A stretch of 64,000 nt of DNA from Gammaproteobacteria bacterium (GTDB lineage Bacteria; Pseudomonadota; Gammaproteobacteria; Eutrophobiales; Eutrophobiaceae). The first letter of the stretch is position 1. The number at the start of each line of letters is the position of its first letter. The DNA lies in the NCBI GenBank assembly GCA_012103475.1, contig WLWS01000001.1, positions 496,001 through 560,000 on the forward strand, in the 5' to 3' direction. Position numbers and translations under genes: made by a program. This document shows, one piece after another, positions 1 through 64,000 of the stretch. Under the pieces are notes generated by a model. It had not been told where the DNA came from, ran no database searches, and was given only the letters and a program-made list of their open reading frames with translations.

Positions 1-69
1 GTGACATAGCTTCGAGTATTTGCAATTAATATAACAAAGGGTGGCTCATGGAAAGAATAAGGCCGGATT

Positions 70-663
70 TCATTTATTGTCTCCGATGAAAGTGTGCTGC
101 GCTAAAGACGAAAGCGTCTCAATGTATTTGTCCTGTGACCAGTTGCAATCGATTGTTAATTGCTCCCAATTACGTGCCGATAACATCACCCACAGAATAT
201 CGGTTGCCTGATCAGGACTATACGTTGAGGCAAGCATACCGTCTTTTTCCAATGCCTTGATGGCAGCTTCGCATCCCTCGCGCACATCCTGCATTCTCTG
301 CCTCCATGCTTCAGCCGCAGCCTCGTCTGTGTCTTTCATGGCGAGGAGCGCTTTCAAACTACCATATATTTCCGGGATGTATGCACCCCAGGCTTTAATA
401 AAAGCATCAAGGCGTTCAACGCCTGTTTTCGCTGAACGGCTCGCCATGAGTCGTTCTTCTGATCCCTTCAACTCGTCCAGGTAGTGCGTTGCTGCAATGA
501 GAAGTTCGGCCCGAGTGCTGAAATGAAGATACACCGCTTGCCGGCTGATGCCAGCCTGTTTAGCTATATCCGTCATGCGCACGCCCTTACTTTGTCTGAC
601 TTCCAGCAGATCCAGAGCTGCCTGAAGAATACGAGAACGTGTTTCAATTGATTCACTTGACAT
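70..663 (-). CDS. TetR/AcrR-family transcriptional regulator
   Basis: This is a one-component repressor of about 197 residues. The N-terminal helix-turn-helix spans roughly residues 8-55 and shows the family pattern: RSRILQAALDLLE, then MTDIAKQAGISRQAVYLHF. The C-terminal ligand domain is not recognisable by eye. I chose the ATG at 663 because the family domain begins just after it; upstream codons in the frame would add a hydrophobic stretch and overlap the divergent gene. It faces the NAD(P)-binding gene at 689 with only 25 bases between starts, so it probably controls that gene and itself. The ligand is unknown. Confidence 0.85.
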   Translation of the reverse strand: MSSESIETRSRILQAALDLLEVRQSKGVRMTDIAKQAGISRQAVYLHFSTRAELLIAATHYLDELKGSEERLMASRSAKTGVERLDAFIKAWGAYIPEIYGSLKALLAMKDTDEAAAEAWRQRMQDVREGCEAAIKALEKDGMLASTYSPDQATDILWVMLSARNWEQLTIDCNWSQDKYIETLSSLAQHTFIGDNK

Positions 664-688
664 AGTGTCAACCAATAGGAGAAAAGTA

Positions 689-1312
689 ATGAAAATAGTC
701 ATATTTGGAGCAAGCGGCAGTCTCGGGCAGCATCTCGTTAAACAGGCGCTGAATCAGGGCCATCAGGTAAGCGCATTCGCACGTGATCCCTCCGCATTAA
801 AGCTACAGCACCAAGATCTAACACGAATCAAGGGTAATGCACTCAAGCCAATAGATGTTGCCGCTGCGGTTAAAGGTCATGACGCTGTGTTGATCGTACT
901 AGGCACGGGACCAATGGGCAGCATTCGCGCTATCGGGACGAAAAATATTGTCGATGCGATGCAGTACTGTGGCATTCGTAGACTTGTGTGTTTGAGCACC
1001 TTAGGTACTGGCGACAGTGGCGCTCTCCTGAATTTTTTCTGGAAACACATCATGTTCGGAATGCTGTTAAGAAAGGTGTTTGCCGATCATCAAGCGCAAG
1101 AAAAGATTGTTAATGAAAGTGATCTTGATTGGACTATTGTTCGACCTGCTGCCTTTACTGATGGGCCTGCAACCGGAACGTATGAGCATGGCTCTTCATT
1201 GGCCGGTAAGAAACTTAAACTAAAAATATCGCGCGCTGATATTGCAAGTTTCATGGTGCAACAACTAAGTAGCGACAGCTACGTACATCAATCACCTGGC
1301 TTGTCTTATTAG
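689..1312 (+). CDS. NAD(P)-binding NmrA/BVR-B-like atypical short-chain dehydrogenase
   Basis: The 207-residue protein opens with a Rossmann strand and glycine loop (KIVIFGASGSLGQH), with later family features: a DAVLIVLGTG turn and the LDWTIVRPAAFTDGP segment typical of NAD(P)H-binding atypical SDRs (PF13460-like). Substrate is unknown; relatives are flavin/biliverdin reductase-like enzymes or redox sensors. Start chosen at ATG 689 because AGGAG lies about 8 bases upstream; an earlier in-frame ATG at 665 lacks one. It is divergent from the TetR gene ending its start at 663, the usual layout of a TetR-controlled stress oxidoreductase. Confidence 0.85.
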   Translation: MKIVIFGASGSLGQHLVKQALNQGHQVSAFARDPSALKLQHQDLTRIKGNALKPIDVAAAVKGHDAVLIVLGTGPMGSIRAIGTKNIVDAMQYCGIRRLVCLSTLGTGDSGALLNFFWKHIMFGMLLRKVFADHQAQEKIVNESDLDWTIVRPAAFTDGPATGTYEHGSSLAGKKLKLKISRADIASFMVQQLSSDSYVHQSPGLSY

Positions 1313-1330
1313 TTTGTATAAACAGAAATG

Positions 1331-1368
1331 AAAAACCCCGGAGTGAATTACTTGCTATCACTCCGGGG
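1331..1368 (-). terminator. Rho-independent terminator hairpin
   Basis: A perfect 11-base inverted repeat (CCCCGGAGTGA / TCACTCCGGGG) occupies 1336-1346 and 1358-1368 with an 11-base loop. On the minus strand it is followed by a T5 run (1335-1331); on the plus strand the following bases are GG then ATTATC. It lies just past the stop of the gene ending at 1312. It may therefore act in both directions, with the better U-tract for minus-strand transcripts. Confidence 0.7.
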
Positions 1369-1421
1369 GGATTATCAAGAAGGCTTGATGAACCTTGTTT
1401 TATTGGGTTAGAGTTTCATCA

Positions 1422-2000
1422 ATGAAGCACAAACTCCAAAGTGAACGCACAATTTTGTCACCACTTGTCCCCGGAGATGTTGACCTAGCTCTGGAAATGT
1501 TCACCGATCCAGAAGTTGTCAGATATATAGACGACGGGGTCATGAGTGAGAATGACATTCATGAGCAGATGTCGTCCTGGATAAAACGAGGGAGTGATGG
1601 TTGTATCGGTGTTTGGTGTATTTCCGATCACAAGACCGGCGAAAAATATGGTTCCTGCGCCTTGTTACCCATGCCCATTGATGAAGACGATACAAATTGG
1701 GATTTGGTCGTCCCGGATATGATGCCCGATGCCGATATTGAAGTCGGTTACTTTCTAAAGAAATCTGCCTGGGGCAAAGGTTTAGCGACTGAGGCCTGCT
1801 CCAGACTTATCCGTTTCGCCTTCGAGGAAGCTTCACTGACTCATGTTCTCGCTACAATCGATGATGATAACCACGGTTCCAGAAATGTCCTCGAAAAAGT
1901 CGGCTTCGTATATCAGGGCCGAAGACGCGCCTATGCTGAGGATAGCCCCATCTTCCAAATCGACCGGGATAGATGGTTAGAAGTAAAGCAAAAAAGATAG
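1422..2000 (+). CDS. GNAT-family N-acetyltransferase (RimJ/RimL-like)
   Basis: This 192-residue protein fits the Acetyltransf_3 group that acetylates protein N-termini or small amines with acetyl-CoA. It begins with the group's typical L.SERTILSPLVPGDVD segment. The acetyl-CoA pocket appears as EVGYFLKKSAWGKGLATEA near residues 107-125, followed by a DDDNHGSRNVLEKVGFVYQG motif of the RimJ type near 155-174. A TTG codon at 1395 would extend the frame, but ATG 1422 matches the start of family similarity. It stands alone; the acceptor substrate cannot be inferred. Confidence 0.85.
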   Translation: MKHKLQSERTILSPLVPGDVDLALEMFTDPEVVRYIDDGVMSENDIHEQMSSWIKRGSDGCIGVWCISDHKTGEKYGSCALLPMPIDEDDTNWDLVVPDMMPDADIEVGYFLKKSAWGKGLATEACSRLIRFAFEEASLTHVLATIDDDNHGSRNVLEKVGFVYQGRRRAYAEDSPIFQIDRDRWLEVKQKR

Positions 2001-2285
2001 GCCTGCTAATTAATAGAGCCGAAAACCAGATATCTCAAACGTTGATATTTCGACAAACTGACGAATACTCATCGCAATACAAACCTGCTAAACACTTCTA
2101 GCCACCTGCTAGCGCAGCAGAATGGAGATCGTATCGCTCGATACACGTGTTTCCTGAGAATCCTGTCACAAAGTAATCTATAAAACGTGAGCCAATTAAC
2201 AGGTTCGACACCGTTCTTGCTCCTATTTCCTTTTTGGCATAGCTGTTGCAATAGTTTATTCAGGATTAATTTACGGAGACAGAAA

Positions 2286-2495
2286 ATGAAAAAATTAGAA
2301 CTTAATATACCGATATCGATTTTTATCTCAGGCGCTGCGCTTTTTCTATTAGCACCATCTGGCTTATTCTCATCATTCAGTGCAAATGAAATACACAAGA
2401 CTGCCTTACTGATTGAATCGATTGGCGTGACAACCGCATTTGTCGTGTATTACAGAGAAAGTTTTAATCGATTTTTCGCTGCAGACGAATATTGA
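2286..2495 (+). CDS. Small membrane protein, unknown
   Basis: A 69-residue protein with two hydrophobic segments (about residues 8-29 and 40-56) separated by a short polar loop, and a charged tail (YYRESFNRFFAADEY). ATG 2286 is preceded by GGAGA at good spacing, which favours it over an earlier ATG in the same frame at 2187. I recognise no family. It converges on the minus-strand membrane protein ending at 2508. The 285 bases between the GNAT stop and this start show no other clear gene. Confidence 0.5.
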   Translation: MKKLELNIPISIFISGAALFLLAPSGLFSSFSANEIHKTALLIESIGVTTAFVVYYRESFNRFFAADEY

Positions 2496-2507
2496 AGTTC
2501 GAAGCTG

Positions 2508-3122
2508 TTAAGTTATAAATGGTATAAACACAGCAGCGGCCAATATCATAAAAGGCAGTGCGTATAGTACAATTTTGTTGAAACTCGCGCTGCCATCAAT
2601 AGCGGGCCAGCTACTTTCCATAAAGCCGAATATCACACCTCTTCCAGCTTTGTATTCCAGATTCCAGAATAATCCTGCTGATACATATAGAACAGATGAA
2701 GCAAAGATGTTGGAAAACCAGGTGATGGGATAGAAGCCATCCCGGAACACCAGGTAAATATCGTAGGACCAGCTGGCAGAGAACATCCAGCAACAAAGCG
2801 CTATGTAGGCAATTTTCAATTTTTCCTGCTTTCTAATAAATCTGAATAATGTCCCAATTGCCCATGGTGCTGTCAGATAGGTCAGTGTGGACATAAAAGT
2901 AGCATCGTAATAGTCCCAGGTCGGATCACCTGTGTAGGGTGCGAGGATCACGAAAGCGGTCGTTGCAATAAGAAAAGTAATCAGCTTCCATCTAATTAAT
3001 ATGAAATTCAGATACCTTTTTTGAAAAAGGATTAACGACCTGTGATTTTTAACCATTAACATTACAGCGATAAGACAAGCTGTCGACCAAAGTGCTATAT
3101 AGGTATAGAAAAACGGGGTCAT
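2508..3122 (-). CDS. Polytopic membrane protein, unknown
   Basis: A 204-residue, very hydrophobic protein with about five to six membrane segments, rich in Trp, Tyr and Phe, and no signal peptide apart from its first segment. I do not recognise a family. It lies 15 bases downstream of the TetR-like gene at 3138-3749 in the same orientation, so the two probably form one transcript; the regulator may control this membrane protein. Start is the ATG at 3122. Confidence 0.6.
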   Translation of the reverse strand: MTPFFYTYIALWSTACLIAVMLMVKNHRSLILFQKRYLNFILIRWKLITFLIATTAFVILAPYTGDPTWDYYDATFMSTLTYLTAPWAIGTLFRFIRKQEKLKIAYIALCCWMFSASWSYDIYLVFRDGFYPITWFSNIFASSVLYVSAGLFWNLEYKAGRGVIFGFMESSWPAIDGSASFNKIVLYALPFMILAAAVFIPFIT

Positions 3123-3137
3123 TGGATTGTATTCATT

Positions 3138-3749
3138 CTAATCAGAGTACAACAGGCGAACGTAGTTTCGATATTCCAGTATCTGTTGCGATAGTATTTT
3201 TGGATCTTTAACTGCGCGAGAAACGATAATACCTCCTTCAATCAGAGTAGATAACATATCGGCCAAATCATCGCTGCTGGTTTCTATTTTTGGTGTGTAA
3301 CTAAGGTTTATTTTTTCAATCTGTTGCTTGAACAGGCGACGCCAGTCCATAACCATGTCAGCAGTTATCGCTCGAACCTGATCGTTTACCTCAGGAGAGT
3401 CATAGGTAAAACTGGAAACCAGACAACCCGGGTGCATGCCCTCCAGCTTGTCCATCATCTCGGCCAATAATTTTGCGAAGATCAACATCTGCTGGAGTGG
3501 GTCTTCGGTGAGATCCTCAGCACGTTTAAACAGACCGCTGAACAGCAATTCATCACGCTCGCGGTAACGCTGCATAAGAGAATAAGCCAGGGCGTTTTTA
3601 CCCTCGAAATGGTAGAAAAACCCGCCCTTTGTGATACCAACCTCAGTGATTAGATCGTCGATGGAGGTGCCGACAAAACCATTCACGAGAAAGTGTTTTT
3701 CCGCAGCGTCCATTAGTTTTTCTTTGGTGACTTCACCTTTGCTCGTCAT
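3138..3749 (-). CDS. TetR/AcrR-family transcriptional regulator
   Basis: A 203-residue TetR regulator. The DNA-binding part (about residues 8-52) reads KEKLMDAAEKHF, then GTSIDDLITEVGITKGGFFYHF, the pattern of the AcuR/TetR_C_16-like proteins that sense small electrophiles or metabolites. ATG 3749 has GGAG ten bases upstream and is preferred to the ATG-less extension toward 3794. It is followed 15 bases later by the membrane protein ending at 2508 and is divergent from the homocysteine methyltransferase at 3971. About 220 bases lie between the two starts, room for a shared operator. Confidence 0.85.
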   Translation of the reverse strand: MTSKGEVTKEKLMDAAEKHFLVNGFVGTSIDDLITEVGITKGGFFYHFEGKNALAYSLMQRYRERDELLFSGLFKRAEDLTEDPLQQMLIFAKLLAEMMDKLEGMHPGCLVSSFTYDSPEVNDQVRAITADMVMDWRRLFKQQIEKINLSYTPKIETSSDDLADMLSTLIEGGIIVSRAVKDPKILSQQILEYRNYVRLLYSD

Positions 3750-3970
3750 ATTCACTGTACTCCGGGTATAGTTGCTGCCTTTCAGACCGGCCAACTCATC
3801 GCTCCAATTGTCGATTGAGACCTATAACATACTGATATTATAGTTTTTATAAAAATAATTTAAAAAAAGCACCGCCAGTTCACTAGATGAATCCCTGTCA
3901 CTTACCTAATCTTCACATCATCACTCAAACGTTCAAAACACAACTAAACACCTAAATGGAGCATAACGAC

Positions 3971-4924
3971 ATGGGCATTTATCAGCAACAATTACCCCAA
4001 CTAAACGGGCTGACGTGTATTACCGACGGTGGACTGGAAACAGATATGATATTTAACAAAAATCTGAATCTACCCGAATTTGCCGCTTACAGTCTGTTAC
4101 AAAACGAAGAAGGATATGCCGTTTTGTTTGACTACTATAAAGACTACGCGCAGCTCGCACGCAAATACAAACTGGGGCTTGTTCTGGAAACACCCACCTG
4201 GAGGGCCAGCGCCGACTGGGCAAGGAAACTCGGAGATTCACAAAGCACTTTGCGTGAACTTAATATCGCTGCCGTCGAACTTATTGGGCATGTTCGTGAT
4301 GAGTTCGCCACCAGTGAATCACCGATCATTATCAGTGGAAATATCGGCCCGAGAGGTGACGGGTATACACCGGAAAACCTGATGTCAGCACAAGAAGCAC
4401 AAAACTACCATCTGGCACAAATCGAATCTTTTTCAGAATGCGAAGTGGATCTAATCTCGGCACTGACATTGAACTATGTCGACGAGGCTATCGGTATTAC
4501 TCAGGCGTCGCTACGTGTCAATATACCCATATGTATTGCTTTTACTGTTGAGACAGATGGCAAGCTGCCGACAGGAGAAACCCTCGAAGCAGCAATCAAA
4601 GCTGTTGACGAGGCTACCGACGCAGGGCCTGTTTACTATATGATCAATTGTGCTCACCCGAGTCACTTTTCTCACCTGCTCAGTAAGGGCGGTGAATGGT
4701 TGAAACGTCTGGGTGGCATTCGCGCCAATGCATCTTGCATGAGCCACGAAGAACTTGATAACTCAGAAGTCCTTGATGATGGTCATCCGGGTGATTTTGG
4801 CAAGGAGTTAAAAGCAATACATGATCAGACAAAATCCATTACGGTACTTGGCGGTTGCTGTGGAACCGATACCAGGCACATTGAAGAAATCTGCATTAAT
4901 CTTTCTAAACAGGCCCCTTTGTAG
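3971..4924 (+). CDS. Homocysteine S-methyltransferase family protein
   Basis: The protein (317 residues) belongs to the zinc-dependent methyltransferases of the MmuM/BHMT type, which pass a methyl group from S-methylmethionine or a similar donor to homocysteine, making methionine. Visible signatures: the start GLTCITDGGLETDM, the central SGNIGPRGDGY, and the zinc ligands as INCAHP (about residue 228) and GGCCGTDTRHI (about 296). Start is ATG 3971: GGAG at 3958-3961 sits nine bases upstream and overlaps an earlier possible ATG at 3956. Its 3' end overlaps the convergent soxR gene by 20 bases. The methyl donor is not determined. Confidence 0.9.
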   Translation: MGIYQQQLPQLNGLTCITDGGLETDMIFNKNLNLPEFAAYSLLQNEEGYAVLFDYYKDYAQLARKYKLGLVLETPTWRASADWARKLGDSQSTLRELNIAAVELIGHVRDEFATSESPIIISGNIGPRGDGYTPENLMSAQEAQNYHLAQIESFSECEVDLISALTLNYVDEAIGITQASLRVNIPICIAFTVETDGKLPTGETLEAAIKAVDEATDAGPVYYMINCAHPSHFSHLLSKGGEWLKRLGGIRANASCMSHEELDNSEVLDDGHPGDFGKELKAIHDQTKSITVLGGCCGTDTRHIEEICINLSKQAPL

Positions 4925-5435
4925 AACCAAGTATTACCAGATCGTGTGCTTTATCGATACGTCGCAGCAGAATATTTATGGTGTCATCGGCATTACTTTT
5001 TTGCTCTAGTAACACCGGGCCCGGGCCTTTGATAACAAGTTTATCGTCAGTGTTGTAGATCGGGCAGTTTTTCATCGACAGGCAACCGCAGCCAATACAG
5101 CCAGTCAAGGAATCACGTAGTCGTTCGAGATAAGTAATACGCGCGTTCAGCTCGCTGCGCCAATTCGACGATAGTTTTTTCCAGTCCCCTTGAGTTGGTG
5201 TGCGCTGCTGCGGTAGAGCGCTAAATGCTTCCCTGGTTGAAGCGAGACTGATTCCCATCTTTTGTGCGGCCTTAATCACTGATACGCGACGCACAACATC
5301 GGCACTATAGCGGCGCTGATTACCGGCATTGCGTGTACTCTGAATCAATCCCTTTTGTTCATAGAAATGCAGGGTGCTGATTTTTACCCCGCAACGTTCT
5401 GCCACCTTGCCTACACTCCATAGTAAATTCGCCAT
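4905..5435 (-). CDS. soxR: Redox-sensitive transcriptional activator SoxR
   Basis: A MerR-family dimer of 176 residues that senses redox-active compounds through a [2Fe-2S] cluster. The N-terminal winged helix reads SVGKVAERCGVKISTLHFYE, the family pattern. The cluster motif CIGCGCLSMKNCPIYN, near residues 119-134, has the C-x2-C-x-C-x5-C spacing diagnostic of SoxR. ATG 5435 has GGAGG seven bases upstream, better than the ATG at 5462. It is divergent from the VOC gene at 5544, with a SoxR box between. In non-enteric bacteria SoxR usually controls oxidoreductases and pumps directly, without SoxS, which fits this layout. Confidence 0.95.
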   Translation of the reverse strand: MANLLWSVGKVAERCGVKISTLHFYEQKGLIQSTRNAGNQRRYSADVVRRVSVIKAAQKMGISLASTREAFSALPQQRTPTQGDWKKLSSNWRSELNARITYLERLRDSLTGCIGCGCLSMKNCPIYNTDDKLVIKGPGPVLLEQKSNADDTINILLRRIDKAHDLVILGSTKGPV

Positions 5436-5480
5436 GTCAGACGCCTCCAGAATTTTTCTCAATAGTATGCAAAATAATTC

Positions 5481-5511
5481 TTGACCTCAAGTTAACTTGA
5501 GATATTAAGCT
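5481..5511 (+). promoter_or_regulatory. SoxR-controlled promoter with SoxR box
   Basis: A perfect 16-base palindrome CTCAAGTTAACTTGAG spans 5486-5501 and matches the core of the classical enterobacterial soxS operator. It sits between a -35 TTGACC (5481-5486) and a -10-like TAAGCT (5506-5511). The spacer is 19 bases, the overlong spacing characteristic of promoters activated by MerR-family proteins through DNA distortion. It points toward the VOC gene at 5544, preceded by AGGAG. It also lies 50 bases upstream of soxR and may autoregulate it. Confidence 0.9.
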
Positions 5512-5543
5512 TGACGTAATTACCAACTTAAGGAGACACATAA

Positions 5544-5975
5544 ATGCTGCAACTCGAACATATTAATCTGGTCGTCGATGACCTGCCTGCTGTCCTGAAC
5601 TTTTATCAGGCCGTATTTCCACACTGGCGTATTCGGACACAGGGTAAAGGTGAGTGGTCTGGAAAACCGCGAAACTGGGTACACTTTGGCGATGACTATC
5701 AGTATCTGGCAATCAGTGATCATGGCGAAGGGGAAAACCGTGAGCTCGCTGGATTTCAGGTTGGCCTGGCCCACTTCGCCTTTGTGACAAGTAATCTGGA
5801 CGCTGTAATCAAACGACTCGAGGATGCGGGCTTCACCATAGCCAAGAATGGCGCTGATGATCTCTGGCGTAAAAATATCTATTTCACCGACCCGGCCGGT
5901 TTCGAGGTAGAGTTTGTGGAATATCTAAGCGATTTGCCAGCGGAGCGAAATCTAAGCAATGAAGTGACCGCATGA
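5544..5975 (+). CDS. VOC/glyoxalase-fold protein, SoxR-regulated
   Basis: A 143-residue vicinal-oxygen-chelate protein. It opens with LEHINLVVDDLPAVLNFYQAV and ends with DPAGFEVEFVEYLSD, the first and last beta-strand motifs of the fold. Likely metal ligands are His5 and the Glu of FEVEFVEY, with a His in GLAHFAF. Such proteins include glyoxalases, ring-cleavage dioxygenases and antibiotic-resistance proteins; the substrate here is unknown. The ATG is preceded by AGGAG. The SoxR promoter directly upstream implies induction by redox-cycling compounds. The FMN dehydrogenase at 6024 follows in the same direction. Confidence 0.85.
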   Translation: MLQLEHINLVVDDLPAVLNFYQAVFPHWRIRTQGKGEWSGKPRNWVHFGDDYQYLAISDHGEGENRELAGFQVGLAHFAFVTSNLDAVIKRLEDAGFTIAKNGADDLWRKNIYFTDPAGFEVEFVEYLSDLPAERNLSNEVTA

Positions 5976-6023
5976 ATGCAAAAAATCGTGTTGCATCTCA
6001 ATTCAGGATCGCGATAATCAATT

Positions 6024-7266
6024 ATGAGTGACAATACAGATCGCCTGTTTTTCCAACGACGTTCCTTCCTCGGATACCTTGCCTCTTCTCCCCTGCTTTG
6101 TGCTGCCATGCTCGAGTCCGCTCCAGTCAGACTTTTTGCCAGAGATAACCGGGCACTGCTGCAAGCTGACAGAGAAATGCTCATTAAGTCACCAGAAGAA
6201 GCTCTTAATCTCTTTGACTTTGAGCGCATTGCCAGTCACAGCATACCCACATCACACTATGGTTACCTCACTACCGGTGTGGATGATGATCTGACAAAAA
6301 ATATTAATCATGCCGCCTACGCTGATTATTATATGCGCCCACGACGGCTGGTCGATGTGAGAAAGATCGATATGGGAGTCCGCTTGTTCGGGAATAACTA
6401 TGCATCGCCAGTATTTCTCTCACCGCTTGCCTCGCAGAAAGCCTTTAACCCGGAAGGAGAGTTGGCCACGGCAAGAGCAGCCGGCAAAATGCATTTCCCG
6501 ATGCTTCTCTCTACTGTCACCTCGACAGGCATTGAGGAAGTCAATGCAGCCTATGGTGAACCGGTAATTTATCAACTCTATCCGACGCCAAAATGGCGTA
6601 TTACCCAGAATATTCTGCGCCGCGTTGAAGCTGCTGGTTGCGAAGTACTTGTATTGACCGTCGATGTTCCCATCTCCAACCGGGAGACACTGGCGAGATT
6701 GATCCGTCAGGATGATCGGGATTGTCAGACATGTCATCAGGGCATAGATGAAGATCTAAAGCGCAAACCGATGCTGCGAAACACAGGCCTCGGCGGTATG
6801 GCCGATATGAATTTTATGTTTATTGACTGGGACTATGTCAAACGGCTTAAAGATGAAACCAGTATGAAACTGGTGCTGAAAGGCATCGTTACAGCTGAGG
6901 ATGCCAGACTTTGTCTTGAACATGGTGTCGATGGTCTGATTGTTTCCAATCATGGTGGACGTGCGGAAGAAAGTGGTCGCGCGACCATAGACAGCCTTGC
7001 TGAAATCATGCCCATCATAGGCGACAGAATTCCGGTTTTGATTGATGGCGGTGTTCGCCGTGGGACCGACGTGTTTAAAGCACTGGCACTCGGTGCAAGC
7101 GCCGTGGGTATCGGCCGCCCGTATATATGGGGGACTGGGCGCATTCGGACAGCCGGGTGTTGAGAAGGCACTGCAACTTTTGCAGAAAGAACTGGAGATA
7201 TCCATGAAGCTGGCTGGCACTACAAGTATTGGAAAAATCGGGCAATCTTATGTCGGTGTTAAATAA
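6024..7266 (+). pseudogene. FMN-dependent 2-hydroxyacid dehydrogenase (L-lactate dehydrogenase family), frameshifted near the 3' end
   Basis: The reading frame starts with RRSFLGYLASSPLL, a Tat-like leader, and continues with the whole FMN-dependent alpha-hydroxyacid dehydrogenase fold: NHAAYADYYMRP, VFLSPLASQKAF, VLTVDVPISNRE, LKGIVTAEDA and the catalytic GLIVSNHGGR. After GIGRPYIWG the frame is lost; the family continuation GLGAFGQPGVEKALQLL is found one base further, to the stop at 7266. One base too many in the G5 run at 7129-7133 explains it: four Gs restore about 413 residues. Without correction the protein stops at 7163. This may be a sequencing error or real damage. It follows the SoxR-controlled VOC gene and is probably cotranscribed. 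Confidence 0.8.
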
Positions 7267-7270
7267 TGTG

Positions 7271-8362
7271 ATGAAAAATATCTTTGAAATCGGGTTCTAT
7301 TCAGTCTTTGTGATGAGTACTTTATTATTGCTATCACCTCTACAGGCTCAGCAGACAAGTCCCGATATCCTTAAGTCAAAAATCAGTGAATACCTTAGTG
7401 ATGACAAGTTTTCCTCAGAAAAGATCAATGAAATAATTGACGACTCTCAATGTTCTGTACAGCAAGCTGCCACTGTCGCTGCCGTGCTGGTCAGCATAAA
7501 AAAACCGAGACTAAATCAACAGGTCTTTTCCTGGTCTCTTGATGCTGATGATGATAATGAATGCCTTCGAAGAACGGGCATTATGGAGCTAGCCTGGGAC
7601 TACAGACGCCGGAAAAAAATCAGCAGTATGTGGATTAGTAACGACCAACTGTATTGGCGTGACACTGGCGGCAGTGAAGGTGTTCCTATCGTTGCAGACA
7701 ATCTACTCTGGACTAATGATCTTGAAAAGACGCTCGCTGAGTCAAAGTCTATTCATAAAGTTGCCTGGGCAAGCGGCCAGGTGTCAGACGAGGCTGCAGC
7801 CGAACTACGTAACCGAGGGATTACCCTTTCAGCGAACAGATTCAATAAGTCGAAAGGTCGAGAGAAAATCGTCAACGATATTTTTGGTTTGAGTGAAGCT
7901 TCTGAGCCGGAACCAGTTTCTGCACCGATTGCGCAAGAAGCCGAGCAGGAAATCCCTGCCCCACAGCAAATAGAAATGGAAAAAGAAACCATCGTCGCCG
8001 TGCAAGAACCAGAACCTGTTTCCGAGCCTGTTGTAGTTGAGCAAAACAGACCGCCAGTCACTCCCCCGCCGTCACCTGAACCTGAAAAAACAAAGGAAGT
8101 TGTCGTGAAAGGGCCAGACTGTTGGGAACACCCCAGGCTAGGCAGGTTTATATTTGAGAAGAATGGGCGAACCACGGAAATGACACACGAGATTCCCGCT
8201 CCGGGAAAGTCACGACACTTTACGCTCACATCCATTGGCAATCAGCTTTATTGGAAAACCAATAAAGTCGAGCATGTTTTTCTTATAGAAAAAAACAAGG
8301 CTTCTTTGTTCATTAATATTCACAATGGAAATAAGGAAACAGAATTGACGGCATGTGAATGA
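7271..8362 (+). CDS. Secreted protein with Pro/Glu-rich linker, unknown
   Basis: Starting at ATG 7271, directly after the stop of the frameshifted dehydrogenase, the protein has 363 residues with a signal peptide (hydrophobic core VFVMSTLLLLSPLQAQQ). A globular part of about 190 residues is followed by a low-complexity linker rich in Pro, Glu and Val (about residues 205-285), then a small C-terminal domain with Cys, Trp and Phe. The first domain contains DSQCSVQQAATVAAVLVS, resembling other envelope proteins, but I recognise no family. The linker suggests it spans or is tethered in the periplasm. In-frame ATGs at 7250 and a TTG at 7229 are less likely. Confidence 0.65.
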   Translation: MKNIFEIGFYSVFVMSTLLLLSPLQAQQTSPDILKSKISEYLSDDKFSSEKINEIIDDSQCSVQQAATVAAVLVSIKKPRLNQQVFSWSLDADDDNECLRRTGIMELAWDYRRRKKISSMWISNDQLYWRDTGGSEGVPIVADNLLWTNDLEKTLAESKSIHKVAWASGQVSDEAAAELRNRGITLSANRFNKSKGREKIVNDIFGLSEASEPEPVSAPIAQEAEQEIPAPQQIEMEKETIVAVQEPEPVSEPVVVEQNRPPVTPPPSPEPEKTKEVVVKGPDCWEHPRLGRFIFEKNGRTTEMTHEIPAPGKSRHFTLTSIGNQLYWKTNKVEHVFLIEKNKASLFINIHNGNKETELTACE

Positions 8363-8365
8363 TAA

Positions 8366-9214
8366 TTACTGATCTTTATTTCGTCTCAGGAAGAGAAAAC
8401 CAAACATATCTCGAATACGAAAAAACCTTCTACTCTTAAAATACTCGTCAAACTCATCCCCAGTGGGCATTGAATAGTATTGTACCTCTTCATCTTCAAT
8501 AGAAATCGCTTTAAGTTTCTGTCCTTTCAGGATCAGTCTGGCTATTCGCTCTAAAAGAACCGAACCTATTACCGCGGTATGTATCAGAACTTTTTGTTGA
8601 GTCATTCCTTCTCTTATTCGAAATCCATGTCTGGCTACCAGTTCACCGGTATCAATACCTTTATCTATCCAATGTACGCTCACACCCGCTTTTTCGCTGC
8701 CATTTTTTAGTACCCAGAAATAGGCCATTACTCCTCTGTATGCCGGTAACCAGCCCGGATGAATATTCAGAATGCCTGTTGCGGGAATAGCGATAAGATC
8801 CTGCCTGATAATCTGGTTGAAATAAGCGGAAACAATTATGTCTGGTTGCAGAGCTTCGATAACTTTTAGTGTATCCGGATGGTTTACATCAGCAACCCGA
8901 TGGACGGGTATCTGATGTTTTTGACCAATTTTCCAGACTGGAAGAATTTTCCCAGGTTTATCCGGTAGCAGGATACTCGCGGTATACCCCAGCATCTGGA
9001 TAATCTGTTGCCAGAATAACAAGAAACCAAATCGCCAGCCTATATGACTCAAGTGCTTTCTCAGATGTTTCGCGGTTTTCCGGCTAAGCCGAAGGGGTTT
9101 GCTCTTAACCACACCGACAATTTCCAGTTCATCCATCTCTGTCATTCTGTTCAGACAGGTAGCGCTACCCAGATGACCAGAAGAATAGAGAACAACTGTT
9201 CTGAGTTTATCTAT
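8366..9214 (-). CDS. Formyltransferase-domain protein (methionyl-tRNA/sugar formyltransferase fold), apparent ATA start
   Basis: The catalytic core of the formyl transferase fold is clear: ILNIHPGWLPAYRG holds the Asn and His of the N-x-H motif, and VHWIDKGIDTGELV the Asp. These enzymes pass a formyl group from 10-formyltetrahydrofolate to an amine. It lacks the tRNA-binding C-terminal domain of Fmt, so a sugar or other amine is more likely. The first ATG (9145) would remove the N-terminal Rossmann strand, but codons upstream encode it (KLRTVVLYSSGHLGSATCLN) with no ATG, GTG or TTG. A GGAG ten bases before an ATA codon at 9214 marks the likely start, overlapping the TAG of the RND gene. Confidence 0.7.
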   Translation of the reverse strand: MDKLRTVVLYSSGHLGSATCLNRMTEMDELEIVGVVKSKPLRLSRKTAKHLRKHLSHIGWRFGFLLFWQQIIQMLGYTASILLPDKPGKILPVWKIGQKHQIPVHRVADVNHPDTLKVIEALQPDIIVSAYFNQIIRQDLIAIPATGILNIHPGWLPAYRGVMAYFWVLKNGSEKAGVSVHWIDKGIDTGELVARHGFRIREGMTQQKVLIHTAVIGSVLLERIARLILKGQKLKAISIEDEEVQYYSMPTGDEFDEYFKSRRFFRIRDMFGFLFLRRNKDQ

Positions 9215-12200
9215 GTTTGTAGCTCTCCGACTTCACTTCGCCCAAGCATATCGTTGAGTACCATATAGAGGGCTGGAACCAGAAAAAGTGTGATTACCGT
9301 ACCGAACAAGATTCCGAATCCCAACGATATGGCCATGGGAATCACAAATTGTGCCTGCAAGCTGGTTTCGAAGATGATGGGTAATAAACCAAAAAATGTG
9401 GTCAGGGTGGTCAGCAAAATTGCGCGAAAGCGACGCTCTCCGGCCAGTCGCAAAGATTCTTTAACACTCAGCCCCTCATCTCTGCCTTTATTGACGAAAT
9501 CCAGCAGTATAAGACCGTCGTTAATGACCACACCTGCCAGAGCCACCATGCCAAACATCGACATCATATTGATGCTTTGACCAAACACAACATGACCACA
9601 TACCGCTCCTATAAATCCGAAGGGAATAGCGATCATAATAACGATTGGTTGTAAGTAAGAATGTAAGGGAATCGCTAACAGGCCATAAATTAGAAATAGG
9701 GCTATACCGAAGAAGATGGCAATGCGGACTTTTAGCTCTTCTTCTTCCTGACTGGAACCACCAAGGCTATAACGCACACTGGAATACTTTTTCAACAAAG
9801 CCGGCATGAATTCTTTCTGAATTTCTCCAATCACTTCACCTGAATTTGATTTAAGAGGATCCAGATCAGCAGTGACCGTGATCGTGCGTTCCCGGTCGAC
9901 CCTGCTTACCATCGCCGGACTGCTATCGATGCTAACGTCGGCAACGTCCAGAAAGGGAACTTCGTCGCCATTCGGAGTTCGGATACGCATATTTTCAAGA
10001 TCAGCAATTGAATGACGTTCAGCCCTTGGGTAACGCACCATGATTTTCAGTTCATCCCGCCCGCGCTGAATACGCTGCACTTCTTCGCCGTAGAATGCCT
10101 GTCGCACCTGCCTACCCAGGTTCGCCATGTTTAAACCTAAAAGTTCTGCTTCCGGTTTAATTTTCAACTGAATTTCCTGAGTACCACTGCTGAAAGAATT
10201 GCGAATATCAAAAATGCCTTCATATTCACCTAATCTGGTCTCCAGCGCTTTTGCTGCATCGTTCATCCTGTCAAAGTCATTGCCGGAAAACTGAAAATTT
10301 ATCTTTGCACCACCTCCTGAGTTGGTACTCGCAAAAAACCGTAACTCTTTGGCTCCGGCGATCTCACCCACCTTCGCTCGCCAACGCTTCTCAACTTCAT
10401 AAGCATCAATCTGACGGTACTCAGCTTTGGTTAACTCAATGACGATAGTGCCACTTAAGTTTCCATCGGTGAACTCAAGCACATATTCGAGAAGTTTTTC
10501 TTCTGTCGGGTTCTCTTTCAAATACTCGGTTTCAACGGCATCCACGGCTTCTTTCAGACTTAGCAATGCCGCGTTGCGGGAGGCTGCAGGTGAACCTTCA
10601 TTCATTGTTATGTTCCCCTGAATAAAATCGCTGGGAACATTGGGAAAAAATTCAAATTTAATCAGACCCCCTGCGATCATGCCCAGAATCAATATCAAAC
10701 CGGCAAGAAACAAGGCCGCTGTTGTATAACGTTTGTCTATTGCTTTTACTAGAAGAGGGCTATATCTGTTTTTAATAAACTGCTGCAGTCCATTCGCAAT
10801 GAAGGACTGGAATCGACTTAAGTAGTTATCGCTGCGTTCATTTTCCGGAACATACTTTATTCGCGACAAATGTGCTGGCAGTACTAATTTGGATTCTATT
10901 AAGGAGAAAGTTAAGCAAAGGATCACAACCATACCGATGGTTTCAAAGAAAGGCCCAATCTGACCACCGATAAATAACATTGGTAAAAATGCCGCAATGG
11001 TAGTGAGGACACCAAATGTTGCGGGCATGGCTACTTTGTTTGCGCCCTTGATCACATTGTCGAGTGTGTGACCATGCTCGGTGATACTGGTATAGATACT
11101 CTCGCCAATAATAATGGCGTCGTCTACAACAATACCCAGAACCAGAATAAAACCAAAAAGACTGAGCAAATTTATATTTACCGGAAATGGTGTCAGCGGT
11201 AAAAGCCACAATGCACCGAGAAAACTGACCGGGATACCAACAATTACCCATAACGCGACCCGTAATCTTAAAAATACCGTGAGGATGAGAAATACAAGTA
11301 CGGCACCCAGGGTCAGATTGCTTAACATCATACTCAGGCGGGCTTTAAGGTAAAAAGCCGAGCTTCCCCAGGAATCGATATAAACTCCGGGTGCTATTGA
11401 TGCCTTCTTTTCGGCCATGTATTTTTCAACGGCCTTGTCAATGTTCAGAACATTTTGGTCACCCGTGGACTGAACCCGAATACTCAATGAGGGCTTACCG
11501 TTAAAACGTGAGAATTCTTCTGTTTCAATAAAGCCATCCCTTATGGTGGCGATATCACCCAGCAGCAAGCGCGTACCATCGACATTACTACGCAGGGCTA
11601 TGTTGCTGTATTCCTGACCGGTATACATTTGCCCCTTGGTTTTCAATAGTATGTCGCCGACTTCTGACTTGATTGTACCGCCCGGCATGTCCATCGAGGA
11701 TGCCCGGATTGCGCTCGCCACCTCGTCCATGGTCAAACTGTATTTACGTAAGGTTTCTTCAGAGACTTCTATTGAAATTTCATAGTCGCGATCACCCAGA
11801 ATTTCCACCAGACTAATGTCTCTAAGTGTCAGCAGCTCATCACGTATTTCGTTGGCAATTTTTTTACGTGCCCGGGGGTCCATGTCACCATAGACCGATA
11901 TCCAGATTACATCCCGCTCAAATTCGAGCTTTTCTATGATCGGTTTTTCGGTTTGTTCAGGAAATGTGGATATGGCATCGACCCGGCCCTTTACTTCATC
12001 CAGTACATCGCTTAATTCGTACTCACTTTCTATTTCGAGATTGACATTGGCCAGCCCTTCGAAGGCTGTGGAGGCCATTTTCTTGATGCCTTTGATATCC
12101 TGTACTGCTTCCTCTATTCGAAGAATAACGCCTTCTTCCACTTCCTCTGGTGCCGCACCGAGATAAGGAACACTTACCTGAATGGTATTGGTTTCAAAAT

Positions 12201-12345
12201 TGGGAAAGACTTCTTTCTGAATAGTAAACGCCGAGATAAACCCGGCAATAATAATCAACAACATCATCAGATTGGCAGCAACGTGATTGCTGGCAAACCA
12301 GGCAATAATGCCCTTCTCTCTGGTATGCTGTTTTATTGACTGCAA
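9211..12345 (-). CDS. RND efflux transporter, inner-membrane permease (AcrB/HAE1-like)
   Basis: A 1044-residue, 12-segment proton-driven pump subunit. Two halves each begin with a membrane segment and a large periplasmic loop. The proton-relay segment has GIVVDDAIIIGESIY (about residue 405), with the paired Asp of the family; the second half has AGVVINDGLILLDFVNKGRDE. A periplasmic region rich in Glu, Asp and Arg is typical of the HAE1 group. It starts two bases after the stop of the membrane fusion protein gene, so the pair is an operon. No outer-membrane TolC-like gene lies nearby; one must be supplied elsewhere. Substrates are unknown. Confidence 0.93.
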   Translation of the reverse strand: MQSIKQHTREKGIIAWFASNHVAANLMMLLIIIAGFISAFTIQKEVFPNFETNTIQVSVPYLGAAPEEVEEGVILRIEEAVQDIKGIKKMASTAFEGLANVNLEIESEYELSDVLDEVKGRVDAISTFPEQTEKPIIEKLEFERDVIWISVYGDMDPRARKKIANEIRDELLTLRDISLVEILGDRDYEISIEVSEETLRKYSLTMDEVASAIRASSMDMPGGTIKSEVGDILLKTKGQMYTGQEYSNIALRSNVDGTRLLLGDIATIRDGFIETEEFSRFNGKPSLSIRVQSTGDQNVLNIDKAVEKYMAEKKASIAPGVYIDSWGSSAFYLKARLSMMLSNLTLGAVLVFLILTVFLRLRVALWVIVGIPVSFLGALWLLPLTPFPVNINLLSLFGFILVLGIVVDDAIIIGESIYTSITEHGHTLDNVIKGANKVAMPATFGVLTTIAAFLPMLFIGGQIGPFFETIGMVVILCLTFSLIESKLVLPAHLSRIKYVPENERSDNYLSRFQSFIANGLQQFIKNRYSPLLVKAIDKRYTTAALFLAGLILILGMIAGGLIKFEFFPNVPSDFIQGNITMNEGSPAASRNAALLSLKEAVDAVETEYLKENPTEEKLLEYVLEFTDGNLSGTIVIELTKAEYRQIDAYEVEKRWRAKVGEIAGAKELRFFASTNSGGGAKINFQFSGNDFDRMNDAAKALETRLGEYEGIFDIRNSFSSGTQEIQLKIKPEAELLGLNMANLGRQVRQAFYGEEVQRIQRGRDELKIMVRYPRAERHSIADLENMRIRTPNGDEVPFLDVADVSIDSSPAMVSRVDRERTITVTADLDPLKSNSGEVIGEIQKEFMPALLKKYSSVRYSLGGSSQEEEELKVRIAIFFGIALFLIYGLLAIPLHSYLQPIVIMIAIPFGFIGAVCGHVVFGQSINMMSMFGMVALAGVVINDGLILLDFVNKGRDEGLSVKESLRLAGERRFRAILLTTLTTFFGLLPIIFETSLQAQFVIPMAISLGFGILFGTVITLFLVPALYMVLNDMLGRSEVGELQT

Positions 12346-12347
12346 TA

Positions 12348-13514
12348 TCAGGGACCCTGCGATCGTCTAAGATTAATGCCGTCGACAGGTTCTTCAATTG
12401 CACTGACGATGGCCTCCTCATCTTCAGTGACGCCGTCTTTTATGTAAATATAGTTTTCGTCTGAAAACATTATATCGACAGTACGCTTACGTAACTTATT
12501 GTCGGCATCCATAATAAGTACCTGATTCATGCCTCGTACCGAAAGTCTTGGAATCGCAATGACATCCTTTGCGATCCTGCCAATAATTCTGGCCTGCACA
12601 AAACTACCGATGGACAGTGGCGGACGATCATCACTTCGATTCAATCCATAGGGATCTGCAATACGTGCGACAGCAAATTGCACGCGCGTTCGTTCATCAA
12701 TGACACCTTCTGTACGCACTATCGTGGCATCCCAGTGATAACTAAGACCGCCAATGACACTGGATAGTTTGACATTCGGTCCAGTCTGTTCACTTTCAGA
12801 GCTGGCATCACTGAATCTGGGTAAATCCAGATAAGCAATATCCTGATCGGTCAGGGGCAGGCGCAGCTCGGCAAAATCTACCGCAATGGTATTTGCTACT
12901 GGCGTTCCCGTTGTTACGTATTGCCCTACATCTACCAGTTTATCTTTAACCATACCCCGATATGGTGAACGAATAAGAGTTTGCTGCAATCGCCTTTCAG
13001 CCATTTTCAGGTTTGCTTCGGCAAACAACACGTTGGCTTCTTCCAGGTAAGGAGTGCGCAAAGCGAGTAATGGCGCGACACTTTTTTTACGGCCGGATAA
13101 TTCCCATTCCTGTGCAGCCTGTTCCGAACGAGCTGTTTCCTGAGTGAGTTGTGCCTGCGAACTAAGCAGACTCGCCTTGGCCTTCTGCAATTCCACCTCA
13201 TAATCAATCGGGTTCAGCTTTAACAAGACCTCTCCATTTTCGATAAAACCACCGGCGACAAATTTCGGCGACACCTCCAGCACCACTGCGGAAATTTCAG
13301 AAATCAGGGAGGTTTCAGTACGCGGAGAAACATTGCCCTGTGACTTAACAGTAAGAGTTACATCCTCTTTTCGCAGGGCTACGGTTTCTACCAGAAGTAC
13401 CGCTATGCCGGGTTTAATTTTATCCGGTTCCTTTTTCAGCATTATCATTGTGGCTGCGGCGGCTACGGCGAGCAGAATAATACCAATAGGAATAACTATT
13501 TTTTTCATTGCCAT
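12348..13514 (-). CDS. RND efflux periplasmic adaptor (HlyD/AcrA-like membrane fusion protein)
   Basis: The 388-residue protein has an N-terminal signal-anchor (IVIPIGIILLAVAAAATMIML) and the order expected for membrane fusion proteins: a beta-barrel/lipoyl half starting at VTLTVKSQGNVSPRTETSL, an alpha-helical hairpin rich in Ala, Gln and Glu (about residues 105-165), the second lipoyl half LIRSPYRGMVKDKLVDVGQ, and a membrane-proximal domain. It links the RND pump to an outer-membrane channel. It precedes the pump gene by two bases. There is no lipobox, so it is held by the N-terminal anchor. Confidence 0.92.
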   Translation of the reverse strand: MAMKKIVIPIGIILLAVAAAATMIMLKKEPDKIKPGIAVLLVETVALRKEDVTLTVKSQGNVSPRTETSLISEISAVVLEVSPKFVAGGFIENGEVLLKLNPIDYEVELQKAKASLLSSQAQLTQETARSEQAAQEWELSGRKKSVAPLLALRTPYLEEANVLFAEANLKMAERRLQQTLIRSPYRGMVKDKLVDVGQYVTTGTPVANTIAVDFAELRLPLTDQDIAYLDLPRFSDASSESEQTGPNVKLSSVIGGLSYHWDATIVRTEGVIDERTRVQFAVARIADPYGLNRSDDRPPLSIGSFVQARIIGRIAKDVIAIPRLSVRGMNQVLIMDADNKLRKRTVDIMFSDENYIYIKDGVTEDEEAIVSAIEEPVDGINLRRSQGP

Positions 13515-13566
13515 GCATACATTGTAACTAGAAGCTCAATGTTCATATACCAGTGATTCGGGTAAT

Positions 13567-14526
13567 TTACCTTATGGCGATGGGATTTATTATACCCTGC
13601 ACTGCACCCCGTAATTTGGGGATTCCCAGAACAAAAAGAAACTCACTGACTTTATCTTTATCTAGTGCTCTGGTATCCATATGTTCAATGATATGAACGC
13701 CATGCTTCGTTATCAGCTCCTGATGCACCGGCGCAATTTCCTTGTAAGTGGCAGGCCGCGCCTCTATGGTTCTTGCATCAATTCCTACCATAGCGACTCC
13801 TTTTTCAATCAGATAACGGGCGCCGTCGACACCCAGACCGGGCTGGGAAGTTAAATACTTTTCTTTGTCATTCCAGAGCCTGGCAAGCCAGCCAGTGTGG
13901 AAAATCACAACATCACCTTTTTCTATACTAATACCCTGCGCGTTAGCTGCTGCGTCTATTTCCTTAGCGTTGAACTCGGTCCCGGCAGACAACGTGTCAA
14001 CTTTGTAATAGCCAGCCAGATCGATCAACACGCCCCGGGAAACGATTGGCGGGATAGTTTCCATGCCATAGCGGCTTACGCCAGTGAGATTGGCTGATAG
14101 CACCTCTGTTTCTGTCGCACCATTGTAATATCGACGACTCATGCCGGGGTGAGCAAAACCGTCAATCGATGTGCCCAAACCATCATGAGTAATCACCAGA
14201 CTTTCATTTGCTGTGAACTTATTTGGTCCGATTTCACTGGGCGTCATCGGATAGGATTTTACCTGATAGAAACGGCCATGCTTATCACGCGATTCTTCAT
14301 TGGTTTCGATAGCGAGTGAATAGACTGTTCCCGTAGTTATGAGTTGTGCTGCTTTAACAACAGTCTCTGGAGACAAATTGTTCAGAGCACCAATCCTGTC
14401 GTCTGCTCCATATTTCGATGGGTACCAGCTTGTATCAGCAGCGCGTATCTGGGATAGAAAAAGTGCAGAACAAAAGAATATAAATAGAATCAGCGTATAT
14501 CTGGGCAAGTCATTTATCATATTCAC
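13567..14526 (-). CDS. Periplasmic cyclase-family protein (kynurenine formamidase-like fold)
   Basis: This belongs to the PF04199 cyclase family, metal-dependent hydrolases that open or close cyclic amides and lactones. After a signal peptide (LILFIFFCSALFLSQIRAADT) come LVITHDGLGTSIDGFAHPG near residues 102-120, which occupies the place of the family's HxGTHxDxPxH metal motif, and VVIFHTGW plus GVDGARYLIEKGVAMVGID downstream. The usual first His-x-Gly-Thr-His is altered to HDGLGTSID, so metal binding may differ. I prefer GTG 14526, as GGGAGAG sits 5 bases upstream; the ATG at 14520 is the alternative. It stands next to the RND operon in the same direction, about 50 bases away. Confidence 0.8.
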   Translation of the reverse strand: MNMINDLPRYTLILFIFFCSALFLSQIRAADTSWYPSKYGADDRIGALNNLSPETVVKAAQLITTGTVYSLAIETNEESRDKHGRFYQVKSYPMTPSEIGPNKFTANESLVITHDGLGTSIDGFAHPGMSRRYYNGATETEVLSANLTGVSRYGMETIPPIVSRGVLIDLAGYYKVDTLSAGTEFNAKEIDAAANAQGISIEKGDVVIFHTGWLARLWNDKEKYLTSQPGLGVDGARYLIEKGVAMVGIDARTIEARPATYKEIAPVHQELITKHGVHIIEHMDTRALDKDKVSEFLFVLGIPKLRGAVQGIINPIAIR

Positions 14527-14637
14527 AAGTTCTCTCCCGCAAAAATTCAGTGGCATTACTACTAATGGTTTATTCAGTTTATACAGTGCCTTAGAGCCTG
14601 TATAGAATGAAAGTAGGTCGAATGCTAGAATCGAACG

Positions 14638-15687
14638 ATGAAAACCTCCGCTTCTTTTCTATTGTTATTTTTTTGCCTGACTCAATCAGCTTTTTCAAAC
14701 TCGTTTGATGATGCCGTTAAAGATGCCCTGGGCATCTATAACGCCGGTGATTTCGACAAGGCTTTTCAGCTTTTCAATAAGCATGCCGACGCCGGGCATG
14801 CCGGAGCGCAGTATCAAACCGGAGTCATGTATTTACAAGGTCAGGGCGTGGCAAAAAATTATGCGGAGGATTTGCACTGGCTGGAGCTTTCAGCCGCACA
14901 GAATGAGCCAGCGGCGCATTACAATCTGGGTATCGTGTATCAGCAGGGTCTGGGAGTTAAAGCGGACATAGTAAAGGCGAACCAGTGGTTTGCCAGTGGC
15001 GCCGAACTCGGCGATGTTAGTGCGATGTTCAATATTGGTAATGCCTATCTTCACGGCAATGGTGTGAAACAAGATTATAATCGCGCACTGAATTACTTTA
15101 AACAGGCTGCGGACTTAGGCCAGGATTACGCCATGTTTAACATCGGCCACATGTACGAAAATGGCAAAGGCGTAGAAATAAATAATCCCAGGGCCTTTTC
15201 CTGGTACAGCAAGGGCGCAGATAAAGGACAGGCAAGAGCCCATGCTGCACTCGCCAGAATATTTGCGAATGGTATTGGTTTGATACCCAGCCAGAATAAA
15301 GCCTTTAAATATCATCTGATCGCAGCCGAAAGTGGGCATGTACCTTCACAATTGAGCGCAGGTTTTGCCTACATGACGGGTACAGGAGTAAAAAGAGATC
15401 TCGAACAGGCGGTGATCTGGACAAAACGTGCTGCAGAGCAGAGCCTGCCGCAAGCACAATACAATCTCGGCACTATGTATTTTCGAGGCCTGGGTTTGAA
15501 AAAAAATGACAAGCTCGGTTATGCGTGGATGTATCTGGCCTCGTTAAGCAATCACCCTGGCGCTTTGCAAGACGTCAACGTAACATTGGCGAAAAACTTC
15601 CCGGCAGACAAAATTGCGCGTAGCAGAAAACTCGCTGAGGAATTAAAGGATAAATATCAACTTACTATGAACGCTTATTTCGACTGA
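14638..15687 (+). CDS. Secreted Sel1-repeat (TPR-like) protein
   Basis: The 349-residue protein has a signal peptide (LLLFFCLTQSAFSNS) and about seven Sel1-like repeats of roughly 36 residues from residue 45 onward, recognisable by A.Y.LG.MY..G.GV....A..W. Examples are AGAQYQTGVMYLQGQGV and AQYNLGTMYFRGLGL. Sel1 repeats form alpha-solenoid scaffolds that bind partner proteins. In the periplasm they often act in envelope regulation or peptidoglycan-linked complexes; the partner here is unknown. It starts about 110 bases from the divergent cyclase gene. Confidence 0.88.
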   Translation: MKTSASFLLLFFCLTQSAFSNSFDDAVKDALGIYNAGDFDKAFQLFNKHADAGHAGAQYQTGVMYLQGQGVAKNYAEDLHWLELSAAQNEPAAHYNLGIVYQQGLGVKADIVKANQWFASGAELGDVSAMFNIGNAYLHGNGVKQDYNRALNYFKQAADLGQDYAMFNIGHMYENGKGVEINNPRAFSWYSKGADKGQARAHAALARIFANGIGLIPSQNKAFKYHLIAAESGHVPSQLSAGFAYMTGTGVKRDLEQAVIWTKRAAEQSLPQAQYNLGTMYFRGLGLKKNDKLGYAWMYLASLSNHPGALQDVNVTLAKNFPADKIARSRKLAEELKDKYQLTMNAYFD

Positions 15688-15709
15688 GAAACACACCACA
15701 TTGTTTACA

Positions 15710-16027
15710 TCAGGCGATTTGTTCCGATAAGAGCCAGATACCGTCTTTCACTTTTTTCTGAAACTGTGCGCCGACAATCTGAATCGCTTCAGCGGAGGCT
15801 TCTTCTCCGAGTTTGTCGAAATCACTGACCCGGATAATTTCCATATACTGATACGGTGGCTCCCCTTCACCGCCCAGCATACCAACGGTTTTCGCCAGAT
15901 TGTATTCTGTGACGCTGGAAAGTTTCGTGACGACCGGAATATCGTTTTCCTGCATCCACTCGACGAAGTCTGCTTCGTTTTCATCGTCGTTTAGATTAAA
16001 CAGAACAATAATGAATTTATTAGCCAT
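15710..16027 (-). CDS. Small alpha/beta protein, dimeric-barrel-like, unknown
   Basis: A 105-residue soluble protein. ATG 16027 has GAGG seven bases upstream, preferred to an earlier ATG at 16048. The run FIIVLFNLNDDENEADFVEW, a middle strand PPYQYMEIIRVSDFDKL and the end VKDGIWLLSEQIA suggest the ferredoxin-like dimeric alpha-beta barrel used by EthD and REDY-type proteins. That assignment is by eye only. It converges on the Sel1 gene and is divergent from the flavin monooxygenase-like gene at 16149, so it may be an accessory protein of that enzyme. No catalytic residues can be named. Confidence 0.55.
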   Translation of the reverse strand: MANKFIIVLFNLNDDENEADFVEWMQENDIPVVTKLSSVTEYNLAKTVGMLGGEGEPPYQYMEIIRVSDFDKLGEEASAEAIQIVGAQFQKKVKDGIWLLSEQIA

Positions 16028-16148
16028 CGGATATCCTCGTGAATTCAAATTAGATTATGGATTAATTATACAGCTCAAAGCTATTCTAATTGATTTATAA
16101 TCGGAATCCATCACTAGTACCAACCTGTCTTCCGCCTGAGGCTTACAT

Positions 16149-17318
16149 ATGAATAATTCGGTTTCTGTAGTTGAGTATCATGAAAAAATTGAATCATTAT
16201 CTTCCGGATTCCGTAGCAGAGCGGAACAAGCCAATGAAATACGCCGAGTACCGGAAGAGAACATTGCTGAATTAAAGGCCGCTGGCTTATTAAAAGTGTT
16301 TCAGCCAGCCAGTTATGGTGGTGCTGAACTGTCTGTGGCAGATGTATTACCGATGGTCGCTAAAGTAGCACAAGCCTGTCCTTCTACGGCCTGGGCAATG
16401 GCCGTGTTGCAAATTCACCCCTGGATGCTTGGTTTTTCGCCTGATTTGGCACAGCAGGAGGTCTATGACGAGGATCAGGACACACTGGTCTGTGGTGTCC
16501 TGCAGCCAAAAGCAATGACGAGAAGAGTTGCAGGCGGTTATGAACTGGAAGGTGCTTTATGGCCCTATGCCTCGGGTTGTGATCATGCTTCCTGGGCGCA
16601 TGTCGGTGGTCTGGTTATGAATGAAAACGGGCCACCTGAAGTCAGGGTGTTTTTGATACCGGAAAGTGATTATGAAATCGTTGACGACTGGCATGTCACC
16701 GGTTTGCAGGCTACCGGTAGTAAAAGCCTGAAGACAGGACCTGTGTTTGTCGCTGAGCACAGAACCTTTGCACTTGCCGATGCGACCTCAGGAAAGCTTG
16801 GCAAGGGACGCTCTGCTCTCTATCAATCAGCGATGTTACCCATGCTTTGTCTTAATGTTACCGGTCCTGCTCTTGGTGCTGCTCGCACATGCATTGAGAC
16901 TTTTCTTGCACATATCGAAAACCGGAATCTGCCATTCTCTATGCTCAAACAAGTTGACTCTGCCCAGACTCATCGTCTGCTCGGTGAAGTGATGCTTCAG
17001 GTGGAATCTGCCGAACTGATGCTGGAGAAGGGCGCGGCCATGACCAGAGACTACTCTGAAGCGGGCGAACTGATGCCCATAAAAGAACGCTCTGTTGTTC
17101 GCGCCTACAGTTCCGGAGCAGTCAGACAATGTGTAAGCGCCATTGAATCCATGTTTCTTGCCAGTGGCGGAACTGCCTTACAGGAAAGTAACCCCCTGCA
17201 AAAATTATTACGTGATTCCAAAGCGATGGCGGCACACGCAGCGCTATCTCACGAGAACAATCTTGAGTTATGGGGTGCCGTGCTTCTGAATAAACCAGTA
17301 AATTCACCCATGGTGTGA
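16149..17318 (+). CDS. Flavin-dependent monooxygenase, acyl-CoA dehydrogenase fold (DszC/HsaA-like)
   Basis: The 389-residue protein has the acyl-CoA dehydrogenase fold but the sequence style of group D two-component flavin monooxygenases: RRVPEENIAELKAAGLLKVFQPASYGG at the N-terminus, MAVLQIHPWMLGFSP, and an Acyl-CoA_dh_2 type C-terminal helical domain with LASGGTALQESNPLQKLLRDSKAMAAH. These enzymes use reduced flavin from a separate reductase to hydroxylate phenols, steroids or thiophenes. No flavin reductase gene is adjacent. Substrate is unknown. The nearest neighbour is a small barrel-like protein gene, divergent at 16027. Confidence 0.82.
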   Translation: MNNSVSVVEYHEKIESLSSGFRSRAEQANEIRRVPEENIAELKAAGLLKVFQPASYGGAELSVADVLPMVAKVAQACPSTAWAMAVLQIHPWMLGFSPDLAQQEVYDEDQDTLVCGVLQPKAMTRRVAGGYELEGALWPYASGCDHASWAHVGGLVMNENGPPEVRVFLIPESDYEIVDDWHVTGLQATGSKSLKTGPVFVAEHRTFALADATSGKLGKGRSALYQSAMLPMLCLNVTGPALGAARTCIETFLAHIENRNLPFSMLKQVDSAQTHRLLGEVMLQVESAELMLEKGAAMTRDYSEAGELMPIKERSVVRAYSSGAVRQCVSAIESMFLASGGTALQESNPLQKLLRDSKAMAAHAALSHENNLELWGAVLLNKPVNSPMV

Positions 17319-17424
17319 GATAGTCCATAAAGTTTACGCAGTCTCCTGTATAGTTCTATTTCCTGCGTAGCGAATCGATCCTGATTCAGAATTGTTGCGT
17401 ACCATTAACTGGGAAGCACAGTAT

Positions 17425-18078
17425 ATGACAGCACTGCGATTGCGCTATCAGACCATAGAGTTTGATGAAGTAGACATTCACATCCGCACGCTTCGCGATA
17501 AACAGCAATACTCTGATCCACTTGGTGAAGCAGAATCCATGGGGATTTCTTCCGCACAGTGGTCTTTCTTCGGAGTCGTCTGGGAAGCCAGTAAAGTGCT
17601 GGCGCGCGAGATGGCAGATTACGAAATAGGTAGTAAACGCATACTGGAAATCGGTTGCGGCATGGCATTGTCCAGCTTATTGCTGAATTCGCGTCATGCC
17701 GATATCAGCGCAACCGATCATCACCCGCAGGCGGGTCAGTTTCTGGAAGAAAATGTGCGATTGAATGGAGGTCAGGCCATACCCTTTCTAAGAACTGACT
17801 GGAAAACCGAGCATGACGGCCTGGGGAAGTTCGATTTAATTATCGGTGCGGATCTACTTTATGAGCGGGATCACGTTGAAGATGTCTCTGCGTTTATTAA
17901 CCGGCATGCCCAACAAAGCAATGAAGTCATAATGGTCGACCCCGGTCGCGGCAATCGTTCATCTTTCAGTAAAAAAATGACCAGCCTTGGTTATTCCCAA
18001 AAGCATTCAAGTGTTGAATATATGGATGAAGCCAACAAATTATTTACCGCAAAAATACTCCGTTATTATCGAGACTGA
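17425..18078 (+). CDS. SAM-dependent methyltransferase (Methyltransf_16-like)
   Basis: A 217-residue seven-strand methyltransferase. Motif I reads RILEIGCGMALSSLLL (about residues 72-87), followed by an acidic motif ISATDHHPQA and motif DLIIGADLLYE, typical of lysine or protein methyltransferases of the Methyltransf_16 (FAM86/METTL21-like) group. The target is unknown. I start at ATG 17425, because an upstream TTG at 17392 has no support. The gene is about 100 bases downstream of the flavin monooxygenase-like gene and converges on the gene ending at 18087. Confidence 0.78.
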   Translation: MTALRLRYQTIEFDEVDIHIRTLRDKQQYSDPLGEAESMGISSAQWSFFGVVWEASKVLAREMADYEIGSKRILEIGCGMALSSLLLNSRHADISATDHHPQAGQFLEENVRLNGGQAIPFLRTDWKTEHDGLGKFDLIIGADLLYERDHVEDVSAFINRHAQQSNEVIMVDPGRGNRSSFSKKMTSLGYSQKHSSVEYMDEANKLFTAKILRYYRD

Positions 18079-18086
18079 AGAGATAG

Positions 18087-18446
18087 TCACTTTTCATCAG
18101 TCTCTTGCACTGTCCATTTCTGCACATGATTGCCAACAACATCGGACAGATAAATATTTCCTTCAGCATCGATATCAATTGCATGCAGCCAGTTTACCTG
18201 ACCGAATAGATTGCCCTGTGGTAGCGGTATTTCTTTCACAATTTCTCCGGCTTCATTAAAAATAATGACATCCTGACGCAGTGGTGTATCCGGTTCTTTG
18301 CCCGCCTCAACACCCCAGAAAAACTGATCCAGTTCCTGTGGAAAGTGTGCGTCGTGCTGATACACATCCTGTGCATTGACGTCCAGAGCAAAAACAATCC
18401 TGAAAGCGGATAGCAGTAAAACTGTCGTTAATATCAGATAACGCAT
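18087..18446 (-). CDS. Short secreted protein with one NHL-type repeat
   Basis: Only 119 residues, with a signal peptide (YLILTTVLLLSAFRIVFA) and a C-terminal stretch WLHAIDIDAEGNIYLSDVVGNHVQKW that matches one blade of an NHL beta-propeller. Full NHL proteins have six blades and several hundred residues, so this is either a remnant of a larger propeller gene or a short protein that borrows the motif. No further blade can be seen in the other frames of the following sequence to 18086. It lies 25 bases downstream of the Ddn-like gene. Confidence 0.55.
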   Translation of the reverse strand: MRYLILTTVLLLSAFRIVFALDVNAQDVYQHDAHFPQELDQFFWGVEAGKEPDTPLRQDVIIFNEAGEIVKEIPLPQGNLFGQVNWLHAIDIDAEGNIYLSDVVGNHVQKWTVQETDEK

Positions 18447-18471
18447 TGATTATAGTTTTAAGTATTAATGT

Positions 18472-18927
18472 TCAGGTTCGATTAAAAACCACTACCGGGA
18501 TCTGGCGATCCGTTGAGGCCTGGTAATCAGTGTAAGGTGCATAGTAGTCAACCATCAACTGCCAGAGTTTTTCTCTCTCATCACCCTCAGCGACACGTGC
18601 TTTCGCTGTAAAGGTCTCATTGGCTACTTTCAGCTCAACGGTCGGCTGGGATTCCATATTCAGAAACCAGGCCGGATGTGTTGGAGCACCGCCTTTGGAT
18701 GCGATCACACAATAACCATTGTCTTCAGTTGGTAGGTAGATCAAGGGTAAAATTGATTTTCTACCAGACTTTCGCCCTACGGTAGTAAGTAACAGCGTCG
18801 TCAGCATGCCTTCACCACCGCCTAACTTCGCATCCCACAAGTGACCGGCTTCGCCATCTTTCAGGTAGATCTCAACGTGATCTTTTACCCATGCCGGCAG
18901 GGAATCAGGAATTTCTATTTTACTCAT
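18472..18927 (-). CDS. Deazaflavin-dependent nitroreductase (Ddn)-family protein
   Basis: A 151-residue split-barrel protein of the PF04075 group (F420H2-dependent quinone/nitroreductases). Family features are GRKSGRKSILPLIYLP, then CVIASKGGAPTHPAWFLNM and EREKLWQLMVDYYAPYTDYQ near the C-terminus. ATG 18927 is preceded by GGAGAC at a good distance. These proteins usually bind coenzyme F420, common in actinobacteria and methanogens and rare in Gram-negatives, so cofactor use here is open. A second member lies at 58080-58529. Confidence 0.88.
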   Translation of the reverse strand: MSKIEIPDSLPAWVKDHVEIYLKDGEAGHLWDAKLGGGEGMLTTLLLTTVGRKSGRKSILPLIYLPTEDNGYCVIASKGGAPTHPAWFLNMESQPTVELKVANETFTAKARVAEGDEREKLWQLMVDYYAPYTDYQASTDRQIPVVVFNRT

Positions 18928-19079
18928 TGTATGTCTCCTTCAATTCTATCAATGCGTCTCAAACTGTAATTCTAACATGCTCTGTGAACTAACCTGGCTT
19001 ATTCCTGACCGCGGAGAGTATTCAGCCTGTGCTCTCTCTAGTAGACTGTCAAGTCAGGCACGCTCGAACTGATTGGTAT

Positions 19080-20836
19080 ATGGAATTTCTAAACGCAGTA
19101 CTTATCTTTCTCTTAGCCGCAATTATTGCAGTTCCCATTTTTAAAATTCTGGGTCTCGGCGCTGTACTTGGCTATCTGTGTGCGGGGATTGTTATCGGCC
19201 CTTTTGGTCTGAACCTTATTCATGACGTAGAACACATTCTGCATTTATCCGAACTTGGCGTTGTGTTGCTTCTTTTCATTATCGGACTCGAGCTACAACC
19301 CAGTCGTCTATGGGCATTACGCCAATCGATTTTTGTCTGGGGCAGCGTACAAATGCTGTTATCCGCCTTGTTACTTGGCGCCCTTATCAAGCTCCTGCTG
19401 GGCTTGCCACTTATGCTCGCGATGGTCATCGGTTTTACTCTGTCCCTCTCCTCAACAGCCTTTGCCCTGCAGATGCTGGCTGAGCGCGGTGAGTTAACAT
19501 ATCGCTTTGGCCGTAGTGCTTTTACCATACTCCTGTTTCAGGATATCGCCGTTGTGCCCTTGCTTGCTCTTATTCCCCTGTTGGGAGGAGGCAATGCCGA
19601 AAGTGGAGCGGGCTTCGATGCGAAAGCTTTTTTTGCCGGCCTCATCATTGTCATAACTATAATTGTAAGTGGTCGCTTTCTGCTGCAGCAATTCCTTCGC
19701 CGTGTTACCCGTAGCGGTGTGCAGGAGATAATGACCGCCTCCACCTTACTGATTGTCATTGGCATGGCGCTTATATTCGGCCACGTCGGTCTGTCCATGG
19801 CATTGGGCGCCTTTATGGCCGGCGTACTACTGGCCGAATCGGAGTTTCGCCATCAGCTTGAAGCAGACATTCAGCCTTTCAAAGGATTGCTGCTCGGTCT
19901 GTTCTTCATTGCCGTTGGTATGACAGTGAATATTTCCCTTGTTCGTGAAGTGCCTTTGCAGATCCTCCTGGCCTGCACTCTGTTGATGTCAATAAAAGCG
20001 ACGGTGCTTTTTTTCATAGGCAGGTTACAGGGCCTGAGTTCGCCCGGTCCCAGACGTCTGGCTCTGTCTATTTCTCAGGGCGGTGAGTTCGCTTTTGTTG
20101 TATTCGCAATGATCTTGTCGACGGGTCAGCTACTGCTGACCTTCTGATTGTTACCGTTACTTTATCCATGGCAATGACACCGCTATTAATTAAGGCGGAC
20201 GACTTTTTCTGCAAACGGGAACAGTCAGAGGAAATCGAATTTGACAGCGGCATGGAAGAAGGTAACCCGGTTATCATTGCCGGTTTCGGTCGTTTCGGCC
20301 AGATTACCGGTCGCCTTCTTACCGCGCTGAATATCCCGTTTACTGCAATGGAGATCAACCCTGAGCAGGTTGATTTTGTGCGCAAGTTTGGTAACAAAAT
20401 TTATTACGGCGACGCCAGCCGCCTTGATCTGCTTCGTGCCGCGCACGCGGATAAAGCGCGTATTTTCCTGCTGGCGATTGACGATGCGGAAATCTCTCTG
20501 AAAACTGCTGCCATTGTTAAACAGCATTTCCCAAACATTACTATCTATGCTCGCGCCCGCGATCGAAAACATGCCTACCAGCTTATGGATCTGGATATCA
20601 GACTAATCCGTCGTGAAACATTTGGCTCTGCCCTGGAGATGGCAGGTCTGATACTCGAAGGACTAGGCATGTCCAGGCAAAAAGCCAAACAGGCGATGAG
20701 CACCTTTCGCGAACACGATACTTCGCGCCTTCATGCACATCAGAACATGCATACTGATGATGAAAAAATGATTGCCTTGAGTAAATCCTCCAGAAAAGAA
20801 CTGGAAGAGTTATTTGAGCAGGATAAATTTGTCTAA
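19080..20836 (+). pseudogene. Kef-type K+/H+ antiporter with TrkA-N domain, split by a single-base frameshift
   Basis: Two reading frames together encode a complete KefB/KefC-like protein. The first (from ATG 19080) carries the CPA2 membrane domain with about 12 segments, including GFTLSLSSTAFALQMLAERGEL and AFMAGVLLAESEF. It stops at TGA 20145-20147 soon after FAFVVFAMILSTGQ. The frame restored one base over reads ADLLIVTVTLSMAMTPLLIK and continues through the TrkA-N/RCK domain (VIIAGFGRFGQITGRLL) to 20836. A single missing base at about 20131-20140 accounts for the break and for the total length being one base short of a multiple of three. In the family this is one polypeptide of about 585 residues, so it is an error or a recent lesion. 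Confidence 0.85.
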
Positions 20837-20870
20837 ATTATTGGGCTCTGAAAGGCATCTGGACACAGAA

Positions 20871-22028
20871 TTAATTGTCCAGACTCTTCTTTTCCGTCTT
20901 GACCCCGTCTATATATACCGCTGATGGTCGCGTTAGAGTAGATAAGTCCCGTCGGGGATCAGCGTCCAGTACCAAAAGAGTCGCTCTGGCACCAGCTACT
21001 AATCTACCAAGTCCGTCGAAGTTCCAGTAGCGAGCCGGTGTTTCGGTAACCGAACGGATGATTGCATTGGCATCAAGACCAGCCTTCTGCAATTGTTGCA
21101 ATTCTTCAAGGTTAATACCCGGTATTTCCGAGTATCCGAGATCCGTACCGTAAAGAATAGTTGTGCCGGCTTTATACAAACGACGCAGGTTTTCGATAGC
21201 TGCCGGAGCATTTTTGAAAACGGCGAGTGATGACATTACCGCACGTTCTGACCAGGCTTCTACAGTTTGCTCTGACAGAGCAACTGTCGGTGTGTGCGAT
21301 AAGACATCCGCACCTGCTTTCGCAGCACGCATTGCCGCATCATTAGTTATCGCGTGCGCCACAACACGTAGACCATGAAAATGTGCTTGCTCGACAATCA
21401 CTTTTAATTCTTCATCATTCAACACCGACTTGTTTTCTTTCATACCGGGTATGGCGCCCTGGCCAGTGGTATCTCCTACCGGCATCTTGATAACTTTCGC
21501 ACCACTGGCCACCAGAAAATCAACCGCTTTGCGAGCAGATTCGACTCCGAAGGTTTCGAGCCCGTAACCGTCGGCCCCCCAGCTCATTGTAGGATAGCCT
21601 CTTCTGGCAGTGACCATGGGACCAGACAATATTAGTGGTAACTTGCCATAATCGCCATTCAGATAATGTAACGGTGCTGACAGATCGACAGCTGCAACAA
21701 TACCGCCTTCAAGCAGTTGTTGTGGCTTATAACCAATGGCCAGATGCACATGACTGTCTATGAAGCCAGGCACAATGAACTTACCCTTCAGGTCAATTAT
21801 CTCACCTCTGTCAGCAATGGGATCTTTACTGATCTTTTCGATTTTTCCATTGCGAATGCTGATATTAATCACCCCCTTCCCGAGCAGGTGTGAGCCTTGC
21901 AATACGAAGGCTGCTTTCTCCTCACCCGGACTTGCGGCGAAAATGGATGTGGAACACCAAAAAGTCAACAGCAGGGTTAACAATACATTCTTCGTTCGAC
22001 TTATAAATTGCATCGTCGTATTCCTCAT
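20871..22028 (-). CDS. Secreted amidohydrolase-family metal hydrolase
   Basis: A 385-residue amidohydrolase-superfamily protein. It has a signal peptide (NVLLTLLLTFWCSTSIFAASP) and the metal motif PGFIDSHVHLAIG (about residue 90). Further metal ligands are VIKMPVG (in the position of the bridging carboxylated Lys), VAHAIT, SHTP and LYGTDLGY, then the C-terminal barrel's ARATLLVLDADPRRDL. These enzymes hydrolyse amides, hydantoins or dipeptides. It starts four bases inside the end of the next upstream homologue (ATGA overlap), so the two are translationally coupled. Confidence 0.86.
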   Translation of the reverse strand: MRNTTMQFISRTKNVLLTLLLTFWCSTSIFAASPGEEKAAFVLQGSHLLGKGVINISIRNGKIEKISKDPIADRGEIIDLKGKFIVPGFIDSHVHLAIGYKPQQLLEGGIVAAVDLSAPLHYLNGDYGKLPLILSGPMVTARRGYPTMSWGADGYGLETFGVESARKAVDFLVASGAKVIKMPVGDTTGQGAIPGMKENKSVLNDEELKVIVEQAHFHGLRVVAHAITNDAAMRAAKAGADVLSHTPTVALSEQTVEAWSERAVMSSLAVFKNAPAAIENLRRLYKAGTTILYGTDLGYSEIPGINLEELQQLQKAGLDANAIIRSVTETPARYWNFDGLGRLVAGARATLLVLDADPRRDLSTLTRPSAVYIDGVKTEKKSLDN

Positions 22029-23251
22029 GGTCCGTTCGAGGTCTTGATCACCTCACCACCTTTCATAACAAAAACGACATCTTCCATCACTCGAATATCA
22101 TCCAACGGGTTTCCTTCAACGGCAATGATGTCCGCCAGCATTCCCACTTTCAATTGACCACGATCCTCAACACCAAGAAGATCGGCAGCGTTCACTGTAG
22201 CTGTTTGTAATGCATGTAATGGAGTCATACCCCGACTTACCATCGCATTGAATTCCAGTCTTGCATCGGCATGAGGCATAACCCCCGCATCGGTTCCGAA
22301 AGCAATATTGAGTTTGTGTTTCAAGGCAAGCTTAAAGCTGCGTTCAATAAACGGTTTCAAAAAGTCATTTTTCTTAACCGTATCAGCTGGAGTTTCCGGA
22401 GGCAGTGGAAGATTGTTGAGATACATATTGGGTATCAGATAAGTACCACGTTTTTTCATTTCCCTGATAATCTCGACTGTCAGCATGGATCCATGCTCTA
22501 TAGATGCCACACCAGCTTTAACGGCCGCCATGATTCCTTCGCTACCATGCGCGTGAGCCAATACCCGAAGCCCGTGCCTGCTCGCTTCTTGCACAATGAC
22601 TTCAAGTTCTTCATCTGAATATTGTTGGGCACCCGGGCTATCGCCTTTCGAGAAAACACCCGCAGTCGCGCAAACCTTGATTACCTTTACACCATGTTTT
22701 GCCTGATATCGTATGGCTTTCAGAATTTCTGCTTTACCATTGGCTATTCCCTGTTTCGGACCAATTTCCATGATCCCCGGAGCGAAGCCGGTAACATCAC
22801 AATGACCGCCGGTAATAGATATGTAGTGACCAGACGGAAACATTCGTGGACCGCTCACATGACCAGCATCGATCGCCCGCATGAGAGCAACGTCCGCAAA
22901 TCCGGGAAATGTGCCAGCATCTCTTACGGTGGTAAAACCGGCTCTAAGCATATCCCCGCCAAACTTAACACCATGCAAAGCCCAATCTGCCGATGTTTCT
23001 TTTACCGGAGCAGTTGTCCAGTGATCACCATTGAAGAAATCCAGAGTTAAGTGGGTATGCATGTCCATGACACCGGGCAATAGAGTCCTGTCGCCGAGTT
23101 CAATGTAACGGGCATCGGTGGGAATGACTTCAGGATTAATTCCAACAATTACCCCGTCACTAACAAGAATCTTCGCCGGCGATTGAATCTGACCATTCGT
23201 CACATCCAGCATTCTTGTCGCCTTTATCACTTGCATATCTGCAGCGAACAC
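22025..23251 (-). CDS. Amidohydrolase-family metal hydrolase; leader apparently frameshifted
   Basis: This 408-residue protein is of the imidazolonepropionase/prolidase-like amidohydrolase type. It shows LPGVMDMHTHLTL (metal motif), VIKVCATAGVFS with the carboxylated Lys position, VLAHAHG, IEHGSML and FGTDAGVMPHAD. From the possible GTG start at 23251 it lacks a leader. Upstream, an ATG at 23307 with an AAGGGA site begins a clear signal peptide (KLSSFFIILLSFGLVS) in the frame one base off. A one-base deletion at about 23250-23258 would join them, giving 427 residues ending the leader at VFA-AD. Overlaps the downstream amidohydrolase by four bases. Confidence 0.85.
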   Translation of the reverse strand: MFAADMQVIKATRMLDVTNGQIQSPAKILVSDGVIVGINPEVIPTDARYIELGDRTLLPGVMDMHTHLTLDFFNGDHWTTAPVKETSADWALHGVKFGGDMLRAGFTTVRDAGTFPGFADVALMRAIDAGHVSGPRMFPSGHYISITGGHCDVTGFAPGIMEIGPKQGIANGKAEILKAIRYQAKHGVKVIKVCATAGVFSKGDSPGAQQYSDEELEVIVQEASRHGLRVLAHAHGSEGIMAAVKAGVASIEHGSMLTVEIIREMKKRGTYLIPNMYLNNLPLPPETPADTVKKNDFLKPFIERSFKLALKHKLNIAFGTDAGVMPHADARLEFNAMVSRGMTPLHALQTATVNAADLLGVEDRGQLKVGMLADIIAVEGNPLDDIRVMEDVVFVMKGGEVIKTSNGP

Positions 23252-23426
23252 AGACTGACAAGACCAAAAGACAGTAGAATGATGAAAAAACTAGATAATT
23301 TGTTCATTCCGAGACTTCCCTTAACAGATGAATTAGTCTGAATTATCTCGTATCTGCTGCATTCAGCCTAATCCTGCGTGAATATTATGCTAAAATCGCG
23401 CTACTAATAATTAACGAGGATTTAGC

Positions 23427-24131
23427 ATGAAATTTTTTAGAATTCTGGCAATCGTACTGCCTATTTTGCTGTCTGGCTGTGCCAGCACTGGCCAAAGCCC
23501 CAGCCAATGGGCCTGTGCCGCTGCCGGAGCTCTGATTGGTGGCGCTGGTGCCGCCGTGGCCGATGGTGACGAAGAAGCAGGGCTTGCCGGCGCTGCAGTT
23601 GGTGCCGCACTTGGCTACATTGCCTGTAACATGGCAGAAGAAAAAATGGCAATGAAGCCGAAACCGGCTCCTGAGCCTGCACCTGTCCCTAAACCTGATC
23701 CAGATACCGATGGTGATGGCGTCCTTGACAAGAATGATCGCTGCCCGGGAACAACAAAAGGTACGCCTGTCGATTCAGTTGGCTGTCCTGAAATTCCCAA
23801 CCTGAGTGGTGTAAACTTTAACAATGACAAGTCAGATCTGACTTCGACTGGTACGGATATACTCAGCCGTGCAGTATCTGTTCTGGAAAGTAACCCTCAC
23901 GTCGGAGTTAATATTGTTGGCCATACAGACAGCAAGGGTTCTGACGAATACAACCAGAGTCTGTCGGAACGACGGGCGAACACAGTCCGTTCTTACCTGA
24001 TTGAACGCGGTATCGCCAGTGGTCGTATGCGCACTGACGGCCGTGGTGAGTCAGAGCCGATTGCCGATAACTCAACGAAAGACGGACGTGCTATGAATAG
24101 ACGTGTCGATCTGACGGCGTTTCAGCTTTAA
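23427..24131 (+). CDS. OmpA-family outer-membrane lipoprotein
   Basis: A 234-residue protein with a type II leader and lipobox ILLSGCAS (Cys17). A glycine- and alanine-rich segment follows (GALIGGAGAAVADGDEEAG, the glycine-zipper type), then a Pro/Lys-rich linker, a DTDGDGVLDKNDRCPG calcium-binding-like repeat (about residue 95) and the OmpA C-terminal domain with GHTDSKGSDEYNQSLSERRA, which grips peptidoglycan. It anchors the outer membrane to the cell wall. A strong terminator follows at 24157. About 175 bases separate it from the divergent amidohydrolase gene start. Confidence 0.93.
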   Translation: MKFFRILAIVLPILLSGCASTGQSPSQWACAAAGALIGGAGAAVADGDEEAGLAGAAVGAALGYIACNMAEEKMAMKPKPAPEPAPVPKPDPDTDGDGVLDKNDRCPGTTKGTPVDSVGCPEIPNLSGVNFNNDKSDLTSTGTDILSRAVSVLESNPHVGVNIVGHTDSKGSDEYNQSLSERRANTVRSYLIERGIASGRMRTDGRGESEPIADNSTKDGRAMNRRVDLTAFQL

Positions 24132-24156
24132 GTCAGTTCAAAGCAGTATCAGCAAA

Positions 24157-24184
24157 AACGGCGCCATGAGCGCCGTTTTTTTTG
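24157..24184 (+). terminator. Rho-independent terminator after the OmpA gene
   Basis: An eight-base perfect stem AACGGCGC / GCGCCGTT (24157-24164 and 24170-24177) with a five-base loop is followed by a T run of eight (24176-24183). It is the clearest intrinsic terminator in the window and lies 26 bases after the OmpA stop codon. Confidence 0.92.
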
Positions 24185-24219
24185 TCATCCATTTCCATAA
24201 TCTTTAGCTGAGAAACCTG

Positions 24220-24663
24220 ATGAGTGAACATAAAGTGATTAAAGAACTCGCTGAATGTCTCAAAGCAAACAAACTTGTCCTGTCTATAAATGAGCGTAAT
24301 TCACATATGCGTGAGTATTCATTACAGAACATTCAGTTAAGTCAAAACAAAGCAGATGGTTCCAAAGCAATTGTCGTTCCGGTATTTGATGAATACGACG
24401 ATACGAGAATCCAGAACCCGGTATTATGGCTACACTTAATCGTTGATACCTGTGAAGGCTTTGAACAAGCTGCAAACTATGATGAATGGCGATCAAATGA
24501 AGGTTATAAAGACAGTGACTTTTTTTCATCACTCTATGCTGATTACACTGATCTTATTCCGAAAATCAGAACAATAATTGGCAGTGACATCAGGGCAATT
24601 GACTCACATCATATAGAATTTAATACTGATATTGCCCAGGCTTTACGAAACTATCAGTTATAG
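24220..24663 (+). CDS. Soluble protein, unknown
   Basis: A 147-residue, acidic protein without signal or membrane segment; I recognise no family. It has mixed alpha/beta character, with a conserved-looking SINERNSHMREYSLQNIQL strand region and an end IDSHHIEFNTDIAQALRNYQL. It begins shortly after the OmpA terminator and converges on the membrane cassette that ends at 24654, overlapping it by ten bases at the 3' ends. Its own promoter must lie in the 36 bases after the terminator. Confidence 0.55.
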   Translation: MSEHKVIKELAECLKANKLVLSINERNSHMREYSLQNIQLSQNKADGSKAIVVPVFDEYDDTRIQNPVLWLHLIVDTCEGFEQAANYDEWRSNEGYKDSDFFSSLYADYTDLIPKIRTIIGSDIRAIDSHHIEFNTDIAQALRNYQL

Positions 24664-25175
24664 AGCTTGGGTAAAAAGCGCCCAAGCAGATATAAAAAGA
24701 ACGCGAGGATTATACCGTTTCTCAAGGCAAGGAAAGCGTATGAGTTAAAATAACCTCGAGTATACAAGGGTCTGATATCTCTGCCCTCAACTTCATATTG
24801 AACGGATACGTGACCATCATCGTCTCGTAATGTTACCTCGATGGTCTGCCTGTTTTCTGACTCACGGATTACTTCATAGGAAATTGTGGTGTAATCATCA
24901 GGTTCGACCACGCCCGTTCCTTCCTTTAACAAAAAACTGGCTTGCGGATGGTTTTTTTTGTAACTGTGTAGATCTTTTAGACGTACTTTGTGGGTATTGC
25001 TTTGAGAATTTGCCAGAACAAATGAATCAATATGAGGCTCATCATCTTTTGCTATATCGCGCGTATCGAAATGCTGAATTACGGGCAAACTGACTGCGGT
25101 ACCGATAGTACAACTCACCGGAAAGAAAAAACCGGAGCAGAGAATTACAGATAGTCGTTTTACGAGGATGTTCAT
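24654..25175 (-). CDS. Signal-anchored membrane protein, unknown (four-gene cassette)
   Basis: 173 residues with an N-terminal hydrophobic segment (about 9-33), a soluble beta-rich middle (VRLKDLHSYKKNHPQAS, TISYEVIRESENRQTIEVTL) and a C-terminal membrane segment (IILAFFLYLLGRFLPKLYN). The middle, periplasmic or extracytoplasmic by topology, recalls DUF3592-like proteins, but that is only a guess. It is the last gene of a tight minus-strand set with the genes at 25183, 25728 and 26103; the gap to the previous gene is seven bases. Start is the ATG at 25175, with no strong Shine-Dalgarno. Confidence 0.6.
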   Translation of the reverse strand: MNILVKRLSVILCSGFFFPVSCTIGTAVSLPVIQHFDTRDIAKDDEPHIDSFVLANSQSNTHKVRLKDLHSYKKNHPQASFLLKEGTGVVEPDDYTTISYEVIRESENRQTIEVTLRDDDGHVSVQYEVEGRDIRPLYTRGYFNSYAFLALRNGIILAFFLYLLGRFLPKLYN

Positions 25176-25182
25176 CTACTAT

Positions 25183-25716
25183 TTAAAGTAAGGTTACTAA
25201 TCTGTCCCAGCGGCGAGTGCGCTCATTCTGGCCCGGCTCTATTAATACTTGCCTGCCTAGAAATTTTGTCATGTACTCCTCTAATTCAATTTCTGCTTCT
25301 TTATCATCAGCACTCAACACCGCAAACTTGATATTGTCGTTATCTTCATCAAAGTGTTCTATACCTCTGTGTCGACTGTTGAATACCAGACTGATATCAA
25401 GCACAACTCTTTGAATCAGATTCTCCTTCTGTTCTCTACTCAGGATAATTTCATTCTCGTCATTTATCATCACTTCCTGCTTCTTCTTTAATAGACGTTC
25501 TTCAACTATCAGATAAACGAAAGATATAAGGATAAAGACGACTAACAGGCACCACATAATAATCACCAGACTGAGCAGGTAAGTCCAGGTTTTTGCAGCA
25601 GCCGACCCGAAATTATCAATCAGAAAATTTGTAAAAAAATGTTTCAGGACAGCATTTATTACCAGTAAAGGAGCTGTCAGTGATATAAACAACCAGATCA
25701 ATCGTTCTTTGTTCAT
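25183..25716 (-). CDS. Two-segment membrane protein with cytoplasmic domain, unknown
   Basis: I use ATG 25716 because the region before it reads through the previous gene's end; then the protein has 177 residues. Two membrane segments (about residues 7-25 and 43-71) precede a charged cytoplasmic domain containing EERLLKKKQEV, NEIILSREQKENL and a C-terminal TKFLGRQVLIEPGQNERTRR. No family recognised. The charged domain resembles a signal-transducing or scaffold tail. Third in the cassette; the gap to the upstream gene end (25728) is eleven bases. Confidence 0.55.
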   Translation of the reverse strand: MNKERLIWLFISLTAPLLVINAVLKHFFTNFLIDNFGSAAAKTWTYLLSLVIIMWCLLVVFILISFVYLIVEERLLKKKQEVMINDENEIILSREQKENLIQRVVLDISLVFNSRHRGIEHFDEDNDNIKFAVLSADDKEAEIELEEYMTKFLGRQVLIEPGQNERTRRWDRLVTLL

Positions 25717-25727
25717 AAGCAGAGAAT

Positions 25728-26099
25728 CTAGAACATGACAGGGTGTGAGTGCGGGCATTGATCGCCATTCGCATGTTCGTAACCAGCGAAATCATCTTCA
25801 CTCAGGCTGAGGTTTAACAGCGTTTTTAAACTGTTACTTTCAATATTACGCCATCTGAGGTACATGTAAAAACCGTTATCAATAAGGTCATACAATAGAA
25901 AAGAATCGAACTCTTCATCGAGCAAAAGAAAATCCGGGTTTTGCTCTTCACTCACTGTTCTTCCTATTTGTCCGGATGCATCCACTTCAATGATGAAGCC
26001 CTGCAGTTCGCGTGTTTCCCCGAACAGTTTATTGCCCAACTCACCCGCTTTTTCCAGTACCTTGTACTGAAACGGATATTTCGCATTGGATTTGGGCAT
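25728..26099 (-). CDS. Small soluble protein, unknown (four-gene cassette)
   Basis: A 123-residue acidic protein lacking signal peptide and membrane segments. The start is rich in Lys, then GFIIEVDASGQIGRTVSEEQ and FDSFLLYDLIDNGFYMYLRW suggest beta-strands. The end CPHSHPVMF carries Cys, His and His close together, as in metal-binding tails. No family recognised. It starts three bases after the first cassette gene's stop (26103) and is followed at once by the next gene. Confidence 0.55.
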   Translation of the reverse strand: MPKSNAKYPFQYKVLEKAGELGNKLFGETRELQGFIIEVDASGQIGRTVSEEQNPDFLLLDEEFDSFLLYDLIDNGFYMYLRWRNIESNSLKTLLNLSLSEDDFAGYEHANGDQCPHSHPVMF

Positions 26100-26102
26100 A
26101 GC

Positions 26103-26519
26103 TCAGCCCTGTTTAGGCGCATCACGACGTTTTTCCATAACATTCGCAACACTAAGGATGATGGCGTGCAAGTATATGTAAATAGATAAAGCACTGATTG
26201 AGAGTACGTCTCTATTATCAAAAAGCTTCAGTTCGCTCATTAATACTGAATCAAGCAGGAAGCTGCCGGCCAAAGTCCAGGTTATTGCAAAAATAACTAC
26301 GATGCCGAAGTTCATGAAATCGCCGAAACACTGGATCGACAACCAGATACTTCCAGCGACTGCCATGAGACATAGCCCTGCCGCCAGCAACATATCTATG
26401 TTGGCGATTAGCGCTTTCATTGAAGGAAGCAGAAGATACAGACAGAGAGAAAACGTCGCAATTACAGGTATCAGATAAGTCTCGCCAAAACCACCCTGTT
26501 GTTCAAATTTGTCAGTCAC
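26103..26519 (-). CDS. Polytopic membrane protein, unknown (first gene of cassette)
   Basis: 138 residues with three or four membrane segments (about 15-33, 38-57, 63-86, 105-125) and a charged C-terminus (NVMEKRRDAPKQG). The start is GTG 26519; the Shine-Dalgarno is weak. It heads a compact set of four small genes reading left, none with a recognisable family, which probably form one membrane complex. The divergent gene across about 140 bases is the ADP-ribosylglycohydrolase. Confidence 0.55.
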   Translation of the reverse strand: MTDKFEQQGGFGETYLIPVIATFSLCLYLLLPSMKALIANIDMLLAAGLCLMAVAGSIWLSIQCFGDFMNFGIVVIFAITWTLAGSFLLDSVLMSELKLFDNRDVLSISALSIYIYLHAIILSVANVMEKRRDAPKQG

Positions 26520-26657
26520 GTCTGATCAGTATGATTGTTGTTGGCGAAGTCTAATTATAGGCAAACGATTACAAATGTCGACGACGGTAATTTGACGAAA
26601 CTGTAGGTGGAATACAGCTGCAAATAGATATTGTTATTTTACAGTGCTGCTTGCAGA

Positions 26658-28061
26658 ATGATGTGCTCTATGACATCACCTGATTACAAAAAGTCCAATG
26701 TGCGTGTTAAGGAGGCATTCGAAATCACGTGTCTGATTTACTTTGCAGCTCCTTATAGCCAAAGTCAGAAAGTAACTCTGCCGGAAGAAATGGTTTTATC
26801 GTTACATGAACATGTCAATAAACAGGGAGAACTGTGGTACGAAGCTTCGCCAGTAGATTCCTCAGCCTGGGCACCTTTGCTTCTTGACGATATGCACAGG
26901 TTTGATAAGAAATTCAGGGGAGATTACTGTTTCCATCCTGAAGCGGAGGAAATAGAACGTTATTTTGAAACGATTCCGACTGTTCCGAAGGAAATTCTGC
27001 CACAGCTTAAGTCTTATCATGCTCTGCAAGGTTGCCTGTTCGGTACCGCTGTTGGTGATGCCATCGGCCTGCCTTATGAGGGACTATCGCCCCGACGTAT
27101 TCGTAAGCTGAAAGTCTTTCCTCTTAAACACCGCTTCTTTTTCGGACGCGGCATGTTATCTGATGATACCGAGCACACCTGTATGGTCGCCGACTCACTG
27201 ATTTACAGTCAGGCCGAAAGTGAGAAATTCTCAAAATTGCTCGCCTGTACCATGCGCTTGTGGTTTCTGGGTTTGCCAGCTGGTATTGGCATGGCTACTT
27301 TGCGATCTTGTGTAAAACTCTGGTTGTTCATACCGGCAAACAAGAGTGGCGTGTTCAGTGCCGGCAATGGCCCTGCCATGCGCAGCGCCATAGTCGGTGT
27401 TTATGCCAGTGATAATGAGACTCTACGTCGCGAATTGATTACCATTAACACGCGTATCACCCATACTGATCCGAAAGCTATTAAGGGAGCCATGATTGTT
27501 GCTGAATTGGCTGCCAGAAATACTGAAGGTAATTCTTTGAATCCTGATAATTGTCTTGCCGCACTAAGCACGATAATCGATGACGACAGAGAGTTGGAAG
27601 CACTGGTCACGAAAGCGATTAACAGCGCCAGAGTGAAGCAAAGTGCTGAAGAATTTTGTGCTCAGGAAAATCAGGTCAAAGGTGTGAGCGGTTATATCTA
27701 CCATACCCTGCCAGTCGTTATACAAATTGTCTTACGACACAATCAGAATTACGAAGAGGCTATTTCAGAAGCCATCCGCTGTGGTGGCGATACGGATACA
27801 GTTGCTGCCATTATCGGTGGGATTGTTGGCGCGAACGTTGGCAAGAAAGGCATACCTGAAGACTGGCTGGAAAATTTGCGCGACTGGCCACGCGACAAAA
27901 CCTATCTCCATCTGCTCGGAGAGGAACTGACTGCAGTTAAATATTTGAAGAAAAAAGGCCGGGCACAATGGATGGATTTCGTGCGTCTTCTGTTGAGAAA
28001 TGCCTTTTTTATGATCTGGGTACTGGCTCACGGTTTCCGGCGCCTGCTGCCACCGTATTGA
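26658..28061 (+). CDS. ADP-ribosylglycohydrolase-family protein with N-terminal extension
   Basis: The C-terminal 350 residues form the all-alpha DraG/ARH fold, which removes ADP-ribose from proteins using two magnesium ions. Visible are LFGTAVGDAIGLPYEG (about 130-145), MLSDDTEHTCM (metal-binding Asp/Asp/Thr) and the closing EAIRCGGDTDTVAAIIGGI. The first 120 residues (before QGCLFG) are an extension not part of the fold, of unknown role. The C-terminus ends in a hydrophobic stretch, FVRLLLRNAFFMIWVLAHGF, perhaps a membrane tail. Start is uncertain: ATG 26658, 26661 and 26670 are all possible. It converges on a diguanylate cyclase gene. Confidence 0.85.
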   Translation: MMCSMTSPDYKKSNVRVKEAFEITCLIYFAAPYSQSQKVTLPEEMVLSLHEHVNKQGELWYEASPVDSSAWAPLLLDDMHRFDKKFRGDYCFHPEAEEIERYFETIPTVPKEILPQLKSYHALQGCLFGTAVGDAIGLPYEGLSPRRIRKLKVFPLKHRFFFGRGMLSDDTEHTCMVADSLIYSQAESEKFSKLLACTMRLWFLGLPAGIGMATLRSCVKLWLFIPANKSGVFSAGNGPAMRSAIVGVYASDNETLRRELITINTRITHTDPKAIKGAMIVAELAARNTEGNSLNPDNCLAALSTIIDDDRELEALVTKAINSARVKQSAEEFCAQENQVKGVSGYIYHTLPVVIQIVLRHNQNYEEAISEAIRCGGDTDTVAAIIGGIVGANVGKKGIPEDWLENLRDWPRDKTYLHLLGEELTAVKYLKKKGRAQWMDFVRLLLRNAFFMIWVLAHGFRRLLPPY

Positions 28062-28078
28062 TCAGATTCTTTTTTGAG

Positions 28079-29143
28079 TCAGGCTACCTGATACCTGTCT
28101 CTACCGCCTTCTTTCGCCTTATATAAAGCATTGTCAGCAACTTTGATCAATTGATCAAAACTGGTTTCATCTCTGTACTCTGCCAGACCCGCACTGATAG
28201 TTATTTTCAGTTTGTCGCGAACAATCAGTTGAATCCTGTCTGTTAATAAAATTGCCTGTTCCAGATTGGTTGAGGGCAGCACCAGCATAAATTCTTCACC
28301 ACCATAGCGAACAACCAGATCCTGTTCCCGGGAACAGTCTATTAGTATTGCGGAAAGCGAAACCAGTAATTCGTCACCACTGATATGCCCATACTTATCG
28401 TTAAACTCCTTGAAATAATCAATATCGAGCAATATAAGCGAGAAACTATCTCCGTTTCTATAAGAGGCTGGTATTAGTTTTTCGACAAACAGATACAAAC
28501 GCCTTCTGTTTGACAATCCGGTTAAGGGATCCAGCAGCGACTGATTCTTACTGTCTATTTTCATGGAAATGTTTTCCACAAATATCTCATTTTGTGACTT
28601 GGCAAGCCTCATGATCATGAAATAGGCAATAAGCAGATAACAAGCGAGTAATACCGGAACTGTTCCTCCCAGCCAAAGTAGTCGAACCACCGGGGTGAGT
28701 ATAAATAAACTGAGATGAAGCCACATAATGCTTCGAGTCGTGCAATAGGTCAGCAATGTTCCGCATACCATACAGATATTAATCATTGTGCAAAACAAAA
28801 CACAAACAAGAACATTTTCTTTAAACGGCATGAATACGACACTGCAGAAACTTACGAAGGGTAGAATACTGCTGATGAAAAAGTATTTTTCCCAGGGCTT
28901 TACATTTTTCAGGTTAATTTCATGATTTTTTATCTTTTTGCTAAACCTTTGACTGGTCAGTAAGCGTGGTATGTTTGAAAGAAATACAAGTATTACCCAG
29001 TAAAAGGTAAGTTCTGCAGAGGCAAAGTGATAACTGATAGAGCCAAGGAAAAAGACAGATATGACCACGCCCAGATAGGCGAAGGTCGAATTATCATATA
29101 TCCGGTTTATACGTTCGAAATCCAGTTCTGATTGACTAGTCAT
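28079..29143 (-). CDS. Membrane-bound GGDEF diguanylate cyclase
   Basis: A 354-residue protein with about six membrane segments in the first 190 residues and a C-terminal GGDEF domain (from about 195). Hallmarks: DPLTGLSNRRRLY, DIDYFKEFNDKYGHISGDELL and RYGGEEFMLVLP, the catalytic GGEEF that makes cyclic di-GMP from two GTP. There is no RxxD immediately before GGEEF that I could identify, so product inhibition is unclear. AGGAGA precedes the ATG at 29143. It probably couples an envelope or ligand signal to biofilm and motility control. Confidence 0.92.
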   Translation of the reverse strand: MTSQSELDFERINRIYDNSTFAYLGVVISVFFLGSISYHFASAELTFYWVILVFLSNIPRLLTSQRFSKKIKNHEINLKNVKPWEKYFFISSILPFVSFCSVVFMPFKENVLVCVLFCTMINICMVCGTLLTYCTTRSIMWLHLSLFILTPVVRLLWLGGTVPVLLACYLLIAYFMIMRLAKSQNEIFVENISMKIDSKNQSLLDPLTGLSNRRRLYLFVEKLIPASYRNGDSFSLILLDIDYFKEFNDKYGHISGDELLVSLSAILIDCSREQDLVVRYGGEEFMLVLPSTNLEQAILLTDRIQLIVRDKLKITISAGLAEYRDETSFDQLIKVADNALYKAKEGGRDRYQVA

Positions 29144-29175
29144 ATCTTCTCCTGGAAAAAATTAAACAGGCAAAC

Positions 29176-30603
29176 TTATATCAAAGACTTATCTGCGATC
29201 CAGTTTCCGTGGAAACCATAAGGCACTCTTACCGGCAAATGAACCCGGGCCAGAGCTTCCTGGTTCAGATCAAGAGCATCCAGAATTATTAATTCACTGG
29301 TATTACTGGTTTCATCGTAAACAAAGGTCATTAAGTAACCGTCGTCTTCTGAAGTCCCTGATTGTTTTGGCACAAACACCGGCTCGCCGCCGTGACGACC
29401 TTTGCCAAAATTGAACATGGAAGACTCCCCGGTCTTCATATCCTGTTTGTAAACTCCCGGGAAAGACCTGTCTCCGACCGCAAGAGTGTACGCGAATTGA
29501 TAGGGTTTGGAATTCAGCTCCGGATGACAGCGAGGAAACTCCTGAGTACGCTCATCAATTATCTGCTCAGATACATTTTGAGTTTTCGGATTTACTGTCC
29601 AGCGGTCAAGCCGGGGGAGACTGTCACCGAACGGTCCGTTGGTATCTGCGGCAAACATACGATCATAACGGCATATATCAACGACAACATTGCCACTTTC
29701 ATCTTCATAGGCGTTCACGGGATGAAAAGCATAACATTGAGACACATTACACCAGATAATGTCTTCTGCCCTACCATCTCTTGGTAACAAGCCCAACCTG
29801 GCCTGATGTTTTTCGTCCCATCTGAAGGGGAAATCGGAACCCAGACCCAGAGCGACAAAACTCAGCGTCACGGGAAAATCAAAAATAATAGCGTAGTGCT
29901 CTGTAAGGGCCATATCGTGAACCATGCTCATCCCTGACAGACGAATATCAAGACTTTTGACCAGTTTGGCGTCGGCTCCCATCACGACATATTTAACGTG
30001 ATCCCGATAGTTTGCCCAGTCGTAACTTATCGCATGCAGCTCACCCTTATCAGGATCGTACTTTGGATGTGCACTATAAGCACCCCAGCCAGAGTCATGC
30101 CCGATTGTATCCAGCTCGTAATTCAGCTCGGAAGGCGCTGTTCCTGATTCAACCAGAGCCCAGACCCGCCCTGCATGAGCAATTACATTGGTATTCGGCC
30201 CCCCGGTTAACATCCTTCCGTTGACCGCTTCGCCCAGGGCTTCAACTATACGAGTACTGCGTACCCATCGATTCCGGTACCAGTCAGCCCGACCTTCTTC
30301 AAGACGAATACCGTGAACCATGCCATCACCGATAAACCAGTGATGTGAGGATGGATTGACTTCCGAAAAAGGGTTAGGCCCGTTGCGAAGAAAGCGCCCG
30401 CTTAGCTCCTCAGGTATCGTACCGCTGACTTTCATTTCTGTGACAGTCGATTCAATCTCCACCGGTCCGAAATTACCGGACAAATACAGGCCATCTTCAT
30501 AGAATGTTGTCAGATCCTCTTCATTCACCTGGCTGCAACCGTTAAGTAACGAGGTAAGCGGCAGAGCAAGACCAGACTTCAAAAGCGTTCTTCGCGTTGT
30601 CAC
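29176..30603 (-). CDS. Carotenoid/lignostilbene cleavage oxygenase (RPE65 family), Tat-like lipoprotein
   Basis: 475 residues of the beta-propeller Fe(II) carotenoid oxygenase family, which cleaves C=C double bonds of carotenoids, stilbenes or isoeugenol-type compounds. Seen: RFLRNGPNPFSEV and HHWFIGDGMVHGIRL near the N-terminus, VHDMALTEHYAIIFDFP, and a final FHGNW; the iron-binding His residues are expected in these. The N-terminus has a twin-arginine start, TTRRTLLKSGLALPLTSL, ending in LLNGC with a lipobox-like Cys, so it is probably a Tat-exported lipoprotein. GTG 30603 has AGGAG upstream. It ends an operon with an EthD-like, a CoA ligase and a CMD gene. Confidence 0.9.
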   Translation of the reverse strand: MTTRRTLLKSGLALPLTSLLNGCSQVNEEDLTTFYEDGLYLSGNFGPVEIESTVTEMKVSGTIPEELSGRFLRNGPNPFSEVNPSSHHWFIGDGMVHGIRLEEGRADWYRNRWVRSTRIVEALGEAVNGRMLTGGPNTNVIAHAGRVWALVESGTAPSELNYELDTIGHDSGWGAYSAHPKYDPDKGELHAISYDWANYRDHVKYVVMGADAKLVKSLDIRLSGMSMVHDMALTEHYAIIFDFPVTLSFVALGLGSDFPFRWDEKHQARLGLLPRDGRAEDIIWCNVSQCYAFHPVNAYEDESGNVVVDICRYDRMFAADTNGPFGDSLPRLDRWTVNPKTQNVSEQIIDERTQEFPRCHPELNSKPYQFAYTLAVGDRSFPGVYKQDMKTGESSMFNFGKGRHGGEPVFVPKQSGTSEDDGYLMTFVYDETSNTSELIILDALDLNQEALARVHLPVRVPYGFHGNWIADKSLI

Positions 30604-30637
30604 CTGTTATTCTCCTGACGCAAAAACCAGAAGCATA

Positions 30638-31345
30638 TCAGGTATCCGCTAGAAGCTCTTCAGTCAACATCGGGTAATGGATATTACTGCCAGTAAAAGT
30701 CGGAAATTGCTCGAAATCTGCGCGCGATTTATGCCGCACAGGAGAATTGAGAGCGGCTTCCAGAGCGCTTACGCTATCAAATATCAACCTGTTCCTCTGC
30801 ATATATTCGACCCGGTCCCAACCTAGCGTATCGCGCCAATCCACACGTGTGTAGACCTCTATCTCTCGCAGGCCTTCGAAGGTTCTCAGTATCTGTGGAT
30901 GATGATCGAGATAGAAATTCAGCCAGGTATTAAAATCTTCAGCCTGTCCCGGATAGTGAACCAGATAACTGCATAAGGTTTCAGTGGAGTTTGAAGCTGC
31001 TCTAGCACTGGTCAGGGTGTAATCTCGCGCAGTCATCGCCTGATGGCTGATTCGCAAATCTGGAATGCCATTCCACAGCTTCGAATCACCAATCGCCTGC
31101 AGATTACCCATATCGCAAATTGGTCTCTCCAGAGATTCAATATTTTTGTAATAGAGTTGCAATGCAAGACTGGGCGAAGCACCATCATCGGTGTAATAAT
31201 CACGTGCTTTGGTGGGAAGAAAAAATAAAGCACGACTCAAGTCCGGAGTTGCTCGAACGATGTTCTTTATTTGTTCAATTTTTTCAGAGGCAAGCTGTGC
31301 AGCGGGATCGCTACTCTGAACGGTTACGAAATGTACAAAGGACAT
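30638..31345 (-). CDS. EthD-like dimeric alpha-beta barrel protein
   Basis: A 235-residue soluble protein. The order of strands and short motifs such as FVHFVTVQSSDP, YKNIESLERPICDMGNLQAI and FNTWLNFYLDHHPQILRTFEG suggests two ferredoxin-like barrel domains of the EthD type, which often act as accessory or stabilising proteins in the breakdown of aromatic and xenobiotic compounds. ATG 31345 has AGGAAG nearby. It lies between the carotenoid oxygenase and CoA ligase genes in the same direction with about 35-40 base gaps, consistent with one pathway. The specific role is unknown. Confidence 0.7.
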   Translation of the reverse strand: MSFVHFVTVQSSDPAAQLASEKIEQIKNIVRATPDLSRALFFLPTKARDYYTDDGASPSLALQLYYKNIESLERPICDMGNLQAIGDSKLWNGIPDLRISHQAMTARDYTLTSARAASNSTETLCSYLVHYPGQAEDFNTWLNFYLDHHPQILRTFEGLREIEVYTRVDWRDTLGWDRVEYMQRNRLIFDSVSALEAALNSPVRHKSRADFEQFPTFTGSNIHYPMLTEELLADT

Positions 31346-31384
31346 AATAATCTTCCTGAATTAGCCAATCAGTTTGAGCGCCTG

Positions 31385-32920
31385 TTATTTTAGTAAGCGC
31401 GCTTCCAGTTCGTGGCGTTGAACCTTACCAGTGGTTGACCTTGGTAATTCGCTTGCCTCGATAAAAATAATGTCTTTTGGCTGCTTGAAACTGGCAAGGT
31501 TCTGTTTACAAGCATGGAGAATCTCCGCTTTATTTAAATCAGGATCAGCTTTAACGACAAAAACCACCGGTACCTCACTCCATTTGGGATCTGATTTACG
31601 TACAACAACCGCTTCGCTGACTCTGGAATCTTCAAGCACCACCTGTTCTATCTCAGCCGGATAGATATTCTCACCACCAGATTTAATCATGTATTTAACC
31701 CGGTCGACATAATCCAGACTACCATCCTCATTACGGCGCATAACATCGCCCATATGAAACCAGCCGCCACGAAAATCCTCTCTGTTGGTAGCATCGGCAT
31801 TCCAGTACCCGCTAAACACGGTTGGCCCCCGTACGGCTACTTCACCAGGCTCGCCTATGGCCACTTCCCTGTCGTTATTATCAACAAGGCGTACTTCGCA
31901 AAAAGCACTTTGCCGTTTGGACAGATTGTCAGGAACAACACCAACCGGAATAGTTGCACCCGTCGCCGGCGGCAGCCCGGTTTCTGTTGACCCGAAAGTA
32001 TTTAAATACGGCGCGTTAAGAGCCCGGGTAGCCGCGGCAATATCTTCGCGAGGGACAAGATCAGCCATCGCACCGCATAGTTCGATTTTCTTAATCCTGG
32101 CCTTACGCGCCTCGACAGCAGCAGCAAACTCGCCAACCGTACCTGGTAGAAGAACGAAGTAACGCATGGGAACAGTCTCAATTAGATCGATCAAAACATC
32201 AGGCTGATAGCCATCAACTATATGAACTGTGCCCCCGCGAAGCAGGATTGCGATTGACTGATCAGTTGAAGCCATGTGGTAAAACGGTGCCCAGGCGACA
32301 AAATTATCAGCGACTGGAATTTGCATTTCAGAAGCAAAACAGGCTCCTCTGGCAATCATCGCGCGATGACTGATCAAAGCGCCCTTGGGTAACCCAGTAG
32401 TGCCACTGGTGTATAGAATAACGAGGCCATCCTCAGGATCTACCGGTAAGCCCGGATAAAGATCAGAGCTGGCAGCAAGGCAATCTTCATAATTCTTGCC
32501 AATACTAACGCTCTGGTGCTCAGGCAGATCGAGACCTTCCAGATTTTCCGAAAATTCCTGCTGGCAAATGATTAGCTTCGGTTCAACCAGACTCGCACAA
32601 TGCGCCAGTTCCCTGTCACTGAGTCGCCAGTTCAAAGCAGCCACAATCAACCCGGCCTTGGCAGCAGCCAGCTCCACTTCAACATACTCCGTACAATTAC
32701 GCGCTAACATGGCCACCCGATCACCGTGCTGAAGACCGCTTTCAATCAAGTAATTAGCCAGCCGGTTGGTTCTGTTCTCCAATTCGGTATAGCTGATGCT
32801 TTTGCCAGCTTCAATAACTGCCGGATGTTCGGGATTAACTGCAACGCGGGAGTGGAACAAACTACCAACCGAAGACTGTCCAGCAGAAATGACAGATTGT
32901 GGAGGAACATAATCTTGCAT
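31385..32920 (-). CDS. AMP-forming acyl-CoA ligase (feruloyl/long-chain type)
   Basis: 511 residues from ATG 32920; an earlier possible start at 33010 would overlap the upstream gene. The adenylation motif LVILYTSGTTGLPKGALISH (about 155-175), the Tyr/Gly motif NTFGSTETG, the YMIKSGGENIYPAEIE hinge and a C-terminal RSTTGKVQRHEL with the conserved Lys mark the ANL superfamily. It joins coenzyme A to a carboxylic acid with ATP. Neighbours (carotenoid/lignostilbene oxygenase and EthD-like) suggest an aromatic or apocarotenoid acid as substrate. Confidence 0.9.
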   Translation of the reverse strand: MQDYVPPQSVISAGQSSVGSLFHSRVAVNPEHPAVIEAGKSISYTELENRTNRLANYLIESGLQHGDRVAMLARNCTEYVEVELAAAKAGLIVAALNWRLSDRELAHCASLVEPKLIICQQEFSENLEGLDLPEHQSVSIGKNYEDCLAASSDLYPGLPVDPEDGLVILYTSGTTGLPKGALISHRAMIARGACFASEMQIPVADNFVAWAPFYHMASTDQSIAILLRGGTVHIVDGYQPDVLIDLIETVPMRYFVLLPGTVGEFAAAVEARKARIKKIELCGAMADLVPREDIAAATRALNAPYLNTFGSTETGLPPATGATIPVGVVPDNLSKRQSAFCEVRLVDNNDREVAIGEPGEVAVRGPTVFSGYWNADATNREDFRGGWFHMGDVMRRNEDGSLDYVDRVKYMIKSGGENIYPAEIEQVVLEDSRVSEAVVVRKSDPKWSEVPVVFVVKADPDLNKAEILHACKQNLASFKQPKDIIFIEASELPRSTTGKVQRHELEARLLK

Positions 32921-32966
32921 AATATTTTTCGCCGGATTTTTCTGCTGATTTCTAACTAATGTCGAT

Positions 32967-34058
32967 TTATCCCAATGTATTTGCGGCAGACGGAAACTGA
33001 TTGATACCAAACTCCTCTCGAAAGTCGCGACTCGGTTCCAGTATCATTGGCTCGACGTTAATACCAATACCATTTGCCGCGCGATCGACCAGACTAAAGA
33101 CTGCAGCCGTGATTGCAGCAGAAACCAGAGCGTCTTCTCCCATGCTTTCAACTAGCACTCGTCTTGTAGAGTTTAATGCGGACAAATCATTACCTAGAAT
33201 TGCGGTAGCGAAATCCAATAGTTCTTCTCCATACGCAAGACCACTGTCTTCAGTTGGGACGAAAATGCCAGCCAGATTAATTTTCAGATTCATTGCTTTG
33301 CCACTCTCACGGAGGACATGGGTGTGCCAGGTAGTTCAGTAAAAACACTGGTTGAGTGCGGATATCTTCGCAGCAACCAGTTCCATTTGTGGTCTTGACA
33401 AAGCCCTAAGCGAACTACGAGTCAGATCGAAGATCGTTTCTGCGGAAAAATACTCCATATCGATGACAGTATTCAGACGCCGCGCCTCTTCCGGCACCAG
33501 ACTTAAGGAACGCACAATGTTGGGTGCCGGTTCACTACCAAACAGCTCAAGCGCAATTTCTCCTCCCTCGGGAGCACTGGGAATACTGGCAGTAAAAAAC
33601 CCTTCCTGTCTGGCAACAGCAGGTCGTTGCATTGAGGGTGCCTTATCCTCCTGCGGTTCAGCTAGTTGCCGGCTAGACACGCCGATACCGCGTGCAAAAA
33701 CATCAAGATGAGCCAGTCTGGCTACAAGGCCAACTATTTCAACGTAAGCTCCTTCACTGAGTCCTTCAACCTGTACCTTTTTGCAGTAATCGCGATCAAT
33801 ACCGATACCGGCTAGCGCCACATCCCGTGCCAGACGACGTGCCACCTCGGGCAAGTCAGCAGATTCCGCCAGAGTTTCATCACCAACACTTTCCTGCATT
33901 CCAGCCTCAACGCGTGCCTTACGCGCCTCCGCGGCTATAGCCCTTCTCTGTGTTGCTGTACCCCATGTACCGGGACGTGCAAATGAAAGCAGCTCATCTT
34001 CATGTAAAGACTCAAAAGATGAGGGAATCGGGAGATTGGTATCTGAATAAAGGCTCAT
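32967..34058 (-). CDS. AhpD/carboxymuconolactone-decarboxylase-like protein, candidate selenoprotein (in-frame TGA at 33338)
   Basis: Translation from ATG 34058 meets TGA at codon 241, but the frame then stays open to 32967, and the text across it fits one CMD protein: LSRPQMELVAAKISALNQCFY, then the TGA, then TTWHTHVLRESGK. In the AhpD/CMD family this is the C-x-x-C...H redox motif, here C238-F-Y-TGA241-T-T-W-H. Read as selenocysteine it gives a full-length 363-residue double-CMD protein. The first half (about 50-120) is a degenerate CMD domain. Such enzymes reduce peroxides or protein disulfides, or act as decarboxylases. A hairpin at 33299-33329 could serve as SECIS. It heads the carotenoid oxygenase operon. 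A nonsense mutation or sequence error remains possible. Confidence 0.7.
33299..33329 (-). promoter_or_regulatory. Candidate bacterial SECIS hairpin in the CMD gene
   Basis: On the minus strand, bases 7-37 after the TGA can fold into a long imperfect stem: nine Watson-Crick pairs and one G-U, broken by three single mismatches, with apical loop UCCUC closed by G-C. If the top pair opens, the loop begins G-U, as in known bacterial elements. The loop lies about 19-25 bases after UGA, within the range reported for bacterial SECIS. Folding was done by hand; thermodynamic support is not tested. Confidence 0.45.
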
Positions 34059-34155
34059 AGCTGGCTCTGGCAGGTAAATATCAAGTAAAATAGTTGAGAC
34101 AGCTTATCAAACTGCGTTGATAAGCAACACCATGAAATTATAAAGTTACGAGAAC

Positions 34156-34557
34156 ATGAACGAGCCTGAGAACACACATCATAAAACAATTGGTTATATC
34201 CTCTGGATATTCGGTTTCATGGGTGCTCACCGTTTTTATTACGGCCGCCCCATTTCCGGCACCATCTATTTCTTTACACTCGGCTTATTGTTTATCGGCT
34301 GGATTGTTGATTTGTTTTTGATTCCGGGCATGGACAAAGAAGCCGATTATCAATATGTGGCTGGTAGTAAAGACTATGATATCAGCTGGATTCTACTGAC
34401 CTTCCTCGGCCTATTTGGTATTCATCGTTTCTATATGGGTAAATGGATAACAGGTATCATCTGGTTTTTTACCGGCGGCCTGTTTTTACTCGGCTATCTT
34501 TACGATTACTGGACTCTCAACGAACAGGTCGACGAGGTTAATCGAGGCATCCCTTAA
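34156..34557 (+). CDS. Tandem TM2-domain membrane protein
   Basis: A 133-residue membrane protein with two copies of the TM2 domain. Each copy has a short GAHRFYYGRPISGTIYF / GIHRFYMGKWITGIIWF segment, a glycine-rich motif and a following membrane helix ending in Asp (IVDLFLIPGMD, LYDYWTL). TM2 proteins are small inner-membrane proteins of unclear function, some linked to stress or signalling. The start ATG follows a GAGAA sequence. It lies about 100 bases from the divergent CMD gene start and upstream of the ECF sigma gene. Confidence 0.88.
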   Translation: MNEPENTHHKTIGYILWIFGFMGAHRFYYGRPISGTIYFFTLGLLFIGWIVDLFLIPGMDKEADYQYVAGSKDYDISWILLTFLGLFGIHRFYMGKWITGIIWFFTGGLFLLGYLYDYWTLNEQVDEVNRGIP

Positions 34558-34615
34558 ATTTCAAGATCCCTGTCATACAAATTGTCCTCAGTGGTGACTA
34601 ACTAACTGAGGAACA

Positions 34616-35140
34616 ATGAATGAACCAAAACACATATCTGAGAAAGAGCTCGAAGCGCTTCATGATGAGGCTTTCAAGTGGGCCTTGTCATGTTGTCGTT
34701 TTGACCATGAAAAAGCCCGGGATGTAATGCAAAACTGTTATCTTGAAATACTTGAGCAACGAGCTGTTTTCTACGGCGAATCAAGTTTACGCACCTGGCT
34801 TTTTTCTGTAATACGTCATCTGGCGTTAAGACAGAGTAAAAAACAGTATTCTTTCGAAGGTCTGAAAACCAAACTGAGTTTATTTGAAAATACCGATAGT
34901 GAAGGCTCGGATATAGTAGGGCAGGTAAACGGAAAACAGGTCAAAGATCTGGTTTTAAAGTCTATTGACGCACTACCTCTCAAACAACGACAGATTGTAG
35001 AGTTGGTTTATTACCGGGGTTTCACAATCGCGGAAGCTGCGACAGTGATTGGTGTTGGTCTGGGATCTGCGAGAACACATTTACACCGTGCCAAAAAAAC
35101 TCTTGAGAGAGAACTGTTGAGCATCAGGATTCATAAATGA
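34616..35140 (+). CDS. ECF-type RNA polymerase sigma factor
   Basis: A 174-residue group IV sigma factor. Region 2 (about 20-80) includes ALSCCRFDHEKARDVMQNCYLEIL and SSLRTWLFSVIRHLAL, which melts the -10; region 4 (about 125-170) reads ALPLKQRQIVELVYYRGFTIAEAATVIGVGLGSARTHLHRAKKTL, the helix-turn-helix that reads the -35. It starts an operon: its stop overlaps the ATG of the next gene (ATGA at 35137). The layout of sigma, single-pass anti-sigma-like protein and Spy/CpxP-like periplasmic protein suggests a response to envelope or metal stress. Confidence 0.92.
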   Translation: MNEPKHISEKELEALHDEAFKWALSCCRFDHEKARDVMQNCYLEILEQRAVFYGESSLRTWLFSVIRHLALRQSKKQYSFEGLKTKLSLFENTDSEGSDIVGQVNGKQVKDLVLKSIDALPLKQRQIVELVYYRGFTIAEAATVIGVGLGSARTHLHRAKKTLERELLSIRIHK

Positions 35141-35571
35141 AAGAAGATTCGGAAAACGAAGCGAAAGTCGAATCACTCGTAAAAAGGAGTATGACTACGA
35201 AAGAATCCGGGCTCGTGGTTCCCAACTTTCAGCAGAGCTGGCTACAGGCGAAACAAGTACAAACTGATAATGGTCTCTCTCAGTCATCACTGGCAAGTTT
35301 CGCAAATCGATTGTTACCTGCTGGTCTAATAACGGCAATTGTTTCAGCTACGCTTATTATCAGTTTTCATTTTTCTCGATCAATGGACGAAGAAAAACTG
35401 CCACTTACAGAACAGGTCTTCTCTGACAAGAAGACTGAACTTGTCGTAGATGCTAAGCATGTGTGGCGCTCACCAACCGATGAGTTACTGAGTATCGATG
35501 TGCGCGAATACGAGACCCGTTACGTAAAATTTATTCGATATAACCCCATAACAATGGAGATATTACAATGA
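35137..35571 (+). CDS. Single-pass membrane anti-sigma-factor-like protein
   Basis: A 144-residue protein with one membrane segment at about residues 61-82 (LLPAGLITAIVSATLIISFHF). The short N-terminal part is charged and cytoplasmic; the C-terminal part lies in the periplasm. It overlaps the ECF sigma gene by four bases (ATGA) and the next gene by four. No zinc anti-sigma (HxxxCxxC) motif is visible, so the assignment rests on topology and operon position. It likely holds the sigma factor until a signal arrives. Confidence 0.7.
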   Translation: MKEDSENEAKVESLVKRSMTTKESGLVVPNFQQSWLQAKQVQTDNGLSQSSLASFANRLLPAGLITAIVSATLIISFHFSRSMDEEKLPLTEQVFSDKKTELVVDAKHVWRSPTDELLSIDVREYETRYVKFIRYNPITMEILQ

Positions 35572-36164
35572 GACTTATTCTGATCTGCTTTTCACTAACT
35601 ACCTTGCTGCTATCTGGCCCAAGCCATGCCCAACAATTCAGTGACGAGACTGTGACTATTGAGACAATGGCAATGGACGGATCTTTCGGCAATCAGGCCG
35701 GTATAATGAGTGGCGTAATGGCAACACCGGTACACCCGACGATTGCATTTGGTGGCACAAGTCTGGGCTCACCCGATATGATGATGAGCAAGCTTTTTAC
35801 GCCCGCAATGATTATGCGGAATCAGGCAAAACTAAATCTGAGCAGTAAACAGACGGATGCTATCAAGAAACAGATGCGTACATTTCAAAGCAATATTGTG
35901 GATGTGCAATGGGATCTAAACTCTAGCTCTGCGGCTTTGAACAAGGATCTCGCTGAAGAGAAAATTGATATTGACAAAACATTAAGGCAGATTGATAAAG
36001 TTCTTGCTGCTGAAAATAGAATGAAAAAAATGCATCTTTCCATGCTAATAGAAATTCATAACATATTGAACAAGAATCAAATCAAAACACTGAGAAAGAA
36101 TCTACATCCGCATTTTATGAGTTTCAGTTCATCTTCAATAGATGATGTTTTGGTCAATGAATAA
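35568..36164 (+). CDS. Spy/CpxP/ZraP-like periplasmic helical protein
   Basis: A 198-residue secreted protein with a signal peptide (LILICFSLTTLLLSGPSHA) and an alpha-helical body resembling the LTxxQ family of periplasmic chaperone and heavy-metal sensors: LNLSSKQTDAIKKQMRTFQ, a coiled helix around 120-165, and a second repeat-like motif LNKNQIKTLRKNLHP. The Met/His/Gly-rich N-terminal part (MDGSFGNQAGIMSGVMA, PDMMMSKLF) could bind metal. It overlaps the anti-sigma-like gene by four bases and is probably its periplasmic partner or sensor. Confidence 0.78.
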   Translation: MRLILICFSLTTLLLSGPSHAQQFSDETVTIETMAMDGSFGNQAGIMSGVMATPVHPTIAFGGTSLGSPDMMMSKLFTPAMIMRNQAKLNLSSKQTDAIKKQMRTFQSNIVDVQWDLNSSSAALNKDLAEEKIDIDKTLRQIDKVLAAENRMKKMHLSMLIEIHNILNKNQIKTLRKNLHPHFMSFSSSSIDDVLVNE

Positions 36165-36173
36165 GCAATATGC

Positions 36174-37385
36174 CTATTCTTTTTCAGCTGTTTTCTCCGT
36201 CCAGATAACCAGTGCGATACAAGACAAACCACAGCCGGTAAATCCCAATATCAAAGGCATAACTGATCCGTTGTAACTGTGCCCGATTAAGATACCTATC
36301 GGCAGAGACATAAACGTAGACAGCGATGCAATAACTGCCGCACCGACACCGGCAATATGCCCGAGAGGCTCCATTGCCAGGGCGTTAAGGTTGCCGTAGA
36401 CAATACCAAGCGCAAAAAACGCGAAGGACATATAAGTCATAAATGCCCATAGAGGCGGATGACCATCGTAACTGTAAGCCGGAAATAAAAACAACAGAGA
36501 TAATCCACTGAATAGAAATAGTCCGCGATGACACAACAAACGCATTCCATAGAGCAGGACAATTTTACCGTTCATGAAAGTCGCCAGACCAAGCGCGATA
36601 CACAAAGTCGCGAAATAGAGTGGAAACATCACACCGAGTCGATACTGCTCCTGCAGTATTTGTGGTGAAGAATTCAGGAAAGCCAGAAACAGGCCGGAAA
36701 GAAAACCTGAGGTCAGGGTATAACCAAACGCTGTACGGTTAGCACACACCTCTTTGACCGCATCTACTACACGTGAAAAAGACAGGGGGATTCGCTTCTC
36801 AGCTATCAGTGTTTCCGGTTGACGGACGGCAAGCCATATCAAAGTAATCACAGCTAGCAATACAAACAAAGCGAATATCAGACGCCAATGACTGTAACTA
36901 ATAATGATCTGACCCAGCACCGGTGCGATGACGGGAACGAGAATAAATAATGTCACGACAAAAGACATGATTCTCGCCATTTCATTGCCCGCGAATTTGT
37001 CTCTTATCAAGGCCATCGTAACGATACGAGGCGCTGCAATACCCAATCCTTGTAACAAACGGGCAAACAACATGGCTGTGAAGTTGGTAGCAAACAAAGA
37101 AATCAGACTGCCTGCGATGAAAATACCAATCCCCAGATAAATAGCCGGTTTACGCCCGACACTATCGGAAAGCGGCCCATAGACTACCTGGCCAAAAGCC
37201 ATACCGAGAAAAATAGCAGAAATAATCAGCTGGTTATCGTTTGCCTTATTAACACCCAGATCGTTACCAATTACAGACAATGCCGGCAGCATGGTATCAA
37301 TCGACAGGGCAACCAGCGATATCAAGAATGCAGTCAGCGCGATGAACTCACCTTCACCGATTGCTTCCGTTCTACTTCTAAACAT
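36174..37385 (-). CDS. Bcr/CflA-type MFS drug-efflux transporter
   Basis: The 403-residue protein has about 12 membrane segments and the MFS loop motif GPLSDSVGRKPAIYLG (about 75-90) after segment 2, then FARLLQGLGIAAPRIVTMALIRD typical of the drug:H+ antiporter 12-segment family. ATG 37385 has GGAG ten bases upstream, better than an upstream alternative at 37415. Substrate unknown; the family exports bicyclomycin, sulfonamides and other compounds. It converges on the Spy-like gene, nine bases away. Confidence 0.9.
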   Translation of the reverse strand: MFRSRTEAIGEGEFIALTAFLISLVALSIDTMLPALSVIGNDLGVNKANDNQLIISAIFLGMAFGQVVYGPLSDSVGRKPAIYLGIGIFIAGSLISLFATNFTAMLFARLLQGLGIAAPRIVTMALIRDKFAGNEMARIMSFVVTLFILVPVIAPVLGQIIISYSHWRLIFALFVLLAVITLIWLAVRQPETLIAEKRIPLSFSRVVDAVKEVCANRTAFGYTLTSGFLSGLFLAFLNSSPQILQEQYRLGVMFPLYFATLCIALGLATFMNGKIVLLYGMRLLCHRGLFLFSGLSLLFLFPAYSYDGHPPLWAFMTYMSFAFFALGIVYGNLNALAMEPLGHIAGVGAAVIASLSTFMSLPIGILIGHSYNGSVMPLILGFTGCGLSCIALVIWTEKTAEKE

Positions 37386-37555
37386 TAAAACAATACTCCG
37401 TTGAACAAGGAGCAAGGTCTGCCTTCCGGGCCGCCCTTGCGCTGGATTCTTTATCTGAGATAAATTGAGCGGCGTAGTTTATATTGAGTGAGTGAAGCTG
37501 TCTCAAGTATCTTCTACACTACTTTGTTCAAGCCGTTAAACCGAGGATTCCCAAC

Positions 37556-38020
37556 ATGAATAAAAAAATCAATAACTATCTGATTATTGTACTGCTTACA
37601 GTCAGCCATATCTCGACCGCCTCCGAGCAGGGAGACAATACAAGACAGAGGATAAGCTCCGGGTCAAAATGGGAGGACCTTGCCGCCTATTCACGTGCAA
37701 TAGTAGATGGTGACTGGATATTCATATCAGGTACGGCCGGTACAAACCCCGAGACGGGAAAAATACCAGAAGGGCTCGAAGCGCAAATGGACCAGATATT
37801 TACCATACTTGAAAACACTCTGGCAGAAGCCGATGCCAGCCTGGAAGACCTGGTTCGACTTCGTTGCTACATTGTGGATCAGAAATACGTTATGGCTATG
37901 TCAAAAAAACTGCATGAGTATCTGTCTGACATCAGACCTGCTAACCTGACAATCGTCACGCAATTGGCAGTACCGGACGCCCTCATCGAAATCGAAGCTA
38001 CTGCCAGGAAGCGCAATTAA
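37556..38020 (+). CDS. Exported RidA/YjgF-family protein
   Basis: A 154-residue protein of the RidA family, small trimers that hydrolyse reactive enamine/imine intermediates. The core begins YSRAIVDGDWIFISGTAG (about 42-59), and has VRLRCYIVDQ with the conserved Arg in the active pocket and IEIEATARKRN at the end. An N-terminal signal peptide (YLIIVLLTVSHISTASEQ) places it in the periplasm, unusual for RidA, which is normally cytosolic. It precedes a cupin gene by 50 bases and a MarR gene, reading in one direction. Confidence 0.88.
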   Translation: MNKKINNYLIIVLLTVSHISTASEQGDNTRQRISSGSKWEDLAAYSRAIVDGDWIFISGTAGTNPETGKIPEGLEAQMDQIFTILENTLAEADASLEDLVRLRCYIVDQKYVMAMSKKLHEYLSDIRPANLTIVTQLAVPDALIEIEATARKRN

Positions 38021-38069
38021 TCACTAGCCCCGACTCCCCTGCAATTCCCGAGACTCTAGAGAATAATCA

Positions 38070-38534
38070 ATGACTACATTACCAATTCTTACCCTCCTGA
38101 ATGGAAACACAGTAAAAATTCTGACCTCTGGTCGGGAAACAGAACAGAGCCTGACGGTCATTGATTATGTTGATTATACTCAGGGAAACCCTCCGCCTTT
38201 CACCCGACATGAATTCGTTGAAGTCTTTACCGTGCTTGAAGGAAGACTGGCGTTTCAATATCAGGGCGAGGCTGTTTTTCATGTTGACGCCGGCAATACC
38301 GTAACAGTGGCGAGTGGGCTTGCACATACCTTCTGGAATCCCGATAAAGACTCCTTGCGTATTCTACTGGCCTGCTCACCGGCCGGACTCGATAGTTTTT
38401 TTACAGCGATACACGCGGAAATGGAAAAATTCAAAGCCGGTGAAATCGAGCAGAGTCAATTTACTTCGATTATGGACAGACTACGTTCAGAACATGGCAT
38501 TGAAATTACCGCAGCAGCTCCACTTATCGATTGA
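38070..38534 (+). CDS. Cupin-domain protein
   Basis: 154 residues with a single cupin barrel. Motif 1 is partly visible as PPFTRHEFVEVFTVLEGRLAFQYQGE (about 36-60), motif 2 as DAGNTVTVASGLAHTFWNPD (about 72-92), with His in the loop before Glu and the His of AHTFWNP as metal ligands. Cupins may be dioxygenases, isomerases or binding proteins; the role here is unknown. It lies between RidA-like and MarR-family genes in the same direction and could share their promoter. Confidence 0.82.
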   Translation: MTTLPILTLLNGNTVKILTSGRETEQSLTVIDYVDYTQGNPPPFTRHEFVEVFTVLEGRLAFQYQGEAVFHVDAGNTVTVASGLAHTFWNPDKDSLRILLACSPAGLDSFFTAIHAEMEKFKAGEIEQSQFTSIMDRLRSEHGIEITAAAPLID

Positions 38535-38619
38535 TTTCCTTTCTTCAGCGTAAAGTCTTATCGAGTTTCTCTATTGCATTCTGTGTAAAATAGTCACTTA
38601 ACTATTTCTTACGGGACTA

Positions 38620-39120
38620 ATGATGGCAAAGCAGGCTGAAAATAAAACGCGAAGCAATATCAGTGAACTGGAAAAGGCGTTTTTCGATAAACATCTTGCC
38701 TATTCCATTGTCGCACTGTCGAACCTGATATCTCAAAACACAACAAGAAATACTCTGGCAGGTACTTCTCTCTCAGTGTATGAATGGCGAATCATGCGTA
38801 TGGCCTATATTTACAAGGTCATCTGTGCAGCCGATATCATTAATCTTTTCGGTCTTGATAAGACCACTACCAGTCGCGCCATTTCCAGACTACACACACG
38901 AAAACTGGTCCGACTCTCAATTGATGGTGCTGACAAACGCCAAACTAACGTGACACTGTCCGCAGCAGGTAAGCGAATGCACGATAAAATCATTAAACGC
39001 GACAAAGTCTCTGACGAGTCTATTGAAAAAATCCTTTCTCGACAGGAATTAAAATCTTTTCACAGTGCTATGAAAAAATTGCGCGTGCACGTGAAAGAAA
39101 ATATGTTGGAAAAGAGTTAG
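38620..39120 (+). CDS. MarR-family transcriptional regulator
   Basis: A 166-residue winged-helix dimer. The wing/recognition region reads VICAADIINLFGLDKTTTSRAISRLHTRKLVRLS, then DKRQTNVTLSAAGKRMHDKI, the MarR DNA-binding core (about 68-120). Such regulators respond to phenolic or oxidising compounds. It may control the cupin or RidA genes upstream or the neighbouring transporter. The start may be ATG 38620 or 38623. Its stop overlaps the convergent symporter gene by four bases. Confidence 0.88.
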   Translation: MMAKQAENKTRSNISELEKAFFDKHLAYSIVALSNLISQNTTRNTLAGTSLSVYEWRIMRMAYIYKVICAADIINLFGLDKTTTSRAISRLHTRKLVRLSIDGADKRQTNVTLSAAGKRMHDKIIKRDKVSDESIEKILSRQELKSFHSAMKKLRVHVKENMLEKS

Positions 39121-40452
39121 ACCTGTCTTAAGGAGATTATCAATACGACCAGTATCGCTATCGGCGCCAATACGCGTACTGTCCATAGCCAGCATCGGTA
39201 GATAATGTCTTCAGATGCTCCGATCTCTTTTCTTGTTATTGATGTTGATAACATCCATCCGGCGAATATGGCAATCAACATGGCATTAAGTGGCAACATC
39301 AGGTTCGCCACAATCAAATCGATAATTCCGAACAGATTTTTATCGTCAAATAGTGGCAAACCCGCTAGCGGTTTTACATCCTTCCAATGATTAAATGAAA
39401 GTATAAAAACGATACCAAGCAACCACGCCAGTACACCAAGGCCCAGTGCTGCCTTTATCCGGGACACGCCCGGACGTTCTTCCAGCCAGGACACAGCCGG
39501 CTCCAGCATACTAATGGTGCTTGTAAATGCAGCGAAAGAAAGTAGTAGAAAGAATAATGCCCAACAATAATTCCTGCAGACATATTTCCAAAAGCCACAG
39601 GTAGAGTTTCGAACATCAGACCCGGTCCGCTATTCACGTCAAGACCGAAAGCGAATACGATCGGAAATATTGCGAGTCCGGCAAGTAGGGCAATAAGAAG
39701 ATCGATCAGAGCGATGCTGACACTCGCCTGAGGCAGGGAAACATTTTCTGGAAGGTAGGCACTGTAGGTCATCAGGTAACCACCGCCGACGCTGAGTGAG
39801 AAGAAGGCCTGGCCGAGCGCAAGAAATATTACACCCAGAGTCAGCTGACTAAAATCCGGATAAAACATAAAATGGAAAGCCCGACTAAAGTCTCCTTCAA
39901 TAGCTGCGAATCCAGCCAGAAAAATCAGGATCGCCAGTAAAGATGGGATCATAATATTTACCGCCCGTTCCAGCCCGCGTTTTACACCCAAAGCCACGAT
40001 GGCAGTGGTTATCAACATAAAAAGGCTATGCCAGAAAAACATTCGAAGCGGCGAAGCAAGCAGCGTCTGAAAAGCCTCAGTTGAGCGACCAGCATCTATT
40101 CCGCTAAACCTGCCAAAAGCCGCCGCTGAAAAATAGTCAAGTGACCAACTGGCGATAACGCTGTAAAAAGTCAAAGCCAGAAAAGGTACGAGGATTGAGA
40201 AGACACCAATAAGGTTCCAGCCACGGCTCAGCTTTTCACTACTGATAAGATGACGCATGCTGCTGACAGGACTGCTACCCAGAATATATAAACCAGCACG
40301 AAAACACCGCCACCATTTTCCCCTACCAGAAAAGGAAAGCGCCAGAAGTTGGCGAAGCCGACTGCTCCACCTACTGCTGCAAAGATAAAGGCCATTTTTG
40401 AAGACCAGACTGGCAGAAGACGCTGGTTCTTTGTTGAACGGATATTCGCCAT
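39117..40452 (-). pseudogene. Neurotransmitter:sodium symporter (NSS/SNF) family transporter, broken by deletion and frameshift
   Basis: Three frames together give one NSS transporter. The N-terminal piece (from ATG 40452) has AAVGGAVGFANFWRFPFLVG, the sodium-site motif, and GGVFVLVYI. The frame then shifts and about 15-20 family residues seem missing, since the text jumps from LVYI to SSPVSSMRHLISS at about 40275-40290. The middle piece continues through the transmembrane core. Near 39580 one base (an A in a short run) is lost; the frame resumes as YCWALFFLLLSFAAFTSTIS and ends at 39117. A lone sequencing error would not explain the deletion. It is likely a decayed gene, with minor error also possible. 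Confidence 0.75.
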
Positions 40453-40468
40453 TTGATCCTATCGCTGG

Positions 40469-41185
40469 CTAAATTTGCAGGAAGCCAACACTCGCTCCGC
40501 CGCAGACATAAAGCGTCTGCCCGGTGACAAAATTGTTTTCCTCGTCGATGAAGTAATTTACCGCACGCGCAATATCGCCGCTTTCCCCTATTCGCCTCAT
40601 AGGTAGAGTCTGTAAAAGTGATTGTTCCTTATCACCGCCTTCTTCTATCACATCGCGAAACATCGGTGTGGAAATCGGGCCAGGTGCAATTGCATTGACG
40701 GTAATACCATGCGGGCCCAGCTCAAGCGCCCAGGTACGCACCATTCCAATCTGTCCGGCTTTTGTCGCTGTATACACAGTTCGTGAAGCAAGGCCGACTG
40801 CTGCGCGGGAAGAAATAAGTACTATGCGACCACTGCCTTCCTTTTTCATAAAGGGCAAGCACGCCTGAGCCAGAAAAATCGCAGCACCGAGATGAAGATT
40901 CACCAGAATAGTCAGATCTGAAAAGCTGACGTCTTCAAGGCAGGCCGCTCGTATAGCTCCGGCATTATGAATAAATACCGTTGGCGCGTACTCCTTAATC
41001 GCTTCTGCTGACTCGTTTATATTTTTCTCAGAGGATAAATCCTGTTTAAGACCAATCAGGTTGGTATGTTTAAAATCCGGTAACTCGAGTCCGATAGAAA
41101 TCACTCGCAGACCCTTCTCCAACAAGTCTTTTGTGATTTCTTCTCCCATACCCGAATTGCCACCGGTGACCAGGGCTGTTTTCAT
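40469..41185 (-). CDS. Short-chain dehydrogenase/reductase (SDR)
   Basis: A classical 238-residue SDR. The cofactor motif is ALVTGGNSGMGEEI (about 4-17), followed by FIHNAGAI, the catalytic Ser of IVLISSRAA and YTATKAG (Tyr/Lys pair, about 137-143). Ends with NAIAPGPISTPM and the family C-terminus with GQTLYVCGGASVG. It reduces or oxidises a hydroxyl or carbonyl with NAD(P)H; substrate not known. GAGGAATT precedes ATG 41185. It is divergent from the TPP decarboxylase gene at 41333 and about 20 bases downstream of the NSS gene start region. Confidence 0.92.
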   Translation of the reverse strand: MKTALVTGGNSGMGEEITKDLLEKGLRVISIGLELPDFKHTNLIGLKQDLSSEKNINESAEAIKEYAPTVFIHNAGAIRAACLEDVSFSDLTILVNLHLGAAIFLAQACLPFMKKEGSGRIVLISSRAAVGLASRTVYTATKAGQIGMVRTWALELGPHGITVNAIAPGPISTPMFRDVIEEGGDKEQSLLQTLPMRRIGESGDIARAVNYFIDEENNFVTGQTLYVCGGASVGFLQI

Positions 41186-41332
41186 AAGAATAATTCCTCG
41201 TTTTTTTATTCTTATCTGAGAGCTTATTTTATTGAATTAACAATGTAAAACGGTATATCACTCTGGCTGACTTGACATACAGCTAAAGGCTATTTACTCT
41301 TATATGAGAGTATTTTAAACAGAGATGCAAAC

Positions 41333-42982
41333 ATGAATGTTTCTGAATATTTATTATCTCGCCTGAAATCTTTGAACGTTGACCATGCCTTCGGGGTACC
41401 GGGTGATTTTATTTTACCTTTCTTCCAGCAAATGTCGGAGAGTGCGGTCACCCATATTGCTACCTGCAATGAACTCAATGCCGGCTATGCCGCTGATGGT
41501 TATGCTCGATTAAGAGGCCTCGGTGTTGTTATCGTCACCTATGGCCCGGGAGCTTTCAGTATTGTCAACGCTGTTGCAGGAGCGCATGCTGAAGATGTAC
41601 CGCTTCTGGTCGTATCTGGCGGACCCGCAAGCCTTGCCTATAAGGCATCAGACAAACCGGTACTACACCATCTGTTGACGAATAACTACGAGGCCTCTAT
41701 CAAGGTTTTTGAACAGGTCTGCGAACATGCTGTTCTGCTGAACGATCCAGAAACTGTCATTAGTGAAATCGACAGGGCAATTGAAATCTGTTGCAGCAGG
41801 AAAAAACCTGTTTATCTCGAGATCCCGAAAGACATACAAGTACTTGATATTGGATCGGTGTCGTTTCCCGAAAACAAGCAAAACATCGATACCCATACGC
41901 TGACGCAAACCGATGGTATCAACGCGCTGGTAGACAGGATTAAAAGTTCAAAGCGCACGGTCTTTTTACCTGGTCATGAAATTCATCGCTGGGGCTTGCA
42001 GGAAAAGATTCTGCAATTAATGCAGAAAACCGGTATTCCCGCTGCCTCCATGTTTGTTGGAAAATCTGAATACCTTGAACACAGTCCGCTTTGTCTTGGT
42101 GCTTATCAGGGGGCAGCCGGTACTGCGGAAGTTCGTGACTATATTGAAGCCGCGGATACGGTCATCTATTTGGGCGCAGTGCCCTCCGATCTTAACCTTG
42201 GTGGGTTCACTGCCAGACTTTCGCCTGAACAAACGGTAACGATTTGGAATAAGCAGCTTGATATGAAAGAAGGCAGTTTTTCAGATCTATCCATCTCACC
42301 CATAATTGATGGACTTCTTGCTAACTTGCCAGCGAACCTTATGAATGATGGGACTCGACCGATACAATCCTTTCTGCACAAACCAGACTCATCCTATGAA
42401 GCCATTAGTAAGACTCCGATTACCAGTCAGCGCTTTTATGACCGACTTGCAAACTTTTTTCAAGAACAAGACATTGTGCTGGCCGATGCCAGTTGCGCCT
42501 TTAATCTGACCCATCTGCAGATGCCTGCAAATACGGATTTCATTGCTTCAAACTACTGGGCATCGATCGGTATGGGTTTTGGAGCAGCGTTGGGGGCCTG
42601 TTTTTCAGCAAATTCCAGGCAACGGGTTATCGCAGTGGAAGGTGATGGTTCCTTTCAGATGACGGCGCAGGAGCTGTCAAGCATGATTCGCTATGCGCAG
42701 AAACCGATAATATTTCTGATTAATAATAAAGGTTATACCGCAGAAAGATTTATTCACGACGGCGATTTCAACGACATACCTCAATGGCGTTACAGTCAAC
42801 TTCCACATACCTTTGGCGGTGGTTCAGGTATCGAGGTTCACACAGAAGATGATCTTGAAGCGGCTCTAAAAGAAGCTGAAAAGACAGAGCGTGATCAATT
42901 ATTACTGATTGAAGTACACATTGATGCATACGATGTATCAGAGGGATTCAATGCAATGTGTACAGCTATACGTGGTCACTAA
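41333..42982 (+). CDS. Thiamine-diphosphate 2-oxoacid decarboxylase (indolepyruvate/pyruvate decarboxylase type)
   Basis: 549 residues with the three-domain TPP fold: PYR domain with FGVPGDFILPFFQQM and the catalytic Glu of CNELNAGYAADGYAR (about 47-61), a middle domain, and the PP domain with VEGDGSFQMTAQELSSMIRY and the following NNKGYT (about 435-465), the metal/diphosphate motif. It decarboxylates branched or aromatic 2-oxo acids to aldehydes. The end EVHIDAYDVSEGFN fits the family. It faces an SDR gene, a sensible partner to reduce the aldehyde, but the link is inferred. Confidence 0.88.
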   Translation: MNVSEYLLSRLKSLNVDHAFGVPGDFILPFFQQMSESAVTHIATCNELNAGYAADGYARLRGLGVVIVTYGPGAFSIVNAVAGAHAEDVPLLVVSGGPASLAYKASDKPVLHHLLTNNYEASIKVFEQVCEHAVLLNDPETVISEIDRAIEICCSRKKPVYLEIPKDIQVLDIGSVSFPENKQNIDTHTLTQTDGINALVDRIKSSKRTVFLPGHEIHRWGLQEKILQLMQKTGIPAASMFVGKSEYLEHSPLCLGAYQGAAGTAEVRDYIEAADTVIYLGAVPSDLNLGGFTARLSPEQTVTIWNKQLDMKEGSFSDLSISPIIDGLLANLPANLMNDGTRPIQSFLHKPDSSYEAISKTPITSQRFYDRLANFFQEQDIVLADASCAFNLTHLQMPANTDFIASNYWASIGMGFGAALGACFSANSRQRVIAVEGDGSFQMTAQELSSMIRYAQKPIIFLINNKGYTAERFIHDGDFNDIPQWRYSQLPHTFGGGSGIEVHTEDDLEAALKEAEKTERDQLLLIEVHIDAYDVSEGFNAMCTAIRGH

Positions 42983-43003
42983 ACAGGTGAGTATTATTCT
43001 ACG

Positions 43004-43330
43004 TCATCTGTAGTCACTATAGGCAAGCTTGGTACGCCAGGTTATCGGATCAGATATGTAGTCGAGGTTCGTACTCTTCCATATATGTATCGCGTCATCC
43101 ACTTCACATAAAGCCAGAAGCATATTGGCAAGTGGTTTATCTGCCTCTGGTATCTTATTAACAGGGTATTGATTCAGATACTGAATAATTGCCTCCAGTT
43201 TCGGGCTTAGCGCATTATAAAATTCCTCAAGTTCTGCCAGCTCAGCTTCGACACGCAGTCTTAACCTTTGATTGGCTTCTGCTTGCCCCCAGTGCTCGAT
43301 ATAAGGTCTGAGATCGTCAAAATCACTCAT
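43004..43330 (-). CDS. Small helical protein coupled to the Rieske oxygenase gene
   Basis: A 108-residue, mainly alpha-helical protein: QRLRLRVEAELAELEEFYNAL and EAIIQYLNQYPVNKIP, with VDDAIHIWKSTNLDYISDP near the end. I do not recognise the family. ATG 43330 overlaps the Rieske gene stop by eight bases, so the two are tightly coupled and the protein likely helps that oxygenase, as an accessory or regulator. It is not a beta subunit of the classical cone-fold type, which is longer. An earlier start at 43363 would lie inside the Rieske gene. Confidence 0.65.
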   Translation of the reverse strand: MSDFDDLRPYIEHWGQAEANQRLRLRVEAELAELEEFYNALSPKLEAIIQYLNQYPVNKIPEADKPLANMLLALCEVDDAIHIWKSTNLDYISDPITWRTKLAYSDYR

Positions 43331-44540
43331 AGTCTTGTGCCAATTCGGCCTCGTTGATTTCAAGGTGCTGCAGCAGCTTCTGATAATGCGCTAGAACCGT
43401 CGCTTCCATATCAGCGGCAACAAAATTTTTATCAAACGCACCTGAACGCATATTCTCATGCGCCCATTCGACTACCGGCCAGTCCTCGGCCAATGCATTA
43501 CGCGTAGCCATTCTCCCATGCTCGCGGTTAAACAAATTCCCGAAGTTTTCCATCTCATCCTTAAAGAACCAGTCCCATTCCCAGTCAGCGCTATGGGTCC
43601 CGGTCGGCCAGACACGCATAACACTGAGCACATCGGTACCGACAAACAATATGAAATTGGGGAAAAAGGTGTAGCAATCGAAAACGAAACGATCGGATGC
43701 GTCCAGATTCACCGCGTTCTTACTTTCGTCTGCCGCCCGGGAGGTATCCTGATCTACCCAGTTCGACGTGCTGCCATACTTCATCGACAGCTCCTGTATC
43801 AGACTCATTTGCAGACTGGCCATGTTCTCCGCTTTTGGCCGAAGTACGGTCAGTCTTGAACAAACACCAGGACTATCATCATAAAAATAATTGTGTGATT
43901 CTTCAGGTGTGAAAGTCGCACCCAGAGTATTCTTATGGACATGACTTGCGTGATAGCCCTCATGCTGGATATTCATCAGGTCTTTCCAGTTTGCCGCAAA
44001 TTCTTTCTGATAACCGGTGTGCCACTCCCAGCGCCGGTCTCCAAGGAAAGCGTCCAGACCTTCAGGCAAACCCTGCAAATAATCCGATAGTGAACTGGCG
44101 GGGTTCTGCTGTAGATTGATAAAGACAAAGCCACCCCAGCTATCTACCGATATAGCGGCAAGACTAATCGTGTTTTTGTCCAGTCCGGGAAACAGCTGCG
44201 GCTCGGGAATCGCCTGACATTGACCATTCAGATTAAAAGCCCAGCCATGGAAACGACAAACAATAGCTGCCTTCTTACCAGAGCGATCGCAAAAAAGCCG
44301 GCCATTACGATGTGGACAATTGTTATGATAAGCGCGAAGTTCACCCTGACCATTTCGCAGTATGGCAACAGAAGTGTGAATCCCCTTAATATCCAGAGTG
44401 ACAAAACTTCCTGGTTCGGCAAGCTCTGATTCCCGTGTTGCCATGAGCCAGCTGTTTTTCCAGATCGATTTTTCTTTCTCGTAGAATTTCTCGGAAATAA
44501 AGGGAATCGTACTGAGCGTACTGTATTTTTCTTTAGTCAC
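43323..44540 (-). CDS. Rieske non-heme iron oxygenase, alpha subunit
   Basis: A 405-residue ring-hydroxylating oxygenase alpha subunit. The Rieske [2Fe-2S] motif CPHRNGRLFCDRSGKKAAIVCRFHGW (split here: CPHR at about 73 and CRFH at about 91) and the iron-binding NIQHEGYHASHVH (about 190-203) are intact. Such enzymes oxygenate aromatic rings or demethylate amines with a reductase. GTG 44540 is the apparent start, with AAGG directly before. It follows the opine dehydrogenase gene by about 25 bases and precedes a small helical protein with an eight-base overlap. No reductase gene is nearby. Confidence 0.92.
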   Translation of the reverse strand: MTKEKYSTLSTIPFISEKFYEKEKSIWKNSWLMATRESELAEPGSFVTLDIKGIHTSVAILRNGQGELRAYHNNCPHRNGRLFCDRSGKKAAIVCRFHGWAFNLNGQCQAIPEPQLFPGLDKNTISLAAISVDSWGGFVFINLQQNPASSLSDYLQGLPEGLDAFLGDRRWEWHTGYQKEFAANWKDLMNIQHEGYHASHVHKNTLGATFTPEESHNYFYDDSPGVCSRLTVLRPKAENMASLQMSLIQELSMKYGSTSNWVDQDTSRAADESKNAVNLDASDRFVFDCYTFFPNFILFVGTDVLSVMRVWPTGTHSADWEWDWFFKDEMENFGNLFNREHGRMATRNALAEDWPVVEWAHENMRSGAFDKNFVAADMEATVLAHYQKLLQHLEINEAELAQDYE

Positions 44541-44566
44541 CCTTGCTTACTCAGTACCAACTCCGG

Positions 44567-45649
44567 CTAGAGTCCTTCATGTAACAATTCTTTCAGTGCG
44601 GACATTTCCAGTTTGTCCAGACCAAGACTACTCAGTGTTCGCCCGCTTTTCGTAAAATCACGTTCATTGATGGCAGCACCAATTGCCAACAGTCCATTGG
44701 AGATTGGACATTTCACGCCAACATAGTCAGCACAGGATGACTGGAAGGCCAGACCCAGTTCCACGTCCTCCAACATATAGCGATGAGTCGTCAGACCAAT
44801 ATCCTCGCACCAGTCACGGCTGGAATGCAGTTTTTCATGACCAACATTTCCATACATCCATTCATCTCCTTCTTGATCATAGTGATCAGATAAAGGAAAG
44901 TGCGGTGCCTGATAACCGAAAGCTTCCCGAATGGCAATACGCTCGGCATCGAGTGCATCCGTTGTTCGTCGAATGCTTGGTTGTGTGCCTTCGTTGTGAA
45001 TGTCCCATTCATCAAAATGTTCCATCGGACCGGCATTCATTATTATCAGAGGCGGATGAATTATCGGACCAGCATTCATCAGAGCAGCACTCAGAACATC
45101 TTCGATACGTTCAATGGCCGGATAGGCCTGTTCTAAAAGAGGAAAAGCATGGTCAGCATTTTTGGCCGGGAAAACACCTGTTGGAAGACGGGTAGCGTAA
45201 CCGTTAATTGCGATCATGTGGGTATCACGCTTTCTGCACAGATAGGGTAAGGTAGCTGTCTCCGCAAATGTCACATCTGCGTGATTACCCGCATCACGTG
45301 CGGCTTTTAAAAAAACATAACTACCGAATGTGCCTGGAGGCAAAAAGACAATCTGGCCGTCCTGCCAGAGTTTCGCTGTTAAGTTTGATAATGAAGCATG
45401 TGCTACCGCCGGCAAAGGAATAACGATTACATTAGACTGTTTTATTGCGCTATCGAGATCGTCGGTGATTTCTGAAGGTTCAACTTCGCGTTCGCCTTTT
45501 GAATCCAGCAGCGTTATAGACCCTTTCCTGACCAGAGACTGCAATGCGCTTTGATCACGTCGCCACATTCTCAACTCATGTCCCTGCTCGCTCAAGGCAG
45601 CAACTGCAGCGTAAGCGCCGTGCCCTCCACCCAGTACCGTGATCTTCAT
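44567..45649 (-). CDS. Opine/octopine dehydrogenase-family protein
   Basis: A 360-residue NAD(P)-dependent dehydrogenase with a Rossmann domain (ITVLGGGHGAYAAVAAL, residues 3-19) and the helical Octopine_DH domain. The signature is VLSAALMNAGPIIHPPLI (about 185-205), where the His is catalytic, and a downstream HNEGTQPSIRR. These enzymes join an amino acid to a 2-oxo acid by reductive amination, or break such bonds. It begins the operon with the Rieske oxygenase; the pair could metabolise an N-substituted amino acid, which is an inference. Confidence 0.9.
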   Translation of the reverse strand: MKITVLGGGHGAYAAVAALSEQGHELRMWRRDQSALQSLVRKGSITLLDSKGEREVEPSEITDDLDSAIKQSNVIVIPLPAVAHASLSNLTAKLWQDGQIVFLPPGTFGSYVFLKAARDAGNHADVTFAETATLPYLCRKRDTHMIAINGYATRLPTGVFPAKNADHAFPLLEQAYPAIERIEDVLSAALMNAGPIIHPPLIIMNAGPMEHFDEWDIHNEGTQPSIRRTTDALDAERIAIREAFGYQAPHFPLSDHYDQEGDEWMYGNVGHEKLHSSRDWCEDIGLTTHRYMLEDVELGLAFQSSCADYVGVKCPISNGLLAIGAAINERDFTKSGRTLSSLGLDKLEMSALKELLHEGL

Positions 45650-45759
45650 GGTTTCACCCGCAGTCGATAGATTAAAAAGACAGTGGTATTAAAACATGAA
45701 GCACGACGAGAGAAAATCTCGTAATTCAGTCGGGCAATAATTCCCGGAGTTATTCTGAG

Positions 45760-46260
45760 CTAATTACGCGGAGCAACGTTACCAACATAACCGGGCGAAG
45801 GTGGTGCTGGTTGCATTGGCTGTTGCGGAGTCTGATGGAAATAATGGTTGGGTCGGTTAAAGTTCGCCCTGTTAAAGAAATAAGGAGACGGAATAAAACC
45901 GGAGTAAACTCGTCGTGGTTCCTGCACAAGCACCTGAGTTTGTGTCGGTACACGGGCTCGACGTGCCTCCCGGCGTTCTGCCTGTGACTTCAAACGTGCT
46001 TCGCGTTCATCACTGGTTCGTTTCCACTGATTAACGATTGAAAAGTAATCTTCATCGGGATCACGGTTTTCCGGAAAATTTTCTTCGATCGTATATTGGC
46101 TGAGTTGATCAGTCATATTGTCGTGGCCGGGGGTTTCATCGGAAAAATGGGTGACGCCTTCCGAATCTACCCACTTGAAAACGGAAACTGCAGACAGCGG
46201 AAAAGCCAGGCTGCCAGTCAGCACAAAAACGAAAGGAACGAGTAAATGTCTAGTATTCAT
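45760..46260 (-). CDS. DUF4124-type secreted protein
   Basis: A 166-residue protein with a signal peptide (LLVPFVFVLTGSLAFPLSAV) and the small DUF4124 domain FKWVDSEGVTHFSDETPG (about 28-45), common in proteobacterial envelope proteins. After it comes a charged helix (QWKRTSDEREARLKSQAER) and a disordered tail rich in Pro, Asn and Tyr (NRPNHYFHQTPQQPMQPAP). Function unknown. About 160 bases separate it from the divergent SSS symporter. Confidence 0.82.
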   Translation of the reverse strand: MNTRHLLVPFVFVLTGSLAFPLSAVSVFKWVDSEGVTHFSDETPGHDNMTDQLSQYTIEENFPENRDPDEDYFSIVNQWKRTSDEREARLKSQAERREARRARVPTQTQVLVQEPRRVYSGFIPSPYFFNRANFNRPNHYFHQTPQQPMQPAPPSPGYVGNVAPRN

Positions 46261-46420
46261 AGCTATATAGACCAGTATTTAAGCCCGTTGTTCAGCTTAT
46301 CATCGCTTAAACAGGCTCGCCAGCAAATCTCAATTTACTGATAATAGTCATTAGACATCCCCTTCGGGAGCTGTCAGACTCGGAAAAACTGTTTATTTTT
46401 CATAACGATAATAGAAACTT

Positions 46421-47980
46421 ATGGATCTCGGGGAAAGTTCTACGCTACTGCTGGTATCGCTGTCTCTGTACTTTATCAGCATTATTGGAATTGGCCTGTT
46501 TTACGCAAGAAAAGCCCGCTCCACAGACGATTTCATCCTCGCCGGCCATTCACTTTCTACCCCTTTTGTCACCGGCTCAGTAGTCGCTACCTGGCTGGGT
46601 GGTGCAGTGATTCTCGGCGGTGCCAAAGAGGCCTATGTCGGCGGGTTTCAGGCTATCGTCTGGGATCCCTGGTCACCCGTTCTGACCTTGTTCCTGTGTG
46701 GTTTTCTGATGGTGAGTATTTTTCGAAAATCCAGATTCATCACCGCTATCGACTATTACATTGCTCGCTTTGACAAACGCATTGCCTCAGCAGGTCTTAT
46801 TTTCAGCCTGCTCGCTTACATCTCCTGGGTCTCCGCTCAACTCCTGTCACTGGGCGTTATTATCCGCCTGGTCACGGGCCTTGGTGATGTTTCGGCAACC
46901 TTGCTGGGGGCCGCGATCATACTCATCGTTTCTCTTACCGGAGGCCTCTGGGCTTTATCCCGCTCAGACATGCTGGCCTTTATTATTATGACCTTCGTGT
47001 TACTGGTTGTACTGCCCTTCGCTCTGGACGCCGTAGGTGGCCCCATCGCCTTCATCAACAGTGCCGGCAATCTGGATGGCACTCCACCCTTCAGTTTGTT
47101 TTATACCAATGATCTCAACAGCGCAGGTGAGCCGACCGGCTTTAGCGGTTACCTTGGTATTCTCGGCATTTTTTATATGCTGGCGGCCTGGTTTTCAGTT
47201 GCCATAGGCGATATAGGCGGTTCGGTTTTAACCTCCAGAGCGCTGGCAGCCAAAGATGAAAGTTCTGCGACCAGAGGTTTTGTCTATGGCGGCTTTATTT
47301 ATCTGATCCTGGGTATGATTCCGGTTATCGTTGGAATGTGTGTCTTTATTCTCAAAGCCGACATTCCGGAAGCCAATCTGGACGACATTTTTCCCTGGTT
47401 CGTCCACAACTACGTTCCGGAGTGGATCGCCGTACTGTTTTTTGTTGCCGCAGCGTCGGCCATTGTGAGTACTGCTGGTGACACCGTACTCACCTCCGGT
47501 GCTTTAGTCGGTCATACCGCATTGAAAATGCTTAAGCCGGAAGCGAGCGACCAACAATGTTTATCAGCTACGCGAGTTGCCATGATTATGTTTACCGGCA
47601 CCGGCCTGCTTTTCGGCCTGGCAATGGGCAACCTGTATAACCTGCTGGTGTTCGCCGGAGCGATTACTTTTCCGGTAATGTCTTCAACCTACCTTTGCGG
47701 GATTCTCTGGAAAAAAGCCAACAGCACTGGTGCACTGGCTTCGATACTATTCGGCGCAGGAAGCTGGATAGTTCTGGTATTTATTTTCCTGCCTTTTGTT
47801 GAAGGTGAAATCTGGGATGCAATTTATATAGCCTCGGTTCCCGCCTTTATCTGTAGTCTCTTTACCATGTTTACAGCGTCACTATTAACGCAAAAATCCT
47901 GCCCCCCCAATCCGATACGTGATATCGATGGTAATGATATTTCTACCACCCGTCTGTTTCATTGGCGCCGGACTGAGTAA
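46421..47980 (+). CDS. Sodium:solute symporter (SSS family)
   Basis: 519 residues with about 13 membrane segments. The family motif region reads TGSVVATWLGGAVILGGAKEAYVGGF (about 57-82; shown in parts), followed by the long core typical of PF00474, with a sodium-binding-like AASAIVSTAGDTVLTSGALVGH (about 345-366). It carries an organic solute such as an amino acid, urea or carboxylate with Na+. The substrate is not known. Transcription runs toward a DMT transporter gene 55 bases downstream. Confidence 0.88.
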   Translation: MDLGESSTLLLVSLSLYFISIIGIGLFYARKARSTDDFILAGHSLSTPFVTGSVVATWLGGAVILGGAKEAYVGGFQAIVWDPWSPVLTLFLCGFLMVSIFRKSRFITAIDYYIARFDKRIASAGLIFSLLAYISWVSAQLLSLGVIIRLVTGLGDVSATLLGAAIILIVSLTGGLWALSRSDMLAFIIMTFVLLVVLPFALDAVGGPIAFINSAGNLDGTPPFSLFYTNDLNSAGEPTGFSGYLGILGIFYMLAAWFSVAIGDIGGSVLTSRALAAKDESSATRGFVYGGFIYLILGMIPVIVGMCVFILKADIPEANLDDIFPWFVHNYVPEWIAVLFFVAAASAIVSTAGDTVLTSGALVGHTALKMLKPEASDQQCLSATRVAMIMFTGTGLLFGLAMGNLYNLLVFAGAITFPVMSSTYLCGILWKKANSTGALASILFGAGSWIVLVFIFLPFVEGEIWDAIYIASVPAFICSLFTMFTASLLTQKSCPPNPIRDIDGNDISTTRLFHWRRTE

Positions 47981-48034
47981 TATCCTCATCTGTTTCATGT
48001 CTTATCTCTAAATCAATTTAATAAAACAATAATC

Positions 48035-48487
48035 ATGAATACACTAATTTACGCTCTTATTGCCATCATCATTGGTGTCGGAATCTCCCTGCAGCCTCCG
48101 ATAAACTCAGTTATGGCCCGTGCTCTGAATAGCCCAATTCTGGCGGCGGCTATTTCCCTGTTTATATCCGTTAATTTTGCGCTCCTTGTCTGGCTCGCTC
48201 TGGGAAAAAAGGCCGGTGATCTCAGTCAGATTAAGTCGCTACCCTGGTGGGTAATAATCGGTGGCATGATTGGTGTTCTTTTTGTTGGCGGGAGCATTGT
48301 CATTATCCCGATTATCGGTGTCGCACTTTTTTTCGTCTGTGTGGTCGGCGGTCAGCTACTCGGCTCAAGTGTAATCGATCAGTTCGGTTTGTTCGGACTG
48401 CCAGTCAAACCGCTTAATATTACAAAAATGCTTGGTCTGTTTCTGGTTCTGGCCGGTGCAATTCTGGTTCAGAGCAGCAATACCTAA
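48035..48487 (+). CDS. DMT-superfamily inner-membrane protein (YdcZ/DUF606)
   Basis: 150 residues with five hydrophobic segments, matching the half-sized DMT family of the YdcZ type. Motifs: IGVGISLQPPINSVMAR near the start and a SLFISVNFALLVWLALG region, followed by IGGMIGVLFVGGSIVIIP. The family may export small metabolites as dimers. It follows the SSS symporter by 55 bases. The end overlaps the queC stop on the other strand by four bases. Confidence 0.85.
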   Translation: MNTLIYALIAIIIGVGISLQPPINSVMARALNSPILAAAISLFISVNFALLVWLALGKKAGDLSQIKSLPWWVIIGGMIGVLFVGGSIVIIPIIGVALFFVCVVGGQLLGSSVIDQFGLFGLPVKPLNITKMLGLFLVLAGAILVQSSNT

Positions 48488-49158
48488 GATGCGCCAAATC
48501 GAGTGATGAGTGGATCGTCGATAGCTGCTTCCTGAAATCCTCTGGCTCTTAAAACGCAGGCCGGACAAGCACCGCAAGGTGGCTGTGCTCCTTCGTAACA
48601 GGTATGACTGTATCCCATTGCCTCCATTGCACCTAAAGAGTTCGCTAGTTCGACAGTCTCTTTTTTAGACAAATGCATCAAGGGTGTATGAATCGTAACA
48701 TCAGATTCCATACCCAGATTAATAGCTTGTTGCAGGGCCTGCATCGTTTCCTCACGACAATCCGGATAACCGCTGTAATCAGTCTGCGCAACGCCGGTGA
48801 CAATATTCCGGATTCCACGCTGATAGGCAAAGGCAGCCGCATAAGTCAGAAAAATCAGGTTACGACCGGGCACGAAGGTATTGGGCAATCCGGTTTCTGA
48901 GTCAGCTTCTGATTCTATTTCTATTTTGTCGGTAAGAGCATTACCGCCGAGTACGGAGAGAGTATCAATTGGCAGAATTGTGTGCTTGACGCCTGCAAGT
49001 GAAGCGATTTTCTCTGCACACTGCAATTCAATGCGATGACGTTGTCCGTAATCAAAGGTAAGTGCGATGACATTGTCAGACCCATATTCATTCAGGGCCC
49101 AGTAAAGACAGGTAGTCGAGTCCTGCCCTCCGGAAAATACCAGTAGTGCTTTTCGCAT
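48484..49158 (-). CDS. queC: 7-cyano-7-deazaguanine synthase
   Basis: A 224-residue ATP-dependent enzyme that converts 7-carboxy-7-deazaguanine to preQ0 in the queuosine pathway. The PP-loop reads LLVFSGGQDSTTCLYW (residues 5-20), then ALTFDYGQRH, FVPGRNLIFLTYA and the zinc motif CYEGAQPPCGACPACVLR near the C-terminus (about 190-207). The other queuosine genes are not in the window. It converges on the DMT transporter gene with a four-base overlap and is divergent from the oxidase genes. Confidence 0.95.
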   Translation of the reverse strand: MRKALLVFSGGQDSTTCLYWALNEYGSDNVIALTFDYGQRHRIELQCAEKIASLAGVKHTILPIDTLSVLGGNALTDKIEIESEADSETGLPNTFVPGRNLIFLTYAAAFAYQRGIRNIVTGVAQTDYSGYPDCREETMQALQQAINLGMESDVTIHTPLMHLSKKETVELANSLGAMEAMGYSHTCYEGAQPPCGACPACVLRARGFQEAAIDDPLITRFGAS

Positions 49159-49307
49159 AAGTAAAACAAAGGCTTTATCATGGATAGTACCTGTGTATTA
49201 TAACCCTCTTGTCGCTTATTACTGAATGCCACTATAAGGCTACTGAGTATAAGGGCAAGATACCTAAAATCGCCTGAACTGATTGAACGAGAGTTTATCT
49301 AACTAAT

Positions 49308-50645
49308 ATGTTTGAGTTTGACCCTCTGGTGCTGGCCCGTATCCAGTTTGCTCTGAATATCAGTTTTCATATTCTTTTTCCTGTCATCACAATCGACCTT
49401 GCCTGGATACTACTTTATTTCCGCGTGCGTTATACGCTTAGTAAAAATGACGCATGGGAATATGCCTATTATTTCTGGGTCAAGATCTTTGCCCTTACAT
49501 TCGCTTTGGGCGTGGTTTCCGGCATCACTATGAGTTTTCAGTTCGGTACCAACTGGCCAGGCTTTATTGAAAAGGCCGGTAATATTGCCGGTCCCCTGTT
49601 GGGCTATGAGGTTCTGACTGCTTTTTTTCTTGAGGCGACTTTTCTGGGTGTCATGCTGTTTGGTAAAAACAGGGTCTCCAACAGGGCTCATCTGCTATCC
49701 TCAGCTGTTGTGGCCCTGGGAACCTCCCTGTCCGCGTTCTGGATTCTGAGTTTGAACTCCTGGATGCAAACCCCACAGGGCTACGAAATAATCGATGGTG
49801 TTTTTCATGTATTGAGCTGGACTGAGGTGATATTCAACCCATCGTTTCCCTATCGACTCGTTCACATGCTGGTTGCCTGTCTGCTTACCGCTTCCTTTCT
49901 GGTCGCTGGTGTTTCAGCATGGCGAATGTTTAACAATGTCGATGGTCCGGCGACACTACTGGTGATGCGTACAGGTGTTTTCCTGGCTATGATTCTTTCA
50001 CCTTTGCAATTATTCATCGGCGACCTGCATGGGCTCAATACTTTCGAGCACCAGCCTTCCAAAGTCGCCGCTATCGAAGGTGTCTGGGAGACTGAGAAAG
50101 GTGCGCCACTATTATTGTTTGCGATACCGAATGACGAAACACGGAGTAATGATTTCGCACTTGGCATTCCCGGTCTTGCCAGTCTCATCCTGACCCATGA
50201 GTGGGACGGGGAAATAACTGGCCTCAATGAGTTCAAAGATGAACATCCACCGGTAGCTTTTGTGTTCTGGTCATTTCGGGTCATGGTTGGAACTGGCATG
50301 CTCATGATAGCGGTCTCATGGTGGGCAGGCTGGACGCTGTTACGGCGCAAAGAAAACAGCAGGACTCTACTCATCGCGCTTTCGGCAATGACTTTTTCCG
50401 GCTGGCTCGCAACATTGGCTGGCTGGTATGTTACCGAAGTCGGCAGACAACCCTGGATTGTCTACCAGCTTCTGCGCACCTCTGACATCGTGGCTCCGCA
50501 TGGCCCTTCAACAGTTCTGGCTACTCTTGTGAGTTATTTTGTTTTGTACGGTTTTCTGTTGATATCTTATATTGCCACTTTGCGTTATTTGTCAACCAAG
50601 CCAGCAGCCTCCCTCGCCATGACGAATTCAGGTAGAGAAGATTAA
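49308..50645 (+). CDS. cioA: Cytochrome bd-type ubiquinol oxidase subunit I (CioA-like)
   Basis: 445 residues with about nine membrane segments. It carries the subunit I core, ARIQFALNISFHILFPVITI with the heme-ligand His near residue 20, GVVSGITMSFQFGTNWPGF, and GWYVTEVGRQPWIVYQLLRT near the C-terminus. It lacks the long Q-loop insertion of E. coli CydA, which suggests the cyanide-insensitive CIO type that oxidises ubiquinol and reduces oxygen without pumping protons. It is cotranscribed with subunit II, whose ATG overlaps the stop codon by one base. No small CydX gene was seen. Confidence 0.93.
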   Translation: MFEFDPLVLARIQFALNISFHILFPVITIDLAWILLYFRVRYTLSKNDAWEYAYYFWVKIFALTFALGVVSGITMSFQFGTNWPGFIEKAGNIAGPLLGYEVLTAFFLEATFLGVMLFGKNRVSNRAHLLSSAVVALGTSLSAFWILSLNSWMQTPQGYEIIDGVFHVLSWTEVIFNPSFPYRLVHMLVACLLTASFLVAGVSAWRMFNNVDGPATLLVMRTGVFLAMILSPLQLFIGDLHGLNTFEHQPSKVAAIEGVWETEKGAPLLLFAIPNDETRSNDFALGIPGLASLILTHEWDGEITGLNEFKDEHPPVAFVFWSFRVMVGTGMLMIAVSWWAGWTLLRRKENSRTLLIALSAMTFSGWLATLAGWYVTEVGRQPWIVYQLLRTSDIVAPHGPSTVLATLVSYFVLYGFLLISYIATLRYLSTKPAASLAMTNSGRED

Positions 50646-51649
50646 TGGAAACATTTTTACCACTTATTTTTATGGCGGTGATGGGGCTTGCCTTATTTAT
50701 TTACGTCATTCTCGATGGCTACGATCTAGGCGTTGGGATTCTGTTACCCTTTGCGACAGACAAAGAGAAAGACACAATGATCGCATCCATCGGTCCCTTC
50801 TGGGACGCCAATGAAACCTGGCTGGTACTTGGCGTCGGCGTCTTACTGATTGCTTTCCCAAAAGCACATGGCATGATTCTTACCCATTTATATGTACCGG
50901 TTACTATTATGCTGATCGGTTTGATTTTGCGAGGAGTTGCTTTTGATTTTCGTGTCAAGGCGGGTGATAAACATAAGAGCATGTGGAACAACTGTTTTAT
51001 CGCAGGCTCGCTCATCGCAGCAATCGCTCAGGGCTGGATGTTGGGTAACTACGTTACCGGTCTGGAGCCGAGTACTGTTAATACCCTGTTCTCAGCTCTG
51101 GTAGCCTTTACCATGCCGGCTCTTTACGTGGTACTGGCAGCGGGCTGGCTAATGATAAAAACAGAAGGTCAACTCTTCGATAAGGCAATGAGTTGGGGTC
51201 GTAAAGCAATGCCAGTAATGGGCATCGCACTGCTTGCCATTTCTATCGCCACGCCGCTAGTAAGCAAATCAATAGCCGCTAAATGGTTTACGCTACCAAA
51301 CAGCATTGGACTCGCGCCGATACCACTTGCAACTGCTGCCGCTTTTATCGTTGTTTACTGGGTTCTGTCAAACGTCCAGTTTGCCAAAAGTGGTTACGCC
51401 TGGTTGGCAATGGCAGGCACCGTACTAATCTGCGCGATGGCAACTTTAGGTCTGGCTTATTCGCTTTATCCTTACGTGGTCTTAGACAGACTGACGGTCT
51501 GGGACGCCGCGGCATCGACCAAGTCTCTTACTTTTGTGTTCTACGGTGTCGCGCTCGCAGTACCTGCGATTCTTATCTATACCGTATTTGTTTATCGTGT
51601 ATTCAGAGGAAAAGCCAGTGATCTCAGTTATGGTCAGGTAGGCGATTAA
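50645..51649 (+). CDS. cioB: Cytochrome bd-type ubiquinol oxidase subunit II (CioB-like)
   Basis: 334 residues with about eight to nine membrane segments. The N-terminal LPLIFMAVMGLALFIYVILDGYDLGVGILLP and PFWDANETWLVLGVGVLLIAFPKA match CydB/CioB. It supports the heme-carrying subunit I and completes the oxidase. ATG 50645 overlaps the TAA of subunit I by one base, which couples translation. The YcaQ-like gene follows 35 bases later in the same direction. Confidence 0.93.
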   Translation: METFLPLIFMAVMGLALFIYVILDGYDLGVGILLPFATDKEKDTMIASIGPFWDANETWLVLGVGVLLIAFPKAHGMILTHLYVPVTIMLIGLILRGVAFDFRVKAGDKHKSMWNNCFIAGSLIAAIAQGWMLGNYVTGLEPSTVNTLFSALVAFTMPALYVVLAAGWLMIKTEGQLFDKAMSWGRKAMPVMGIALLAISIATPLVSKSIAAKWFTLPNSIGLAPIPLATAAAFIVVYWVLSNVQFAKSGYAWLAMAGTVLICAMATLGLAYSLYPYVVLDRLTVWDAAASTKSLTFVFYGVALAVPAILIYTVFVYRVFRGKASDLSYGQVGD

Positions 51650-51684
51650 GTTTTGAGTGAACATTGTTAGCATACTCTCCATCA

Positions 51685-52824
51685 ATGCAGAAAAAACTCC
51701 GCCTCATTGCTCTGGCTAAACAGGGCCTGCTGAAAACGGATTCATTTGGCAGAGGCAAAAATGCCACGCTTCGCGCAATAGAACATCTCGGATACATTCA
51801 GATTGATACTATCTCAGTAGTTGAGCGTGCTCATCATCATGTGCTCTGGTCCAGGGTCTCTAATTACCAACCCGGGTTTCTGGACAAACTAATGCAGGAA
51901 CGACAGCTGTTTGAATACTGGTCTCATGCTGCCGCCTGGTTACCTATGCGAGATTATCGATTTTCGCTGCCGAGAATGCAGTCCAAGAACGGCGAGCGAA
52001 ACTGGTTCGAACAGTCTGATAAAAAACTGGTTCGTTATATCCTCAAACGGATACGGGAAGAAGGCCCCCTGCGAGCACGTGATTTCGAGGATACCCGTCT
52101 GGGTAAAAAGGAGTGGTGGGACTGGAAACCCGCGAAGCGTGCGCTGGAGCAATTGTTCATGCAGGGTAAATTAATGACAAGTCACCGGGAAAGCTTCCAG
52201 AAGGTCTATGATTTGCGGGAACGTGTATTACCTGACTGGGTAGATACTCGAGAACCGTCATTGGATGAGTTTGCCACACATTTGATTGACTCTACTTTAC
52301 GCGCGCATGGTTTCACGACACAAAAGTCCATTAACTATTTGCGCAAAGGCAAGGACTTGAGAGACACAATCAACAATCATCTCAATGAACGTGTTGATGC
52401 CCATCAACTACTCAAACTGGATTTGAATGACAAGACTGTCGTTTACATTGAGCCGGAAACTCTTGATAAACCGGCTCCACGTGGCAAAAATTGCCTGCGC
52501 ATACTTTCTCCTTTCGACAACATGGTGATCCAGCGAGAGAGAGGTAGAGTTATATTCGATTTTGACTATCAGATAGAATGCTACGTACCTGAAGCCAAAC
52601 GCAAATTTGGTTACTTCTGACTACCACTTCAGTATCAGGACAGGTTGGTCGGACGAATTGACTGCAAAGCGCATCGCAAAGAGTCGAGGTTTGAAGTGAA
52701 GTCTGTTCACCTTGAAAAACCTGTAGACGATCAGTTCCACGCGGAATTTCTACAGGCACTGGAATCGTTCGTCTTCTTTAACAACTGCGAAGAACTCAGT
52801 TTACCTACATCCTTTCACCACTAA
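51685..52824 (+). CDS. YcaQ-like winged-helix DNA glycosylase-family protein, interrupted by in-frame TGA (52618)
   Basis: The protein is of the HTH_42 (YcaQ/AlkX) family, winged-helix proteins of which E. coli YcaQ unhooks DNA crosslinks. It shows LGYIQIDTISVVERAHHHVLWSR and FEYWSHAAAWLPMRDYRF with the family's catalytic-site motif, and LSPFDNMVIQRERG. Translation stops at TGA, codon 312, in KRKFGYF-TGA-LPLQYQDRLVGRIDCKAHR, yet the same frame continues with the family's C-terminus to TAA 52822-52824, 379 residues. Only a weak hairpin (GAC-AGGUUG-GUC, 52639-52650) lies downstream. A nonsense mutation or error is more likely than selenocysteine. Start is ATG 51685, preferred to TTG 51664. Confidence 0.7.
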
Positions 52825-53444
52825 TCATCAAGTTTGAAAGTATATTTTTTTCTCATTCCGCTTACAGCTACTTCTTTACCATTAACAATTCTGGGTTTGA
52901 AGCGTGATTTACTTGCGGCACGAAGAGCAGATCGATCGAATACATTTTCAGGATAAGCTTCAAGTACTTTTATGTTCTCTGTAGAACCGGATTCGCTGAC
53001 AGTGAACTCCACTATAACATAACCCTCTATATCCCTGCTTAAGGCCCGTTGAGGGTAATTCGGTTGCATATCAACAATCGCAATCAGCTCAGCATTGAGC
53101 AAAGGCGCAGAATACACAGCCTTGGGAAGCAAAGATTTGCCTGGATCAGCTATCAGGCCAATAGTCACTTCCGGGTTTGAATCCAGCGATTCAACGAAAT
53201 CCGGAGTCGGCGGCTGTTCCTTAACTTTTTCAGGCTTTCGCACTTCAGGTTCCAGAACATCTTTATCAGTTTGTGGGATGCGAACAAATTCAGGTAGCGG
53301 TATGCGCTTTTTTGTATCCAGAATAAGATTATCATTGCCTCCCACCAGATTTTTCATTACTAAAAGAATAAGGAATGTAGCCAGCAGACCGCAAATACTG
53401 GTAAGACTGAATCGAATACTCGTAGAATGACTGTTCAGATACAT
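52821..53444 (-). CDS. TonB-family energy transducer protein
   Basis: 207 residues with one N-terminal membrane segment (about 15-30), a Pro/Glu-rich periplasmic linker (KPEKVKEQPPTPDF) and the C-terminal TonB domain from QPNYPQRALSRDIEGYVIVEF through SALRAASKSRFKPRI. It passes proton-motive energy to outer-membrane receptors. No ExbB or ExbD gene is near, so it may partner a distant complex. The start ATG follows a purine-rich AGAAAT sequence. Its 3' end overlaps the full-length YcaQ frame by four bases. Confidence 0.9.
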   Translation of the reverse strand: MYLNSHSTSIRFSLTSICGLLATFLILLVMKNLVGGNDNLILDTKKRIPLPEFVRIPQTDKDVLEPEVRKPEKVKEQPPTPDFVESLDSNPEVTIGLIADPGKSLLPKAVYSAPLLNAELIAIVDMQPNYPQRALSRDIEGYVIVEFTVSESGSTENIKVLEAYPENVFDRSALRAASKSRFKPRIVNGKEVAVSGMRKKYTFKLDD

Positions 53445-53609
53445 GATATTTCTCCCTCTTTCTAAAAAGCGAATAAAAATAAGATGCTTCTGAAAGTATA
53501 GAGAGAGATTTCGAAATATGTGTGAATCAAGCCGGGATATTTTCCTGACAAAAGTGGGATTACAGCCTGTTAATACACAGTAACTTTTTATGAAATTACT
53601 AAATTCAGT

Positions 53610-54440
53610 TCATTGCAAGAGTTCAGGCGGGTTTAGCTTTAACCACTTAAGTGCTCTGTCTGTTTCTGGAAATTCTTTCCTGTTCACCGTTTGTTTATAA
53701 ACTCTTGAGAAAACCTTTGTATTGGAAACATTGTCAAACAGGCTGATCATTTCCTCCGCACTCTGAATATCATTGTATACACAACATTGCAGATACATCG
53801 CTATTACTCCGGTCAGGCGCTGCCCGGTCAACTCATACAGGGCTTTGTCTGCATTCATGAAATAGGCAGCCCCGCCCCAATAAAGGCGAACGAAGGGGCC
53901 TTTGTGTGATGCAACCAGACTCAAGTCAACTATAGACAGGTTTTTATAGTCCCTTGTATTACGGGCAGCCCGAAAACGTTCTTCCAGTTTATTAGTCGCC
54001 TGTTTCCATGTCACGGAATCAGCTGAAAACATAATCTGATACTGCAGATAACTGGCCAGCCCCTCAGCGAACCACTTCCCCTGACGACCTATATAGGGAA
54101 ACATCAGGTGAGATAACTCATGCGATACTGTCCAGTCTTTTTCAAAGACTTTCGAGCTATAACTGGTATTGACATGAAAATGAACGGCGCGACCACGACG
54201 TTTATCTGTATGCGCCCAGGGTGTCGGGCCTTTTCCCCGTGTGGAGCGATGAAAATGCACACTATAACGATAAGGCAATTCTCCAAACAGGGATTGCATT
54301 CCCTGATCAGCACGTAATACCCAGATCTGCAGTCTTTCCTTTTCACTGTTGGAAAAACGATCTTCGAAACGCCAGTGTGGATTCGCCAATCCTGTCGTGG
54401 CGCAAAAGACAGAAACTAACAATATTATAGTGCGCAGCAT
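53610..54440 (-). CDS. Secreted gluzincin-like metallopeptidase (HELSH)
   Basis: From ATG 54440 the protein has 276 residues with a signal peptide (MLRTIILLVSVFCATTGLA). The zinc motif is seen as WTVSHELSHLMFPYIG (about 107-122), a variant of HExxH (HELSH), followed by KWFAEGLASYLQY, the Glu of which is the third zinc ligand in gluzincins (E-x-x-A/S). The rest resembles M1-like or DUF2268-type bacterial peptidases. Substrates are unknown. An upstream ATG at 54485 in the frame would add 15 polar residues before the signal peptide. Confidence 0.8.
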   Translation of the reverse strand: MLRTIILLVSVFCATTGLANPHWRFEDRFSNSEKERLQIWVLRADQGMQSLFGELPYRYSVHFHRSTRGKGPTPWAHTDKRRGRAVHFHVNTSYSSKVFEKDWTVSHELSHLMFPYIGRQGKWFAEGLASYLQYQIMFSADSVTWKQATNKLEERFRAARNTRDYKNLSIVDLSLVASHKGPFVRLYWGGAAYFMNADKALYELTGQRLTGVIAMYLQCCVYNDIQSAEEMISLFDNVSNTKVFSRVYKQTVNRKEFPETDRALKWLKLNPPELLQ

Positions 54441-54565
54441 TCCGATTCTGACAGTTTCAGCATAAAGTAGTTCGTTTGCTTTCAATTGAGTTGCAGGTTT
54501 TTACTAGTATAGCTCTACAGTCAGGCCTATACTTAAGACACAGATAAGACTACATCAAAAGTTTA

Positions 54566-55198
54566 ATGTTTAAGAAAGTTTTGTTAATTTCAGGCAGTCT
54601 GTTGCTTGTTCTTGCCGGCAGTGCTTATCTGCTTCGTGCGCAACTCTGGGAGGTTGTTGTCGATCACTTCTCAAAAGATACCTTTATTGCAGCTGACACC
54701 GACGACTTTGATCCTGGTCTGACATTGGGTTCGAAATTCCCCACCATCAAAGCCCTCTACAAGGGAGAAGAAGTAAACGATATACGAAATTTTGCTCGCG
54801 ACAAGGGTATGTTGTTTGTGGCCAATCGCTCGGCCGACTGGTGACCATACTGCATAGCGCAATTCGTGCAATTGCAAGAACATCTGCCCAGCTTCCACGC
54901 AGCAGGTTTGTCTGTGGTTGGGTTGACCTATGATAAGCCAGAGTTGCAGGAGAAATTCATTGAAGCACGTGGAATCGAGTTTCCCTTTTTCTCTGACATA
55001 GATGCGGTAAGCATGAAATCATTAGGCATACTGGATCAAAACTACCCACCGGGCGATGAAAACTACGGGATACCTCACCCAGGTATTTTCATACTGAACC
55101 CGGAAATGGAAATCGTTGGAAAAATATTTGTGAATGGTTATGAGAAACGCGTAAACGCCGAAGCTGTTCTAAGCTACGCCTTAAACCAGCTAAATTAG
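54566..55198 (+). CDS. Membrane-anchored redoxin (AhpC/TSA-like), candidate selenoprotein (in-frame TGA at 54842)
   Basis: This frame begins with a signal-anchor (FKKVLLISGSLLLVLAGSAY), then TLGSKFPTIKALYKG and LFVANRSADW, the strand before the active site in the peroxiredoxin-like family. Next is TGA (codon 93), then PYCIAQFVQLQEHLPSF and VVGLTYDKPELQEKFIEA, DENYGIPHPGIFIL to TAA 55198. Homologues have SxDWCPxC, so TGA replaces the first, attacking Cys, giving Sec-Pro-Tyr-Cys (U93, C96) in a 210-residue protein. It would reduce peroxides or disulfides at the outer face of the inner membrane. A hairpin at 54859-54875 could be a SECIS. A nonsense change or error cannot be excluded. Confidence 0.72.
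54859..54875 (+). promoter_or_regulatory. Candidate bacterial SECIS hairpin in the redoxin gene
   Basis: A perfect six-base stem GCAATT / AATTGC (54859-54864 and 54870-54875) encloses loop CGTGC. The loop has G at its second position, the base conserved in bacterial SECIS loops, and lies 21-25 bases after the UGA. Distance and loop fit the published bacterial consensus. It also encodes conserved residues, so the constraint is dual. Found by eye; no folding program was run. Confidence 0.5.
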
Positions 55199-55228
55199 CC
55201 AAACCGTCTGTTTCTCTGGGTAGTTTTT

Positions 55229-56392
55229 CTACTCAACTTCTTTTGTAAAAAACATTAAGACTTCATCAAGTCTCGCTTTGGCATCTTGATAACCCAAATC
55301 CATAAGTGCTGCGATATAATCATGTTGAAACATAACCATACTGAGTAAATCATTCGAACGTGTCTCCCCGGTACCAAGGCCTCGCGTCATGAACCGAAAT
55401 GCTCCGGGTAATTTCGGTTCAAACTGATTTGCTATTGCACCAAGGTTCTCCGACGGCCTGAACAATAATAGTTGCACTGGATCAAGATCATGCGTCTCTC
55501 CTGAGTTCTGGTTTTCCAATAATGTGTTTATGCGTTCGAGTCTCAAGGCATCGTTATCGAATACATCGAGAAAAATGGCGTTGAACATCGCACCCACAAC
55601 CTGTGCAGGTGGGGGATAATCGTCGATCATATTGACTTCCTGTTCGGTTTCATCGATCAGATAACGTGTGGAAATCGCCAGTATCCTTTTAGCACCCAGA
55701 TGAATTGCCGGTGACAAGGGCGCTGTTAGTCGAATGCCACCATCTCCATACCATTCGTCTTTCACCTTAATAGCAGGAAAAAACAAGGGTAATGAGGCCG
55801 ATGCCATAATATGTTCTATAGTGATTTCAGCTTCCACACTTTTTCGATGAGCACGCTGCCAATGTCGGATACTATTACCCTGTACCCAGGAAATCGATTG
55901 ACCACTGGAATAGCTGGACGCCGTCAATGCGATACCATCAAGATCATTGCTCAGCAAATTGGATCGGATTCCCGTTAAGTAGCCGTTATTGTTATCCAGC
56001 ACTTCGGCAAGAAACTTTCTGAGAGGCTCAGTATCAACCATTGCCCTGATTTTTACCTGACTCGAAGCCCGGCCCATTAACAGTCTAATCGCCCAGCCAA
56101 TCACATGCTTGGCAATGGAACCGGTATCCACTCTGAAGACATCATCAATTGTTAGCCCTGCCCAGACTGCGGAAAGCCCATCAATACGAGTTTTGAAGTT
56201 TCCGGTGCTATTAGCCAGATAAGCAGCGTTGATGGCCCCGGCTGAGACGCCTGTTATAATGGGAAAATGAATATCTTTCTGCTGATCAGCAAGACAACGA
56301 AGAAAACCAATCTGATAGGCGGCTCTCGCGCCACCGCCACTCATTACTAAGGCAAGATCGTTTTCACTTCGGTCGATGTTCATTAGTATCAT
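55229..56392 (-). CDS. Patatin-like phospholipase
   Basis: 387 residues. The oxyanion loop LVMSGGGARAAYQIGFLR (residues 15-32), nucleophile IITGVSAGAINAAYL (Ser in GVSAG, about 50) and the DGG of YGDGGIRL (about 215, the catalytic Asp) give the Ser-Asp dyad of the patatin family. They hydrolyse acyl ester bonds in phospholipids or lipids. The protein lacks a signal peptide and is probably cytosolic or membrane-associated. The start is ATG 56392, with ATG 56383 possible. It converges on the redoxin gene about 30 bases away. Confidence 0.9.
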   Translation of the reverse strand: MILMNIDRSENDLALVMSGGGARAAYQIGFLRCLADQQKDIHFPIITGVSAGAINAAYLANSTGNFKTRIDGLSAVWAGLTIDDVFRVDTGSIAKHVIGWAIRLLMGRASSQVKIRAMVDTEPLRKFLAEVLDNNNGYLTGIRSNLLSNDLDGIALTASSYSSGQSISWVQGNSIRHWQRAHRKSVEAEITIEHIMASASLPLFFPAIKVKDEWYGDGGIRLTAPLSPAIHLGAKRILAISTRYLIDETEQEVNMIDDYPPPAQVVGAMFNAIFLDVFDNDALRLERINTLLENQNSGETHDLDPVQLLLFRPSENLGAIANQFEPKLPGAFRFMTRGLGTGETRSNDLLSMVMFQHDYIAALMDLGYQDAKARLDEVLMFFTKEVE

Positions 56393-56446
56393 TCATGAAT
56401 TTTATTCAATTATAATATGATTCCACCCGAGCTCGAAGGCACAATT

Positions 56447-56923
56447 ATGCAAAAAACCCTGCTCTTTTTTACGCTTATAGCATTAACAACGATTTCTTTT
56501 ACCAGCTGGTCTTATGACAGGACAATGGCGCAACACTTTTCGAAATTGTTTTCTGAGGTTAAGGGCGCAAATGCCGGAAAAGCATTACATTACCTCAATG
56601 TAGAATCCTTTGTTCAGGATTTGAAAGAAAAAAAGGATCTTCTTGCTATTGATGTAAGAACACCCGCTGAAACTGAGTTGATTAGTCTGACCATACCTAA
56701 CAGTCTGAATATTCCGGCGAACGAAATTTTTCAATAAAAAAATCTAAACAGGATTCCCATAGATAAACCGGTTATTATCATCTGCAAGTCTGGTGCAAGA
56801 GCAACCGCGGTCGGGACCTCACTGCGGCACCTGGGTTTTGATAATGTATTTATTTTAAATGGTGGCTTTCGGGGTCTAAGCTCGTACTATGGCACCAGCC
56901 AAGCTTATGAAAAATCAAATTAG
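56447..56923 (+). pseudogene. Exported rhodanese-domain protein interrupted by in-frame TAA
   Basis: The frame opens with a signal peptide (LLFFTLIALTTISFTSWSYD) and the first half of a rhodanese domain (LLAIDVRTPAETELISL, SLNIPANEIF). TAA at 56735-56737 (codon 97) stops it. The same frame continues with KNLNRIPIDKPVIIICKSGARATAVG, where the Cys of CKSGARA is the active-site residue, and LNGGFRGLSSYY to TAG 56921-56923. The stop occupies a position where Gln, Glu or Lys is usual, so a CAA/GAA to TAA change or a sequence error next to the A7 run is likely. TAA cannot be recoded as Sec. Confidence 0.8.
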
Positions 56924-56954
56924 ATAATCGAAAAAGAGATACGAGGTAACAGGT

Positions 56955-57365
56955 ATGAATAAGATTGAAGGTGGATGTCTATGCGGTGAAGTTCGTTACA
57001 GTGGCGAAGCAGAACCAATGATGGTCGTTGTATGCCACTGTACAGATTGTCAGAAACATTCTGGTGGAGCCTGTTCGATTAATGTTTTGTTACCCCGAGA
57101 TGTACTGCAATTTGAAGGACAGCTCAACACCTATATCGGTAAAGGTGATAGCGGTCATGATGTAAACAGGAAATTTTGCGGCAATTGTGGTTCAGCAATT
57201 TATAATCTGCCAGCACTTATGCAAGACATATTCGTGCTCAAAGCAGGCACACTTGATGATGTAAGCTGGTTGGAACCGACAGTTGAAATTTACTGCGACA
57301 GCGCACAGGAATGGGCAAAGATTGCAGAGGGTGTAGAATCATTTCCAGGAATGATGCCAGGATAA
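56955..57365 (+). CDS. GFA-family (CENP-V/GFA domain) zinc protein
   Basis: A 136-residue protein of the glutathione-dependent formaldehyde-activating (GFA) type, with a zinc-binding core GGCLCGEVRYSG (residues 6-17), CHCTDCQKHSG (about 29-39) and FCGNCGSAIYNLP (about 76-88), the typical pattern of structural and catalytic zinc cysteines. It may bind glutathione or another thiol adduct. It lies about 30 bases after the rhodanese remnant and could share its promoter. It converges on an ABM-type gene ending at 57399. Confidence 0.88.
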   Translation: MNKIEGGCLCGEVRYSGEAEPMMVVVCHCTDCQKHSGGACSINVLLPRDVLQFEGQLNTYIGKGDSGHDVNRKFCGNCGSAIYNLPALMQDIFVLKAGTLDDVSWLEPTVEIYCDSAQEWAKIAEGVESFPGMMPG

Positions 57366-57398
57366 TTCGCTGAGCAGTATGTTGATATTGTTGCCCAG

Positions 57399-57929
57399 TC
57401 AATTTTTTAACCAGAACCTGAACACCCGGCACATGAATGGTAGAGCAAAATAAGACATCGTCAGCACTATAATGACTGTAGCCAGAAATTCGTTGCCGAT
57501 TTGTCCGATATTGATTACTTCATTTATCGCTGGTGGTAGAAAATGCACAAGCGGCCAGATGGCAAAAAAAGTGACTATTGTCATCTTGTAACGAGGCGGA
57601 CCGTCATTTTGTCCAAACCAGTGTTCCAGTCCGGTAAAAAAAGTAAGTTTGGGTTGACCGATGGTAAAACTTTCGGTTTCCAGCAAAAGATTTTTCCGTT
57701 GTTCCGATTCTATCCACTTTTTAAGTAAACCCTCGGATTGAAAACGAATAACCTGAACGAATTCATTATCATTCTCGGTTACCACTCCCGGTTCAAAAAC
57801 CTGTATATCTTCAAAACCTTCAAATTCTTTGCACGCGGCGGCAATTCTGGGTTGCCATTCTCGATAGCTGTCCAAATCTGATCTTTTCACACGATGATAA
57901 ATCATGGTTGTCACTTCTTTCTGACTCAT
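57399..57929 (-). CDS. Antibiotic-biosynthesis-monooxygenase-like domain protein with C-terminal membrane segments
   Basis: 176 residues: an ABM-type ferredoxin-like barrel (about 10-95; IYHRVKRSDLDSYREWQPRI, FEGFEDIQVFEPG, FVQVIRFQSEGLLKKWIES, the last typical of heme-degrading or quinol-forming ABM proteins), then two membrane helices (about 122-145 and 150-170). Fused ABM/TM proteins of this style are known but not characterised. ATG 57929 has AGGAG ten bases upstream, better than the TTG at 57935. The next gene to the right is the divergent Ddn-like protein. Confidence 0.8.
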   Translation of the reverse strand: MSQKEVTTMIYHRVKRSDLDSYREWQPRIAAACKEFEGFEDIQVFEPGVVTENDNEFVQVIRFQSEGLLKKWIESEQRKNLLLETESFTIGQPKLTFFTGLEHWFGQNDGPPRYKMTIVTFFAIWPLVHFLPPAINEVINIGQIGNEFLATVIIVLTMSYFALPFMCRVFRFWLKN

Positions 57930-58079
57930 GATCAATTTTCTCCTGAACCCGGTAAGGAACTAATCTCTCTATTGAACTTCTAAAATTATATGCTTTACTA
58001 AATCGACTATACTCCTTTTTTTAAGACTGAAATAATAAACTTCTCAACAAGTTAAACTACAATAAAGCAAATACCTATA

Positions 58080-58529
58080 ATGAAATTACCTGAGTTTTTA
58101 TTCCTGATTATCAACCCATTAATGCGAATTTTACTCTGCTCACCGCTACACAGGATTATGAGTGACAGTTTGATGTTGATTACTTTTACAGGTCGCAAAA
58201 GCGGTAAATCTTTTACGACGCCTGTCCGCTATATTGAAAATGATGGCTCTGTGCGCTGCTTCACTTCATCGCAGAACCAGTGGTGGCGAAATCTGCGTGG
58301 CGGAGCTGAAGTCGTCTTACGTATCAATGGCCAGGACACTCGCTACAATGCCATCACGCTGGAAACTAATCCGGAAGAGACCCGAAAGTGGCTTAGCTAT
58401 TATTTACAAAAATACCCGGAAGATGCTGTCTATCATGATATTCGATTGAATAAAGATAAGTCATTGGTAGAAAAAGACTTTGAACTGGCTCTCGGCAAAG
58501 CGATCGTTGTCGAAGCCACACCTGTTTAG
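58080..58529 (+). CDS. Deazaflavin-dependent nitroreductase (Ddn)-family protein
   Basis: A second Ddn-like protein (149 residues), with LITFTGRKSGKSFTTPVRYIE and CFTSSQNQWWRNLRGGAEV, the family's cofactor-pocket strands. It shares the fold, but little direct identity, with the one at 18472. The N-terminus EFLFLIINPLMRILLCSPLHR is hydrophobic and might place it at the membrane, as for mycobacterial Ddn. The cofactor could be F420 or flavin. It converges on the dipeptidase gene, 20 bases apart. Confidence 0.86.
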   Translation: MKLPEFLFLIINPLMRILLCSPLHRIMSDSLMLITFTGRKSGKSFTTPVRYIENDGSVRCFTSSQNQWWRNLRGGAEVVLRINGQDTRYNAITLETNPEETRKWLSYYLQKYPEDAVYHDIRLNKDKSLVEKDFELALGKAIVVEATPV

Positions 58530-58549
58530 TATTCCTGTCGCAGTAATCC

Positions 58550-59557
58550 TCACTTCCAGACCTGCTCGGCAACTCTCAGGTGATTATTGCCCATGATTCT
58601 GCACAGAGCATCGTTATCATAGCCCAGATCAACAAGCCCTTGTGTGACCGCTGGTATGGCTAAAGGTGTCAGCATTTCCAGACCATCTGCGTAACCGTCT
58701 TCCGGTGGGAAGATATCCGGGTTGTTTTGTACAAAATCATCAACTTCCTGACGATCGAAGACATAGTCAAGACCAATACCTACATGATCCGGCCCCACTA
58801 GTTGAACGAGGTAATCAATATGTCTGACCATATTTGTCACTGTCGCTTCATTGTCACCAAGAAAAATACCAATACCATTAACACCCACCACACCACCTGT
58901 CGCTGCACAGGCCTTGATCGCCTCATCGCTAATATTACGCTTATGCTGCCACATTGCTGCCGGATTTGAATGTGAAAAAATAACCGGGTTGTTTGTATAG
59001 TTCATAACTTCCATGGTGGTTTTAAAACCGGTATGACTGCAACAAACCACCATGCCAACACGCTCCATTTCATCGAGCATGTCACGACCAAAGTCGGTCA
59101 AACCCTGATCGTCATCCTGGCAACCACCACCCGCGATATTATTCTGGTTATACGCAATCAGCATCCAGCGCACACCCAGATTGTAATAAGTCTCAATCAT
59201 TTCGAGACGCCCGTTTAGCGCAGATGCGCCTTCTATGTCGAAGTGGATACCGATCTTCTTCAAGCTTCTCGCTGTCTCAATATCCTCAGGATTGGAGACA
59301 ATCATATAGTGCTCATCATGCTCACTAATCCATTCGTGAAAACTCCTGAGCATAGGTAATGTATTTTCCCAGCTGACTGAATCAAATCCGACATTCAGCG
59401 AAACGATATCTACACCAGCATCACGGAACTGGTTGAGTTGCGGTAAAAAGCTGTGATCCTCAGAACGCAAGGGCATACAACTGTGATTATCCCAAACCAG
59501 CTTGTTTTCAATAAGTTGTTGTGTACTGGGATTGAGAGAATAATCTTCTTTAGTCAT
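58550..59557 (-). CDS. Membrane dipeptidase-type hydrolase (peptidase M19)
   Basis: 335 residues of the M19 renal-dipeptidase family, which cleave dipeptides and beta-lactam-like amides with two zincs. Seen: VWDNHSCMPL (residues 18-27; the DGHND motif altered to D-N-H-S), IGIHFDIEGASALNG (about 112-126), VVCCSHTGFKT and VIFSHSNPAAM with metal-ligand His, and DHVGIGLDYVF (the His/Asp near 256-266). Lacks a signal peptide. GATAA precedes the ATG at 59557. It is divergent from the NCS1 permease, which may import its substrate. Confidence 0.9.
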   Translation of the reverse strand: MTKEDYSLNPSTQQLIENKLVWDNHSCMPLRSEDHSFLPQLNQFRDAGVDIVSLNVGFDSVSWENTLPMLRSFHEWISEHDEHYMIVSNPEDIETARSLKKIGIHFDIEGASALNGRLEMIETYYNLGVRWMLIAYNQNNIAGGGCQDDDQGLTDFGRDMLDEMERVGMVVCCSHTGFKTTMEVMNYTNNPVIFSHSNPAAMWQHKRNISDEAIKACAATGGVVGVNGIGIFLGDNEATVTNMVRHIDYLVQLVGPDHVGIGLDYVFDRQEVDDFVQNNPDIFPPEDGYADGLEMLTPLAIPAVTQGLVDLGYDNDALCRIMGNNHLRVAEQVWK

Positions 59558-59626
59558 GGTTGTCCTGACTACCTGTATTAGTAGTAAATATTGAAAGGGT
59601 AATTTTACCTGCTGCTATTTTACTAG

Positions 59627-59652
59627 ATTCCCGCCGCAGCGGGAATGACGGT
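59627..59652. repeat. REP-like palindromic repeat
   Basis: A short palindrome ATTCCCGC / GCGGGAAT (59627-59634 and 59639-59646) with four-base loop, followed by GACGGT. Sequences of the form GGGAATGACG are very common intergenic palindromes in proteobacteria. Only one copy is recognisable in the window. It lies between the divergent dipeptidase and permease genes. Confidence 0.6.
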
Positions 59653-59697
59653 AGAATATGTGTCAGCTACTTAATAGAACATGGAAAAGGAATTTGG

Positions 59698-61068
59698 ATG
59701 TCTATAAAGATGCTGGAAAACTACCTGCTCTTGCGTGACGGAGAGCTAATCAAACAAGCAGCCAGGAGGAGACACTCAGATATTTTGGACAAATTTGATG
59801 AACTGGTAGAAGACTATTCACGACATGCCGTGCCGACGGAAAAAACCGTTAATGGTCTGCGTATGGGACTTATTCTTGTTGGAATCACTATCACGGTTCC
59901 CGCATTTCTGGTTGGTATTGAAATTGGTCAGGGCCTGGGCTTTAAAGAAGCTATCACGGCCAGCCTGACTGGTGGTTTTGTTCTGTTTCTGATTGGCGCC
60001 TGCAGCGGTACTATTGCAGCAAGAACGCATTTTTCCACCTATGTGATATTGCAATTTGCTTTTGGTATATCCGGAGCAAAATTTGTCAGCCTTGTAATTG
60101 CCCTCACCTCTCTTGGCTGGTTCGCGGTAACGATCGTGCTTTTTGCGGATGCCTTGCACAATGCAATGTTAAATAGTTTTTCTGCTGAACTCAGCCTGCA
60201 ATATTATCTGATATGCGGATCCCTGTTAATGGTGCTGACAACTATATTTGGTTTTAAGGCACTTGATCGTGTTTCACTAATTGTCGTGCCTTTGCTCGCC
60301 GTATTCCTGTTCTTTGTCGCCTGGCGAAGCCTGCAGTCGATTGGGCCTGAAGCTGTGATGAACTATTCTGGCAAAGGTATGGACTATGGTCAGGCCGTAT
60401 CTGCAATCATCGGCGGCTACATCGTTGGCATGACTCTGCTACCTGATCTATGCCGTTATGCCAAACAACACAGAGATGGCATCAGTGGTGCCTTTATCGG
60501 CAGCTTTATCGGCTATCCACTGGTGTTGTTGCTATCTGCTCTGCCCAGCATTGCAACGAATGCCAATGACTATATTCTCGTACTGGTAGAACTTGGCCTT
60601 GGCGGCGGCGGTGTGATCATGCTGATACCGGCAACCTGGACGACTAATGCGAACAACCTGTATTCAAGTTCACTAGCTCTGTCGACTATCTTTACTACCA
60701 CCGCCAAGTGGAAAATCGTTATCTACATCGGTGCACTTGGAACAATTATCGCCGCACTTGGTCTGGCGCAGAATCTTATTGGTTTTTTACTGATACTCGG
60801 ATATCTGGTGCCGCCAATTGCAGGCATATACATTACTGATTATTTTATTATTAATAAGAAAAAATATTCGCAGGAACAAGACGAAAAACAAGCAGGTGCA
60901 AATCCTGTCGCTTTTGCAGCCTGGCTTGCAGGTAGTCTGACAGGTTATCTTGCGACAGGTGGCTCAATTATTTTAAGTGGAGTGCCATCCATTGACGCAA
61001 TAACAGCAGCCTCTTTACTCTATTTTCTACTTGCGAAAATTGAACTGACTATGAGTAGGAAGACCTGA
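59698..61068 (+). CDS. NCS1-family cytosine/purine/hydantoin permease
   Basis: 456 residues with twelve membrane segments. Family text: VPTEKTVNGLRMGLILVGITITVPAFLVG at the start and SGAKFVSLVIALTSLGWFA in segment 3-4, and a LIPATWTTNANNLYSSSLAL segment later, as in CodB-type transporters. It imports a nucleobase, allantoin, hydantoin or similar compound with Na+ or H+. The divergent dipeptidase-like enzyme could process what it imports. ATG 59698 follows a GGAATTTGG sequence. Confidence 0.88.
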   Translation: MSIKMLENYLLLRDGELIKQAARRRHSDILDKFDELVEDYSRHAVPTEKTVNGLRMGLILVGITITVPAFLVGIEIGQGLGFKEAITASLTGGFVLFLIGACSGTIAARTHFSTYVILQFAFGISGAKFVSLVIALTSLGWFAVTIVLFADALHNAMLNSFSAELSLQYYLICGSLLMVLTTIFGFKALDRVSLIVVPLLAVFLFFVAWRSLQSIGPEAVMNYSGKGMDYGQAVSAIIGGYIVGMTLLPDLCRYAKQHRDGISGAFIGSFIGYPLVLLLSALPSIATNANDYILVLVELGLGGGGVIMLIPATWTTNANNLYSSSLALSTIFTTTAKWKIVIYIGALGTIIAALGLAQNLIGFLLILGYLVPPIAGIYITDYFIINKKKYSQEQDEKQAGANPVAFAAWLAGSLTGYLATGGSIILSGVPSIDAITAASLLYFLLAKIELTMSRKT

Positions 61069-61077
61069 AAACCACTA

Positions 61078-61506
61078 CTAATCACTTTCAATTTTACGCA
61101 CCGCAAATAAAGGCCCATCATCGTAAGCTAGTACGATCAATTGCACTTCTTCGTCATTCTGAATTTTTTCGTCACCATCGATGATGCTTGCAATCAGACG
61201 CACGCCTTCATCAAGATCAATGATACCCACACTATAGGGTATATGTTGCTGAAACATGAGAGGGCCTGCATGCACTGTCGTTCGTGCGTAGAGTTTTCCT
61301 TTTCCGCTCAAAGACACCCAGTCCGTTTTTTTTGACCAGCACATCGGACAGTGCTGACGCGGCGGAAACATCAGTTTCCTGCATACCTGACAACGAGTGG
61401 AAGTAAATTCACCAGTAGAAAGTTTCGACCAAAACTCGCGCGTGTAATGTGATTCTCTTGGAGCCAGTGGTCGCTTACCTTCGCACTTTACGATCTCCAG
61501 TATCAT
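61078..61506 (-). CDS. DUF35 OB-fold acyl-CoA-associated protein
   Basis: 142 residues with the two parts of DUF35: an N-terminal rubredoxin-like zinc ribbon, CQVCRKLMFPPRQHCPMC (about 39-56), and an OB-fold (GKGKLYARTTVHAG, IPYSVGIIDLDEGVRLIASI). These proteins are obligate partners of thiolase-like retro-aldolases and hydratases in steroid and lipid side-chain breakdown. ATG 61506 overlaps the stop of the thiolase-like gene by four bases, so they are coupled and probably form a complex. Confidence 0.9.
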   Translation of the reverse strand: MILEIVKCEGKRPLAPRESHYTREFWSKLSTGEFTSTRCQVCRKLMFPPRQHCPMCWSKKTDWVSLSGKGKLYARTTVHAGPLMFQQHIPYSVGIIDLDEGVRLIASIIDGDEKIQNDEEVQLIVLAYDDGPLFAVRKIESD

Positions 61507-62696
61507 TGCATCGACTCCAACACATGGGCCAGTGCCAGGTTGTAATTACCGCCCTCGCAAATATGTAAGGCCAGAGTCGCATCCCTGACCTGACGTTCCC
61601 CTGCCTGTGCGGTCAGCTGGTCATACAGCTCAGCAAGACCGTAGAGGCCGGTTAGTCCGGGCGGATGACCACGGGAGAGGCAACCTCCGGAAGTCGAGAT
61701 TGGTAAGCGTCCTCCAAGAGAATATTCCCCATCGAGAACGGCCATGTAGCCCTTGCCCTTTTCCGCAAGACCCAATGCCTCACTTACTAACAGCTCTGTA
61801 ATGGTACAGGGTGCGTAAAGTTCAGCGAGATTGATATCATCAATTTTCACTCCAGCCATAGTTAGTGCGACATTGCCTGTGTGACTTGCTGCAGGAAAGG
61901 CAAGCATGTCGTGGTAGTGATTGCCTATCTGATGATGCCCGTCGTGCTGGAACCCTCGGCCACGCACCCGGACATAGGGTTTGTTTAATGAACGTGCATT
62001 TTCTTCACTGCTCACCATCAGGCAAATAGCACCATCACCGACAGGTGACACTTCAAAAAGGCCAAGCGGTTCAACAATGGGGCGTTGCGCACATACCTCT
62101 TCCAATGTCATCGGTTTTCGGTATTGTGCCAGTGGATTAAGGGCCGCATGAGCTCGATTTTTAACGGCTATCTGTGCAATATCATTTCTACTGGCACCTG
62201 TTTCGTGCATATAGCGATTGGCGTCAAAGGCGTACCAGGCAATCGGGGTCAAACCAAAAGGTGATTGAAAATCCACATCGCCAACCACACGTATACCTCT
62301 GTCCATAATCATTTCAGCCGGCGCGCCAGTGCTAAACTCAATTCCGCAGGCGAGAGCGAAGTCTGTTTTTCCGCTGCTGACATCCTCACAAGCCTGATCA
62401 AAAGCCAGACCACCGGTAATACCCATATTATTGATGTCACTTATGCGAGCATCACAGCGCAATCCCAGTCGACTGGCAAGAAACGTGGCAAAACCGAGCT
62501 GTTGAGTCGCCGGGGTCGGACTGGTCAAATTCAACGAACCAATGTCTTCTCTGGCTACGCCTGAGTTGTTGGCAGTCTGGATAATGAGATCGCAGAGTAT
62601 GTCCTGCTCGAATTCTTCAATGGCCTCGCCCGGACGTGGCATCAGGCGACCAACTGGTCGCGCCGCATAATCAAGAATTACGGCCTGTCTGTTCAC
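61503..62696 (-). CDS. Thiolase-superfamily protein lacking the usual nucleophile (Ltp2-like retro-aldolase?)
   Basis: 397 residues of the SCP-x/lipid-transfer thiolase type, with the C-terminal GGCLSRGHPPGLTGLYGLAE motif and CEGGNYNLALAHVLE. At the position where acetyl-CoA thiolases have the nucleophilic Cys (C-A/S-S-G), it reads DINNMGITGGLAFDQA, without Cys. This and its DUF35 partner match the Ltp2-type retro-aldolases, which cleave beta-hydroxy-acyl-CoA chains, rather than true thiolases. GTG 62696 overlaps the upstream TGA by four bases. Substrate unknown. Confidence 0.85.
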   Translation of the reverse strand: MNRQAVILDYAARPVGRLMPRPGEAIEEFEQDILCDLIIQTANNSGVAREDIGSLNLTSPTPATQQLGFATFLASRLGLRCDARISDINNMGITGGLAFDQACEDVSSGKTDFALACGIEFSTGAPAEMIMDRGIRVVGDVDFQSPFGLTPIAWYAFDANRYMHETGASRNDIAQIAVKNRAHAALNPLAQYRKPMTLEEVCAQRPIVEPLGLFEVSPVGDGAICLMVSSEENARSLNKPYVRVRGRGFQHDGHHQIGNHYHDMLAFPAASHTGNVALTMAGVKIDDINLAELYAPCTITELLVSEALGLAEKGKGYMAVLDGEYSLGGRLPISTSGGCLSRGHPPGLTGLYGLAELYDQLTAQAGERQVRDATLALHICEGGNYNLALAHVLESMQ

Positions 62697-63073
62697 ATTC
62701 CGTCGATGTCTTCTTCAAGTGTGATATCTTCCAGTGTTTTCCCGATCATAATGTTTTCACAACGTAGTACCTCTGCATCCATTTTTCGACGGCACATCAA
62801 ACCAAACATTTTGAAATCACCAAGTAAGGACCAGAGCGGGTAGCTAAAAGTAGCAGGACGGTTCTTCTCTACAAAATAGTGACTGTACCAGGCAAAACCG
62901 TAGCCACTGAGAGGAAGCAACAGCAGCAGATAAAAGCTATAAGTAACAGAAAGTATCAGGAGTGGGAACAGAGTCGCCGTACCAAAGAAATGCCAGCGTC
63001 GTGTTGTGGCTTTACTGTGTTCACAAACATAAAAAGGCCAGAACTCAGTGAACGAAGTATAAGGTGTCGACAT
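62693..63073 (-). CDS. Mpo1-like/DUF962 membrane protein
   Basis: 126 residues with two membrane segments (about 28-43 and 46-60) and a conserved start FTEFWPFYVCEHSKATTRRWHFFG holding His and the H-S-x-x-T-R-R pattern, then YSHYFVEKNRPATFSYPLWS. The family (PF06127) includes yeast Mpo1, a dioxygenase that shortens fatty acids by one carbon using Fe2+. Bacterial members probably act on hydroxy-fatty acids. Its TGA overlaps the GTG of the thiolase-like gene. Upstream is the NnrS gene. Confidence 0.86.
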   Translation of the reverse strand: MSTPYTSFTEFWPFYVCEHSKATTRRWHFFGTATLFPLLILSVTYSFYLLLLLPLSGYGFAWYSHYFVEKNRPATFSYPLWSLLGDFKMFGLMCRRKMDAEVLRCENIMIGKTLEDITLEEDIDGM

Positions 63074-63118
63074 CCGAACAGTTTAATTCGGAACGACACT
63101 AAATACCACGCTACAGCT

Positions 63119-64000
63119 TCAACCCTCTTTGCCGTCAATTCTGGCAAGACTGAGGATCGGAATGTAGATAAACAGAAATATAAGAAAAGAAAGCGCCCAG
63201 GTGAGTCCGGCCGCGACCATCAGGGACAACCAGGATGATTCGAAAAAAAACGGTGCGATAACCCGAAACAGGACAGCAAGATTAACAAAGCCATAGGCTA
63301 TTGCCATTGCGATTGTCGCCTGCAAGGGTCTCCCGGTATGTCCGAGTGCTACCCGTGACATCATTCCGATTACGAAATTGCCAACTGTACCCACCGCAAA
63401 GGCATGTATAGCCACGCTGCGCGTTAACGACAGGTATTCAGATAAAGCGAATAGAACAAAGCCGATGACCAGCCAGGCATAACCAACATGCAGAACCCAC
63501 AGTAGCGGAGTCATCAGAGTCAGATGTGACCGCCAGCCACACAGGCGAATGAAATGGACTACTGCACAAACTCCGGCCAGATAGATCGCGGCGCTGTTGA
63601 ATCCGGACAAATCCGCAAGCACAAACAACAGGTAAAAAAGGATACTTGCCACATTAACCGATTTCCACGAATGAATCTCTACACCACCCAGACCATTGCT
63701 GGTGAACATTGGCAACACACGGCCACCAAGAATAATGATCAGCAAAAGAGTCAACCATAAAGCAAGTGTCAATCCTGTCTGAGCGCTGTTGGCAATCCCG
63801 AGTATCTGCAGATGCATGAGCAGGTTCGCTACAGAATACAGCAACAATATTGGAATAAACACGGCGTTGCGCCACTGTTTTGCGCGCACGACGTAAGTCG
63901 ACAACACCAGAGCAAGCAAAGGGAAAAAAGCCAAATCAACGAGGACGGTCGACCAGACCGGAGCAAGTACAGGAAAGGTGATAAGCAATCGGCCAGCGAA
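63119..64000 (-). CDS. NnrS-family membrane protein, 5' end outside the window
   Basis: The frame is open to the right edge, so this is the C-terminal part (about 293 residues) of NnrS, a heme- and copper-containing membrane protein with 12 segments that protects against nitric-oxide stress. Typical text: GGRVLPMFTSNGLGGVE with the catalytic-region motif, HFIRLCGWRSHLTL, HAFAVGTVGNFVIGMMSRVALGHTGRP and LAVLFRVIAPFF. The start lies beyond 64000 (TTG 63988 is internal, since FAGR precedes it in frame). It is followed by the Mpo1-like gene about 45 bases downstream. Confidence 0.9.
   Translation of the reverse strand, partial: FAGRLLITFPVLAPVWSTVLVDLAFFPLLALVLSTYVVRAKQWRNAVFIPILLLYSVANLLMHLQILGIANSAQTGLTLALWLTLLLIIILGGRVLPMFTSNGLGGVEIHSWKSVNVASILFYLLFVLADLSGFNSAAIYLAGVCAVVHFIRLCGWRSHLTLMTPLLWVLHVGYAWLVIGFVLFALSEYLSLTRSVAIHAFAVGTVGNFVIGMMSRVALGHTGRPLQATIAMAIAYGFVNLAVLFRVIAPFFFESSWLSLMVAAGLTWALSFLIFLFIYIPILSLARIDGKEG

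Follow-up and report, generated by a model that had tools for sequence, protein, structure and literature searches.

An in-frame TGA in a divergent member of the AhpD-related selenoprotein family NF041238, followed by a conserved and covarying SECIS hairpin

The window, that is, the whole stretch of 64,000 nucleotides of gammaproteobacterial DNA analysed here, contains on its minus strand a reading frame of 363 amino acids that runs from an ATG at 34058 to a TAA at 32969-32967, provided that an internal TGA is joined (Table 1). This TGA is the sole internal stop of the frame (34058-32970), and standard ORF calling accordingly yields two pieces, 34058-33336 and 33293-32967, the second starting at an ATG at 33293. 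The junction reads QCFY-U-TTWHTHVLR, with U at the second position of the AhpD/CMD motif C-x-x-C...H. Translation thus agrees with the initial annotation, which had described two adjacent frames in the same phase, separated solely by a TGA at the second Cys of this motif. Downstream on the same strand, genes for an acyl-CoA ligase, an EthD-like protein and an RPE65-type oxygenase follow in this order, with gaps of 46, 39 and 34 nt.

Table 1. Features of the selenoprotein locus and its downstream neighbours.
Feature	Position	Strand	Evidence
Selenoprotein gene, AhpD_rel_CFYUT family, 363 aa	32967..34058	-	NF041238 match, translation, AlphaFold2
UGA codon read as selenocysteine (predicted), residue 241, second position of CFYU	33336..33338	-	TGA in relatives; selABCD
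bSECIS hairpin (predicted) UGUCCUC-CGUGA-GAG(U)GGCA, 7 pairs	33299..33318	-	Codon constraint, stem pairing, compensatory changes
AMP-binding acyl-CoA ligase	31385..32920	-	Pfam AMP-binding 1.9e-68; ATG at 32920
EthD-like protein	30638..31345	-	TIGR02118 29.8 bits, just under cut-off 30.5
Carotenoid/lignostilbene-type oxygenase (RPE65 family)	29176..30603	-	PF03055 3.2e-117; NF052295 533 bits, below cut-off 675

The joined protein matches the NCBIfam model NF041238 (AhpD_rel_CFYUT, 'alkylhydroperoxidase-related (seleno)protein') with 292.2 bits against a cut-off of 175, residues 13-356 aligning with positions 3-356 of the 357 in the model, and it carries the CFYUT signature with UGA at U (QCFYUTTWH). 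The family dates back to the Sargasso Sea study of 2005, which introduced 'hypothetical protein 1' as a selenoprotein family not described before, its CXXU motif being accompanied by a predicted SECIS (PMC1088965); in a review of 2026, NF041238 appears under the name 'AhpD-related protein (hypothetical protein 1, Sargasso Sea metagenome)' with the motif CxxU (PMC13188914). Since the family is already catalogued, the window gene represents a divergent new member rather than a new kind of selenoprotein. It shares with the other members the full-length match, the CxxU within CFYUT, the position of the UGA and the downstream SECIS, but lacks the N-terminal CxLCxxRK found in most of them and differs in its operon partners. 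AhpD-like 1 and 2, two selenoproteins from ocean metagenomes, likewise have CxxU within the AhpD/CMD superfamily, but were placed under COG2128 and pfam02627 (PMC2398784), whereas the NF041238 type is listed apart (PMC13188914).

The C-terminal half of the protein (about residues 160-340) is an AhpD/CMD peroxidase-related domain, with profile matches to 6k40 (an AhpD with CVYC; 3.5e-16), 2oyo and 2prr. The structures closest in fold to an AlphaFold2 model built from 43 sequences (mean pLDDT 94.6) include 2prr and the debrominase Bmp8 (6ohi and 6ohj), with weak E-values (~0.1) and a probability of 1.0. Both the profile match to 6k40 and the AhpD/CMD fold neighbours of the model place the protein in the CMD/AhpD superfamily. 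With the AhpD/peroxidase-related CMD proteins (TIGR01926; 6k40, 2prr, 2oyo) it has in common the C-terminal domain and the arrangement C-x-x-(C/U)-x-x-x-H; unlike these proteins of ~190 aa, which use Cys, it comprises 363 aa and would use Sec, and its score of 38.8 lies under the TIGR01926 cut-off of 81.8. The description of the protein as 'double-CMD' in the initial annotation holds in part: Pfam finds a single CMD domain, slightly under the gathering cut-off (PF02627, 20.8 bits versus 23), whereas comparison of the N- and C-terminal halves as profiles gives moderate support (P = 2.4e-4). In sister proteins, an N-terminal CxLC (C-x-x-C) aligns loosely with the C-terminal CFYU (P about 0.007). 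Because of this alignment and the resemblance between the halves, the N-terminal half is likely, judging from sequence, to be a decayed second CMD half left by an old duplication.

When used alone as a query against genome contigs, the window protein found no match, whereas an alignment query succeeded: the search of named genomes returned 80 loci (the best relatives), and a family search over 96 genomes returned 19 copies, window included, with some records shared between the two sets. TGA occupies the Sec codon in 80/80 of the best named relatives and in all over-cut-off family matches in the relatives' genomes, its carriers spanning Alpha-, Gamma- and Deltaproteobacteria, Myxococcota and one Acidobacteriota bin. 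No version with Cys at this codon occurs among the best 80 relatives; Cys at this position is found in more distant single-domain relatives, for example the CVYC of 6k40. The presence of TGA at one codon across independent genomes excludes a sequencing error and a private nonsense mutation, in line with the earlier view that random nonsense would hardly explain it, and comparison shows a UGA that is predicted to be recoded as selenocysteine.

The 4.19-Mb draft genome of the host contains selC (68.8 bits), selB (399.7), selA (579.1) and selD (275.8), all over cut-off and grouped in one cluster of ~5 kb (C6:28605 to C6:33116), so that the search for selB and selC proposed in the initial annotation recovers both, together with selA and selD, in the same genome. 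The selD gene (C6:32193-33116 in G000, and likewise in L048) lies within a frame of 743 aa that has an N-terminal oxidoreductase-like part and resembles the Ndh-SelD fusions described in PMC2398784. The host genome harbours four copies of the NF041238 family, each with exactly one TGA (4/4), one of which (C6:26624-27685) is located ~0.9 kb from the sel cluster. Of these, the window copy has diverged most in the genome search (283.5 bits versus 402-448), and it sits on a long branch (0.93) in the family tree; because of both, its function may have changed or relaxed. The N-terminal CxxC is absent from the window protein, the copy of genome G009 and the rest of a clade of 30 rows with support of 99/100, while L063 (incomplete) and L095, L108 and L109 (which show CxLC) fall in the CxxC clade. 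Elsewhere in the family, genome G001 carries a tandem pair of copies on one strand, separated by ~210 nt (L051, 6931-9486).

The predicted SECIS hairpin begins 18 nt past the UGA and ends at 37 nt; its loop of 5 nt (33311-33307) begins with the 25th nucleotide after the UGA (24 nt between), and a U is bulged at 33303. The bSECIS model (PMC13188914) asks for a loop of 3-9 nt with G at one of its first two positions, a stem of 4-16 bp and a distance of 16-37 nt between UGA and loop. The window hairpin has this geometry, with a CGUGA loop whose second nucleotide is G, a 7-bp stem with one bulge and a spacing of 24 nt. The energy criterion of the same model is at or below -7.5 kcal/mol (PMC13188914); the window hairpin alone reaches -5.7 kcal/mol, and the predicted optimum of the region, -8.2, is another fold. 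When the 48 nt that follow the UGA were folded at minimum energy in 99 sequences and compared with synonymous recodings, the mean z was -0.56 and the window gave z = +0.37; there was no general signal, and fold stability was rejected as evidence for the SECIS. Given the modest energy of the hairpin, the argument rests on comparison rather than on stability. The 'long imperfect hairpin' of the initial annotation holds only in part: the predicted fold is no stabler than recodings, and it is a shorter hairpin (33318-33299) that is conserved. At gathering scores, Rfam has no match in the window.

For the comparison, codon usage was analysed at the eighth to eleventh codons past the UGA in 89 distinct sequences, five out-of-frame members of the folding set being left out and expectations being taken from each gene's own usage. 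Leu is encoded by CTC in 87/89 (23 expected), Arg by CGT in 73/84 (13 expected; CGG in the remaining 11), Ala by GCG in all 37 cases (14 expected) and Ser by AGC in 54/78 (19.5 expected; AGT in the remaining 24). This synonymous constraint peaks right at the hairpin apex, where the family consensus is CUC-CG(U/G)G(A/C)-GAG with G at the second loop position. In a subgroup of loci (L050, L053, L056, L058 and L060), AGT (Ser) replaces CGT (Arg) at the apex and the loop, AGUUU or AGUAU, keeps G then U, the nucleotides being conserved though the amino acid differs. Across 73 sequences, 92% of cells at the seven stem positions are paired, versus 30-50% in slid controls, and in the 12 sequences with the bulged U, window copy included, pairing is 100% versus 31-71%. 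We counted 36 compensatory cells in 5 pairs, against 12.5 (mean) and 2.9 in shuffles, with 0/500 shuffles reaching the observed value; kinship among the sequences inflates such counts, and the slid controls therefore matter too. Compared with the other 11 bulged sequences, two adjacent pairs of the window copy show compensated changes, U-A to G-C and G-C to U-A. Comparison thus shows, for the family as a whole, conservation of the putative SECIS hairpin and covariation of its stem, the latter having been named in the initial annotation as a check.

A second TGA at a redox-active Cys in the window, also pointed out previously, is located on the plus strand at 54842-54844, within a peroxiredoxin-like frame (54566-55195; AhpC/TSA 1.8e-18) that has an N-terminal hydrophobic segment and reads SADW-U-PYC (W-U-P-Y-C) at the junction. 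The TGA is kept in two relatives, G001 (65% identity) and G033 (51%). The frame is a second selenoprotein candidate; a number of Prx-like selenoproteins with UxxC were known before.

The 46-nt gap makes it likely that the acyl-CoA ligase shares a transcript with the selenoprotein gene. A ligase beside family members is not conserved in relatives, and no recurrent operon partner was found in more than 9 of the relatives' loci; since the neighbours have scattered homologues and none of the partners is common to most loci, operon partners were rejected as a clue to function. Judged by eye, the sequences of the relatives' neighbours likewise suggest catabolic proteins (enoyl-CoA hydratase-, luciferase-like monooxygenase- and UbiD-like). 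Searches against phage families gave no match. We consider it doubtful, albeit conceivable, that the subclade without the N-terminal CxLC represents a distinct Sec enzyme, which here would serve carotenoid/stilbene-type cleavage together with the oxygenase, the EthD-like protein and the ligase.

Collectively, the NF041238 match, the selABCD genes, the TGA in all relatives and the conserved SECIS support the proposal of a candidate selenoprotein, and we are highly confident that the gene encodes an NF041238 selenoprotein, in which SECIS/SelB-dependent recoding would produce a Cys238-Sec241-His245 redox site, most likely of the AhpD/peroxidase type. During translation, the hairpin would recruit SelB with Sec-tRNA, and the UGA would be read as Sec, so that Cys238 and Sec241 form a redox pair, joined by His245, within the C-terminal AhpD/CMD domain (C-x-x-U-x-x-x-H). 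The product would most likely be a thiol/selenol redox enzyme related to AhpD and peroxidase-type proteins. By analogy with the superfamily, Sec241 would attack the substrate, Cys238 would resolve the intermediate and His245 would join the proton relay, probably resulting in the reduction of an organic peroxide or a similar electrophile, organic peroxide being the most likely substrate class.

The main alternative to organic-peroxide reduction retains the selenoprotein and assigns to it the reductive removal of a halogen or other leaving group, the reaction type of the debrominase Bmp8, which has the CMD fold. Selenolates make good nucleophiles for dehalogenation, as exemplified by deiodinases, Bmp8 is among the top fold matches and the neighbouring genes are catabolic; however, the E-values of the fold matches are weak, the peroxidase-related 2prr ranks level and no genes for halogenated compounds were identified nearby, and we regard dehalogenation as improbable. 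Real termination at the UGA, yielding a functional short protein and a separate downstream ORF from the ATG at 33293, is very improbable: an in-frame ATG does follow the UGA, but the active-site Cys/Sec, His245 and the remaining CMD fold straddle it, the NF041238 model aligns across it and the SECIS would be left purposeless. The splitting of an ordinary Cys-containing AhpD-like gene by a nonsense mutation or assembly error, although consistent with the two called frames and the divergence of the window copy, is a negligible prospect, being refuted by the conservation of the TGA in independent genomes and opposed by its presence in all own-genome paralogues, by conservation that runs on beyond it and by the codon constraint at the SECIS.

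Ordinary annotation would split this selenoprotein gene into two false genes, and a single gene read through the TGA is supported here by comparison. Our analysis adds to the NF041238 family a divergent lineage devoid of the N-terminal CxxC and provides for the family a predicted SECIS supported by covariation.
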